NCBI GenBank assembly: GCA_964017185.1
Contig: OZ024869.1
Coordinates: forward strand, 68,790,315 to 68,854,314
DNA: 64,000 nucleotides
From: Rugalucina vietnamica
Lineage: Eukaryota > Mollusca > Bivalvia > Lucinida > Lucinidae
Reading direction: 5' to 3'
The notes below the pieces were generated by a model. That model saw only the letters and a program-made list of their open reading frames with translations. It was not told the origin of the DNA and did no database searches. The translations under genes and the position numbers were made by a program. This document shows, one piece after another, positions 1-64,000 of the stretch. The first letter of the stretch is position 1, and every line of letters starts with the position of its first letter.

Positions 1-240
1 CACTAAAACCCCACTTTTATATAGAAAAACTGGGGTTTGCAGGGGTATACCTAATTTTCTTATTTTTTATCCAAAACATAGATTGTGGGTACTCGTTAGA
101 ACCGCCTCGCCAAGGCGGTTCTAACGTGTATCCACAATCTATGTTTTGAGGAAAAATAAGAAAGATATCATTTGTTTTCTAATGAAAATTTTCATTTTTT
201 ACAACTTATATAAAAATCTGTATACATGAATGATAAGATT
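1..240 (+). repeat. Hairpin-centred repeat family P, copy 1
   Basis: The core is a near-perfect palindrome: cataggattgtgggtac-type arms around agaaccgcctcg / aaggcggttct (about 78-150). It is flanked by a region with ccccacttttatatag and a 3' aaaattttcattttt arm. The left end is cut by the window edge. Confidence 0.75.
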
Positions 241-374
241 GGATATTATTGACATGAAAGATAATAGATTTAGGCAGATATAGCTACACCCATGTCGGCC
301 TATTCAGCACATCTGGTAAAAGTTATTTCCATTAGAACAGTTGTCAACAAAACCTGCAAGTTCAAGCTGTTTTC

Positions 375-642
375 ATTACGAAAACATGCCCATGCAATAT
401 ACAGAGATTTTTAAAGTCGTAAAAAATGAAAATTTTCATTGGAAAATTTTTGCTATTTTTGCTCAAAACATAGATTGTGGGTACACCTTAGAACCGCCTC
501 GCCGAGGCGGTTCTAACGAGTACCCACAATCTATGTTTTGGAGCAAAAATAAGAAAAATAGGTATACCCCTGCATACCCCTGTTTTGCTAAATAAAAGTG
601 GGGTTTGAGGGGGTACACATTTCACAGACATGTTTTCCTGAT
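375..642 (-). repeat. Hairpin-centred repeat family P, copy 2
   Basis: Inverted relative to copy 1. Bounded by attacgaaaacatgccc and acatgttttcctgat, which are imperfect inverted repeats of each other. The core palindrome lies at about 465-546. Confidence 0.75.
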
Positions 643-1440
643 GTTCTCAAGAAAACCAACATCATCTTGTTAAAACACCTGATAAACTGAAGATGGAATG
701 CCTATTTATTTTAAAATTAAACAATGAAAAACTCCATAAATTTGCTCAATATGTCCAGAATTTGATGCATGCCATACAACAGAAAAACATGACACAAATC
801 CCGAGCCTTAGTCTAGGTCATGAAAAATCAATAAAGTTTTATTTCTAACTTTTATGTGATAAAATGAAAAAAAAAAAAAAAAATAGAGTAAATTCTCCTC
901 ACAGCCAATAAATCTAAAGAAAAAATACATATTTGGTTGCATGCTTTCATTCATGTCCGATGTGTTTGGCTTATATATCCCATAATAGTTTCGGCCAATT
1001 TTAGGCACACCAAAGTCATGTGCCAAAACGAGGCCAAAATACAGTCTGTTTCATAGTGGTGTTGTCATTTGGTTTCATTTGAAAGCTAGATAGATAAAGC
1101 AATAAATAAGATTTTTGATAAGATTTTCTGACTTGGCATTTTTCATATAAAACAATTTAAAGCCGCAAGAAGTTTTGAAAATTCATTTTCCCTTTGACGT
1201 CAATGGTGATGTTGCCAAAAAACTGTAAAAATAATAAGATATTTTCTTTAAATAATTGCAGTCTTGAAATGCATGTATAGAATTGAATGAAAATATCTTG
1301 TTTATTGCTTTATTTATTTACCTTTCAAATAACACCAAAATCCTATAAAGCGGCTGAACAGGAGAGGCAGAATAATTTGTAAACATGAAACTACGGTGAA
1401 GTCAATGGAGATTCTGACATTGTGGACATAAATTTGGCAT

Positions 1441-1977
1441 GTCACTGCATGTTATTCTACATTTATGTTTGTCATAAAATAGCTCACATAGCCAATGTTC
1501 ATTGTTATACTATAAACAACGCTAAATAAAGTTTCTTGTACTAGTACATATCTTGTGTTCACATTTTCATAAAAGCTTAACTTGTCAGATGTCAAATCCA
1601 TAGCCAGCACTGTCAGCCACTAGCAAGCTGAAAGGAGAGTATGACACTTAATTTGCTAAATATTGAAAAATAATTTCGTGTTGGCATGTTTTTTACTTAA
1701 AGCAGTCACTGCATGTTATTCTACATTTATGTTTGTCATAAAATAGCTCACATAGCCAATGTTCATTGTTATACTATAAACAACGCTAAATAAAGTTTCT
1801 TGTACTTGTACATATCTTGTGTTCACATTTTCATAAAAGCTTAACTTGTCAGCCTGAGATGTCAAATCCATAGCCAGCACTGTCAGCCACTATCAAGCTG
1901 AAAGGAGAGTATGAGACTTACTTAATTTGCTAAATATTGGAAAATAATTTCGTGTTGGCATGTTTTTTACTTAAAGC
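1441..1977 (+). repeat. Two-copy tandem duplication, 264-bp offset
   Basis: gtcactgcatgttattctac recurs at 1441 and 1705, with near-identical sequence through to the poly-T-like gttttttacttaaagcag. The second copy has small insertions of 4-5 bp. No coding content. Confidence 0.8.
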
Positions 1978-2164
1978 AGCATGTAGCAAAAGCATTAAAA
2001 GGAAATATTCGCCAGCATGTTCCAATGTCAAATTTTGATCAAGGGAGCTGCCATATTGAATTGTGCTTACTTCACGAATGAGTGAAGTTCGGCCTAGTGC
2101 TATTTATTATTTCACTCACACAAAATGAGTGAAGTTCGGTCTACTGCTATTTATTGCAGAAGTT

Positions 2165-3312
2165 TATTTCACTCACTCACTCACTCACTCACTCACTCAC
2201 TCACTCACTCACTCACTCACTCACTCACTCACTCACTCACTCACTCACTCACTCATCTACACTCATCTACACTCATCTACACTCACTCATATTCATTCAC
2301 AAACATGGTCATTTATCTATATCCGTACTCACACAATATCCGTACTCACACAATATACATGCACACTTACTAGCGCACTCACTCACCTATCCGCTCACTT
2401 TATTTATTTAAACAATTCATTCATTCATTCATTCATTCATTCATTCATTCATTCATTCATTCATTCATTCATTCATTCATTCATTCATTCATTCATTCAT
2501 TCATTCATTACCTCACTTGCTCACTCGCCCACTGACATGATCATTGATCCATCCTTATACTCATTTACTTACACACAACTTATCCCGGTCAACTCACCTT
2601 ACTCATTCATTTTCCATCCACATACTCATATATTCACCCGTTCATTTACTCTTACTCAAATACATTTAGATACTCACTCATTTACTCACATACAACCTAT
2701 CTGGGGTAACTCGCATGCGCTCTTACTCGCTCATTCAATCATTCACTCTTGCATTCTTTCCTTCCCACTCACGCATTTACTCACTCGCAATTTGAACCTT
2801 CATCTACTCATATACCCACACTTACATGTTTAAGCACAACCAACACATTCATTCGTCCATTCGCATCCACATCGCCGCTTACCCACAAACATGAGCATTT
2901 ATCCATTCATATTTACTCACACAAAACTCAGCCGGGCATTCCACATACATGCTCATTCGCTTCATTCATTCATTCGCTTCATTCATTCATTCATTCATTC
3001 ATTCATTCATTCATTCATTCATTCATTCATTCATTCATTCATTCATTCATTCATTCATCAGCCAACACACATACACAAAAACGCACACTCACTATAACAC
3101 CCTCATACGTCCAAAATTACGCACAAAAACTGACCTGTACAACTCACATACACATTATCTCACTCATTCGCTTATCCATTCGTTCATTTTCTCCACCGAC
3201 CCACTCATACATTCACTGACTTACTCAAACACTCACTTATTCACCAACTCAAAAATGGAAAAACGTCATCTCACATACTAACATTTACACATAGCTAACT
3301 CACTCACTCACT
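2165..3312. repeat. Microsatellite field (CTCA)n / (ATTC)n
   Basis: Three pure arrays, (CTCA)n at about 2168-2253, (ATTC)n at about 2415-2510 and (ATTC)n at about 2960-3057, sit within 1.1 kb of degenerate tetranucleotides of the same composition. The open frames here are low-complexity artefacts. Confidence 0.9.
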
Positions 3313-3666
3313 CATTTAGAAAAGCATTCTTCATGTCTGTTGCTTGGCCATCCGGGATTCAACTGGTGTTTTTCCTTTGTTTCAGTTTTACAGTGGTAAG
3401 TAAGTAAATAGTTTATAAACATGCCACATGTCCATGTACAAAGCATACAAAACATGATATAAAACAATGCAATTCAGTATAAATTAAGACACACAGCCGC
3501 AAAGTTACGAGACACGCAATACAATTTACTGAGACCATTTCAAATATTACTAAATACGAGTACATGTAAATTTTATGCATATGTAAAATCTCACAAAACA
3601 TAAAACCACATATATTTTTCATATTCTTAAAATGCTTATACTACTTGTTTTCTTCTTTGCCACATG

Positions 3667-3903
3667 TCAAATAAAGTGTATGCAACAATAGGCTGTATCA
3701 GCCTGTATGTTTATATTGTTCATTAAGAATATAAATTTATTTGTAAAATTAAGAGCGTCAAAGTCTGGGTTACATAAAATGGCCCTTTGAAACAACTTTC
3801 TACGCAGGTCATCATAAAAGGGACATTCAAGGAGAAAATGTATCTCATTTTCAACAGCATATTTGCAATGAAAGCCTAGCAGTGGCGTTCTTAGGCTTTC
3901 CAT
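3667..3903 (-). pseudogene. LINE (non-LTR retrotransposon) ORF C-terminal fragment
   Basis: The minus-strand frame reads GFHCKYAVENEIHFLLECPF then YDDLRRKLFQRA. The E-x-HFLL-x-CP-x-Y-x-x-LR pattern is typical of the C-terminal tail of many LINE ORF2 proteins. No reverse transcriptase domain remains nearby, so this is a 5'-truncated relic. Confidence 0.65.
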
Positions 3904-4689
3904 GGATTTTCCACAGCCGTCGATTCCTGAACTTTTTAATGGCCACTTAGTTTATCATAATTTATTTGTTCAATGTCTCTCTACAAACAGTCTCAATAGA
4001 GACCTTGATTTGTTTGACCATGATGCTTCGTTTACTAGTCCAGGGATTCACGATTAAGATCAAACAATCAAGTGTTATGAACCACTATTGAAGTTCAGTG
4101 ATAATTAAATCGCCTGTAAAACTGGTTATGTTTTGGTGTCGATTTGTGCAATTTGTATTTTTTTGCATGTATTGATAATTTCAGTTATATTTATGCTGCT
4201 GAGTGTTCCCCTTTAGGGAAATGGCTGCTCACTCGGCTTACCGTATGTTCCCGCTGTATCAGTACCTATCTGTGATATCCTGGGCACGGAACTTTGGTTC
4301 AGTGCCTATCAACTCACCAAATACAACACAATTTTAAACAATGAAATGTAATTAGTTACAGGAAACAAATATCATTTTTTACCCTTTTCCAACACAAAAG
4401 AATGACGTCTTCTAGCGAAAAACTTCGCCCAGTCAATAGCTATGGTCATGTTGCCGGAGGTCGCATCCATTTTTTGGAGATTTCTATCCAACATTTAGAC
4501 ATCATGGCATACGTAATGCGTTGCAATGTAAACAACTAACATTTTTTTCCTAGACAGCTCAGACTATAAGTATTTTAATGTGGCAATGTTGAAATGATAT
4601 CGTTCGGCGTTGCTTGCCTTTACCAGAATGGACTGAAATAGGCCTGCTGATTGTCGGAATGGATACCCGGAATGAACTTCTGATTCAGT

Positions 4690-4900
4690 TTATTTGTTTG
4701 TTTGTGTTTGTATTGAGATTTAACGTCCCAGTCAACAATTTTCAGTCATGTCGAGGCGGAGACTCTGCTTCCTGGGCATCAACCAGTACCCTGGGGAGTT
4801 AATATGTCTTACAGGGCGCCCCGAGTGGGATGGAACCCAGGGCCTCTCGATTCGGAGTCCGATGTTTTACCACCAGCCCATCGAACTCCCTTTTGATAAG
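4690..4900 (-). mobile_element. tRNA-derived SINE copy
   Basis: Read on the minus strand, a tRNA-like head carries gactccgaatcgagag and a degenerate B box (gggttccatccc). It is followed by a body ending in sequence complementary to taacgtcccagtcaac. A similar body recurs near 10160-10340. Confidence 0.6.
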
Positions 4901-4916
4901 TTTAGAAAAAAACATA

Positions 4917-5030
4917 CAAGGGTCATCCAATAAGCTCTGACAATGGTCACTTTGGTAAGATAATTTATTCTGACTTTATACACCATTTTGGAGATATGAG
5001 ACCATCGCAGAACTTATTGGATGGCCCTCG
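4917..5030. mobile_element. Short Tc1/mariner-type MITE with TA duplication
   Basis: Ends caagggtcatccaataag and cttattggatggccctcg are imperfect inverted repeats, bounded on both sides by TA. Internal length is 114 bp with no coding capacity. It lies at the edge of the SINE copy. Confidence 0.75.
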
Positions 5031-5600
5031 TAATAAGTTAATAAACGTATGGTCTATAACACAAATTTATGCCATACGATAGTCTGTATTCTAAGTATTT
5101 TTAAGCAAGCCATGATTGATTACTATTCTTCTTCCACATCGGTGGGTCGCGCACCACACGCTACGATGTTCCCGACTTAAAACTTGTCATTTTAGATGGC
5201 TGGGACGGGAGTGTTCTTGTATATTGCCTTTGGAGACCTCTTTTATTTTACTAATCATTGCGTTTTTATAATCTATTCACCTGACAGTGATGATTTATTG
5301 AGGTTGTGGCCCGGTATTCCGAGGGCCCTATAGTCCGAGGGCCCGGTAGTCCGAGGGACCGATGGTCCGAGGGTCCGATGGTCCGAGGGCCTGATAGTCC
5401 GAGGGCCCGATGGTCCGAGGGCCCGATGGACCGAGGGCCCGATGGTCCGAGGATTTATAGAATAAATCCAATACCAATATTCTGATTCTCGGACTAGAGG
5501 GCCCTCGGACTATTGGGCCCTCGGACTATCGGACCCTCGGACTATTGGGTCTCGGACTATCGGACCCTCGGACTATCAGGATCTGCAACATTTTTCAGGT

Positions 5601-5604
<4 letters not shown>

Positions 5605-5671
<67 letters not shown>

Positions 5672-5872
5672 GCGCGCACGCACACATGCACGTGCTTTCA
5701 TACATATACATACATACATACATACATACATACATACATACATACATACATACATACATACATACATACATACATACATACATACATACATACATACATA
5801 CATACATACATACATACATACATACATACATACATACATACATACATACATACATACATACATACATACATA

Positions 5873-5908
<36 letters not shown>
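5605..5908. repeat. Compound microsatellite (AC)n-(CATA)n-(GCAC)n
   Basis: (AC)n at about 5605-5668, (CATA)n at about 5700-5871 and (GCAC)n at about 5872-5908. Lies inside the foldback element. The long Cys/Tyr/Val or His/Thr frames are artefacts. Confidence 0.9.
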
Positions 5909-5919
5909 CACTTTTTAGT

Positions 5920-6070
5920 TCAGTTTAACGCCCCTGTCAAGATTATTTCACTCATCGAGACGATGCAAATCAGTAGGTGGGTGAAAGCGGGAGAACCCCG
6001 AGGAAAACCACCTGGCACGCCCGAAAGCAGATCTTGGCTTATGCCACTTGTGACCCAATCGAGCACCATA
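5920..6070 (-). mobile_element. SINE body fragment
   Basis: Shares, in reverse, the ctcggggttctcccg / cccatctactgat body seen at about 48480-48540. The tRNA-like head is not intact. Confidence 0.45.
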
Positions 6071-7490
6071 AACATTTTCAGTCTCTGTTTGGGAATCAGA
6101 CTAAACGTATAGAAAATATTTTACATTTTTAAGTCAATATCTCTCTAAACTAAAAAGTTTAAAACAATTCTGTATGGTTCTGAATTCATTCATCTTTTTT
6201 CGACGAAGTTTCATTGAAATTAAATAAAAACTGAGTGACATAATTTTGGATCATGGTGTTTAATGTTTGATCTACAAAAGGCTGAAAAATTGATTCCCAA
6301 TCTGGAACACAGACAGTCTTCACACGTGATAAACTGATTCCCGAACAGGCAGCATATGTAATTTATGTCTCCGATGAGGAATCAGAATTATTAAAAATAT
6401 TTCATATTTTCATAATTCAATAGCTTTTAAACTAAGCAGGGCTTTCAGAGTTCTTCCTATAGAGTTGGTTGTTTTGAAAAGAGGAGGAAATTGAAGTACC
6501 CCGGCATGCATGGCGATCACATTCAAATGAATTAATTATTTTCCTTTAACCTCCTAAGAGGAACGCATTGGTAGTGGCCTTCAATTGAAGCTCCGTGATC
6601 AGTGGTTGTCAGAGTGATACAGCAAATTACGTGTTGTACAGTGTAATCTTCTGATCCTCGGACTATCGGGCCCTCGGACCATCGGGCCCTCGGACTATCG
6701 GGCCCTCGGACCATCGGGCCCTCGGACTATCGGGCCCTCGGACCATCGGGCCCTCGGACTAACGGACCCTCGGACTACAGGGCCCTCGGAATACCGGGCC
6801 TACACGATTTATTGACTAGTTAGGGATTCAACATCAATACCAAACAACTTAGATAATTTAGGATGGGGGTGCCATGCCCGGCCATGCCCATGTTAATCAA
6901 TTCACTACGTCTTGTGAGAAAATGACAGCTGAAGGCTAATCTCTAGTCCAGCCCTGTTAGCTAAGTTACATGTAGGTAACCGGGAAGCCACCTTTATGGA
7001 AATAGCTACACACTCCCCCTACAGTATGTTCTCTTTGTATAAGTCTATTCTGTTTTACCACCTGTGATTTTATGATTATCCTTTGGTCCAGATTTCACCC
7101 GATGATTGCTTTGTTTTTACTTTTTGTTCCACAGCACTGAGTACGTTGAATAAGATCTACTGGCACAGAGTGGCAAAGAGTAGTCACAAAACTAGCCTAT
7201 ACGAGTTGTGTGCATTTTATGTACGTGGGCAAAGCTGACTTCATAGAGTGATTCATTCCTCAGTGGTGCTGCGGTTTTACCTGCCGTTTTTGTGTCAGAA
7301 GATGTGACTGTATCCATAACATTCAGAAAAATAAATTTAGATCGCACCCGAGGTGACAATCAGAAATTAGTCGACTTGTTATCAGAAGAAAGATAGATGG
7401 GGGGGGGGGTCATAGATAGATCGTTCGCGGATGGGGAAAAAGTTGTCTACAAAGTTTGTACCCAATTTCTTTTCCCTTTGCTTAATTTTA

Positions 7491-9500
7491 GTCCCTCAGG
7501 ACCTTTTTCCACTGTGTTTACTTTGAATATGAAGAAAATTCTACCCGTGGTCGACTGCTCTCTCTCAATTACGCGTTTTGTCACATAAAGCGCTTAATAA
7601 AAACTAGTGAACCCGTCTATACTGACTAGACAATTAACCGCAATCAATTAAATTTATCCATTTTTGACACTCCCCGTCAAATAACGGTAAAATCTAGCAA
7701 ACAGTCTCGATCGTGGTGACTGCTTATCATAGCGCATCTAGGTTTAGATCGTAGATACCCTGACGAGGGGTACAGAAACTATAGGAACTCTATATGGCTG
7801 ACTTTTAGTCCATCACATCGGTCCCATGGGTCTGTTTCTGGTAGTGTGGCTGCAGGTCAAAATTCACAACTCTGTCACAAATTGACTGCACTGCAAAATG
7901 GTTTTCTACACATCGACATATTGATTGTAATCGTGTTCCCTTTAGTATTGGCTTTGGTTCCATAACATCAGAAATTTTAGTCAATGCCTTGAGTGACAGA
8001 TACACACACTGGTCAAGGGAAAAGGTCCCTCAGGACCTTTTTCCACAGTGTTTACTTTGAATATGAAGAAAATTCTACCCGTGGTCGACTGCTCTCTCTC
8101 AATTACGCGTTTTGTCACATAAAGCGCTTAATAAAAACTAGTGAACCCGTCTATACTGACTAGACAATTAACCGCAATCAATTAAATTTATCCATTTTTG
8201 ACACTCCCCGTCAAATAACGGTAAAATCTAGCAAACAGTCTCGATCGTGGTGACTGCTTATCATAGCGCATCTAGGTTTAGATCGTAGATACCCTGACGA
8301 GGGGTACAGAAACTATAGGAACTCTATATGGCTGACTTTTAGTCCATCACATCGGTCCCATGGGTCTGTTTCTGGTAGTGTGGCTGCAGGTCAAAATTCA
8401 CAACTCTGTCACAAATTGACTGCACTGCAAAATGGTTTTCTACACATCGACATATTGATTGTAATCGTGTTCCCTTTAGTATTGGCTTTGGTTCCATAAC
8501 ATCAGAAATTTTAGTCAATGCCTTGAGTGACAGATACACACACTGGTCAAGCGTTCATAACAAGAAACGACATTCATGTATAGGAAACGAAACTGAAACG
8601 TATGAGAATCGAAATTAATGACAAACCAGAGAATCAACAACACTGAAATCTAGAGCAAATTTAAGGGAATCTCTTACAACATACAGCTGCTGACCTTTTC
8701 ATTGGTTTCTTTTTAAAGAAGCCAACTTGTCTTGTCTTATCTTATCTTATCTTATCTTATCTTATCTTATCTTATCTTATCTTATCTTATCTTATCTTAT
8801 CTTATCTTATCTTATCTTATCTTATCTTATCTTATCTTATCTTATCTTAAAAGGTCCCTTTTCCACGAGGGACCTTCACTTTGAATATGTACCCATGATC
8901 GACTGCTCTCCCTCAATTACGCGTTTTGTCACATAAAGCGCTTACTAAAAACCAGTGAACCCGTCTATAGGGACTAGACAGTTCACCATAATCAATTTAA
9001 TTTATCAATTGTTGACACTCCCCGTCAAATAGCGGTAGCAGTCTCGATCGTGGTGACTGCTTATCATAGCGCATCTAGGTTTACATCGTATATACCCTGA
9101 CGAGGGGTACAGAAACTACAGAAACTCTATAAGGCTGACTTTTAGTCCATCACATCGCACTATGGGTCTGTTTCTGGTAGTGTGGCTGCAGGTCAAAATT
9201 CAGAACTCTGTCACAAATTGACTGCACTGCAAAATGGTTTTCTACAAATCGACATATTGATTGTAATCGTGTTCCATTTAGTATTGGCTATGATTCCATA
9301 GCATCAAAAAATTTTGTCATTGCCTTGAGCAAGATACACACACTGGTCAAGCTTCATTACAAGAAACGACATTCATGTATAGGAAACGAAACTGAAATGT
9401 ATGAGAATCAAAATTAATGACGAACCAGAGAATCAACAACACTCTTATAACAAACGGCTGCTGACCTTTTCATTGGTTTCTTTTTAAAGAAGCCAACTTG
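7491..9500. repeat. Tandem repeat, 534-bp period, two near-identical copies and one diverged
   Basis: 7491-8017 and 8025-8551 are almost identical over 527 bp. A third diverged copy starts at about 8860 after a (TTATC)n array (8730-8849). Copies 2 and 3 share extra 3' sequence ending in ttaaagaagccaacttgtct. The identical 66-codon minus-strand frames (7805-8005 and 8339-8539) match no family I know and are probably incidental. Confidence 0.85.
8730..8849. repeat. (TTATC)n pentanucleotide microsatellite
   Basis: About 24 units of cttat, between the second and third copies of the 534-bp repeat. A stub of the same unit follows the third copy at about 9500. Confidence 0.95.
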
Positions 9501-10159
9501 TCTTATCTTATCGGTAATTGATCGACACTGTCTATCTTAAATGATGTGGCGTGTCAACGGGCCAGTTTTTCGGGAACTCGTAGACCCTAATCATTTTTTT
9601 TGGTAAGTACAATATTTTCGTAGCTACCAGCGGCTGTAAACAATATGGCGGACTGAAAGCAGCAGGTGCTCGATTTTAACATACATTCTCTCCTTACTGA
9701 TGCACGAAATAAGTCTAATCCATAGATTATTGAAGTTATAGTCATAAAATACAATGAAGTCGATTTCAGAGTGATTAATATTGGGTAGCCATATTGTTTG
9801 AATAAATCATGTGTTTTCGCGACACAAGTTTTAAGATTTTTTTTCTAGTGTGAATTATCGCGGGATGTTGGAGGGTAGATCAAGCCTATCAGCAGTTACC
9901 CTATGCAATTCACAATTAGCTTGCAATGTAGTCATCCTTGCAAACTTCTGCTGTAATGATTGCTGGTTGCCGTTATTGTTGATTCGCTGCACATCACTTT
10001 GATGCAAATCCATCCAGAAAAAAGGAAGCATTTAATATGCTTTATGGAGAGACTTCACTGACAACATCACACACTTACATTTGATCACATAAGAATAGGG
10101 ATCAGAAAGACACATAATTAAGTTAATCAATTTAATTGAATTCTTGTTACATTTTGTGA

Positions 10160-10345
10160 AGTCAAGTATATTTTGTATTGAGACAATTTTTCAGTCATGT
10201 CGGGACGGAGCTAACGCTTCCTGGGTTTAACCAGTACTGTAGGGAGTTAATATGTCTTGCTCAAGGACACAGCACGGTGCGTGTGGGGATCGAACCCAGG
10301 ACCTCTCGATTCGGAGTCCGACGCTCTACCAGTATATGCAACCAT
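10160..10345 (-). mobile_element. tRNA-derived SINE copy upstream of exon 1
   Basis: The minus strand shows ggtagagcgtcggactccga, then gggttcgatcccc, a good pol III B-box match. The 3' part shares cagtcatgtcg-gacgg with the copy at 4690. It lies about 100 bp upstream of the exon 1 acceptor. Confidence 0.65.
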
Positions 10346-10438
10346 TCTAGCAACACACTGGCTGAAAAAAAAAATCCCCTGGTTCATGCCCCCATTTTAA
10401 ATTACAAGAAAAAAACATGATATGCTTAATTATTTCAG

Positions 10439-10643
10439 ATTGATGATTGAATATGGCGGGTCGTGAAATCTATCCAAGCATCCGTGATGATCGGAAAACA
10501 TTCCGACATGGCACAAATCGCATGGTTGAGATAGCCCTTAGACATGAACTGGATGATGTTGCTAGGAAGTCTTTAGATGAAATTGCAGTGAAGAAGGAAA
10601 GACAGAAGCTCAGACCACTGGAAAATGATGAGCTTACAGCAAG
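10439..10643 (+). CDS. Exon 1 (start codon exon), aa 1-63
   Basis: A good acceptor (tatttcag) precedes a 14-nt leader, so an upstream non-coding exon probably exists. ATG at 10453 starts MAGREIYPSIRDDRKTF. An in-frame TTG lies two codons upstream, but ATG is the natural start. The peptide is helical and charged (VEIALRHELDDVARKSLDE). The donor is aag|gtaatt, phase 2. The promoter and first exon were not identified. Confidence 0.8.
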
Positions 10644-13600
10644 GTAATTGTGTCTGAGACTGGTGTTAAATATTTGATTTTATGACCATATAACATAAAA
10701 CCCCAAAATTAATTGTTGGGGTTTAACATCCTACCAATATCTTAAGTCGTTAAGTCTCATCCATTAGACTGGAGAAACCCAAGATAGAACCTAGGTCCCC
10801 TGGTTTTCAAGGCAAGTGACTTAACCACAGAAGCTTCTAAACACAGAAATCTAAACCTACTGTTGTCATTACTAAAATATTGACATATGAATGTAATAAA
10901 AGATAAAAATTGTAATTTGATGAAAATTATAATTATTAATTACTCAGTAATTCTTGATCCATATAATTGTGGGTGTTGTTAAAAATTTGTGATGTATCAT
11001 GCTGTCCTTTCTTGCCTGCCCGGGGTGCCTCTGTTGTGCTTTTGTATTTGGTTCAAATTGTATGAATTCCTGGGCCTTCTATTCTTGCTTTCAAATTAGT
11101 CTTGTGTTAAAATGCATGCATTGCTTGACTAATTATTTTCAGGCGACTTCAGCCATCATTTAGTCCAAGAAAAGTGAGAGAAAAGATAAAGAGAGAGCCT
11201 GTCTTCCATGATGATCTCATAGAAAAAGAACCAAAGAAGGTAACTAGTAGGATGATCTGGTTGCTGAAAACATGAGCCGCCTCATGGGAAAACCAACAAT
11301 GTGGTTTCGGACCAGGTTCGATACAAACCGGGCTGTACAGTCACAGAAGCAGGCTAGAAGCTTGAAATTTTGGATTTATAAAGTAGAGGAAAATTTTGTA
11401 CTATCCGTGTAACGAAAACAAAGGTGCTCATCAGCTTCGCAGTTACTGCGAAGCTGATCTGCACCTTTGTTTTTGCCTAGGCAGATTGTTGGTTTTCCCA
11501 TGTGGTGGCTCACATTTTAAGACCGAGTCAAGGCTGGCAAGCTTGTTCAGAAAAAGCTTGAAAATTTAATGGTGACTTTATAGCCCACTTTATAGATTCT
11601 ATCGCTTTAACCCAAGAATTTGTTTTTACCATTCAAAGATAATTCAAAAGAGTCTGAAAAGACTTATTTGAAATAATAGCTATGGAGGGGAGCCACCAAC
11701 AAAATTGGTATCTTTCTTAACAAAATGAAATGACTGGCAAGTTGTATTTTTTCAGCCCTCATTTATGTTGATACCCAATATTCCACCATACAACCCCCTG
11801 GAAAAAGCTGGTACTGACCAGGGACTTGAACGAGAGGGCGTGAAGAAATATCCATATACAAGGGAGGAAACTGTTACAACACAAGGTAAAGATTGATGCA
11901 TTGAATCCGAACTCGGGAAGCTGCAAATGAGCAAGTTTTGATATGAGAGAACATCTGCAAAGATTGTTTGCTATGTGCAAAGTTTATTATTCAAGGGATT
12001 ATGAAAACAGAAAGGTTAGGCACACTGTTCCACCAATTTTTGATAAATTCCTTAATAACTTCATCACAACAGATGAAAGATATGCTCAGAAAATGATTTC
12101 AAGTATTTTACTCGATCTCTTGTCCATTTCACTGTAGACATGAAGGCGCCAAGGGTGACATCGGTTGGGGTGGTTCCCACAAGGTTTAGTGCCAGTTATG
12201 CCAATTATGAAAACAGAAAGGTTAGGCACACTGTTCCACCAATTTTTGATAAATTCCTTAATAACTTCATCACAACAGATGAAAGATATGCTCAGAAAAT
12301 GATTTCAAGTATTTTACTCAATCTCTTGTCCATTTCACTGTAGACATGAAGGCCCCAAGGGTGACATCGGTTGGGGTGGTTCCCACAAGGTTTAGTGCCA
12401 GTGTCCCAGGACTGAAAGTTGTTATGGAGGGTAAACCAGCTGCAGAAGCAAGAGATGTGGCTTTGGATGAAATGCAGGAGGTAGACTATATTAAAGCTTA
12501 CTATCATGCTCAATTCAACTGAATGTTTGCTGGTCATAAATGATACAGTGACACACAAGCCCCTACAGCTCAGTGATTTACCACTATAAAAAGGAAACAG
12601 TTCAAGATAAATTGAATACAAAGATTACTACAATTTTAGAAAAAAATCTTCAAACCAGTCACTAGCATTTACAGCAATTGGGCTTCTGAATTCTGATCAA
12701 TGCATTTGTTAATTAATATGTGAAATATTAGGCATCTGAACTGCTGTTAAGATCTTGTATTTAAAATGGAATAAACTCTTGGTTATGAAAAAATTGAAAA
12801 TGGACTTGTCCTATGACTAAGGGTAGATACCTTTAGAATTTTATTCCACTCTTTCCAGGCTAATCAGGCTCTCCCCCAGACCCCACAACCCCCAGGGACA
12901 CCTGACGATGTTGAGATAACAGCAGAGCACATCAGAGAAGATGTCTCAAAGCCTAAAGAACCACAGAAGAAGCCAGCCATCCTAGGTTCTGAGGGAACTC
13001 TGCAGAAAATGTCACTGTCAGTGAGGCCCTCTAGACAACCCCACCCACCTACTGTGAAGAAGAAATTGCGAGGAACAGGTAGATAAATGTGGTTGATCTT
13101 TGTGTGTGTATTAAATTTTCTACATGTTTGTGCAGTAAAAAGGCCGAAATGAAAGGCTTTAGCTTGTGTATTCATGTAAAATTATAAGTCATTAGAATGT
13201 GCAAGATACCTTTCTGTTAAATACTTAATCTAGGACTTAATCTGGAATGAAATGCTCACGATGTGACTAAGAACTTATTTCAAGCCCGATGTTAAACCCT
13301 GATTGTGTAGCTGTAAAAGTGTTAGACACATGTTGAATGAATAAGTTCCATCCATATCATTTTTGCTTAGAATTCATGATATTGCTACATTCATTTCTAC
13401 TTCACAGTGAGAAGTGGTCGTAGCATAGCATCTTCCCTGAGAAGTGGCGAGATCGTCCTTCCAGACGATAAGGTTTACAGCAAATATGACGATGCTATCG
13501 CCGGCCTTGATGCAGACCTGGAGAATGTACAGACTGTGGTAGGACAGCAGGTAGAGGGAGATCTACTGGCACCCCCCGGGACCGCTGAGGATGGGCGCAG

Positions 13601-16600
13601 GAGTGGGGCTATGTCCAGTGCTGTAAGTACCAGTATAATATGATATGTTTTGTCATTTCTAACCAGGTATGACATAAACAATAAAATGCAGAAGCTACGG
13701 TAGTCAAGGACTTGAAATTGAGAACAGACACACAGAAATAGCAGCTATATAGACAGCTATATATTAGCTTACTTAAATACCTGTATAGCACTGTTTCTTA
13801 TCTGTGCTATTTGTTAGCTCACCTGAGCCGAAGGCTCACAAGGTGAGCTTATAGGATGGCCATGATCCGGCGTCCGTCCGTCGTCCGGCGTCCGTCCGTC
13901 GTCGTCGTCCACAATTTCAAAGATCTTCTTCTCTAAAACTGCTTGGCCGATCAAAGTGAAATTTTATGTGGAGCCTCCTTGGGTAGTGGCATTACAAGTT
14001 TGATCGCGAAATCCAGGTCACATGACCAAGATGGCCGCCACGCCCATATATGGTAAAAACCCTTCAAAAATCTTCTTCTCCAGAACCGGCAGGCCGATTT
14101 CCACGAAACTTGGTATGTAGCATCAGGGACTTCAGCCCATCATAGTTTGATAAAATGACGACCCTTGGATGACCTTGACCTATTTTACGGCAAGGTCAAA
14201 TTTGGAAACATAGGCTTTTACATGGGAAAAAGTGAAAACTATGGATTTTTTGAAAACTATTGCAGCCTGAGGCCTTAAAAGTGGTAGATGCAAACAACTA
14301 ATGGAGTAGATGAAGGTATGTGATTAATTTAGGTCAAAGTCATCTCTTGACCTTGGCCAGTCTGTTGTCCATACACACTTTTCAAAGATCTTCTTCTCTG
14401 AAACTGCTGGGCCAATCAAAGTGTAATTTTATGTGGAGCATCCATGGGTAGGGGAGACGAAAGTTTGATTGCGAAATCCAGGTCACATGACCAAGATGGC
14501 TGCCACGCCCATATATGGTAAAAACCACTCAAAAATCTTCTTCTCCAGAACCGGCTGGCCGATTTTCATGAAACTTGGTATGTAGCATTTGGGACTCCAG
14601 CCCATCATAGTTTGATAAAATGATGACCCTAGGATGACCTTGACCTAATTTACAGCAAGGTCAATTTTGGAAACATAGGCTTTAACATGGGAAAAAGTGA
14701 AAACTATGGATTTTTGGAAAACTATTGCAGCCTGATGCCTGAAAAGTGGTAGATGCAAACAACTAATGGAGTAGATGAAGGTATGTGATTAATGTAGGTC
14801 AAGGTCATCTCTTGACCTTGGCCAGTCTGTCGTCCATACACACTTTTCAAAGATCTTCTTCTCTGAAACTGCTGGGCCAATCAAAGTGAAATTTTATGTG
14901 GAGCATCCATGGGTAGGGGAGACAAAAGTTAATCGCAAAATCCAGGTCACATGACCAAGATGGCTGCCACGCCCATATATGGTAAAAACCGCTCAAAAAT
15001 CTTCTTCTCCAGAACCGGTTGGCCGATTTCCACGAAACTTGGTATGTAGCATCGCGGACTTCAGCCCATCATAGTTTGATAAAATGATGACCCTTGGATG
15101 ACCTTGACATAATTTACGGCAAGGTCAAATTTGGAAACATAGGCTTTTACATGGGAAAAAGTGAAAACTATGGATTTTTTGAAAACTATTGCAGCCTGAT
15201 GCCTGAAAAGTGGTAGATGCAAACAACTAATGGAGTAGATGAAGGTATGTGATTAATGTAGGTCAAGGTCATCTCTTGACCTTGGCCAGTCTGTTGTCCA
15301 TACACACTTTTCAAAGATCTTCTTCTCTTAAACTGCTGGGCCAATCAAAGTGAAATTTTATGTGGAGCATCCATGGGTAGGGGAGACGAAAGTTTGATCG
15401 CGAAATCCAGGTCACATGACCAAGATGGCCGCCACGCCCATATATGGTAAAAACCACTCAAAAATTTTCTTCTCCAGAACCGGCAGGCCAATATTTGCGA
15501 AACTTGGTATGTAGCATTTGGGACTCCAGCCCATCCTAGTTTGATTAAATGATGACCATAGGATGACCTTGACCTATTTACGGCAAGGTCAATTTTGGAA
15601 ACATAGGCTTTTACATGGGAAAAGGCGGAAACAATGGATATTTTGGAAACTGTTGCAGTCTGAGACCTCGAAGTTGCTAGATGCAGACAACCAATGGAGT
15701 CAATGAAGGTAAGTAATTAATGAAGGCCAAGGTCATTTCTTGACCTTGACCCAAAGTCATTTAAATATCAAAATTAAAATTGTGGTTTTCTCATAAATCA
15801 CTGGGTTTGGAAACTATTGCAGCCTGAGACCTGAAACTTTGCAGATGCAGACAACTTATGAATTCAATAAAGGTGTGTGAGTATTCAAGGTCAAGGTCAT
15901 TTCATGATGACTTAATACTGCAGGATCAGGCTTCAGGTGAGCGTTCTCAGGACCAATGGTCCTCTGGTATAGGACATGTCATCAAAAGGTAGATTTTATT
16001 TCTCGGTTCATTTTTTTATCAAAATGCTTTCAATGCTTTGACAGCTTATATTGTCCACAAATCTGCATCAGTGTTTTCTGTTACAGACATGTTCTAAATT
16101 TTTGACACTGTAAAATTGATCAGAGAATTTTTGGGCACTACAGAATTAATATTTTCAGGCCCAGTCAGTTAAAGATATGGTGGAGGAAGCTAAAAAGATA
16201 GCCGAGCCTGGATCTGAACCTGTACATAAGATGAGGAGAAAATCTATGTTTATCAGAAAAGATGGTGCCAAGAAAGCTAAAGGTATGTACAGCCTTAAAA
16301 AAGAAACAGTTAGATTTTATCATTCAGCCTTACCCCATGGAAATAGTGCACTTGAAAGCTTTGCCTGCATATGTTTTAAACAGTACATGTATTAAAAATA
16401 TGTGAGTTCATTTGTTGAATTCTGTCTAATCAGTTGTGCAATGTGTCACCACTTTATGTCATTTTCGAAAAATATTAATCCAAGTTTTCATGCACAAATT
16501 ACAATGCTTAAACAGACCATTTCTTGTTGGAAACTCTTTATGTAAACTACCCTTTCTCAAATCTGAACCATTCTAGCTGTTGGGTGAATGCAAAACAGAA

Positions 16601-19600
16601 TACCAGAAAATCTCATCAGTCAACCCTCTTTGAAAGAGGCTATTCGGGTAGAGCTGTAAATGAGCTATCAAGACATTGTCAGCCCTTTGGTTAGATACTG
16701 AAATCATCAACTGAGAAGAGTTGTTGATATATATTTGAGCTACTGCATAAGAAAACCAACAATATGCATAGGCAAAATCAGGCGCAGATCAGCTGTGCAG
16801 TGACTGCACAGCTGATCAGCGTCTTTGTGTTTGCTACATGGATAGTGCAATCCCTCTTCTACTTAAATCTAAAATTTCAAGCTTCTAGCTTGCTTCTGTG
16901 ACTGTACAGACCAGTTTGTCTGTGACCCTGTCTAAAACCCAAGGCATTGGTTTTCTTATGCGAAGGCCCATTTTTCAGACAAGAAAGCTAAGGAAGATAA
17001 AGAGGAAGGGCCACGAACAGAGAGAACTGTGGATGAAATTATTGCCTCTCTGAAGAGTCAGTCAAGAACTGGACAGTAAGTTCATTTCCTTTTATTCTAT
17101 AGAGACAAATCGTGGCATACTCATAGTGATTTTGAGTTTATGTCCATTGTTTTTGTTGTGCAATCACTGTGTATCATAGGGGAGGCATTCCAATGTAATA
17201 GCATGGCCTTCCCGACGTTTCGGTCAAGCCTGAAAAAATAGTCAAAGTAAAGATATTGGCTTCTATTGTATCATCTATTCTATCATTTATTTACTATTTA
17301 TCTGTTTTAAGTTGTCAAATTTTGTGTTTCAGATTTTTCTCCTTTGTTTGTGATATCATGTTATCAGCATGTGTTTTGGTTATGTCCATATGCTGTTAAT
17401 AAAATGAGCCACCTCATGAGAAAACCAACAATGTGGTTTTCAAATAGGTTTGACACATACCGAGCTGTACAAGCACAGAAGAATGTGAGATGCTTGAAAT
17501 TTTGGATATAAGTAGAAGAGGAATTGTACTATCCGAGTAGCGAAAACAAAGGCGTTGATCAGCTTCGCAGATACTGCGAAGCTGATCTGTGCCTTTGTTT
17601 TTGCATATGCAGCTTGTTGGTTTTCTCATGAGGTGGCTCAAATGTCATTCGAGCTGCGTCACAAGAAAACCAGTGTATGGGGTTTCCGACCAAGTCTGAC
17701 ACATAATGGCCTGTACAGTGAAAGAATAAGGTTGGAAGCTTTAAATTTTGGATATATATAAGTAGAGGACGTATTGTACTATCAGTGTAGCGAAAACAAA
17801 GGCGCTAATCAGCTGTGCTTTTGTTTTCACATATGCCAAAAATCCTGTTTTCTTATGACGTGGCGCATATAATATCCAATGTAGAAGTTGAATAGTAATT
17901 TTTATTTTTCTAAATTTTCTGATTATTTTCACAGTAAGCCTGTGTAAGTAAATGCACATATATAATTTTACCACAAATGTATCTTTTTACATATAAATAT
18001 ACATGTTTGTGTATCTTTTTGCTGTAAAATTGTAGTATAGCTAGATTTTTGCATGTCATAATTTGTACCATGCGGTTTTGGCTTTGTGTAAAGATGCAAT
18101 CTAGTTGATGACAATGATCTTTGCTTTGCACATTCATTCATTCATTCATTATACCCCCGGCATTTATGCCGACAGGTATATAGTTTTCGCTTTTCCGTTC
18201 GTCCGTTCGTATGTTCGTTTGTTCGTCCGTTTGTTAGTTCGTTCGTTATTCCGGAACGTTCGTGGAATTTATGTCAAAGTTTTTGTTAAAGTTTCTCTGG
18301 TGGTGTATATCTCATGAACTAATGATCAAAAACCATTCATATTTTAATCATAGGTACCCTATAGGATTTGCTTTGTTTCTGTGAGTTTGGACCCTGGGTC
18401 CATGCCGGGGGGTGGGGCTAGAGGTCAAAATCTAGGTCACCTTGAAAATGTGCTATTTACATAGTGTTTTTTCATCTCTAAGTTCATATCATAACAAATA
18501 TTATAGGAATGTATTCCTGTTTGGATCATAGATACCTTTAGGATTGAATTAAATTCCATAGCACCAAACTCTAGGGGTGGGGCTGGAGGTCAAAATCTAG
18601 GACACATAAAATACAATAGTTACCAAGATTAATATTCTGTGTGTCTATATCTTGACAACCATGTATTAGAAAGCGTTCATGCTTACAACACAACATAGGT
18701 ACCACATAAGGGCTAGACCCAAGGGTCCATGCATGGGGGTGGGGGTGGGACCTGAGGTCAAGATCTAGGACTTTTTTTTTATTTTTTTTTTTAAGAATGA
18801 CATTCTACTTTCATTTCAATCTAGGACTGAGGACCTGACCCAAAATGTCCGCGCTTATGTCCTAGATTGGGTATACACGTCAGCTCTGTATACCGCTCTA
18901 AAATGGATATGTCATTCTAAAACTACACTTCCCCATGTTTGTATGTAAAGTACTTTACACTGCTTATTTCAAAAATGTACCTGATGAGGGTACTGTCTTT
19001 CATTGGTGATGTGAGGTTCAATGTCAGGGGTGAGCATGTGCCGGGCTGTTTAGGTAGGGGGTAGGGAAGGGGGCTTGGTGGCTACCAGCTGGGGGTATAC
19101 GTGCCTCTCAAGGCACTTTTTCTAGTTCATTCATTCATTCATTCATTCCTGCTTAGCTTTTTTGCATATATTTTCCTCAGAATTTTTTAAGAATTTTAGC
19201 TTTGCAATACCTCTAACATTTCGTTTTTAATAGTTTTCAAACTTTCTAACATTTTAGCCTTTACTGAAAGAAATGTTAGAATATTTTTGTTTTCTTACCT
19301 TTGCTATTTATGTTCTAAAAACATGAAGACTAAATGCTAACTACTATACTGTTTAAAACTAGATGCACAATGTCATGGAAGTTATTCCTTTAAAATGCAT
19401 TCATGCAAGGTTTATCCAGAATTGCAGGACTCTGATTATGTTCTGTTCAAGTCTTTTCTAGTCACAGACAGTGAGAAGAGAGCGTGGCTGCATAGTGGTA
19501 GAGCATCAGACTCTAGGTGAAGAGGTTTTATATTTGAACACCACTAGGTCTGAGTGGCATTGTTGAGCAAGGTAGCTAGTGGTAGAGTGCTAGTCACTAG

Positions 19601-22600
19601 TTACTACCCATGAAGCAGTGGCTTGTCCTGGCGTGACCGAATAATTATTGACTGTAATATAACCATGACGCAAATTAGGAGAAATTATTATTCAAGTTGT
19701 GGTATGATGTGTTGTTTTAGGACATCTGATGCTGATAGGAGAATCCAGGAGATTATGGACAGAGTGATGTCAAGGTCTAGTGGAGCCAGTAAGTCACACA
19801 TTTGAGCCGCCTCGTGGGAAAACCAACAATGTGGTTTCCGAACAGGTCCGACACAAACCGGCCTGTACAAGCACAGAAAAGAGCTAGAAGCTTGAAATTT
19901 TGGATTTAGGTAGAAGAGGAAGTGTACTATCCGAGTAGCGAAAACAAAGGCGCTGATCAGCTTCGCGGTTACCGCGAAGCTGATCTGCGCCTTTGTTTTC
20001 GCATATGCAGATTGTTGGTTTTCCCATGAGGCGGCTCATATTTTTAACACAAAGGGCCAAATAACAAATGACAAAATAACTTTGTCATAGCATGTTGTCA
20101 CAACAACATTAAAATGATGGCAGTTTACTCAAAGATACTGGACATGAATTTTGCATTATCATCTAAGGCAAAACTGAATTGTTTAAACGCTGCTACATAG
20201 AGTATACCAGAAAAAGAAACTAACATTTGTTCTAGGAAAAGATAAACAGTTCTTGTCCTTAAGTCATTTTTGCATCACTTGATGGAGCCTTGTGATGGCA
20301 AACAGTGACCTCTATGACAGAATTGTCCATCATATGCACAGATTGGTGATTGGTCATTATGATCCTTTCATTTCTTCAACTCTTTATTTGGTCTCTGGAA
20401 AAGAATATTATAAGTTTCAAAGTTTATTTCAATAGCTCAGGTTACTAAGATACTGTATTTATTCCAGGTGGAGAGGGCACCAGTGAAGCTGGGGATCAGA
20501 GGCAAGGTGAGGGTCAGATTTTATGTTGCTATTTATAGTAACACAATTATTGTCAGTTTTTGATGACAATGTGAGTCGCGACGTGAGAAAACCAGTCTTC
20601 AGGGTTTCTGACTTGGTCTGACACAAACTGAACTGTGCAGTTACAGAAGATGGCTAGATGCTTGAAATTTCGGATTTAGGAAGAAGAGGATTGTACTATC
20701 CATGTAGCGAAAACAAAGGCACTGATCAGCTGTGCAGTTACTGCACAGGTGATCTGCGCCTTTGTTTTCACGTAGGCAAAATTCTGGTTTTCTCATGACG
20801 CGGCTCAATTGATTGTTTTGCATTGTTTCTTATAAAAAGCATTAGTTGTGGGTACTCATTAGAGGCTCCTTCAGCCTAACACACTCTGCATGCCAATTAT
20901 CGATATTTGACCAACGCCGGAGTGAAATAGCTAACTCCGAGGCTATAGCCAACGCCTGAGGAACAGTGTGTGAAGGGCTGTCAACAAAACTATGAACTAT
21001 TTTATAGAGCAAGTGAATAATGTATTTGTAATGAGAAGTTAATGTTGTAAGATGGATTTGCTTCCATATAAAATTGACATCATGTTACAATACTTTGTCT
21101 GAAACATATAAAATACAAGAAAACACGCACAATTTTGTGGTTTTGTCCGTCAAGACTGATTTAGAAGTCAACAATTCTTTAAAGTCAAAACTTTTCATTC
21201 TCTATTCATGCTATAATTTATAACTCATATTCGCTGTACAAACTGTTTTACTTAAAGCTCATTTCTGACGAAGCATTTAGACATTTTTCGCCACCAAAGA
21301 CTCCTTGTGGAAAAAAGAATGGGATCGCCAACGCCGGAGGAAGGTTAGATATGGACATGACCAACGCCTGAGGATGATAACGTTTGCACAGAATGCTGAT
21401 TCAAAACAAAAACTATTTTTACTCGACTTTTACTTGATTGAGTGGTAGCAACAATATTTGGCAGCTGCACCTGTATAATGATACATACGTGAAAGCATGT
21501 GCACGGTTATGGAAATACCGTGATGCATTTTCCTCCCGTTTAAAGTACATACGAATTCCCATTACCGTGTTTTAATACTATTCGTATTTAAAAAGCATGA
21601 CATGAACATTTAAGTAATGCGTTGTAACGAAAGGTTTTCTGATTCAATATGAATGACTCGTCCGAGTGAAACTGTACAATCTAAATGCCTGCAAAACTTA
21701 ATAAAACTGTGCTCTATTAGTGTATGTTGCATTGCATGTCTGTGGCGAATCTAGCAAGCCATGATTTTGTTTCAATTATTGCTCGTTTGTATCTTCGTGT
21801 ACAGAAATATTTTTATTTTTGATAAACTACGAACTTGAGACAGTAAAAGTAACAAGATATCCTCAATATTATGTGTAACAGAAACGTGCGCGCGCTATCC
21901 CACGCCAGAAGGTAAGCATCTTGTAGGAGATTATAGGCATTACAGACCATTATGGGGTGAAAGTAAATACGATTTCTTGATAAAAAGACCATCAAATCTT
22001 GAGAACAAAATCGGGCGTCGTAGTTGGTCTCATATCTTCTCTAACATTTCCTCCGGCTGCAGTCGTATCTTACTCCGGCGTTAACGTTACCCTCATTTCC
22101 TCACTAAAGAGGGTCTGTTAATTAAATGCATGAAAATGTTCAAAATATACCAAATTCAAGCGTGCTTTAGTTCTGTTAATGTCAGATATATATTGTTTCT
22201 TCCATATGCACAATTTTAACCACTATCTTCGTACAGAAACACGCGTTTAGCTGTTTAAATTAGGTTGTTGTATTAACGTACATCTTTCATAAATTTATCA
22301 ATAATACGAATATCTTTGCGCCTAAAATTGTTTTGAACAACAAGCTCATTGTCATAGGAAGATATAGAATTCGGGAAACTGAGTAAAGAGCGTGTTTTCC
22401 AACTTATTTTGACATTTTTAGAAGAAGAGCACTCTCTATTTTCCTCAGGCGTAGGCGTTATCCTCGGAGTTGGCTATCCCACTCCGGCGTTGGTCAAATA
22501 TCGATATTGGCATGCTGAGTGTGGAAAAGTAAACATTATTTTGTGTAATGATTGCAAAATACCCAGCTGCCCATGTTTAGTATGCAAATGTATTGAATTA

Positions 22601-25600
22601 TATATATATTTTTTTTTTAGTTCTGTTAAAATGTTGTAGATAGTCCTGCATGAAGTTTATTAACACCAATCATTACTGTCTGAAGAAACTTCTTTTTCAT
22701 TTTGTGTTAAGAAACTTATTTTTCTGCACCTTTAGATAGTTTTATAACTAATTAAAAGCATGTTTAGGATACTCTTCTTAGATAAAAAATCTCATTAAAT
22801 AATTCTTATTGCATTAATGTGTACTGCAATGTGTGAAGATCTGCTCTTGCATATTGGAAGAAAGGTGAATCAGTGCCGATTTTAGGCTGACACATTTTAA
22901 CTTGCGATAGTACTGGTTATTACCCATGAAACAATTGCTCCATCCCAACAGGTCTGATAAATTGCTGACATGGATAAACCAAAATACAAACAAACAAAAA
23001 CTAATTCCTTTATTGCACCCAGAATAGTCATTAACATACTTCTTTTTTTCACTTTTAGTTATAACTGACAAATAGAGTATTTCCTTAACATTTATGTATT
23101 ATTTTCAATTTGTTGATATTTATTTTGCATGTATTAATTTACTTGAATTTATAGACGAGGAACGGAGATCAGGATCTACATCAGTGACATCTTCTGTGGC
23201 TCAGTCCCCGTACCTGACCTCACCCAGCCCTGGGGGTGGGTCAGGCACTGAGCAGTCTGGCTCTTATGTTCTGGGTATGCCGGAGTGTTCCAAAGAAAAA
23301 CAAATGAATCTAATCACTTTGCTGTCAGTCTAAACATCATTTTTAGAAATTTAATTACTTCTGTGGTGACAGTCACCATTTTTAATATTCAAAGTCCCAA
23401 ATTTTGTAGAAAGTCTTTTTGTAAAAAGTAGTTTTCCCCGTAATTTGATGCTACTTGTTTGGGATGATGGCAGTATTGCAGTTAAGAATTTCCCATACAG
23501 CATTAAACTATTCGGGACATCAAAATTTAAACTAAGAATCTTTGGATGCAGAAAAACATTCAAAAGAAAGAGGTTAGGCCTATTCCTCTAAACTTCTTCT
23601 TGTGCATATTCTGTTTGAGAGGGATAAGGTGGGGACAAGACGACAGGTTTGTTATGCAGTAAACTGTGTAAATGGTGAAAATTCTGAATCAGGCATACTG
23701 TTCCAAAGCAGGAAAAACAGTGCTTTTTAAATAGTGGTTGTATACCGTAGATGTAAAATGGTTTAAGACTGACAGCATATACAAAACTAATGTTTGATTT
23801 AACAGGTTTGGAACAGCTTGATCCCAATGATAATCAAGGAAACCAATAATCTCCATGCTTTTTGTATATAATGTTTATGCTTTTTGTCATAACCACCAAC
23901 CTCAAATGTATACCTGTTATATGTATGTCTTCTATGTCTGAAGTATAAATCTGAAATGGTATTTCAATCGCATGTACGAGCAGTTTTCAGAGTTCAATCG
24001 CATCATCAAAGTTTATAATTATTTTATTGTTGCGTATGTTCTCTGTATACTCAGTGTCAACGAAAAGTTACCACCTATAAAATTTTGATATTTTGAAAAA
24101 TATAAAATTTCTTTCAAAATTGTAGCTTCATTCATGATTCTGGTCAGCAGCAAATTGATTTAGAGATATTCAACAGTTCCACTGGCCCTGGAACTATGGT
24201 GCACGTGCACCATGTGCAATTTGTGATTTTCAAATTTTTTGAGAACTTGAAAGCTTATTTTAACAAGTCGTCATGTCTACTCATTTTTCTAACACCCGCA
24301 GTGAAAACGCCACCATATTGGTTTGAATTTCTCCATGGAAGCTTCTGACATTTGTCAAGCACTGCGTATATTCTTTTCAGCTGTGATGAGCACAGTTTTC
24401 AATAGCAATGATGGATGTCATGAAAATGAATGCTGAAGTATCGGCAGTTGTCTTTTCAGAATGAATCAAATATTGTTGTGTGTTAAATGAACCTGATTAG
24501 CTGGTATCTTTTCATTGACACTAAGTATAGTTTCAGAAGCAAAAATTAAGTCCCCAATCTTAAGGTTATGTAGGTTTTTTGTATATAAAATATTTTATTC
24601 TGACTTGTTATTTGGGTGACAGAAACTAATGGCAAAGAATTAGTTTATTTTACAACCTTAATTATTGCTTCAATCCATGAAATTTAAAGTGTAAATACTT
24701 CAGATAAGTGAATGAATCAAAGAAAAGCAAGCAGGTTTTGCAACAGAAATCTTAGACCATATGTTGAACAGAAGAATACCATTTTGGATTGCCATTGCTT
24801 GTAACCTAAACAATATTGTCATGGTTTGGTTCCTTGTTATAACCTTGCAACCTTTATTCCTTACCTGCTGCAATGAATATTATAGATTCTTTAGCAATAA
24901 GCACCCATTTTAAGAGATTTGTTTTTGAAACAGATTATACAGAGATCAGGATTTGTATGTGTTATTATGTTTTGCTTATGTGTAAGGGATGGTATCAGAA
25001 AAGGCAAATAAATTGAGAATATTGTCTGTTGTTTGATGCTTAAGTAATACATGTATAATGTATAATGTACATGTATAATATCCAGACACTGGAATAATTT
25101 TTGAAGAACCATTGCAGGTTTTATTGGAGCTAGTGTTACTGTTTCTCTATTTTCTACATGATTTAAGCATGGTCAAGAGTTCCAGACCAGTGTTCTTGTT
25201 ATCTAACTTATTATAAGCCTTTGGTTTTTGAAAAAAAAGGAAGTTTCTTGACAAGGGTTTAAGATGATTTTTAAGCCTTCCAAAACATATTTTGTAACAT
25301 TGTTGTTTATTTATATTAAGGATAGGAACGAATGGCAAATATGCTATTCGAATATTTGTATACATTATTCGAATGTATTCGAATATTCGGATAGAGAAAT
25401 CTTCAATGTTTTCATTGAGATTTCAAATCGGAGAGACGTTAGAGTAAGTTCCCTTACCCAAGGTGTGTTTTGAGCGCTGTCATCATTATGTCTTTATTGT
25501 AAGCTGATTGTGTTTGTAATTAATGTTTTAGGGCATTGATGGCTGCATTTTGGATTTGTAATGAACGACTTTATTCTTTCAGAACTTTGAAATGAATAAT

Positions 25601-28600
25601 TTGGTTGTGTAAATTTGAAGAAACGCTAGAACGAAAATCATTCCACGCTCCGTGATTGGCTGTATTTTCAATGAGTAATAATGTTTGATTGGTTTGCTGT
25701 TTTACTGTAACACTGCCACAGTCCGTTCTGGGTGGCATCTCCTAGTTATTGCTTGTTTAAGGTGTCAATTACATGCACAATAAATCAATCGCAGACCGTT
25801 CGCGCCTTTCAAAAAACAAATTCGTCTGAGACAGGTAATGATCGACTTTTGACTAATTAAAGTAATTGTTAAAACAACAAAGTGTCAAACTGACAACGCA
25901 ATTTGCAAGGATGATACATACCGACTTTCACGGAAAACTGCGTTAAGAGAGAAAGGCCCGCAAGAATGAATGCAAATTTTAGGCAAAATGAATATTCGTA
26001 TTTCTAACGAATATTCGAATTCGGAAATGCATTCGAATATTCGTTAGAAATACGAATGTTTGAATATTCGTTCCCATCCTTAATTTATATGTTTGTTTTA
26101 GATACTGACAGGTCAGAGCCCCCTGTACCAATACAGGAAGAGAAAGAAGAGGAGGCTTTGAAAGAAGATGGTAAGTTAGTCAGGGCCAGATAGGGGAGGC
26201 AAGGCAGTGTGGGGGGTCAAGGTTGGGTTGTAGGGATGAGGCATTGTAGGTGGTGGTCAGAGTTCGGCAGGACAAAGCAAGTCAATAGGGACAAGGCAGT
26301 GCGGTGAGGATATGGCATGACAGTAGCAACAGGGGATGTACAGGGGACGACAGATAAAATGATAATGGTATAAAAAGGGAGCGCAGTGGTTGAAGTATTC
26401 CTGTTACTTGACATTAAAGTGATTCTATAGTATATTTCTGGGTCACATTATTAATGATTTATCAATGCTTTGTTCCTCAAACTGATGCAATATTTTCGCA
26501 TGCAATGGCCTGATTTCAGAGAAGGACAAGAAGGAAGCTGTCAAGTACCTAGAAGAGCGTAAGGAAGCTGAGAAGCTACTCCCTGTCCCTCCCCCTTCAG
26601 CAGCCCCAGTGGTGGAGCCCCTTAAAGGGCTGGGGTTTAGTGATGAAGAAGAAGAGGATACCCAGATTGATATACAGAAGGTAACTGTAATTCATGTGAA
26701 CAAAATTGTATTTGGCATGACATGACAGCTTTGTCAGATAATGCTTAGAAATGTCCACTGAATCTGGAACATTGGCAAATACTTTCATCCCTCACTTGCT
26801 TATTAAACAAGAGAATGGTTTTACTGAGCATCAAAATTTGTGCCATACCTAAAGAAATGACTTCAACTCATAAATGATATGAGATGAAAAGGATAACTTT
26901 GTTTTAAGCATCTTAGCCTACTCATGAATGAAATAAATTGTCTTTGTTCAGGCTTGGGAAGACTATACTCTGCCTGATGTTACTCATGAAGATCTGGTTG
27001 GGATTGAAGGAAAACAGAAAATACTGGAGGGAAAACATCCCAATCTGCCAGGGTTTAAGGTAAGATAAACTTATAAGTTCAAATGGTAAAAGACGCATTC
27101 TTGTTTACTGGACGAAGCTTTACTCATATATCAATAACATGCATGTGACATTTGTCTGTGCAAAATAAAATCAGATGAAATATAAAAATGATCTGTTGGG
27201 AACCCTTAATACATCTTTACATTCTACAGGTCCTGCAGTTTGTAATGATATTGTATAAAGTAACCATAAATTCCATAATGCTTTTGAATACTTTCATTCA
27301 AACTGCATGTACTTGGTATCAGGTCTGCCATGGCGAAGTTCATTTTCCTTGAAATCTTCAATTTCTGTCATACTTCAGAAAAAAAAATCTGCATACACAC
27401 ACAACCAAGATTTTCATCAAGAAACCTAATTATATAGTACAAGATCTTCAGAACATCTGTTTGCTTCTTCCAGAAGATTGGTTGTGTATGCAAATATCAT
27501 ACATGTACATGTTTTACTTCTAATTTCAGACATCAAAAGCACCAGTCTATTCCAACTCTGTATCATTCCTGTCGGCATGGAAACCTGTTGCTGAGAAACG
27601 GAAGAGGGAAGAAGAGCCAGAGGAGGAGGCTCGGCCATCTAAAAACGTCCACCATTTCTGTACAGTTACAACAGAGTACCAGCTACCAGAACAGTTTGTT
27701 AATCTAGGAAGAAAATATCATGCCCCAAGTAGATATGAGTTTGCTATGCCGGACCAGAGATTTAGGGTTGGTTGGATGTCATTCTCTATGAACTATTCTT
27801 CTACAGAGTATAGTTAAATACATGAAACATACTTCTATAGTTTAATTAGTCCTTACTAATTTTCTTTTTACTTTGTATAGATGATGCTGTATTTAATATA
27901 AGGACAGAACTGATTCAAAGAATACTTTTTTCTGATAATAATAAAAAAAAAAATGAGCATGTCTTATAGAGTCACACAACCCCAGGAAACAGAACAAGTG
28001 TTGACAGTACAGTACTTTTTTCCAGTTTGGTAGTGCAGGACCAAGCTCAATACACGATGCTTCAGTGGCGGCCTCTCGAATGTCCGGTATTCCAGAGGAG
28101 ACTGCCGATAGTGAAGCGAGGATATCGGCAGCAGCTCGGCGAGTCATACAGGAGGTAGACGAAGGTCAGGTGACCGATGATTCACTGGAGGCATGGAAGA
28201 CCAGGGCAGAACAAGTGGTAAATAAGATTTTGGTATTGTAAGGTTTAAGAAAAGGTTTACAAAGCTATACTTCATAGACCAGAAAAAGTTTTTTGAGAAG
28301 AAAAAGGTGCACCAAATTTTATTGAAAAGAAAGATAAAAACGATGTAGTAATATAGAGGATGTTGTTTAAATTGGCTTTCCATTGTAGCTACCTATTTGA
28401 TGTCCTTTTACTATTGATTTTATAGCATACCTTTCAGTATTTGAGCCGCCGCATGGGAAAACCAACAATCTGCATAGGCGAAAACAAAGGCGCAGATCAG
28501 CTTCGCAGTAACTGCGAAGCTGATCAGCTCCTTTGTTTTCGCTACTCGGATAGTACAGTTCCTCTTCTACTTAAATCCGAAATTTTAAGCTTGTAGCTCT

Positions 28601-31600
28601 TTTCTGTGACTGTTCAGGTCGGTTTGTGTCGGACCTGTTCGAAAACCACATTGTTGGTTTTCCCATGAGGCGGCTCATTTGCATTCAAACCTGGTGAAAT
28701 GCATGTATATTACACAATGCATGTATATTACACATTCTTGCATAGAAATCTATGCGCATAGCTGTTTGAAGCCGTTTTCGATTGGTCGAAAACCGTGTTC
28801 AAACAGCAAAACCCATGTTCAAATCATGAAATTCACGTGCCGTTTGAACATGGGTTTTGGCTGACGTCATTGGTCAATGCGACGTGACGTCATGTGTTTC
28901 GTTCTAAACAAAATGGCTGACGTTGAAGAAGCTCCGCGGGTTTCGGTGAGTTTTTACGTTGTTAATGTTATTTTCATGAGATTTTAAGTGGATTAGAGTG
29001 AAAATGCAAGAATAGCGATCAACCATGGTTTGTTTTAGTGTTCAAACATTCGCTGGATCACTCGGAAGGTGTTTGAACACACGGCCTGCGGCCTTGTGTT
29101 CAAACACCTTCCTCGTGATCCATCGAATGTTTGAACACTGAAAATCATGGTTGATCCCTATATTCATGTTACAGTCAAGTTATTTCATGACATTGATATC
29201 TAACCTTCTATACAGTTTGACCAGCCCCAGTTCACAGTGGAGGGTATCTCTGTCCCACTTAGAACTGATGAGTCTCGCCTCTACTGGGACCCAGCACCTC
29301 CCAAACTAGACGTAGCCCCAGCCAAGGTCAAAGATGTCCTGTTCCCTGACTACCAAAGAGCAACTGCTGGACCACAGGTAACTATGGGTGGGCAGGAGGG
29401 GGTTGAGGAGGGGGTGGGGGTTATGGGGCTGATGAGTCACATATAAACTGGGCTCCCCCACCTCCTAAACTGGATGTTGCCTTACCCAAGGTCAATGTTG
29501 TTTTGTTCTCGGACTATCAAAAGGCTAACAGGTACATACACCATTAATTGGTACAACTAAAGAAAAGTCATGTTCATCATTTGCTGACATATCCTTAAAG
29601 TGGGAAAACCATACCACCACAAATTGGTCAAAATAAAAATATATGATAATATACAATTGTTGCCCTTGGGTGAGGGTGACATGACGATTTGTTCACCCGA
29701 GGCAGGTAATATTGTCCGAGGGCGAAGCCCGAGGGCAATATAACCTGTCGAGGGCAACAATAGTTTTATTATACTGAACCCTGTTTGAAACAAGTTAGCA
29801 ACATACCACAGGACAAACACCTGTGACTACAAGTGCAACTGCACATTGAGGCCAATATGACGTCAGAGGGTGATATGATCATGCGACATGACAGAATAGC
29901 ACCCTCCACGTTCACTGTTAACAAACGCATGTGACTGCATGTGCAGCTGCAAGTTTTAGGCAGATATGACGTCAGAGGGTAATATGATCATGCGACATGA
30001 CAGAATAGCACCCTCCGCGTGACCTGCTCTGGACCAATCAAAATCCACACTCAGCCAATGAATATTAATGAGGTATAATAAACAGATAATGATGCGGCAG
30101 CTAATGTGTATCAAACCTCGACTTTCACAACAGCCTTTGACTCCCATGATAGCTCTCATGTGTTTGGCCCTTAGACTGTTAGAGAGTGGTTGGCTGATAA
30201 CGAAGTCTTGAGGTGAAGTATTTGGTAGGATGTCAAATTGTTATTTATATATGAGCCGCTACATGGGAAAACCAACAGTCTGCATAGGCGAAAACAAAGG
30301 CACAGATCAGCTTCGCAGTAACTGCGAAGCTGATCAGCGCCTTTGTTTTTGTTACTCAGATAGTACAATTCCTCTTCTACTTAAATCCAAAATTTCAAGC
30401 TTCTAGCTCTCTTCTGTGGCTGTACAGGCCGGTTTGTGTCAGACCTGGTCGGAAACCACATTGTTGGTTTTCTCACAAGGCGGCTCATATATTTATATAT
30501 TTTATATATCTCTATTTATAGGATCGTGAGCTGCAGGAGATGATAGAAGAGTCTTCTGAAACTGAGGAAGAGGAAGACGACCTTGAGGTCACAGAGAAAG
30601 ACAGAGAGGAACAACAACATTTACAGAGGTGAGTTATCACTGGATAAAGAGCAGTCATAAACTGCTGATGTAGTGATCAAACACAGATCAAAATCTTTTG
30701 GAAACAGAGTTTGACAGGCAACAACCAGCAACTGAAAGCACTTTTTAAATAATTTTTGCTCCATTTTGTTTTGATGCCAATTCCGCTGAAAGGCTTTAGT
30801 TTGATGTTACAGTTATAAATAATCATCTGATTTTTGCTTCAAGTGCAGGGTTTTGTAAATTAAACCACACTTTCAGTGACCTTTCATCATGACCTTACGA
30901 GCTATGGCATAAACAATATTGTTTTATTTTCATTAACTGATTTAATCATACTTTTGTGTCCATAGGCTCTGTACTATGCCTATATGATAAGTAGGGCAAG
31001 TTTGACAAAGAAATATTTGTCATTGAATAAATGATTTCTTATCCCAGAAATTGTATCATGATACATGTAGAATGAAAATTGTCACAATAAAGTAGTTATG
31101 GCCTGAATTTTCCCGCCTTTCATAACATTTTCTTTTCAGAGTACTGACAAGGGATTACCAGTCATCAGAAGACTTGACCCAGTTGGTTGTTGCTAAGAGA
31201 CAGAGGGAAGCAGATATACAAGAGGGGAAAATTGATCCATATGCTACTATCAAATCGGAGGATGATAGTCTGACTAAAGGTAAATATTTGTCATTTTTTT
31301 GTCATCATGCATGATTTGCTGTTGAGGTTCAGGGTGTTGTTGCTAAAACTTCTTGGTGTTTAATTAGCACTTAGGGCCCAGTTGTTCAAAACTAACGACG
31401 TCGTTAGTTAACGTTTCGTTAAAATTTCAAACATTAATATTACAAATACACTGTTATTTTTTGTTGAAAAAATAACAGTGTATTTGTTACTTTAGCTGAT
31501 ATTTGCTTAACAAATTTATGTCTTAACGATATCGTTGAGCTAACGATGCTTTGAACAACTGGGTCCAGAATTTTTAGCGACAAAATTTAAGAGACAAAGA

Positions 31601-34600
31601 GAAGCAGATATATACAGGAGAGACTAATTGAGCCGCAATGCGAGAAAACCGGTCTTCGGGGTTTCCAACCAGGTTCAACACAAAGCGGCTTGTACATTCA
31701 CAGAAAAAAGGCTAGAAGTTTGAAAGTTTGTAATTAAGAAGAGAGGTTATACTATCCGTATAGCAAAAAAGGTGCTTATCAGCTGTGCAGTTACTGCGTC
31801 TTTGTTTTCACACAGGCAAAAATCTGATTTTCTCATGATACGGCTCAATGCATATGGTCCTATCAAATATTAGTCTTGTTAAAGGTAATGTTTGTTGTCA
31901 TAATGTCTGTATAGACCATGACCCAATTTTATGGTTGCTAAGAGACAGATGTCTGCACTGAGCTCTAAATAGGATTAATATGGTATTTCTGCTTTTAGAA
32001 GAGCCAATAGACCTAGAGTCCAGTATTAAGCCAGTATCAGCCAGGATCAAGAGAGAACCAGATGATTCTGAGATATTTCCACACTTTGTACCTCTTAGGT
32101 AATATCATAAAATTCCTGGGCTCAGTTGTTCAAAATTAACGAGGGGCCAGTTGTTCAAAACTAACGACGTCGTTAGTTAACGTTTCGTTAAAATTTCAAA
32201 CATTATTATTACAAATACACTGTCATTTTTTGTTGAAAAAATGTGAGAATCCTTTGCATTGCAAAGGATTCTCACATTTTTTCAACAAAAAATAACAGTG
32301 TATTTGTTACTTTAACTGATATTTGCTTAACAAATTTATGTCTTAACGATATTGTTAAGCTAACGATGCTTTGAACAACTGGGTCCTGATTGATTGGATT
32401 TCATCTTTGATGAAACACTAAGAGAGGAGCACTTTGGCCTAGTGAGTGTCACTCTGAATCATGATCTAAGACAGAGAGATCCTGACATTAAAGAAGAAAA
32501 AAATCATAGGGGCTGTGTTGTGTTCTTGAGCAAGACACATTAAATCTTTCAGCACTGGTTAAAACCCAGGAAATGCTGGCTTTGTCAAGAATTGACTTCA
32601 AACATGTTGACTGGGACATTAAAACACCATAAAAACAATTTTTTAGAACAAGATCTGCTAATGCATCTGTCAAAGTCTGATCTGCTCAAAGACATATGAG
32701 CCGCCTCATGGGAAAACCAACAATCTGCATAGGCGAAAACAAAGACGCAGATCAGCTTCGCGGTAACCGCGAAGCTGATCAGCGCCTTTGTTTTCGCTAC
32801 TCAGATAGTACAATTCCTCCTCTACTTAACTCCAAAATTTGAATCTTCTAGCCTGCTTCTGTGCTTGTACAGCTCGGTTTGTGTCAGACCTGTTCGGAAA
32901 CCACATTGTTGGTTTTTCCACGAGGTGGCTCATATGTTGTTTCATATATCTTTAGGGTACAATTATTCTTGTTTTGAGGTGAATAATTGAATTCTCAACA
33001 TCTTTCTCAAGCCAAAAGCAGTTTCATTGCTTAACAGATTTGAAATTCCAAAGATACTTTTCCAAAGATACTTTTAGTATCTTTCTAATGTGTCGACTTA
33101 TCTTGTGATTTACTACTTTTTTGTTGATAAACACTAATTTCTTGATAGTGTTCATTATTTAAGAAATAGATCAGCTCTAGCAGTGAATTGTTGAGTAATA
33201 ATTCACTGTTTGGAGGTCAGTTGTAAAGAAGATCAAATCACGAGCGCGTAGCACGAGTGATTTATCTTCTAACAACTGACCGACAAACAGTGAATTATTA
33301 CTCAACAATTCACGCACTTGAGCTGATCTATTTCGATTCTAACACACAATAAAAGGAATAAATGTTGCTGAAACCGTCGATATCGTTCAGCTTTCCGCCA
33401 TTGCATTGCAGATATCCCGCCAAATATTTGACTGTAATGCTGGTATTTACACACACTTATTACGTTTGTTGTGCGCTAAAACGACGTTTCACCGTCTAAC
33501 GCTGCTTTGTGGGATAGCTGACGTCACAAATGCCGCAAAGTAACGTCACGCTTATTCGCCCAGTGAAATTGTTGCACAATATAACACGTTTTTTACCATT
33601 GGCTATATAGGCGAGGTGTGTTAGAATAAGGGTTATTCTACACTACAAACAAATATCTACATGAATCTAGCTGTAGCCTTGCTTTCTGTATGCAGACGGT
33701 CCATATCTGCTCCACAAATTGATCTTATAGAAGATGAAACCCTGATGGTGCCTCAGGATTATAATATGGCTATGAGAGAGGTACTGTGTCAAATACTGTA
33801 AATCTGGTAATTTTCGCGAGAACTTAATTTTCGCGAATATTCGCGAATTCAATGCATTACGAATTCAAAGTTCTCGCTAATTAAGAATTTCTGTATGCCG
33901 TGAAGACTGCAAGAGCACTTGTTCGAGAATTCAAAACCTCGCGAATAATTCGGAAATAGAAAATTCACGAAATTAAAGTTGCGGGAAAATTTTCAGATTT
34001 ACAGTAAATATGAGCAGCTGCATCAGAAAATAAACAATCTGCATATGTGAAACCAAAGGCGCAAATCAGCTGTGCAGTAACTGCACAGCTGATCAGCGCC
34101 TTTGTTTTCGCTCTATAGATAGTACAAACCCTCTTCTTAAATCAAGATTTCAAGCTTCTAGCCTGCTTCTGTGACTGCACAGACAGGTTTGTCTCCGACC
34201 TGGTCGAAAAACCCATATTGTTGGTTTTCTTTTGCAGTCTCATATCGTAAATGCCCATTTAAAGATGGAAAAAATTTTCTTTGTTTGTGGAAAGATGTTT
34301 TTGCTTTTCAAAGGGACACCACTCATTTTTAGGATTAACATATCTCTGACTTAAAAAACAAAGTTGGCGTGTTGATGAAATAGTTGCCATTGGAATAAAT
34401 CTGCTCAGTCTTAAATGAACGCTACCAGCATAAATTATCTTTTCCACAGAATGATGATGATGAGAATAGACGTTTCGTAATTTAAATATTGTTTGCATTT
34501 CTGTACAGATTCAAAAGCAGAAACAGAATGTCCGACAGATGAAGCTACGTCAGAAACTTGGTACTGTGGAACCACAGGCACAGGAGGAAGAATCAATTGA

Positions 34601-37600
34601 TGAAATTAAGGTAGGGATAAACAGTAGTGATGTATTAAGGCAGACATATACTCTTTTTATCTTTATCTGAGTTTCAGTACAGCCACAATAGGCATATCAT
34701 GCAATGTTCTTCCATAGTTTAGTTATACAGTCCACATGAACAAATTGCCATAAGACTTAAAGTAAAGACAAAAGGGTGAAAAAAAAACAGCTATGAAAAT
34801 TATTTTGTTGACAATATTCTAACGCTTTATATACAGAAAATTGCAAGAGTTTGTTTGACCGACTGTGAATATGCATTTTCATCCCATTTTACACATATAA
34901 TATACATGCAAGAGAAACTGTGAAACTGAAAGAAAGTGCAGAGAACACAAAGACAACACCAAAGAACCACCAGCAGATTCTTTGAAATTGACTTGCTCTA
35001 CTTGCAACCAACAGTTAATAGCTAGAATTGGCCTAGTCAGCCATCAAAGGACTAACCAACGCACATGAACATCCAATATTCAAGAAATGAGCCGTCTCAT
35101 GGGAAAGCCAACAATTTGCATAGGCGAAAACAAAGGCGCAGATCAGCTTCGCGGTAACCGCGAAGCTGATCAGCGCCTTTGTTTTCGCTACACGGATAGT
35201 ACAATTCCTCTTCTTCTTAAATCCGAAATTTCAAGGTCCTAGCCTGCTTCAGTGGCTGTGCAGCCTGATTTGTGTCGGACGTTTTCGGAAACCACATTGT
35301 TGGTTTTCCCACGAGGTGGCTCAAATAATGATGGTCATTCTCATTACTGACAGACGAAAGATCACACATATAAAAGAAGTAAAGATTTATTACTTTGCAT
35401 CTTGCTATTGATTTTAACATACTGCTTTTATATTTCACCAGAGAGTAGAACCACAGGAATACAAACCTACAGCCCTTCAACTGCTGGCTGCAAAGAAAGG
35501 TAAAGAAAATTGGAGTTCTTCTTCAATCTTTTCCAATGCATTTTGAAAAATAATTACAAAACTTGCCCATGCAATATGTAGAGAATTTTTTCAGTAGCAA
35601 AAAATGAAAATTTCATCAGAAAATTTTTGATATTTTTCTTATTTTTGCTCAAAACATAGATTGTGGGTACACGTTAGAACCGCCTCGTCGAGGCGGTTCT
35701 AACGAGTACCCACAATTTATGTTTTGGAGCAAAAAATAAGAAAAATAGGTAGACCCCTGCATATCCCGGTTTTGCTATATAAAGGTGGGGTTCAAGGGAT
35801 ATACATTACACGGACATGTTTTCCTGATGTATCTCACCCAGTTGATCATATTTTGTGGGTTCCCCTTCAAATATGGTGGGACCCCCTTCAAATGGTGTTG
35901 ACTAAGTGGTACTTACAAGTTGTATTTATACCTCAACATTCATTTTGAAAACGAAATTTCGGAGAGCATCATACTCCTTGTGCACGGTGAATGAATCTCA
36001 AAGGGGCTCGTGTCAAAGGGGCTCATGTAAGCTTTCCTAGCGACCCACTGCGGTTCATAGCTCAATGAACCTCAGAAAAATTGAACACATTGCTTATATT
36101 TACATTCACTTCTTTCTCTCCCATATTGAAAAATTACTGGGCGATCACATTTACAAGCAAATAGAAATCTTACAGACAGTGTGCTCAAACAGCAGAATAA
36201 TATTGATGGTATTAATAATGTCCAATCGCATTGCCAAGAGCCATGGTTTTTGACGTCAAGTTGCTTGATCATGTGAGGTTGCATGACGTGATCAATTCAT
36301 GAAGCTATGGACTGTATTTTAGTTTTCCAGGTTCATTAAGGCATTGCATCGGAAATCATTATGAAAACATGCCCAAGCAATATAAAGAGTTTTTTTCACC
36401 TGTAAAAAATGAAAATTTCAGTAGAAAATTTTTGATGTTTTTCCTATTTTTGCTCAAAACATAGATTTTGGGTACACGTTAGAACCGGCTCGCCGAGGTG
36501 GTTCTAACAAGTACCCAAAATCTATGTTATGAAGCAAAAATAAGAAAAATAGGTATCCCCCTTTATACCCCACTTTTACTATATAAAAGTGGGGTATAAG
36601 AGGGTATACATTACACAAACATGTGATCCTGATGAATAGGTATTTCCAGTTAAAAACTTGACTATTTACATTACATTACATAACATTTTGATTTTTCTGT
36701 GATTTTCAGAGGAGCCTACACCAGCTGAACTTGCTCTGGCTGCAGGAAGAGCTTATGTCTTACTACCCAAAAAGTAAGTGGTGGGACAGGACCAAAATAT
36801 TTGAGCCACTGCATAAGAAACCCAACAAAATGCTTAGGCAAAAATAAAGGCGCAGTTCAGCTGTGCAGTTACAGAATCTGCACAGCTGATCAGCGCCTTT
36901 GTTTTCGCTACAGATAGTACAATCCCTCTCCTACTTAAATCCGAAATTTCAAGCTTCTAGCCTGCTTCTGTGCCTGTACAGGCTGGTTTGTGTCAGAGCT
37001 GGTCGGAACCCAAATTGTTTGTTTTCTCATGCACAGGCTCATTTGGAAAAATTCTTTGATTTTGGGTGTGAGTTTTTTATTGGGCATGGGAGACAGGTCA
37101 GAATTGTGCCATTTGTTGACAAACAGTAATTTGAAAGTAAATAATAAAGAATGGCATTTAGGAAATGACAGGGTGTGATTTGACTGTCTACTTTCAAAAA
37201 TAAAGAAAGATAAGGTAAGTCCAAACCTTTATTTTTTCATGAATTTTCTAGTTAGGCCTAGTTTCCACGAACAATGTTTCTTTGATGAAGATTATTTGTC
37301 ACAGAAACTTTGGCAATTGAGTTTGGCAAAGATTACTCATATTACTTAGCTCGCTCATATTTGTCGCAGATATTTGACAAAGACACTTTGCCACAGAATT
37401 GAGTTTACATGAGCATATTTTTCAGTGACAACCCTACTTTGTCAAAGAAAAAATATCCATGGAAACTAGGCCTAAGTTCTTGAACTTGAGCCTGTGCATG
37501 AGAAAAGCAACAATTTAGGTTCAGACCAGGTCTGACACAAATCGGGCTGTACAGTCACAGGAGATGGTTAGAGGCTGGAAATTTTGGATTTAGACAGTCA

Positions 37601-38440
37601 CAGGTGCAGACTAGAACATTGAAATTATGGATTTAAGAAGAAGAGGAATTGACCATCTGTGTAGCGAAAACAAAGGGGCTGATCAGCTTTGCAGTAAAGT
37701 TACTGCGAAGCTGATCTGCACCTTTGTTTTGGCCTATGCTAATTGTTGGTTTTCCCATGCGGCGGCTCATTTGTGAGTGAGCATTTAAATGACTGAATAT
37801 GTACATATAGAGGAATTTTTAATATTAGTGATAACTTTGAAATTTTTAAGGCAACAATTTTATGAGGACTAGAAATAATTCAGTTCTTTGAATATTTCTG
37901 AACTTGCAATGCAGTAGTAAGACTGGTATTTTTAGCTCACCTGAGCCGAAGGCTCACAAGGTGAGCTTATAGTATGGTAGTCAAGCCGGCGTCCGTGGGT
38001 GCGTCCGTGTGTTCACACTTTCAATCTTGAATATCTCTAAGACAACAAGGCCAATCGCAATCAAATTTTATCTGAAGCATCATTGAGGAGGGGGAAAGGT
38101 TGCAATAGGTTTTGGGACAGGTCAGATCAGAACTCTGGTTTCCATGGCAACAGATAGCTCCCATTGAGTTATAATGGGGAAAATGTTGTGGCCTCTTTAG
38201 CAATTTCATTATGTCCCCCCAACCGAAGGTGGGGGACATATTGTTTTTGGTGCGGATCCCGTCGGCGTTGGCGTCCGCGTAGCTTCTTTCCGATGCGATA
38301 TCTTTTGAACCAGTCGATGGATTTTGACCAAACTTGCATAGATACATGCATGGTTGGGAGGGGGGAAAGAGTTGATTATGTCTACCCCCGACAGGGTCGG
38401 GAGACGTATTGTTTTTCCCCGTGCGTCTGTCTGTCTGTCC

Positions 38441-38475
<35 letters not shown>

Positions 38476-41400
38476 CGTCACAAATTGTGTCCGCTGTATA
38501 ACTTGAAAACCGTTAAAGATTTTTCAATGAAACTTGGCACACTTGTAAACCACCACGAGACGATGTGCCATGCACAAGAACCATAACTCTAGCTTGAGTA
38601 TTTTTGGAGTTATTTCCCTTTGATTATTTTCTATACAATTTCGTGTCCGCTGTATAACTTGAAAACCGTTAAAGATTTTTCATTGAAACTTGGTACACTT
38701 GTAGACCACGACGAGACGATGTGTCATGCACAAGAACCATAACTCTGGCTTGAGTATTTTTGGAGTTATTTCCCTTTGATTATTTTCGATACAATTTCGT
38801 GTCCGCTGTATAACTTGAAAACCGTTTAAGATTTTTCAATAAAAGTTGGTACACTTATTGAGCATGATCAGACTATGTGTCATGCACAAAAAGCATAACT
38901 CTGGCTTGAGTATTTTATGAGTTATTTCCCTTTGATTATTTTCCATACAATTTCGTGTCCGCTTTATAACTCGAAAATCGTAAGAGTTATTTCAATGAAA
39001 CTTGGTACACTTATTAAGCACGATGAGATTACGTGTCGTGCTAAAGAACCATAACTCTTGCTTGCATATCTTTGGAGTAATTTCCCTTTGATTATTTTCC
39101 ATACAATTTCGTGTCCACCCTATAACTTGAAAACCGTAAGAGAAATTTCAATGAAACTTGGTACACTTATAAAGCATGATGAGAAGGTGTGTCATGCACA
39201 AGAATTATAACTCTTGCTTTCATATCTTTGGAGTTATTTCCCTTTGATTATTTTTCCATACAATGTCATGTCCACTCTATAACTTGAAAACCATAAGAAA
39301 TATTTCAATGAAACTTGGTACACTTATGAAGCACGATGAGATGATGTGTCATGCTAAAGAACCATAACTCTTGCTTGCATATCTTTGGAGTTATTTCCCT
39401 TTGATTATTTTTCATTCAATTTCGTGTCTGCTCCATAACTCAAAAACCATTAGAGACTTTTCAATGAAACATGGTACACTTATAAAGCATGATGCACAAG
39501 AATCATTACTCTTGCTTTCATATCTTTGGAGTTATTTCCCTTTGATTATTTTCCAAACACTTTCGTGCCCCCTCTTTAACTTGAAAACCGTAAGAGATAT
39601 TTCAATGAAACTTGGTACACTTATAAAACAGAATGACAGAATATGTGATGCACAAGAACTATAACTCTTGCTTGCATATGTTGGACATGCACATAGAAAG
39701 GGGGGGAGACATCAGTTTTCACATAGAAAACAAATTCTAGTTAGATTTTGGTGACCTTGACCTCATTTTCAAGGTCACCAGCCCATGAAAACTGATCAAA
39801 TTAGGTTTTCCGACGCGATATCTTCTGAACAAATGAATGGATTTTGACCAAACTTGCACAAGAGCATTGTTGGGAGGAGGCTCAGAGTTGATTAGATTTT
39901 GGTGACCTTGACCTAATTTTCAAGGTCACGAGTCCATAAAAACTGTTGAAATTAGTCTTTCCAACGCAATATCTTGTAAACCAATTGATGGATTTTGACC
40001 AAACTTGCACAGAAGCATTGTTGGGAGGAGGCTCAGAGTTGATTAGATTTTGGTGACCTTGACCTAATTTTCAAGGTCACGAGTCCATAAAAAATGTTGA
40101 AATTAGTCTTTCCAACGCAATATCTTGTAAACCAATTGATGGATTTTGACCAAACTTGCACAGAAGCATTGTTGCGAGAAGGCTCAGAGTTGATTAGATT
40201 TTGGTGACCTTGACCTAATTTTCAAGGTTGTGAGTCCATAAAAACTGTTGAAATTAGTATTTCCAATGCAATATCTTGACGCAAAAATCAATATTTTGTG
40301 TTGTGGCCACTCTAGCATCTTTGTTTTTCAATGGATCTTCTTCATTCTTGCAGGTAACAAGAATATCTACAATATCTCGGATGAGTTCGAATTTCGGCCA
40401 GATTTGACCTCTGACTGCGGAGTTAGCTGCCCTTTAGTGTTTGAAAAATCAATATTTTGTATTGTGGCCACTCTAGCGCCTTCAATTTTGATCGGATCTT
40501 CTTCGTTCTTGGAAGAAACAAGGATAACCATAACATCTTGGATTAGTTCGAATTTGAGCCAGATTCGACCCTGGACTGTGGAGTTAGCTGCCCTTGAATG
40601 TTTGAAAAATCAATTTTTAGTGTTGTGGCCACTCCAGCGTCTTCAATTTTGATCAAATCTTCAAAAAAAAAACAAAAAACAAAAAAAACACACACACTTT
40701 GTCCAGTGATTGTTTTTGTTGACTCTCAGGTGAGCGATCGTTGCCCTTGGGCTACTTGTTATCAAAGAATGTAATCACTGAATTTGACTGAATATGATTA
40801 CAGATTTAGCCATATTGCTTGTTTTCTTCCATAGCCACTAGACTAAGTTCTGTATTTACACTACATGTACTTTTTACTTAAGTTGTGTTGATCAAAGCAT
40901 CACGAAAACACATCCGTGTAGTGCATACCCCCTTGAACCCCACTTTTATATAGCAAAACTGGGATATGCAGGGGTGTACCTATTTTTTCTTATTTTTGCC
41001 CCAAAACATAGATTGTGGGTACCTGTTAGAACTGCCTTGGCAAGGCGGTTCTAACGTGTACCCACAATCTATGTTTTGAGCCAAAATAAGAAAAATATCA
41101 TTTTTTTTTTTCAGCTGAAAATTTTCAATTTTTAAAGCTAAAAAAATATCTGTTTATTGCATGGGCAAGTTTTCGTAATGTCTTGCCATTTTCCAGAAAG
41201 AAGAAAAAGAAGGAACCTGTCAGCATGGCCAGATTGGACGATATTGAAAGATTTCTCCGCAAGAAACCTAGAGGCTTGGAAAGATCTGAGTCTATGATGA
41301 AAGCTCCAAGACAGATAGAGAGGGAGCTTAGGGTTTCTAGGTAGGAAATTTTGGCCATTCCAAAAGTAACAAGATTTAAGGCTTTTTGACGCACAAGTCT

Positions 41401-44400
41401 GCAAGCTATAGGGACCATCTCCTTTTTACGGTAAGTGAAGAGGATTGAAAAAAGATACTGGTATATTCCTTTGCTTTTGTTCACTTTTTAAAATGTTTCT
41501 TCAATCAACTATTGATACAATGATGACATTCATCGTTACATTTATTTTAATTGATAAACATCTGATAATATTTGTTTGCAGTCGTATCAGAGAAGGTACA
41601 AGAAGAAGTGTTCCTAATCTTCTGGACTTTGAAGAATATTCCAATAGGAAAGGCCTTAAGTAAGTATTTCTTTTTAAAAATAGATTGAATTCTTATTGTC
41701 GTACATATTTGTTTTATATTTGAGCCACTGCATGAGAAAACCAACAAAATGCTTAGGCGAAAACAAAGGCGCAGGTCAGCTGTGCATTAACTGCACAGCT
41801 GATCAGCGCCTTTGTTTTCACTACACAGATAGTACGAGGGGAAAGCAAAAAGTTCGTGGACTTTCTTAATAACTTTTATAATTGACGTCTAATTGTTTTC
41901 GTATTTTCACAAATGTAATAATGGTCTATTGTTGACATTCATGTTAAATGTTATTTGTCGAATCTTATTTTTGATTGGTCAAATTACATCGACAAACACG
42001 TGGGGTTTGCTACCCCGGAGCACGCCGTAAAATCTCTGTTTACGTGTTTATAAATATAAAAATATTTTAAAAAATGTCATTTCTAAATCATCTTAAATTA
42101 TGGAAATATTGATAATGATGTAATTCGGCTTGAAATGTGGAATTGCAGTTCTCGCATTCGAAAGACAACGCTACAGCGACACTTTTTGAAAGACAAGTCT
42201 AAGCAAAAATTTAGTAAAAATGACGTTACTGGTAAATGGCGGAAACTTGCACATCGATAAAATTTGTGCGAGACTTCCGAATAAAACCTACAGAAACGTC
42301 TAATTTGTTACAAACAGCTAGAGACACATCAGAACTAAAGCATACAACAGTGTTCAATGATGTGCAAAGTGTTAGTCACAACGAAATAGCTGTTAAAAAC
42401 AACAAATAAGCACAAAAATTTACGTGAACAACTTTAACGTCATGGCATGCCCCGTATAATCCTAGCGTCTGTCGCAGAAATTGCCATAAAAACTAAATTT
42501 TTCTAGCGATTTGCCTTAAACTTTCTACTGTAATGGCCTTCACGGATGGGGAATAAATATATGAAAATTTGCTTGAAGTCGAATGAGGAATAATGTTTTT
42601 ATAGGAACTGTATACAGAAAACCCGTTGGCAAATGACGTTAACGTCTTGGCATGCTCCGGGTAGTGCTAACACGCATCAAACAAATTGCCATAGAAACGA
42701 TGTTTATCATGCGATTTGTCTGAAACTTTCTATGCTTGTTTGTATTAAACTGATCGCAAACATACGGTAATTTCAGAGAAATCGCATATATACTTTTGAT
42801 TTTATTAACAAAGTCCACGAACTTTTTGCTTTCCCCTCGTACAATATCTCTTCTACTTCAACCCAAAATTTCAAGCTTCTAGCCTGCTTCTGTTATTGTA
42901 CAGACCAGTTTGTGTCTGTCCTGGTCGGAACCCAAATTGTTGGTTTTCTCATGTACAGGCTCATTTGATTTAACAATGCTTCTTACTTATGACCATGCAT
43001 GTATTATTATGACAGTAAGCATAAAGCTTGAAAGCCATTGCTATAAAATGATGGAAAAAATTGTTGACAGGGGTTCTATGCGTCATTTTTTACAAATTAA
43101 TCCAAACACATACACTTCAACCTTATCATAACGCGCATCATTATAATGGTGTTTTCAATATAACATGGTTATGTCATGACTACCAAATTGATTATTTTGC
43201 TATATGTTTATATTAAGTAACCTCATTATAACATGGTTCACTTATAACACAGTCTGATTCTATGGACCCCAAAGATAGCATTATAATGAGGTTGGCCTGT
43301 ACATTATTTAGGCTAGATTATGATACCTGTGAGTGGGTACGAGATATCAGGAGCCGCTGGTTTGACAAAGTGTTTCCCCTGATTCCGTAAGACTCAGACT
43401 ACATTAACCTTGTACATTGTATATTAATTGATAATACTGTAAATCAAATTAATTCTGTAAAAAGAACCAATTTTATTAAATGATACAACTATGTGCATTT
43501 CCAGGCCAGACGATGACACCCGCGAGTGGGTACGAGATATCTGGAACCGCTGGTTTGACGAAGTGTTTCCTCCGACCCCGGAAGACTCCGACTATACAGA
43601 TGAAGAAGTTGTGGATGAACAGTCCGAGGAAAAATTGGAAGAAGAAAAGAAAAAGAAAAGGTCAGTGACTTTGTTGTTAGTGTGCTTTTTGTTTTTAGCT
43701 CACCTGAGCCGAAGGCTCACAAGGTGAGCTTATAGTACAGTAGTCGAGCCGGCGTCCGTCCGTGCGTGCGTCCATCCGTGCATCCGTCCGTTCACATTTT
43801 CAAACTCAAATATCTCTAAGACAACATGGCCGATCGTAATCAAATTTTATCTAAAGCATCATTCAGGAGGGGGATAGGTTGTGCAAGGTATTGGGGCAGG
43901 TCGGATCAGAACTCTGGTTTCCATGGCAACAGATAGCTCCCATAGACTTACAATGGGAAAAACATAAAACAATCTTCTTCTCCAAAACCACAAGGCCTAG
44001 AGCTTTCATATTTTGTGTGTAGCTACGTATAGTGGTCCTCTTCATAAATCCTGCCAACCGTGCCCCTGGGGTCTATACGGGCCCTGCCCCGGGGGCGTCA
44101 TTGGTAAAATATAAAAAAAATCTTCTTCTCTGAAACCACAAGGCCCAGAGCTTTCATATTTTGTATGTAGCAGTGAATAGTGGTCCTCTTTATAAATCCT
44201 GCCAATCATGCCCCTGGGGTCAAAAATGACCCCGCCCCGGGGGTTATTAGCTCCCATAGACTTACAATGGGAAAAACATAAAACAATCTTCTTCTCCGAA
44301 ACCACAAGGCCCAGAGCTTTCATATTTTGTCAGTAGCAATGTATAGTGGTCCTCTTTATAAATCCTGCCAACCTTACCCCTGGGGTCCATACGGGCCCCG

Positions 44401-47400
44401 CCCCGGGGCGTCATGGGAAAAACTTAAAAAAAATCTTCTGCTCCAAAACCACAAGGCCAAAAGCTTTCATATTTTGTGTGTAGCAATGTTTAGTGGTCCT
44501 CTATATAAATCCTGCCAATCATGCCCCTGGGGTCAAAAATGGCCCCGCCCCGGGGGTCATTAGCTCCCATAGACTTACAATGGGAAAAACATAAAAAAAG
44601 TCTTCTTCTCCGAAACCACATGGCCCAGAGCTTTCATATTTTGTATGTAGCACTGTATAGTGGTCCTCTTTATAAATCCTGCCAACCCTGCCCCTGGGGT
44701 CCATACGGGCCCCGCCCTGGGGGCGTCATGGGAAAAACTTTAAAAAATCTTCTTCTCCAAAACCACAAGGCCAAAAGCTTTCATTTTTTGTGTGTAGCAA
44801 TGTTTAGTGGTCCTCTATATAAATCCTGCCAATCATGCCCCTGGGGTCAAAAATGGCCCCGCCCCGGGGGTCATTAGCTCCCATAGACTTACAATGGGAA
44901 AAACATAAAAAAAGTCTTCTTCTCCGAAACCACATGGCCCAGAGCTTTCATATTTTGTATGTAGCAATGTATAGTGGTCCTCTTTATAAATCCTGCCAAC
45001 CCTGCCCCTGGGGTCCATACGGGCCCCGCCCTGGGGGCGTCATGGGAAAAACTTTAAAAAATCTTCTTCTCCAAAACCACAAGGCCAAAAGCTTTCATTT
45101 TTTGTGTGTAGCAATGTTTAGTGGTCCTCTATATAAATCCTGCCAATCATGCCCCTGGGGTCAAAAATGGCCCCGCCCCGGGGGTCATTAGCTCCCATAG
45201 ACTTACAATGGGAAAAACATGAAAAAAATCTTCTTCTCCGAAACCACATGGCCCAGAGCTTTCATATTTTGTGTGTAGCAATGTATAATGGTCCTCTTTA
45301 TAAATCCTGCCTACCGTGCCCCTGGGGTCCATACAGGCCCCGCCCCGGGGGTGTCATGGGAAAAACATAAAAAAAATCTTCTTCTCCAAAACCACAAGGC
45401 TCAAAGCTTTCATATTTTGTATGTAGCAATGTTTAGTGGTCCTCTATATAAATCCTTCCAATCATACCCCTGGGGTCAAAAATGGCCCCGCCCCGGGGGT
45501 CATTAACTATCATAGACTTACAATGGGAAAAATAAAAAAAAAAAAAATCTTCTTCTCCGAAACCACAAGGCCCTGAGCTTTCATATTTTGTATGTAGCAA
45601 TGTATAGTGGTCCTCTTTATAAATCCTGCCAACCGTGCCCCTGGGGTCCATACGGGCCCCGCCCTGGGGGCGTCATGGGAAAAACTTTAAAAAAGTTCTT
45701 CTCCAAAACCACAAGGCCCAAAGCTTTCATATTTTGTGTGTAGCAATGTATAGTGGTCCTCTTTATAAATCCTGCCAACCATGCCCCTGGGGTCCATATG
45801 GGCCCCGCCCAGGGGGTGTCATGGGAAAAACTTTAAAAAATCTTCTTCTCCGAAACCACAAGGCCCAAAGCTTTCATATTTTGTGTGTAGCAATTTAAAG
45901 TGGTCCTCTTTATAAATCGTGCTATAAATTCTGCCAACCGGGCCCCTGGGGTCCATGCAGGCCCCACCCCGGGGGCGTCATGGGAAAAACATAAAAAAGC
46001 TTTTTCTCTGAAACCATATGGCCCATATGGCTTTCATATGTTGTGTGGACCAATGTATAATAATCCCCTTTATAAATGCTGCCAACGGTGCCCCTTGGGT
46101 CCATACAGGCCATGCCCCAGGCATGTCATTATCTACCATAGACTTATAATGGAAATATAAGAAAAAAAACTTCTATGCAACAGCATGACACAAAGCTTGT
46201 ATATTTGAGATACAACATTGTCATGTGGAGCTCTACATAAATCCTGCCAATCTTGCCCCTGGGGACAAATATGGCCCAACCCCGGGGGTCATTATAGGAC
46301 CCTGACCTTGTTAGATGATTTTTCAAGTTAACCAGAATGGCAGAAAGAGGATACACAATCCGGACTAGAGCTCTTCTGCTGATGTAAGTAGCGTTTCAAG
46401 GTCACCTGACCAAGATGGCCACCATACCCATATATGGTAAAAAAACCCAATTACTTTGTCCAGTGACTGTACTTATTGACTCTCAGGTGAGCGATCGTTG
46501 CCCTTGGGCTACTTGTTTTTGCACATGTGTTTTGATAAAAAATGAAATATTTATTAGTTCTTAATGATGTCAAATTTTGTTATTGAGATATGAATCTATG
46601 AATGCACTTCCAAAGGTTAAAATGGTAAGATTACCATGGCGAATTTGAGTTTTGAAAAACTAGAGTTCAGTTCTTTTCCCATCGTGTAAAAATCACTTGT
46701 GTGTGGTTTCCTATTTGGTTTAATTCCCATGGATGGGGATGGATTTGTTGTGTAATTTCCCAAGATAGATGCAATACAATGAAAAGGCCTGGTCTCCAGG
46801 TTATGAAGCTTTTTCAGTCAGTATTTTAGACCCTCACAATGAGAGTAACAATTATTGGCAAGACATTTCATGCTCTATTGAGTTGTGCTTGAAAAGCATT
46901 CAATTTACAACCACCAACCAGGGTCTTCTATTTTCTTTGCAGGAAAGATTCTATGGACAGCTCAATCCCAGGGGACCTGCTTTATATTGAACCTCTCACT
47001 GAAACTGACGAACATTTGGAAGTGCACCAGGTGAGAGTGCTCCAAGTTTCTTTGAATTATGTATCGTTTTAGGTATTAATTGGGCTTTATCATGAAAATA
47101 AGTAGGGTTACAGTAAATAGGACTGTGTTGAATAAAACAACAACAACAACAAAAAAAAAACAAACAAAAAAAACAAACAAAAAAAACAGATTACAAGTTG
47201 TCTCACAACATGGCTTGTGAACATGTTATATACACGTCATCCTTATTATAATGTGCCTCATTATAACACAGTTCACTCATAATACAGTCTGTTTCTATGA
47301 ATCTATAGCATTATAATGAGGTTGACCTGTAATCGTTTTCAGATCATTGGAGAAGAAATTGAAAAATTGACAGAGGAAATGAATGCTATGACAAGACCGA

Positions 47401-47441
47401 AGGCCTTCGACTACTGCCGTAGAGGAGCTCTGTATAGAAAG
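10439..47441 (+). CDS. Large multi-exon gene, 5' part: charged/disordered protein leading into a TPR (TTC6-like, tentative)
   Basis: Gene-level entry covering 29 exons listed separately. Seen: every intron begins GT and ends AG, all phases match, and the joined coding sequence is 1196 codons without a stop, starting at ATG 10453. The protein is rich in E, K, R, P and S. It has acidic tracts (SDEEEED, ETEEEEDD), basic clusters (EKRKREEE, KKKKKKEP) and three I-K-x-E motifs. No membrane segment or signal peptide is visible. The last exon contains AFDYCRRGALYRK, which fits the first helix of a tetratricopeptide repeat, a fold used for protein-protein binding. Known: TTC6-type proteins have long charged N-terminal regions before TPR arrays. 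Inferred: this may be such a gene, but I cannot confirm homology and give no symbol. The 3' part is missing. A symmetric exon could have been missed in the longer introns. Confidence 0.85.
11143..11239 (+). CDS. Exon 2, aa 64-96
   Basis: Acceptor ttttcag, donor aag|gtaact. Entered in phase 2 and ends in phase 0. Encodes RLQPSFSPRKVREKIKREP then VFHDDLIEKEPKK. KIKREP fits the psi-K-x-E SUMO acceptor pattern. Confidence 0.8.
11274..11511. mobile_element. Hairpin MITE family M, copy 1
   Basis: Ends GAGCC and GGCTC. The subterminal gggaaaaccaacaat appears inverted at the other end. The central palindrome is cagcttcgcag / ctgcgaagctg flanked by aaaacaaagg / cctttgtttt. Flanks acat/acat suggest a 4-bp target duplication. 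Confidence 0.85.
11756..11885 (+). CDS. Exon 3, aa 97-139
   Basis: Acceptor ttttttcag, donor acaag|gtaaag, phase 0 to phase 1. Encodes PSFMLIPNIPPYNPLEKAG followed by a charged stretch ending REETVTTQ. No known domain is recognised. Confidence 0.8.
12138..12196 (+). pseudogene. Truncated duplicate of exon 4
   Basis: Part of a 206-bp-offset direct duplication (11998-12196 and 12204-12402, separated by 7 bp). It keeps the acceptor and 59 nt of exon 4 with one clear coding difference (gcg for gcc) but no donor. If used, translation would run on for about 48 codons to the TAG inside the second acceptor. Confidence 0.75.
12344..12480 (+). CDS. Exon 4, aa 140-185
   Basis: Acceptor actgtag, donor caggag|gtagac, phase 1 to phase 0. 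Encodes DMKAPRVTSVGVVPTRFSAS then VPGLKVVMEGKPAAEARD and a charged end. The 5' 59 nt of this exon and its acceptor are duplicated 206 bp upstream (12138-12196). The upstream copy lacks the 3' end and donor, so this copy is taken as functional. Confidence 0.8.
12859..13078 (+). CDS. Exon 5, aa 186-258
   Basis: Acceptor tttccag, donor aacag|gtagat, phase 0 to phase 1. A proline-rich start (ALPQTPQPPGTPDD) is followed by a charged helix-like region and a basic C-terminal part (TVKKKLRGT). Composition suggests disorder. Confidence 0.8.
13408..13622 (+). CDS. Exon 6, aa 259-330
   Basis: Acceptor ttcacag, donor gct|gtaagt, phase 1 to phase 0. Begins VRSGRSIASSLRSGEIVLPD, then an acidic helical stretch (YDDAIAGLDADLENVQTVVG) and a Gly/Ser-rich end. 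The following intron carries a 2.15-kb Helentron-like element. Confidence 0.8.
13815..15966. mobile_element. Helentron-like non-autonomous element H1 with about 465-bp internal repeats
   Basis: Starts agctcacctgag, followed by a hairpin with aaggctcacaaggtgagct. Near the right end is the inverted copy cttcaggtgagc, then the stem-loop aggaccaatggtcct and CTGG. The interior has about three tandem units of about 465 bp (catacacacttttcaaagat at about 14370, 14834 and 15299). Subterminal inverted repeats plus internal tandem units plus a 3' stem-loop is the known layout of Helentron-associated elements. Confidence 0.7.
16159..16282 (+). CDS. Exon 7, aa 331-371
   Basis: Acceptor attttcag, donor aaag|gtatgt, phase 0 to phase 1. 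Encodes AQSVKDMVEEAKKIAEPGSE then VHKMRRKSMFIRKDGAKKAK, a basic segment with RRKS, a possible basophilic-kinase site. Confidence 0.8.
16737..16969. mobile_element. Family M MITE, copy 2, abutting the exon 8 acceptor
   Basis: Left flank attt, right flank attt, then ttcag and exon 8. Slightly degenerate end (ggccc). Confidence 0.8.
16979..17075 (+). CDS. Exon 8, aa 372-403
   Basis: Acceptor tttttcag, donor gaca|gtaagt, phase 1 to phase 2. Encodes DKKAKEDKEEGPRTERTVDE then IIASLKSQSRTGQ. A MITE ends only 9 nt upstream of this exon, so the branch point and most of the normal intron 3' end now lie in transposon sequence. Confidence 0.75.
17406..17865. mobile_element. Family M MITEs, copies 3 and 4, side by side
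   Basis: Copy 3 at 17406-17639 has aaat flanks on both sides. Copy 4 at 17651-17865 starts 11 bp later and has lost half of its central hairpin. Confidence 0.8.
18151..19125. mobile_element. Helitron/Helentron-like element H5 inserted in (ATTC)n
   Basis: The left end atacccccggcatttatgcc is inverted as gctgggggtata at the right. This is followed by the stem-loop gtgcctctcaaggcac, tttttCTAG, and then (ATTC)n. Flanking attcattcattc on both sides marks the target. The region also holds ttcgttcgtccg-type repeats. Confidence 0.7.
19480..19620 (+). mobile_element. Degenerate tRNA-headed SINE
   Basis: tggctgcatagtggtagagc resembles a pol III A box, followed by atcagactctaggtgaagag and a decayed B box (tatttgaacacc). 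No cloverleaf forms, so not a tRNA gene. Confidence 0.45.
19721..19788 (+). CDS. Exon 9, aa 404-426
   Basis: Acceptor gttttag, donor gcca|gtaagt, phase 2 to phase 1. Encodes TSDADRRIQEIMDRVMSRSS then GA. A GAGCC MITE begins about 15 nt after the 5' splice site. Confidence 0.75.
19804..20037. mobile_element. Family M MITE, copy 5
   Basis: Begins about 15 nt after the exon 9 donor. The central hairpin cagcttcgcggttaccgcga is intact with compensating g/c changes in the loop-proximal stem. Confidence 0.85.
20468..20506 (+). CDS. Exon 10, aa 427-439 (micro-exon)
   Basis: A 39-nt exon encoding SGEGTSEAGDQRQ. Acceptor attccag, donor gcaag|gtgagg, phase 1 to phase 1. It is symmetric, so skipping would preserve the frame. 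Confidence 0.65.
20573..20806. mobile_element. Family M MITE, copy 6
   Basis: Ends gagtc and ggctc. The centre has the cagctgtgcag / ctgcacag variant of the hairpin. Confidence 0.8.
20880..22523. mobile_element. 1.6-kb element with long terminal inverted repeats
   Basis: About 83-bp inverted ends (20880-20963 and 22441-22523) share cgatatttgaccaacgccgg, aactccgagg and cgcctgagga. The motif ccaacgcc-gagg recurs internally near 21327 and 21361 and inverted near 22050-22085. No transposase. Clear target duplications were not seen. Confidence 0.75.
23155..23274 (+). CDS. Exon 11, aa 440-479
   Basis: Acceptor aatttatag, donor ctgg|gtatgc, phase 1 to phase 1. Ser/Gly/Pro-rich (TSPSPGGGSGTEQSGSYVLG), probably disordered. 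Symmetric and skippable. Confidence 0.75.
23806..23849 (+). CDS. Possible alternative terminal exon
   Basis: After acceptor atttaacag, phase-1 joining from exon 11 reads GLEQLDPNDNQGNQ and then TAA. This would end a short isoform of about 490 residues. No polyadenylation signal is obvious close downstream, and the open stretch is short enough to be chance. Confidence 0.2.
25317..26082. mobile_element. hAT-type MITE (766 bp)
   Basis: Inverted ends taaggataggaacgaat and attcgttcccatcctta. An 8-bp direct repeat atttatat lies on each side (25309-25316 and 26083-26090), as expected for hAT. Subterminal gaatattcg repeats. No transposase frame. Confidence 0.85.
26102..26170 (+). CDS. Exon 12, aa 480-502
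   Basis: Acceptor tgttttag, donor gatg|gtaagt, phase 1 to phase 1. Encodes DTDRSEPPVPIQEEKEEEAL then KED. The right target-site duplication of a hAT-type MITE ends 11 nt before the exon. Confidence 0.75.
26520..26680 (+). CDS. Exon 13, aa 503-556
   Basis: Acceptor gatttcag, donor cagaag|gtaact, phase 1 to phase 0. A charged helix (EKDKKEAVKYLEERKEAEKL) is followed by a proline linker and an acidic patch (GFSDEEEEDTQIDIQK). Confidence 0.8.
26952..27059 (+). CDS. Exon 14, aa 557-592
   Basis: Acceptor tgttcag, donor ttaag|gtaaga, phase 0 to phase 0. Encodes AWEDYTLPDVTHEDLVGIEG then KQKILEGKHPNLPGFK. Confidence 0.8.
27530..27766 (+). CDS. Exon 15, aa 593-671
   Basis: Acceptor aatttcag, phase 0 to phase 0. 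The donor tttagg|gttggt is weak. Includes a basic/acidic block EKRKREEEPEEEARPSK (possible nuclear targeting, inference) and an ordered-looking part with aromatic and hydrophobic residues (HHFCTVTTEYQLPEQFVNLG). Confidence 0.75.
28026..28217 (+). CDS. Exon 16, aa 672-735
   Basis: Acceptor tttccag, donor caagtg|gtaaat, phase 0 to phase 0. Encodes FGSAGPSSIHDASVAASRMS, then an Ala/Arg/Glu-rich helical region ending DDSLEAWKTRAEQV. Confidence 0.8.
28443..28676. mobile_element. Family M MITE, copy 7 (opposite orientation)
   Basis: attt flanks on both sides. Hairpin arm order is reversed relative to copy 1. Confidence 0.85.
28735..29167. mobile_element. Foldback element
   Basis: Three nested inverted repeats: cgttttcgattggtcgaaaa, aaaacccatgttcaaa / tttgaacatgggtttt, and a large palindrome at about 29010-29166 with gtgttcaaacattcg and its complement. 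Lies just upstream of exon 17. Outer boundaries are uncertain. Confidence 0.55.
29216..29377 (+). CDS. Exon 17, aa 736-789
   Basis: Acceptor tatacag, donor ccacag|gtaact, phase 0 to phase 0. Encodes FDQPQFTVEGISVPLRTDES and continues to VKDVLFPDYQRATAGPQ. A diverged partial copy of its 3' two-thirds lies 51 nt downstream (29428-29531). Confidence 0.8.
29428..29531 (+). pseudogene. Diverged partial copy of exon 17
   Basis: Open in frame over 34 codons: ADESHINWAPPPPKLDVALP then KVNVVLFSDYQKAN, against TDESRLYWDPAPPKLDVAPA then KVKDVLFPDYQRATA. About 21 of 34 residues match. It ends at cag|gtacat, but no acceptor is visible upstream and the end phase differs from exon 17. Confidence 0.65.
29585..30110. 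repeat. Foldback plus two-copy tandem repeat
   Basis: An inverted repeat around attgtccgagggcgaagccc is followed by two units of about 116 bp containing atatgacgtcagagggt and gcgacatgacagaatagcac. No coding content. Confidence 0.6.
30253..30486. mobile_element. Family M MITE, copy 8
   Basis: atat flanks on both sides. Ends 35 nt upstream of exon 18. Confidence 0.85.
30522..30628 (+). CDS. Exon 18, aa 790-824
   Basis: Acceptor tatttatag, donor cagag|gtgagt, phase 0 to phase 2. Acidic: DRELQEMIEESSETEEEEDD followed by LEVTEKDREEQQHLQ. A GAGCC MITE ends 35 nt upstream. Confidence 0.8.
31140..31279 (+). CDS. Exon 19, aa 825-871
   Basis: Acceptor cttttcag, donor aaag|gtaaat, phase 2 to phase 1. 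Encodes RVLTRDYQSSEDLTQLVVAK and continues to DPYATIKSEDDSLTK. Contains IKSE. Decayed fragments of this exon recur downstream at 31589-31629, 31847-31900 and about 31914-31950. Confidence 0.8.
31374..31567. mobile_element. MITE, cagttgttcaaa family, copy 1
   Basis: Inverted ends ggcccagttgttcaaa and tttgaacaactgggtcc, inner inverted aactaacgacgtcgttagtt, and a central aaatacactgttatttttt palindrome. Confidence 0.75.
31589..31950 (+). pseudogene. Broken copies of exon 19, interrupted by a MITE
   Basis: 31589-31629 resembles the KRQREADIQ part of exon 19. 31847-31900 resembles its 3' end plus donor and first intron bases. A GAGCC MITE (31630-31846) sits between them. A further match to the DLTQLVVAKRQR part lies at about 31914-31950. 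Small indels break the frame. Confidence 0.55.
31630..31846. mobile_element. Family M MITE, copy 9, inside an exon 19 relic
   Basis: Degraded central hairpin. The flanks on both sides match adjacent parts of exon 19, so it inserted after that exon fragment was duplicated. Confidence 0.7.
31999..32098 (+). CDS. Exon 20, aa 872-904
   Basis: Acceptor gcttttag, donor cttag|gtaata, phase 1 to phase 2. Encodes EEPIDLESSIKPVSARIKRE then PDDSEIFPHFVPL. IKREPDDSE fits a SUMO site with a downstream acidic patch. Confidence 0.75.
32143..32387. mobile_element. MITE, cagttgttcaaa family, copy 2 with extra central palindrome
   Basis: Same as copy 1, but its loop carries an additional near-perfect hairpin, aatgtgagaatcctttgca and its complement (about 32231-32285). 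Confidence 0.75.
32698..32931. mobile_element. Family M MITE, copy 10
   Basis: atat flanks on both sides, with an intact central hairpin. Confidence 0.85.
33163..33640. mobile_element. Foldback element with ORF-less loop
   Basis: gatcagct-cta-cagtgaattgttg is inverted as caacaattcacgcacttgag, with a central cacgagcgcgtagcacgag hairpin. Tail sequence gtgttagaata may be the other terminus of cgattctaacacac. Confidence 0.6.
33696..33780 (+). CDS. Exon 21, aa 905-933
   Basis: Acceptor ctgtatgcag, donor agagag|gtactg, phase 2 to phase 0. Encodes RRSISAPQIDLIEDETLMVP then QDYNMAMRE. A MITE starts 13 nt after the donor. Confidence 0.75.
33794..34007. mobile_element. MITE with tactgtaaatctg ends
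   Basis: Inverted ends tactgtaaatctg and cagatttacagta, with internal ttttcgcgaa-type repeats. Starts 13 nt after the exon 21 donor. Confidence 0.7.
34012..34241. mobile_element. Family M MITE, copy 11
   Basis: atat flanks. Starts 4 nt after the end of another MITE (33794-34007). Confidence 0.8.
34509..34610 (+). CDS. Exon 22, aa 934-967
   Basis: Acceptor ctgtacag, donor attaag|gtaggg, phase 0 to phase 0. Encodes a Gln/Lys-rich helix IQKQKQNVRQMKLRQKLGTV, then an acidic tail. Confidence 0.8.
34937..35067 (+). pseudogene. LINE-type C-terminal zinc-finger fragment
   Basis: The frame reads CREHKDNTKEPPADSLKLTC then STCNQQLIARIGLVSHQRTN and stops. C-x-x-C followed by RIGLxSHxR is a pattern I associate with the C-terminal zinc finger of some LINE-derived proteins. 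The rest of the element is absent. Confidence 0.5.
35089..35322. mobile_element. Family M MITE, copy 12
   Basis: aaat flanks on both sides. Follows a LINE zinc-finger fragment. Confidence 0.85.
35442..35499 (+). CDS. Exon 23, aa 968-986
   Basis: Acceptor ttcaccag, donor aaag|gtaaag, phase 0 to phase 1. Encodes RVEPQEYKPTALQLLAAKK. Confidence 0.75.
35553..35828 (-). repeat. Family P hairpin repeat, copy 3
   Basis: Bounded by attacaaaacttgccc and acatgttttcctgat. Core palindrome agaaccgcctcgtcgaggcg at about 35675. Confidence 0.8.
35955..36350. repeat. Element with gcggttcatagct hairpin, copy 1
   Basis: Shares agcgacccactgcggttcat, cttatatttacattcactt and tgacgtca with 55385-55745 in the opposite orientation. 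Lies between family P copies 3 and 4. Confidence 0.6.
36358..36632 (-). repeat. Family P hairpin repeat, copy 4
   Basis: Core palindrome with ttagaaccggctcgccgagg and compensating or decayed changes (gtggttctaac). Confidence 0.8.
36710..36773 (+). CDS. Exon 24, aa 987-1007
   Basis: Acceptor gattttcag, donor aaaaa|gtaagt, phase 1 to phase 2. Encodes EEPTPAELALAAGRAYVLLP then K. Confidence 0.75.
36803..37040. mobile_element. Family M MITE, copy 13
   Basis: attt flanks on both sides. Starts 29 nt after the exon 24 donor. Confidence 0.85.
37253..37475. mobile_element. MITE with taggcctagtttcca ends
   Basis: taggcctagtttccacg and atggaaactaggccta are inverted. agt lies on both sides (3-bp duplication, as in PIF/Harbinger-type elements). 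No coding content. Confidence 0.65.
37488..37768. mobile_element. Family M MITE, copy 14, with internal duplication
   Basis: Longer than the roughly 234-bp norm because the cacaggaga-tggttagag segment is partly repeated. Adjoins another MITE on its left. Confidence 0.8.
38205..40265. mobile_element. Second-level element with 130-bp-class repeats
   Basis: The head atgtccccccaaccgaaggt with an adjoining inverted gggggacat suggests another element of the same design. Its array repeats ttggtgaccttgacctaatt, cttgtaaaccaattgatgg and ctcagagttgattagattt. The right boundary is unclear and coordinates are approximate. Confidence 0.4.
38376..39740. mobile_element. Helitron/Helentron-like element H4 with exact empty site
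   Basis: The head atgtctacccccgacaggg is followed by (TCTG)n, then about eight units of about 155 bp containing tgtccgctgtataacttgaa. The right end has ggggggagacat (inverse of the head), the stem-loop gttttcacatagaaaac and the terminal CTAG. The unoccupied sequence gagttgattagattttgg at about 39895 shows insertion without target duplication. Confidence 0.8.
40899..41179 (+). repeat. Family P hairpin repeat, copy 5
   Basis: Core palindrome at about 41005-41078. The right end gggcaagttttcgtaat lies about 17 nt before exon 25. Confidence 0.8.
41197..41340 (+). CDS. Exon 25, aa 1008-1055
   Basis: Acceptor attttccag, donor tctag|gtagga, phase 2 to phase 2. A poly-lysine start (KKKKKKEPVSMARLDDIERF) is followed by a basic region with LERSESMMKAPRQIERELR. 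A hairpin-centred repeat ends about 17 nt upstream. Confidence 0.8.
41582..41659 (+). CDS. Exon 26, aa 1056-1081
   Basis: Acceptor gtttgcag, donor cttaa|gtaagt, phase 2 to phase 2. Encodes SRIREGTRRSVPNLLDFEEY then SNRKGL. Symmetric with exon 25. Confidence 0.75.
41835..42839. mobile_element. Mariner-like non-autonomous element nested in a MITE
   Basis: Inverted ends cgaggggaaagcaaaaagtt and its complement at the right, continuing as cgtggacttt. TA duplication at 41833-41834 and 42840-42841. 1005 bp. Internal blocks containing tggcatgc-ccg and attgccata-aaa occur twice. Only a degenerate N-terminal-like reading frame remains, so it cannot encode a full transposase. Confidence 0.85.
42236..42409 (+). 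pseudogene. Degenerate mariner transposase N-terminus
   Basis: A 57-codon frame starts MAETCTSIKFVRDFRIKPTE, then TSNLLQTARDTSELKHTTVF. The IKF...K-x-T-E...LL-x-x-A...T-x-VF spacing resembles the first helix-turn-helix of mariner transposases. No catalytic DDD region follows. Confidence 0.45.
43120..43306. repeat. cattataatgaggtt element, copy 1
   Basis: taacctcattataacatggt and agcattataatgaggttg are inverted. Directly precedes the exon 27 relic. Confidence 0.5.
43312..43404 (+). pseudogene. Decayed copy of exon 27
   Basis: The acceptor attatttag is followed by LDYDTCEWVRDIRSRWFDKV then FPLIP, then TAA where exon 27 has GAA, then DSDYI. Strongly similar to exon 27 about 190 bp downstream. 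No donor is evident. Confidence 0.7.
43505..43660 (+). CDS. Exon 27, aa 1082-1133
   Basis: Acceptor tttccag, donor aaaag|gtcagt, phase 2 to phase 2. Encodes PDDDTREWVRDIWNRWFDEV, a Trp-rich and likely ordered segment, then an acidic stretch and the Lys-rich end EEKKKK. A nonsense-bearing partial copy with its own acceptor lies at 43312-43404. Confidence 0.8.
43697..46516. mobile_element. Helentron-like element H3 with about 314-bp repeats
   Basis: Same ends as H2: agctcacctgagccgaagg at the left; actctcaggtgagcgatcg and the stem-loop gcccttgggc at the right. The interior has tandem units of about 314 bp (dimers of about 157 bp), nearly identical around 44520, 44834 and 45148, carrying cccctggggtccatacggg. 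The arrays in H1, H2 and H3 differ although the ends match. Confidence 0.75.
46943..47030 (+). CDS. Exon 28, aa 1134-1163
   Basis: Acceptor ctttgcag, donor caccag|gtgaga, phase 2 to phase 0. Encodes RKDSMDSSIPGDLLYIEPLT then ETDEHLEVHQ. Confidence 0.8.
47237..47331. repeat. cattataatgaggtt element, copy 2
   Basis: Shares cattataacacagttcactc and tagcattataatgaggttg with copy 1. Ends 11 nt before exon 29. Confidence 0.55.
47343..47441 (+). CDS. Exon 29, aa 1164-1196; start of a TPR
   Basis: Acceptor gttttcag, donor agaaag|gtaggc, phase 0 to phase 0. A helix IIGEEIEKLTEEMNAMT is followed by RPKAFDYCRRGALYRK, matching the A-helix spacing of a tetratricopeptide repeat (aromatic/A, then G-x-x-Y). 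The repeat must be completed by an exon outside the window or beyond 47.4 kb. None of the downstream sequence supplies it. Confidence 0.8.
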
Positions 47442-48380
47442 GTAGGCCAGCTTTGTGTCTTATGATGGACTAATAAGGCACAGTAGCTTCGTTGGTATCA
47501 AGACTGATTTGGAGGGTGTCAGTACCACTGAGATTTGCAATAGATCCATCACATTCAAATATTTCTATTACCATTCTATTGTCATTCTTCCTCTTCTGCT
47601 GATTCACTAAGAGTTCTTCTGATTATCAGTTTTTAGTGAAAGAATGTGCACTGATAAAACATAAAAATTAGATCCTTTGGAAGCAGTGAAAAGGTTCAAG
47701 AGAGATTATAAGTACAGCCCATATGGCGCAATTTCAGCGAATGAACCCTCATCAGTGACCCTTTATTAACTGACGACAATAGCCAGGTAAATGTACTGCA
47801 ATGTCAAAAGTTTACATAAGAGAAGACTAAATCAAAGATACATGTCTAAATGCGGTCAAATAATGAAAACATTGTTTAGAAGATGGCTCTCTTAATGAGT
47901 AGAGTTCATGTTTATTCAGGTGGCTTGTCCAGAAACAGGGTTTCCAGGATACACAGCCAATTTCGCCACACATGAAAATTATATGAAACGATTTCCATAT
48001 GAAACCCATACGTGTATCATATGTTGGTCATATGAAAATGTGATCATGTCATTTTCATATAAGGCACCACATATAAGAACCACATATTTTCGAAATATGA
48101 AAATTACATGAAAGGATTTTTATATGAAATCCATATCAGAATTTGTCGACATGAGCTTCATGAGAAAATCACATGAAAATTGTATAGATCTACAATGAAT
48201 TTGGTCACCCCTACTTTCGCGGTAGACCAAATAAATTTACACCTCCCGGGGGTGTAATTTTGCGCATGGTTGTATTTTATGCACTTGAACAGATGTTGTT
48301 TGTTTTGTTTTTTTTAATCTAATCGGCACAGTTTGTAGGCAAGTAGTTTTTCACACACTTCCCTTGTTAAACATGCATCT
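47442..48380. other. Downstream intron start; catatgaaaa-rich patch
   Basis: No exon recognised. At about 47970-48180 degenerate copies of catatgaaaat and cacatgaaaa recur in both orientations. Confidence 0.4.
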
Positions 48381-48399
48381 ACATAATAATTGTACACTT

Positions 48400-48570
48400 C
48401 TCTCACCGCTGTGTCTGGTGTGGGTTCGAGCCCCGCACTGGCCACATGTGAGACAAGCCAAGTTCTGCTTGCGGGTGTACCAGGTGTTTTTTTCTCGGGG
48501 TTCTCCCGTTTTCGCCCATCTACTGATGGCCCGTCTCATATAAGCTGCATTAATCTTGAAAGGACAGTGA
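48400..48570 (+). mobile_element. tRNA-headed SINE
   Basis: B-box-like gtgggttcgagccccgc is followed by the body ctcggggttctcccgttttc and cccatctactgatggcccg. The same body occurs inverted near 5930-6070. Confidence 0.6.
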
Positions 48571-50005
48571 AACATTTAAAAAATGTGAACTGCTCAATTT
48601 GCGTTGGATACAAAGCCCGATGCAACAACATCGTTAGTGTTATAGCTCGGCGAACTTTTCGCCCATGAATAATTTCCATTTCGTATAACATGACGGCACA
48701 CAACATGTGAGGTTAGTCGGGATAAACACACGCAAACGTCAGCTGTAATGTTGCACGGCATCTGATTCTCATCTCGCGCTGAGTACACCCGATCAGGGGG
48801 TATAGGTGCGTATATATACATGTACTAAGAATAGTATAGAGACTGTCGCCATTCTCGCCTGTGCATTCTTTACCAAACTTGTCGCACGTAGGTCTTTTGC
48901 ACATGCTTGTCTGGATGACCCCATTTAAAAATCCGGTCTTCAACTGTTCAAGAAAATTGGATCAAAGTGTGCATCATTCGTTAGTATGTAAGTCATTTGG
49001 ATTTTGCTTTGGTTTAAAGTAAATAAAACATGTTCATACATGTATTTCTATTTGGTTTTGTTCCAGTTGTGGCTTAGCGTCCCAGTCAAAGCTATGGTCA
49101 TATCGTGACGTTACCTCAATTTTATGGCACTTATACCAAACACTAGAATGTCTCGACACCTAAAATGTGCTTGAAAAAATAACCACCTGAGTATTCTCGA
49201 AAGGCTGAAATATGTTTGGGTGGTTTGTCTTGAACCACTTTCCTGGGATCTGAGCATTTATAGTCAGTCAGTAGTTTATAATACGAGACTGGAGACAGTC
49301 ATTTTGTCATCTTGAGGGACCTCATTGAAGTGTGGGGAGGGGGGGGGGGGGAGAGGGGTTCAAAGTTTCCAAGTCTTCCTATACCCCTTTATTTTTTTAT
49401 TTATTTTTACCAATTATTGCCATTATTTTACCAATATCCCTACGTATAAGATGTACGCTTCCAGGGGCTCCTTAAATAAAAGTCCAGTCTTCAGGAGCAT
49501 TATTTAATTTAATCCTGATTATTTTACCGGTGGACAAAGGTGTTCCCGTACATGTCATAGGTCATGCAGGGTTAACCAGCTGGTCGAGTTTTACTGACGT
49601 AACGGACACTGTACAATGCTTTTATTTATAAATGATGTGTTAATTAATCATTGATGCTGCCAATTAATTATATTAATTGAAATTTTAGCGCGTGCTATGC
49701 TGACGTCACGAAACTAAACTAAGCGTGACGTCATTGTCGCGTGATAAAGTGGAGAGAACTGTCATGGCGTTTCCAGTCTCCAGAACATGAAACAACAACA
49801 AAGACAAATACAGAGAATCAAGTCGCAGCCAGTAGGTTTACGTTTTCCAATATTGCCTTTGAAGCAGGACCTCTGACGAATCCCATAAAATGGTCGTTTT
49901 GTTTGGTTTTATGTCTCAAAGTTCTAAACAGAAATCAGCGCCGGTCGACACCATTTTGCTGTTTTCATTTTTTTTTTTTTACTGTGTAGGCCCTACTGAG
50001 TCGAA

Positions 50006-50105
50006 GGAAGCGAGGTAGCCGAGTGGTAAGCGCACTGGCTTCTTGTGCTGGAGGTCCCGGATTCGATCCCCGCCGGCGGCGAGGAAAATTCTTTGTTGGT
50101 CCGAA
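50006..50105 (+). mobile_element. SINE with tRNA-like head
   Basis: gtagccgagtggtaagcgc (A box) and ggattcgatccccg (B box) with spacing as in tRNA. T-stem and acceptor pairing fail, so this is a SINE head rather than a tRNA gene. Confidence 0.55.
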
Positions 50106-50899
50106 CACGCTTCCCTTCGTGTCATTTATACTCCGACCCTACTATATCGCGGCATCTACTGTATCGAGGTATTTCCATATCACGTGAACTTTCGAGCACA
50201 GCGCCCCCTAGTGATTATTTACGTTCAAGGCAAATGTCAAGCTCTCATTTCCAGCAACAACTGTGCAAAATTTCAAGAATACTGGTTAGTAAATTTATAA
50301 CTTTACAAAAATCATGTAGAAAACGTTTTTTTTTTACACAAACTGGTTACCACCCTTCCCGTAAAATGTCCCCTCAGTACATCAAACATCCGTTATTTTT
50401 ATTTTCTTCATACTGTGATCTGTCGTCTAGATGTCAGAGATCATGTGCCATTAGTAGGTCACGTTATCTCCTTATATGGAAACTCTGACATTCACATTTT
50501 AGGTGAACCCCGCGATACAGAAGTCGCTTTTGGCACATGGGCATAACAAAACATGGCAAAACAAATGCATAACAAAACATGGCAAAACAAATGCGTAAGC
50601 CACGCGGTATTGATAAATATCTTGTAATTTTCGTCATAACAGGGTTGCAGGGGAAGGATTTTGAAAGTTGTTGTGGTATAATAAATGTCAATTATTGATC
50701 TTGTGCATTTGCTGTTTCCCGTTTTCAATTAAGGGCCGCGATAAAGTAGGAAGCCGGTATACAGTGCGCCGTCCTTCGGATCGGGATGTTACCCGGAGGC
50801 CCCCTTAGTCCGAGGACTCATGTGAAACTTACCTGCATTTTTACCGGAAAATACCGATGAATTATTGGATTTCCGTAGGCAATGACAGGTAGACCTTAC

Positions 50900-52140
50900 C
50901 TGTCCAATTTGGTTACCAATTAACATTAGATTGCTATGGAAAGCAGTTTTTATACAATTATATTATTTTTATTTAAAAAGTTAGAAACAGGATGCTGTTA
51001 TATCCATATCCTACAATTTATCAGCTTTCTGATGATATAAATTTTATTTGATTTGAGTTTGATCTTTTTGCTTCCCGAGTCGTCGGAAGGTGGCATATTG
51101 TTACCCTATATCAAACTATTGAGAAAGGGTCAAAACGCGTGTTTCAACATTTTTACGTCTAATTAAACAAAAAAATATTTTATGGAAATTTAGGATGCTG
51201 TTATATTTGTAATCTGCACATTCCATACTTTACATACGTATAAGTTTAATGACTCTAGTAATAGTCCTTTTTGCTTCCCTGATATAGAATAATACCAGTT
51301 TCAACTCTTTCTGGAAATTATTTTTGTTTGGAATTTGACTAAGTCCGCTACATTAATATTACAGGTAACTGTGTTATATCGATGCGCAAATGGTTGCCAC
51401 AAGCAATAGAAATATGTGAGAGATTCAAGAAAAATACTTTAGTTTAATACCCGAAGGGGCCAAAATACTTTACTATAAAAATGCTCAAAATTTTATCTTT
51501 GAGATTAGATATTGTGTGTCTGCACTTTCAAAAGCTGACATTATGTCCTATACACTTATTTTACAAAAACTGAATATTTCAAGAATTCATGTGTGGTCAA
51601 TAACGGAGTACAGAATTACATGTATATACGATATCATTATGTATATACGATATCATTTATCATTATCATGTTAATTATTATGGTTGTGTTAGTTGTTTTT
51701 ATTATTATTAATATTTGATCAGGCATTTGAAGTTTATAATTATTTTATTTTGATGCCGTAATATCGAAGCGTCATTGGCTGCCTCAGGATAATGAAAGAT
51801 GCGAGAAGTTCAAGAAATGCTTTAGTTTAACCGATGGCTTAAAAAATACTTTTCTGTAACAAAATGGTCAAAGCTTTATGTCTGTACTGCTTGGTCAAAA
51901 ATGGATAATTAAAAAAATGATGTACATTCATGTTATATAAATCATTATCATTTTACTATTATGGAAATAATTTTTATCGCGTATTTTATCGAGATGCCGT
52001 AATCCCCAACTGGAAAAGTACACGATCAAACACAAAATTTAAATCCCGCAACCAATTTAAGAAAACAAATTATCCATTTAACGTTTTACAAGTATTTCAC
52101 ACATATTCAAGTCATCATTGAACAAACCGACCTAGTATAA
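50900..52140. repeat. Strongly diverged internal repeats
   Basis: Paired segments recur: aggatgctgttatat near 50990 and 51192, and aagaaa-x-actttagtttaa blocks near 51430 and 51815. No coding signal. Confidence 0.4.
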
Positions 52141-52314
52141 TTACTCGAGTCATGATGACACTGTGCCTTAACTGAGAAAAATCAAAGGTAATGGTTCTTC
52201 TTCATTTAACTTCAAAGCATTTCGCCTAGAGACAAAAATTAAATCATAGTTATATACTGAGTGATGACTTCTGCATTTATCAATTCTAATTATGAGTAGA
52301 CCCGAGTCGCATGT

Positions 52315-52370
52315 ACTTTCTTTCTTTCTTTCTTTCTTTCTTTTCTTTCTTTCTTTCTTTCTTCTTTCTG

Positions 52371-52410
<40 letters not shown>
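52315..52410. repeat. (TTTC)n microsatellite
   Basis: About 95 bp of ctttctttctt with a few interruptions. The Lys/Glu-rich minus-strand frame over it is an artefact. Confidence 0.95.
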
Positions 52411-52411
<1 letters not shown>

Positions 52412-53446
52412 TGATTTGCGGTATATGAAGTCCTTGATAAAGCACAAATCATTTGAGATATTCTAATAAAAAAGGTCATAATTAAAAAAATAATCATCTG
52501 CGGAATAATACCTATTCTATAATTTAAAAAAAAAAAGGAAAACGAGATCATGCATCTGCACAAACTGATCATCGATCACCCTTAAAAAATCTCGAAGTAG
52601 CTTACTGTTTTAAGCAAGTTATAATATCTGGTTGCGTGGTATTATATCAAGTTTTGCAGTAGGCAAGTTTGCAAAATCCTGAGAAAATCTAGTTTTACCA
52701 AATGTGTACAACAAACGCATAGCTGTGTAGCTTTCGCGCATTCTGATAAATATCATATATTCGGTGTTGTCTCTATTGAGCAGTATTGAGGAATCTTGTT
52801 TCTTGCATATGTCCAACCGCCGACCAGCATTAACTACGCATCTCTTCATCGTTATGTCTGTCGTTTGAAACAAAATGGAAACTCGCTATTCTTGTTGTAC
52901 ATGTTTACTTATATCAGACACGTTCCCAGGCCCGAAAACAGGCTTTCTTGCGCTGAGCCGAATATATACAGATATTTATAAAACATTGTTTTTATAGTAG
53001 ACAAACTTCGCACCCCAAGGCAAAGTGAGAAGAGGGGACAGCGGCCAGGTGGCACGAGTGACCTAAAAGGGAAAATTGAAGTACGGACATATTCGACAAA
53101 AAACTAAATACCGGGCCAAAATTAATAATAGTAACAATGCCTCTCTATAGAGAAACTTTGATAATATTTTCAACAAAAGAGAGTAAAAATCAAATACATG
53201 GGCGGATTTATCAAATAATTGCATATTCTTGACCGCAGAACCAGAAGCCGAGTAACTGTTTCCTATGGAAACAAAGGGCAGTTTTGCCAGACAGTGGCTT
53301 TAATCGGACAGAGGTTTTTGATAAAATTTGGACAAATCAAAAATAATCATTTAGAAAAACACATCGGGTGTTTTATGAATAATAGGAGCTTAAAATGACC
53401 ATTTAACCATGAAGACTGCACCTTGAGAAATTCACCAGTTTTAATC

Positions 53447-53727
53447 ATCAGGAAAACATGTCCATTAAAAGTATATCCACTTGAACCCCACTTTTATACA
53501 GAAAAACTGGGGTTTGTAGGGGTATACCTATTTGTGTTTTTTTTTTTTTCAAAACATAGATTGTGGGTACTCGTTAGAACCGCCTTGCCGAGGCGGTTCT
53601 AACATGTACCAACAATCAATGTTTGGAGCTACAGTGTAAATGATTAAAAATGTCATTCTTTTTCTTATGAAATTTTCATTTTTGCAGCTGAAAAAATCAT
53701 ATATTGTAAGAGCAAGTTTTTTGTAAT
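53447..53727 (+). repeat. Family P hairpin repeat, copy 6
   Basis: Starts atcaggaaaacatgtcc. Core ttagaaccgccttgccgagg at about 53572. Right end gcaagttttttgtaat. Confidence 0.8.
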
Positions 53728-54041
53728 GATGACTTTAAATGTTCATTTTCACAAACTGACATGAAGAAACACATTGACGGGAAATTCAATTGTATTTGCC
53801 AATAGATGGAAACTACCAAAGTGCATTTAATTAGAATTCGATGTTGGGCTTACAAAATATAACCTTATTTTCTTCATCTAAGTCGTTATACAGCATATAC
53901 GAAACATCAGAGGATGTCCGCGTTAGCAGCTCAAATACATTTTCTATGATGCTTTATCTCTAGATGTACATGTACTCTGAGGCCTGGGCATCAATGACAC
54001 ATAAAATTGCCTCTACTAATCCTTTTCGGTATCATGCCGAT

Positions 54042-54227
54042 TCAGTCAAATGATAGGGAAGTGTGTTCTTGTACTTTTAGATTAACAAGTAAAATTGTCT
54101 TATTTTTCATCTTTTTATCTTGTGCCATGCAGGCATAATTTTCACCATGGTTGTATATCGTCTCTGTATCATGCCACGCAAATGCTGTGACAAAGACAGA
54201 GACAAAGATTATCAACCAAAAGCGCAT
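54042..54227 (-). CDS. Possible first exon of a small secreted peptide
   Basis: On the minus strand the ATG at 54227 opens MRFWLIIFVSVFVTAFAWHD, a strong signal-peptide pattern (basic n-region, hydrophobic core, A-F-A cleavage motif), then TETIYNHGENYACMAQDKK and a frame to a stop at 54042. tatatatat lies about 45 bp upstream and an internal atg|gtgaaa could be a donor. No family is recognised and no second exon found. A chance hydrophobic frame is quite possible. Confidence 0.3.
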   Translation of the reverse strand: MRFWLIIFVSVFVTAFAWHDTETIYNHGENYACMAQDKKMKNKTILLVNLKVQEHTSLSFD

Positions 54228-54639
54228 CCAAAGCCCATTTACTAGATAAGATGCTACTTAAAACAAAATAACACGTTTTGAATATATATATGAAGAAACG
54301 AAATCCAGATTGAGCCGTTGAGTCCTGTCAGCATGGAAAACGGGCTTACTAAATCTCACCCATTAAGCGAGATTCTCGCTCTGCGAGAGATTCTCGTCCT
54401 CTTGGCGCAGGTAAGGAAAATACAGGTAAATTAATTATCAGACAAAACTCTCACACTAGCTACAGGTAACCCATTATCGGTGAAACTCAGGTATATCGTT
54501 TCGACGGTCTACAGGGACATAACTTCTTTAATCGGATTAAGCTTATTTGACGGAAATTCTGTGTTATTTCCCATGGCAGTTAGGTGCACAGAAGTTCAGT
54601 ATGTTGAAAATAATTTAAGAGGTCAAAACTCGTATTTCA

Positions 54640-54740
54640 TATTGTGACTTGCTCAAGGTCACAACGAAAGGCGCCCAGTCTGAGGATCGAACCCGGGGCC
54701 TCAGGGACCGGAGTCCGACACTTCCCCAATTCGATTGAAA
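54640..54740 (-). mobile_element. SINE fragment
   Basis: The minus strand has gtcggactccggtccctgag then ccccgggttcgatcc, a B-box match resembling the copies at 4690 and 10160. Confidence 0.5.
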
Positions 54741-55384
54741 GTGATTCGAAACGGCGAAAGGGTGGGTATAATAATACGAGCTTGTTCACGTGAGTGCGTC
54801 CTGTTTATAGAATGCATGACTTTTATAATTCTTTTTTCCAGGTGCCACGCAAAGCCCGTTATAAATCATGAGTGACTAAAATTAGCGCTTTAAGGGCGAA
54901 AGCTCTTAGTCTGAGTGCGAAAGTGAAAATGTATACACTGAAACAGTTATATTGTGACCACCTTTATTTTTCATTCTTGTTAAGAAAACGACCAAATTCA
55001 CTAAGTACTGACAATCACGTGGTAGTTGTTTACATACAACCCGATAAATGACACCCACTGCAATTGAGAACGAAGCTGAGGTTTGATTTTCGAGTTTTCT
55101 CCTACAGCGATTCTTCTAACTGACTGATAGTCTCAGTGATAGATAGGTGCAGTTAATGCAGAAAATGAACATTTATTAAAAGAAGGTAACATAAGAGATC
55201 CCGGTTATTTTGTTTTCACAAAACACTTCAATGCCATCAATGGTATTGTGTTCGAAAAATATTAACTGGTGCAAAACTTCTTTTCGGTGATAAACAATAT
55301 ATCCTTTTACATACTGAATATATAGTCTTTATATGCAAATATTTACATTTTTCTAAAACCTCCTTAGATGAACCATTAGATGTT

Positions 55385-55745
55385 CATCTGTGTTCATACT
55401 TCCATGAACAACATTGTGTCACGCGACGTGACGTAATCCAAAGTTGACGTCAAAAATCATGAATCTCGCCAATCTGATTGGACGTTGTAAACGTCGACGC
55501 CGTTCCGCTGTTTGAACACATACTGTGTGTAGATTCTCTGTTTGCTGGTAAATGTGACCGCCTTGGTGATTTTTCAAGAAGCGATAGAGTGAAATGAATG
55601 TAAATATAAGCAATGAGTTTAATTTTTCTGTTGTTCATGGAGGTATGAACCGCATTTGGTCGCTAGCAAAGCTTACATGAACCCCTTCGGGGTTCATTCA
55701 CTTTGCACGCGACCCACAGCGGTTCATAGCTCCATGAACACTAGA
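55385..55745. repeat. Element with gcggttcatagct hairpin, copy 2
   Basis: Ends ccatgaacaac and gctccatgaacac. The right third is a palindrome, catggaggtatgaaccgc against gcggttcatagctccatg, with ccccttcggggttc near its tip. Confidence 0.65.
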
Positions 55746-56699
55746 AAAAATGAAATTCATTTCTTAAGTAAAACAACAAAATCAAACAAGCAAACACACG
55801 GGTGGAGTCCCTTTAGCAGTTCGGCTGATGTCTTTACCGCCTATCAAAAGGCGTCGGCGGTTTCATGTTTGAAAGTACTGAGAATAAAGTCCACCCAGAG
55901 ATTTCGCGCCAAAAGTCAAGAACTTAGTACCCGGATAATTATAAATATGAAGTGGTAAATTTAACACGTAACCGGATATTATGAAAGCGAAAGTAGACAT
56001 TTAAGTTCCTTTGAATTTATCTCAAGAACATCGTTTTCCACTGACATACGATGCACATCCACTCATATTGAAATGATTACAATTAGAAACTGTTTGTATG
56101 CAGTAAGAAACATGAATCACGTTTTACCACTCTCAAATTCTACATTATCACGGTATAGTAGGGGAACGGTGATGAACGTAAGTAAACAACTACAAGCCAA
56201 ACGCACGCTGGTGTGTTGACAAAAATGTAAAATTCTACATACTCCAGAAGCACGTCAGAGACCCGTTACATGTGCGTTTTGCACGCTTGGACTAGTGGTA
56301 TATAAATAGTATGCCTTGATGCAGGTTGTAAGATCTTACCGGTTGCTGCGCGATCCAGGCGCGTTTGAAGCTCAGCGTATTCCGGGCGCGTGTCTAAAAC
56401 GTTTCGAATAAAACAGGCGCGTTGAATACGCTTTGAACTCGTTCGGTGCGCGTTTAATGCACGCCAGTGCACGCTACATGTGTTTTCCGATTTTTTTTTA
56501 GATATTGCTTTGAAGTAGCGTGCACCAAGCGTGTTTGAGATGAGTGTTTGAACTTTTGCTTTGCGACTGTAGCACGTGCCTAGTGTGTTTGGGGCGAAAC
56601 ACAAACATACTCTAAAATTTGGAGATTTTTATACGTCCGGCACACGCCTTAGTCACGCGCTAATGTGTGACTGCTAAAGCGAGTGTAATTGCTTTTTAT

Positions 56700-57201
56700 G
56701 TTCGAAATAGTCGAAAATGGCATGCCATGAGAAGATCGGAATCTGTTCTGGAATTCGCGATCCCTCTCAATGCACGATTTGTCCCAAGCATGAAGCGTCC
56801 TCCAGGCGATGTATCTAAACTGATATTATTTGCATTTTTTCCCGAAGAAAATGTGAAGAAATTAGGGTCCAAATAATTTCGAGTAGCGCTTGAATGAGTT
56901 GTCTATCTATCTTCATATACTGAGTCGATCAATTTCTGATCATCATCTTAGGTGCTGGGTGGGACGGGTGCTAAATTTTGAATTTAGCAAGATGGGGAGA
57001 ACATTCGTGTTGTCACCTACATTCAACGTTTACTCGAAATTCGGGTTGAGTTCGAGTGTGAATTGGACATGTGCATACCAGATCGAACAGTTATGCACTT
57101 ACACGAGTGACTGGTCAGATTATCTTAATGCGTTTCAGTGGAGTTTGCAGGCGGAACTACTCTTCCTTTTCATTCTTGAAAGCAGGCATTTTATTGCCTG
57201 A
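56700..57201 (+). other. Unrecognised open frames, probably non-coding
   Basis: Two frames (to 56876 and 56890-57201, about 69 and 103 codons) contain LNARFVPSMKRPPGDVSKLI and WTCAYQIEQLCTYTSDWSDY. No domain, splice context or homology is recognised. Listed because these are the longest low-repeat frames in the region. Confidence 0.15.
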
Positions 57202-57204
57202 ATG

Positions 57205-59460
57205 ATATCGAAATGCCAAAATTTGAAATCATAATATGTTCTTACGTTCAAGACAAAAGAATAGAGAACAAGAAAAGCTTTAACATGTTTACACATGTAT
57301 AAAAATAGGCGGTGGGGTTAGGATGGTATAAATGAAAACTAAATTATGTATTTTGTTCTAATTTAATGTTATGAGCACATGATAGTTCGAAGAGTCACTG
57401 CTTATCTATTTAACTGAAATTGACAAGTACTCATGTCAATCAGAGGACCAATGGTCCAGAAATAACCCGAGAGTATTTTGAGCAACACAATGATTTGCAG
57501 TTTTGTAAATATGTTTTTTAAATTCTAAATTTTCATTTTTCAAACCTGACCATCTTTTGTGTCATCACAGGCTGGTTAGAATCCTTGAAGAACAGTTTTG
57601 AGGTTAAGAGTTATTATTATTTCATATGTGCTGCATGATGAGAATGTTAGCATTTTTGTATACATATATGAAAAGAAAATTTGCAGGATAGTTTTTTTTT
57701 TATCAGTATATGTGCATGTGATGTCATTTCTGTTCTTAAATGCAAACAACAAGGTTTTAGCATTCTGTGTGACTTTTCCCAATTTGATATTTGTATTTTT
57801 GTGTTGGTTCTATCATTTCATCATGCAGCTCATACTGCTTCTTCAATTTTCAGAGAAATTAGTCTTCCATGATATTCACTAAAAGAATTTACACAGTTTC
57901 AAAGGCAGTTAAGGTACACTAGACTACAGTTAATGATTGCATCATAATGCATATTAATTGTTGAAAACTTAACATATAAACCGACTTCTTTCATATGAGC
58001 TGGAAAATGCAATACACTAGGTAAACAAATTGAAAGGCATGTATGTTTTACTTTTAAACTTTTACAGTCTGTTCTGTTCAGTCTATCTTATTTTACATTT
58101 TGATTTATATAATGAAGTTTGTCGACAAAATGTTAATACATGAAACAAACAATGTGTAAACTTTCACACATTAAAAAATTCGACATGTGCTGTCCATGTG
58201 CTGCGCAACTTCAGGAGACGCAACTGAATGTCAGAATAATCCCTGCAGATGATGATTGTGTATCAGTGTCTACATTTACTTTTCTTGTGAGCATGGTGAG
58301 AGCTCAGGACTAATCCCGACCGGTCAAGCCTCATCCCCCTGGTGTGGTATTGTCAGTCAATTTAAAGTTTCACAAGTAAACTATTGATTCTGATGACAAG
58401 CTTTTTTGAAAAGCTTGTACTTTTATATACAGACAGAATACTTTTTTGCAAGAAATAGTCACCTGGTGACCTAAAAATCATGAAATATCCCACAATTTTA
58501 TTTCCAAATATTCAACAGTTCTCTGCATTGACAATCATTTATAAATAGAAAGAGGGATACAGTTTTAAACTCACATTTATTTAATCTTTTCTTTTTTCAC
58601 GTAAGGTAAACATCAATCTAGAAAATGGTGGATTTGATAATCTACGGTACCTACCGGTATATGAAAGCCTTAAAACTTAAACCCTGGTGAAATATTGTCA
58701 TTTGGCGTCTCACCAGTAAACTATTCAGATCCAGATAAAGCAGCAATGGTAAACAAAGAAAAACTTCATAATAAATATATCAAGATATTATACATCTGAC
58801 AAACCATGCAAGTGACTTTACCTAGTAGAAATTCCTTTGTCAAGTTATTGATGAAAAGTAGGTCAGCTTATACAGTCACAGTCTATGAGTCAATGATTTA
58901 CATGAAGCAAAATAAATCTCATTAATAAGAACTATTGTTAGAAAAACTAAGCACATTAATCCTTCTCCCTATCCTCTGATTTGACAAAACTGATATCCAG
59001 TAACTAATAAAACAAAAAATATTTCTAATTGACTCAGGTAAAAATTGATGGCAGACATTTTGTTTTAGGCTGTGGAGAGGCAAATAGAGGCCCCATACAG
59101 GGAAAACAGATTGACCATGAAAATAGACAGAACAAGTACATAAGTAAAAGTGACAAGTAAATAAACAAGTAAATAAACAAGAAAACTGTTAAGAACAAAG
59201 AAAAATCATTCAAATATGTTTACGTGATATATCAACAAGCTGTAATTAAACAATTCGCTACAAACCCAAGAAGAACTAGCTTTAGATAATTTCCAGCACT
59301 CCGTATTGAGCCTTTTTTTCCGCTTCCAAATAGAGCTTCTTATACTAATACCGAAAAACCCCTTATCAATTAATTGATAGGACAGTTTCTTTTCCATTAA
59401 TTGATATTTCATGAATTATTCCGCCTAGAAAAAATTGTTGCCTGCGAAATTTGCAAAATA
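57205..59460. other. AT-rich stretch without recognisable feature
   Basis: No exon, family member or repeat recognised on either strand. A 23-bp unit (agtatggttgaaatgagatta) is doubled at about 59462-59507. Confidence 0.4.
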
Positions 59461-59523
59461 TAGAGTATGGTTGAAATGAGATTATAGAGTATGGTTGAAA
59501 TGAGATTACATTGTTTATTTTAG

Positions 59524-60444
59524 GTATGGCTTCTGCCGAGAACAAATCCATAGAGCTCTCTACAATGGAGGAGGGACACGAAAAAAAGTTTATCCAGATC
59601 TTGGGAGGTAAAAAATAATTTCATAGTTTATATCTTCTAATTGATTTACTATAGATCCATGTTAAGGCCAAAATTATATTGATTTGTTTCCTGAGCTTGG
59701 TATTTGGTAACATTTTTTTTCATTTTGAACTTTTACCAATTATAAAAATTTAAATTTAATAGCAACATTTTTTTTTTTTTTGGCATTTGCATTTGAAAAT
59801 GAGCATTCATGATGGTTCGGTTGTGTTGCTTTCTGTCTTGTTAACCACCACTCCCACACCTACTCACATTATGAATGACCTTTTTTTCACAAATTATAGG
59901 CCCAGTGGACACACAAGGAGCAAGTTGCTGATGCAGTCATTGAGGAATAGGCTTAATATGCCACAGATATTTAACTGAGGTAATTATGAATAACGACTGT
60001 ATCTAGTTGTCTAATCTGGGTCCCCAGTATTCCACACTGTATGTACACTATTCTGTTGTAAGATAGTTGATCTAGATGTTAAACTGTTCAAAGTGAAACA
60101 TCTAAAATTCTTAATTGACATTAACTTGAATAGATGCACCGTTTGCTGCGCAGCTTAAGCTTTTGAACACTTTAAAAAGAAGTACAATTTGTAATACAGT
60201 ATAAGTAATAATTTAAAATGGATGCCGATCTTGATCTGTGAGATGTTCTAAAAGTATTCAGCTACAATTATAAAGCACAAAATGACCATTAATATTATTG
60301 TTGCTATGTTTCAGCTGGTGACAAACCCTGAGCGACCAGTCATCTTCCATAAAGAGTGCAACAACCTTTTGGCCAATAGCTACCCTCCCAATTTTCGTAC
60401 CACCACTTCATATGTGATTTTGACGACCTGTGAGGACATTTACC
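59524..60444 (+). pseudogene. Unrecognised exon cluster, probably decayed
   Basis: Three stretches look exon-like. 59524-59610 has MASAENKSIELSTMEEGHEK then KFIQILG, ending gggag|gtaaaa. 59902-59979 has AQWTHKEQVADAVIEE, then a stop in that frame. 60315-60446 has LVTNPERPVIFHKECNNLLA then NSYPPNFRTTTSYVILTTCE and DIYR, then TGA, after which the frame stays open for about 62 more codons. The three peptides read naturally in order, but canonical splicing does not join them in one frame. No family is recognised. Confidence 0.35.
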
Positions 60445-60649
60445 GATGATTTGGAAATAAGGAAAGAAATATTGTGTGTTTGTACGAGTCAACTGACTGT
60501 GTTGCCTCACAACTTGTCGAAAATATGTGGGCTTTCCCAAAATGGTGTACTAAGACTTTTAAAACAACAAGACTATATATCAGGAATCCTGTGAAATTTA
60601 AACCTAGGGCGAAAAATTCTGGAGGACGTTTGGATACATGAAAATCTCC

Positions 60650-61724
60650 AATATTGTTAGGACAAAGCAGTGTTTCAAATCTTAATTTTTACGATGTACC
60701 CCAAAACGAATCAAATTGTCAGACAGTCACATACAGATTTAAGGATGTTCGATGCTAACATTGAACAGCATTTGATTCGGAACTTCCGATTTTTATTTTG
60801 ATAAATATCTCGTAAACGACTACAGATATTTTCCTTATATTTTATATCTGAATACATATTGATGATATGCGTTGAACGAGTCATAAAAATTGTCGATCTA
60901 AGGAACTTCATTTTTAACCCCCTTTTCTGCTAACTCCTTTTCAGAAAATTTTAAGTGTCAGCAAAATTTAGGGGGTAGGGTAGATTAAACTTAAATATTA
61001 CACAATTTCAAATTTCTTGCACTGATTTAATGTTTATTTTTAGCAGAAGTAGATGTATACAAGGTCTTCTATATCAGTATTTCTTTATTTGGTGTACAGT
61101 GCTAGTTTTGAAATTTTGTTTGGTTTTATGAAATGGGATGTAAGACATAAACCAGCCGAAAAAAGGCTTAAAAGTTTGATTTTCAGGTTGTTGGTTCTCT
61201 CTTATATGCACACTACCCTTTATTTTTATTTATTCATTTTCTTAAATTCAAAAATATGAATAAGTTGTTTGTTGTGTGAAAATACAAGAAACAGTTTGAT
61301 TCTACAAATATGGAATTAATACATTCATAAATATTGAATTTTCCAACTTTTCAAGTTAGAATGTAGGGTTGTTAAATGAATTGATACATTTGTCATCCAT
61401 TTCAAGAAGAAAATATACATATGTTTTAGGTCCAAAAATTGTCAGCGTTACTTAAACAAAATGACCTTTTGAAAGCAATCATGGTGTATTGTTTGTCTAA
61501 AAATGTACATGTGAAAGAATTGAAAATTTATTATTTTTTCTAATTTTCAAACATTTTGTTTAGAGGTCTCATTCAGAGGCCTGTAGCTTGCACACTACCT
61601 ATATTTATTTTGTTTTCATATGTCTTATTTTAAATTTTGGAATAAAAAAAGTGAGGTAAGAAAAAAGTTTGAATACTTTTTCATTGGCAGCGAACATCCT
61701 TAAACAATTCTATGCGTAATACAC
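60650..61724. other. AT-rich stretch without recognisable feature
   Basis: Nothing supported on either strand. Ends at a family P repeat. Confidence 0.4.
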
Positions 61725-61817
61725 ATCAAGGAAACGTCCATGAAATATTAACCCCCTTATATCCCAGTTTTGTGTTTAAAAACTGTGGTTTACAAATGTA
61801 TACCTAATTTTCTCTCT

Positions 61818-61862
<45 letters not shown>

Positions 61863-62032
61863 CTAAAACATAGATTGTAGATATATGTTCCGCTAACGTG
61901 TGCCCACATACCCACAATCAGTGTTTTGAGCAAATGTTATAAGAAAAATATAATATCAAGATTTCCTTACCTGAAAATTTTGACTTTTTACAGCTCAAGA
62001 AAATTAAATTGCATGGGCATGTTTTCGTAAAT
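61725..62032 (+). repeat. Family P hairpin repeat, copy 7, degraded, with poly-T expansion
   Basis: Recognisable arms (aacccccttatatcccagtt, tctaaaacatagattgta, catgggcatgttttcgtaaa), but the central palindrome is mostly lost. A run of about 38 T occupies 61822-61859. Confidence 0.7.
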
Positions 62033-62039
62033 TACCGTT

Positions 62040-63145
62040 ATGAAAAGAATTCAAATGTGTACGTTAGTGATCACAGGTAGATTTCTTATTTTGCATTCCG
62101 TTCACATTTTCATTTTAGAGTGTTTGTCATCATGCATAGGTATTGTTTGAAGACACCCAAATAACCCAGTGGTATCAAGTAGGATGCTAGTAACTCTGTC
62201 TTTATCATGTTGTCCACAGGGTTTTAGGTCCGTCGCAGTGCGGGATGATTCTTTATATGATATCAAGTTATCAACTACTGATTCTTTATGACATCGCTAC
62301 GGATTCTTTTTGGATTCTTTTTGATTTTCATAGCTCATCTATTGGAGTTCACATAAGGGTGATTTAAAAAAAATGCCTCCTTTTTTTTAGAACTGATCTA
62401 CAGCAAATGTAAAAAAGACTTTCAAATGATTGTTTAATGCCAGAATATGTGTTTCGTTAGTATTAAGATGTTTGCAAGATTTGAGGCCAATATCTGCTTT
62501 CGTTTTCATTTTATACCATTTAAGTGTCAAAAATGTCCAAAGTGTAACATAAAAAGTGTGACTTTTTTTGTGCAAGTTTATTTTTCAAAGTTGCATGTCC
62601 TAAATAATTTCTTATTTGAGGTTTGTTGTAAGTTTTTACACAAGATATATACCACTGTGACTGAACAATAAAAATATAATGATTTTAGCTGTATCTGTTG
62701 CCTATTGGAATTTGTGATACTCAAAGTTATGTTGGGGCTGCAAAACGCTGTCCTAAGTGTAACAACACTTAATCATTTTATAAAAGAATAACTGCATTCT
62801 TTAGGACAGTATGCCTTATTTTTTGAATACCTACTATAGATTGTCATCTAAAAGAGTAACTCTGTTTGAATTACCACTTAGCAAGTAAAATTTCTGGCCA
62901 ATTAAACCCCAATTTTTGGGCGTTACGCTTGGGACAGAAAAAATCCCTTTTTTTCGTACATTTTTGGTCATTTCTCAGAAAATACTGTACAGAATTGAAT
63001 GAAGTTAAGTTTTTCTGAAACATAAATTTCTTGTCTATGTCCTCAAAATAACCACATCCTTTCATGTAATGATTTACAGCTCCGTTTCAAAAGTTTAGTA
63101 CATTGCGATTTGTTTCATTAGTAATGGCATAGCAGTACCAGTAGT
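62040..63145. other. AT-rich stretch without recognisable feature
   Basis: No exon or repeat family recognised. Confidence 0.35.
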
Positions 63146-63148
63146 TGA

Positions 63149-64000
63149 AGCTTAGCCAAATGTTATTGGGTGTTTGCAGATTTGAACGGATTTTGTTATG
63201 TCAAACTTAATACATAACACTATTCACTGATTGTAACATTTTAGATTTTAATCGATTGATTTATCAATAGTAACACATTAAAATGACAAGCAAAATATCA
63301 TAACTTCAGGGATACAAATATCAGCTTTAACATTGATTTCAAACACTTCAAGAAAGTTTTAACCAAAAACAGATAATATCGTTAAATTGGCATATCACCC
63401 GGCATACTACACCTAACATAATATTTGGTCTACCCTATGTATATTCAAGTTTATCGAGGCTTGATATATTGCACCCAAATAGCCATGGTACACCAAATCA
63501 TACAATCAGTCAGCGTTTGATACATAATTACACATACAACCGATTATTTTTACAAATAACACTGATCAAACCGTTGAATATTAGTATTTGATCCAAAGAA
63601 AGCCGATCGAAAAGGTTCTGGGACACAAAATGGCAAAACGACGGTCCAAATAAGGTAAGGCAGTGTAGTAGGATGCAAGATTTCAAGCTTAAATAACCAC
63701 GACTGTACATAGGGTAGACTAAATATTATGTAAGGTGTAGTCTCCAGGACGCTCTGTCATTTTATTGGAATAATAAACTTTTAGTTCAAACTTTCATGTA
63801 ATGTGAGAAATCACTGATAACATTGATATTTGTGTCACAGAAGTAATATGATATTTCGTTTATAATATTTAATGTGTTATTATCTATTTATAAAACGATC
63901 AAAACCTAAATTGTTACAATCAGTGAATAATTATATGTATTTGGATTGACTTAGCGAAATCCGTTCAAATCTGCAAACACCTTATAAAATTTGGCCAAGC
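63149..64000. mobile_element. Large inverted repeat reaching the window edge
   Basis: gcttagccaaatgttattgg at the left and its near complement ending tttggccaagc at the last base form the outer ends. Arms of about 300 bp pair imperfectly (gtttgcagatttgaacggat; cacctaacataatatttggt; accctatgtat). The loop is about 63440-63705. A palindromic transposon or foldback is likely. It may extend past the window. Confidence 0.65.

Follow-up and report, generated by a model that had tools for sequence, protein, structure and literature searches.

HINEs were defined by Thomas et al. (2014) by subterminal inverted repeats (subTIRs), a 3' palindrome, T-rich targets and the absence of target modification, and some copies carry microsatellites or tandem repeats (PMC4067079). 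For HINE-Mo and DINE-1, autonomous Helentron partners have been found (PMC4067079). Oyster HINEs, several of which carry GTCY-type microsatellites, were described by Vojvoda Zeljko et al. (2020); empty sites, some of them in repeats, are given there, whereas an autonomous partner related to them is not (PMC7492417).

The window analysed here is a 64,000-nucleotide stretch of the Rugalucina vietnamica genome. Judging from its anatomy, the element at positions 38376-39740 (the inner element) is very probably a HINE, i.e. a non-autonomous Helentron-type rolling-circle element. Published HINE anatomy agrees with the inner element in most features. Cg_HINE of the Pacific oyster shares with it a 5' subTIR with a complementary inverted repeat, a GTCY-type microsatellite, the same module order, ~140-180-bp repeat arrays, a 3' subTIR of 11-12 bp, a 3' palindrome, and insertion at TT without target site duplication, a likeness of described anatomy (PMC7492417). 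Members of Cg_HINE group 2 have end modules in common and unrelated repeats, as do the inner element and the middle element that hosts it (PMC7492417). Conserved unit order and three-deep nesting, described below for the inner family, do not feature in the Cg_HINE account as used here, and the word 'nested' has no occurrence in its main text (PMC7492417).

HINE-Mo and DINE-1 resemble the inner element in their subTIRs, in a 3' palindrome that lies 8-35 bp before the end (9 bp in the inner element), in being flanked by two or more Ts on either side, in leaving the target unmodified and in having paralogous empty sites (PMC4067079). In contrast, the 3' subTIR lies about 38-60 bp from the end in mite HINEs and stops 29 bp short of the 3' terminus in the inner element (PMC4067079). 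The bivalve Pearl elements CvA, CvE, DTC84 and MgE are similar in carrying short central arrays of ~160-bp repeats flanked by conserved end modules, a comparison made by description only (PMC7492417, PMC5139131). The inner element is a further member of a kind already described, from oysters (PMC7492417) and mites (PMC4067079), and its resemblance to the oyster elements would point to a bivalve host.

Anatomy of the inner element

The inner element and its modules are arranged as follows (window positions, strand, feature).

38376..39740, +, inner element, complete, HINE-like and non-autonomous, 1,365 bp, in the A^TT placement (TTATGTC...CTAG)
38377..38408, +, 5' module hairpin: the subTIR, then its own complementary inverted repeat
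38379..38389, +, 5' subTIR TGTCTACCCCC; the family consensus TGTCTCCCCCC is the perfect complement of the 3' subTIR
38425..38479, +, GTCT microsatellite inside the inner element
38480..39682, +, array of eight ~156-bp units, the final two shortened, in the family's commonest order, 1 to 8
39701..39711, +, 3' subTIR GGGGGGAGACA of the inner element
39715..39731, +, 3' palindrome GTTTTC-ACATA-GAAAAC, 9 bp from the element end
39737..39740, +, 3' terminus CTAG, with TT next in 36 of 38 placed copies

Family ends read TTATGTCTCCCCCC... at the 5' side and ...GGGGGGAGACATC-palindrome-CTAG at the 3' side, and from 5' to 3' the modules succeed one another as TTA, subTIR with hairpin, GTCT microsatellite, eight units, subTIR, palindrome and CTAG. 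The two subTIRs of the window copy (38379-38389 and 39701-39711) are complementary at 10 of 11 bases, a match reached by 8 of 2000 shuffled 3' ends (last 60 bp) and by 17 of 19,111 random 60-mers of the window. Folding of the 3' stem-loop was equalled by 3 of 200 shuffles and that of the 5' hairpin by 4 of 200, so that both the subTIR match and the hairpins are better than chance would give. An initial annotation of this locus had described a stem-loop and CTAG end, short subterminal inverted repeats, and a microsatellite followed by tandem units of about 155 bp. These features are borne out by the tests above, with a 156-bp array spanning 38480-39679 or 38480-39682, and the ends, stem-loop, inverted repeats, microsatellite and tandem units all recur in copies elsewhere in the genome.

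The inner element has no coding capacity, as judged from ORFs of at least 110 aa and from a Pfam scan of 8 of the 19 long ORFs in the window, which gave zero matches (E 0.01). From the array through the 3' end (38480-39740), no stop-to-stop ORF of at least 110 aa lies entirely within the element. Two ORFs, of 163 aa and 142 aa, overlap the 5' module, and the former is without a Pfam match.

Copies of the inner family across the genome

The window's own assembly (1.09 Gb, 47 contigs; the window is C1:68790315-68854314) was searched with the first 225 bp of the inner element. This yielded 1,045 first-look candidates, 40 of which were scored, the scored copies being biased to young, similar ones. 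Sequences were fetched for 38 of the 39 scored places besides the window; the omitted place (C8:31025429) matched just from query base 77. Both end modules are matched by all 38 fetched copies (blastn), a few of them partially. For example, the 3' module match reaches base 48 of 58 in L042 and is split in two around an insertion in L059, and the 5' module match starts at base 3 or 7 in L045, L066 and L074. With L074 left out, ends were placed in 37 of these 38 loci and in the window copy, giving 38 placed copies.

Boundaries are near-constant among the placed copies (TTA/TGTC...CTAG/TT), whereas the flanks differ. The three positions preceding TGTC are T in 38, T in 36 and A in 37 of the 38 copies; those following CTAG are T in 38, T in 36, and then T in 23, A in 7, G in 4 and C in 4. 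The misfits to this pattern are L042 and L045, in which the placement of the ends is uncertain or shifted. The initial annotation had called for a genome search for the same termini with independent flanks, and had named copies extending past the ends, or flanked by target duplications, as evidence against it. The termini, including the CTAG boundary, are indeed found as independent insertions in 38 placed copies, and no constant sequence beyond TTA and TT is common to them. The inner family is young and spread through the R. vietnamica genome; 8 of 38 copies have end modules equal to the consensus at ungapped positions, and the window copy differs at 2.8%.

These boundaries bear on two other readings of the element. 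A canonical Helitron has a 5' TC and a 3' CTRR and inserts between A and T. The CTAG terminus agrees with CTRR, an A precedes the 5' TTA in 27 of 38 copies and a T follows CTAG in all 38, yet an identity of this type is very unlikely: the 5' end reads TTATGTC, a 5' TC is seen in none of the 38 placed copies, and both the TT context and the subTIRs accompanied by a 5' inverted repeat are features of HINEs and Helentrons. Rearrangement of satellite arrays, by which one tandem array would interrupt another through recombination and with no transposition, would suit an element that is mostly tandem repeats and is located in a tandem array. However, the 38 placed copies have the same two ends but lie at different sites, and their array order is largely conserved, which makes such an origin vanishingly improbable.

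Searches outside this genome were also carried out. Short patterns from the 5' module gave 1, 29 and 0 loci in viral contigs; these 30 loci had no match to the window or to seven module queries (blastn, E 1e-3), and the pattern matches are therefore taken as chance. A 26-base pattern gave 0 loci in prokaryote genome contigs, and a literature text search with three short end strings of the element returned nothing related by title.

Several copies carry local changes. At first sight, L067 and L040 resembled read-through events. L067 proved to have a local ~100-bp duplication that takes in the 3' module and its flank (2041-2199). The 5' hairpin module of L040 is doubled (563-604); self-insertion is unsupported at this locus, as the right flank does not go on as family sequence. 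About 4.2 kb of other DNA lies inside the 3' module of L059 (1916-6080), and ORFs occur in the interruptions of L059, L072, L076 and L041.

Insertion site, target duplication and empty sites

The insertion lies at a junction within a ~151-bp tandem array (39741-40278), three adjoining units of which are empty sites.

39885..39902, +, uninterrupted target GAGTTGATTAGATTTTGG in the next host unit, intact; also at 40036-40053 and 40187-40204

The left flank GAGTTGA-TTA and the right flank TTA-GATTTTGG have TTA in common. Therefore, the junction slides by 3 bp, and 38376-39740, the coordinates given exactly in the initial annotation, is one of equivalent placements. The unbroken site that had been noted at about 39895 is present, in three neighbouring units (39885, 40036 and 40187) rather than one. 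It had also been proposed that the flanks rejoin to this site; the target is intact and the joined flanks align to host units with no gap at the junction, but as quoted they do not rejoin literally, and a TT(A) contained in both has to be dropped from one of them.

Part of a host unit stands on the left side of the insertion, with its homologue on the right side, so in the simplest account the array already held two or more units beforehand, which agrees with the earlier proposal of a dated insertion into a pre-existing array. Among the host units, V2 and V3 share 98% identity, and V0 and V1 diverge from that pair by 11-17%. V2 and V3 therefore separated more recently, be it before or after the insertion. 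The dating is relative only, and the similarity of V2 to V3 yields no absolute date.

Target duplication was assessed in 36 copies, with L042 and L045 excluded for uncertain or shifted ends. The lengths of direct repeats across the insertions follow those of shuffled pairs, with a few longer exceptions (a single repeat of 7 bp and two of 6 bp in the flanks, 0.1 expected each). The family inserts at TT in T-rich DNA with Ts on both sides (on the left and on the right, 38 and 36 of 38 copies for the two positions). In the clean cases described below, the empty site has one TT and the filled site has TT on each side. As almost every copy has TT to its left and to its right, insertion without target duplication, as claimed initially, holds in the sense that there is none beyond the constant TT, the longer exceptions aside. 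The inner family targets TT, and the second TT could be either element-borne or a constant 2-bp duplication.

MITEs of cut-and-paste superfamilies such as PIF/Harbinger carry terminal inverted repeats right at their ends and are flanked by a TWA duplication. The window copy has TTA on either side, and the right flank starts with TTA in 7 of 36 copies, as an element of this kind with a TTA (TWA) target duplication would predict. Nevertheless, it is extremely unlikely that the inner element is one: compared as inverted repeats, its 20-bp termini agree at just 1 to 4 of 20 positions, an A follows the right TT in only 7 of 38 copies, and the 3-bp matches number 7, the same as among shuffled pairs (7.0). 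The TTA overlap at the window copy is an accident of the target.

Empty sites were sought by querying the fetched loci and the window with 38 sequences in which the two flanks had been joined and one TT(A) taken out, and spanning matches were obtained for ten (L045, L047, L048, L049, L050, L058, L068, L072, L076 and the window copy). Paralogous sites of L058, L068 and the window copy are gapless at the join, and that of L049 has a clean join with small gaps on its left. Matches for L045 and L048 differ mainly by short gaps within or beside runs of T, with one L048 match off by 12 bases; those for L072 have small gaps close to the junction, and the L076 match is an uninformative poly-T run. The L047 and L050 matches carry indels at the junction, the L050 paralogues having ~12 additional bases, and the target may therefore have changed slightly on insertion, or mutated afterwards, at these two sites.

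The targets of the L047 and L050 insertions are homologous to a multicopy dispersed repeat, present in both orientations, which also occurs in the window (~8-642, 35561-35832, 36367-36633, 40899-41170 and 53436-53629).

Order and growth of the tandem array

Copies of the inner family carry 6 to 14 units (all 38 copies). Unit number was tallied in 31 copies shorter than 1,750 bp, with L049 and L060 set aside and the 14-unit L046 also lost to the cut; 14 of these have 8 units, 7 have 10, 5 have 9, 4 have 7 and 1 has 6. To assess order, every unit was given the type of the reference unit that it matched best, the eight-unit reference being taken from L050, the window copy, L071 or L054. The order is monotone in 32 (L050), 32 (window copy), 33 (L071) and 33 (L054) of the 37 other copies, compared with at most 1 of 7,400 shuffles for each reference. 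Inclusion of unit 1 in the search query may have selected for conservation of that unit, though not for unit order.

Additional units are mostly of types 1 and 2, namely 26 of 36 with the L050 reference, and 51 of 60 (window copy), 38 of 47 (L071) and 33 of 41 (L054) with the others, where counts are inflated because the two types are highly alike and references except L050 often swap them. Thus, across the 38 copies, the array is ordered and its growth is skewed to the 5' side. Counter to strict 5' growth, 10 of the 36 additional units found with the L050 reference are of types 3-8; with the same reference, type 4 is absent from 4 copies and type 5 from 2. Mean identity between adjacent units falls from 94.2% for the first pair to 88.6% for the third and 83-88% later, the late values being depressed by one short alignment that was apparently scored as zero.

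The monotone order, together with the excess of types 1 and 2, shows that the array is for the most part passed on as one ordered cassette, with growth concentrated towards the 5' end. A fuller reading, in which an inherited cassette of ~8 ordered units, the first two nearly alike, takes the place of a freely homogenising satellite and its 5'-skewed growth comes about through rolling-circle copying, is offered tentatively and is rather doubtful. On that reading, array length would change by slippage near the replication start, not by ordinary unequal exchange after insertion. No title among the literature matches listed was recognised as reporting conservation of unit order between copies. The ordered units serve as copy-by-copy markers, from which the ancestry of copies and the step of array growth could be reconstructed, and with them the question of where array length changes becomes testable.

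Proposed mechanism of spread

Rolling-circle transposition of the inner family is suggested by its anatomy, and the presumed enzyme is a Helentron Rep/helicase (with endonuclease) that would be provided in trans. This protein would recognise both ends of the element, i.e. the 5' hairpin/subTIR and the 3' subTIR-palindrome-CTAG. The element would then be copied via a single-stranded intermediate and join a TT of a T-rich target, with no duplication specific to the copy, and its tandem array would move as an internal ordered cassette. At 38376-39740 the target was a TT within a related element's tandem array, the neighbouring units being left as empty-site controls. This internal control and 38 more genome copies document the spread of ready-made tandem arrays, one proposed origin of satellite DNA.

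Three nested elements

Three elements are nested at this locus, the inner within the array of the middle and the middle within the outer.

38209..40278, +, middle element (host), with a related 5' hairpin module TTATGTCCCCCC and a ~151-bp array split by the inner element
37932..40758, +, outer element, a third HINE-like element that holds the other two, with a 5' TTAGCTCACCTGAGC hairpin and a 3' CTCAGGTGAGC...CTTG, then TT
40283..40662, +, the outer element's own ~161-bp array

The initial annotation had recognised one element inserted within another, but there are three rather than two, and the immediate host is apparently incomplete. The 5' modules of the middle and inner elements are 79% alike over 43 bp (E 0.006), and no match was found between their arrays. 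Downstream of a relative of the middle unit in L051 (1-138; 82% over 141 bp), seen without the 5' end of its element, come GTGGGGACATA and a GTTTTC...GAAAAC palindrome. This 3' module was not found in the host, where GGGGACAT is confined to the 5' module, and on this sequence comparison the host appears to be 3'-truncated.

The outer family has three copies in the window, starting at 13814, 37932 and 43695, whose 41-base 5' modules are all identical and whose internal arrays differ. It is probably very abundant, given 17 more matches in 250,838 bp of fetched loci. In L072 the nesting is reversed: an outer-family element (604-5277) is inserted at TTTT of an inner-family copy, with two additional Ts relative to uninterrupted copies. 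As the inner element lies inside the outer via the middle in the window, and the reverse holds in L072, the active periods of the families probably overlapped or alternated. HINE-like elements thus stack inside one another.

Just downstream of a middle-family 3' end in L051 (~345-420), a stretch resembles by eye the start of an exon (TNVYVSGLPFDITDEEF), possibly that of a Tat-SF1-like RRM protein.
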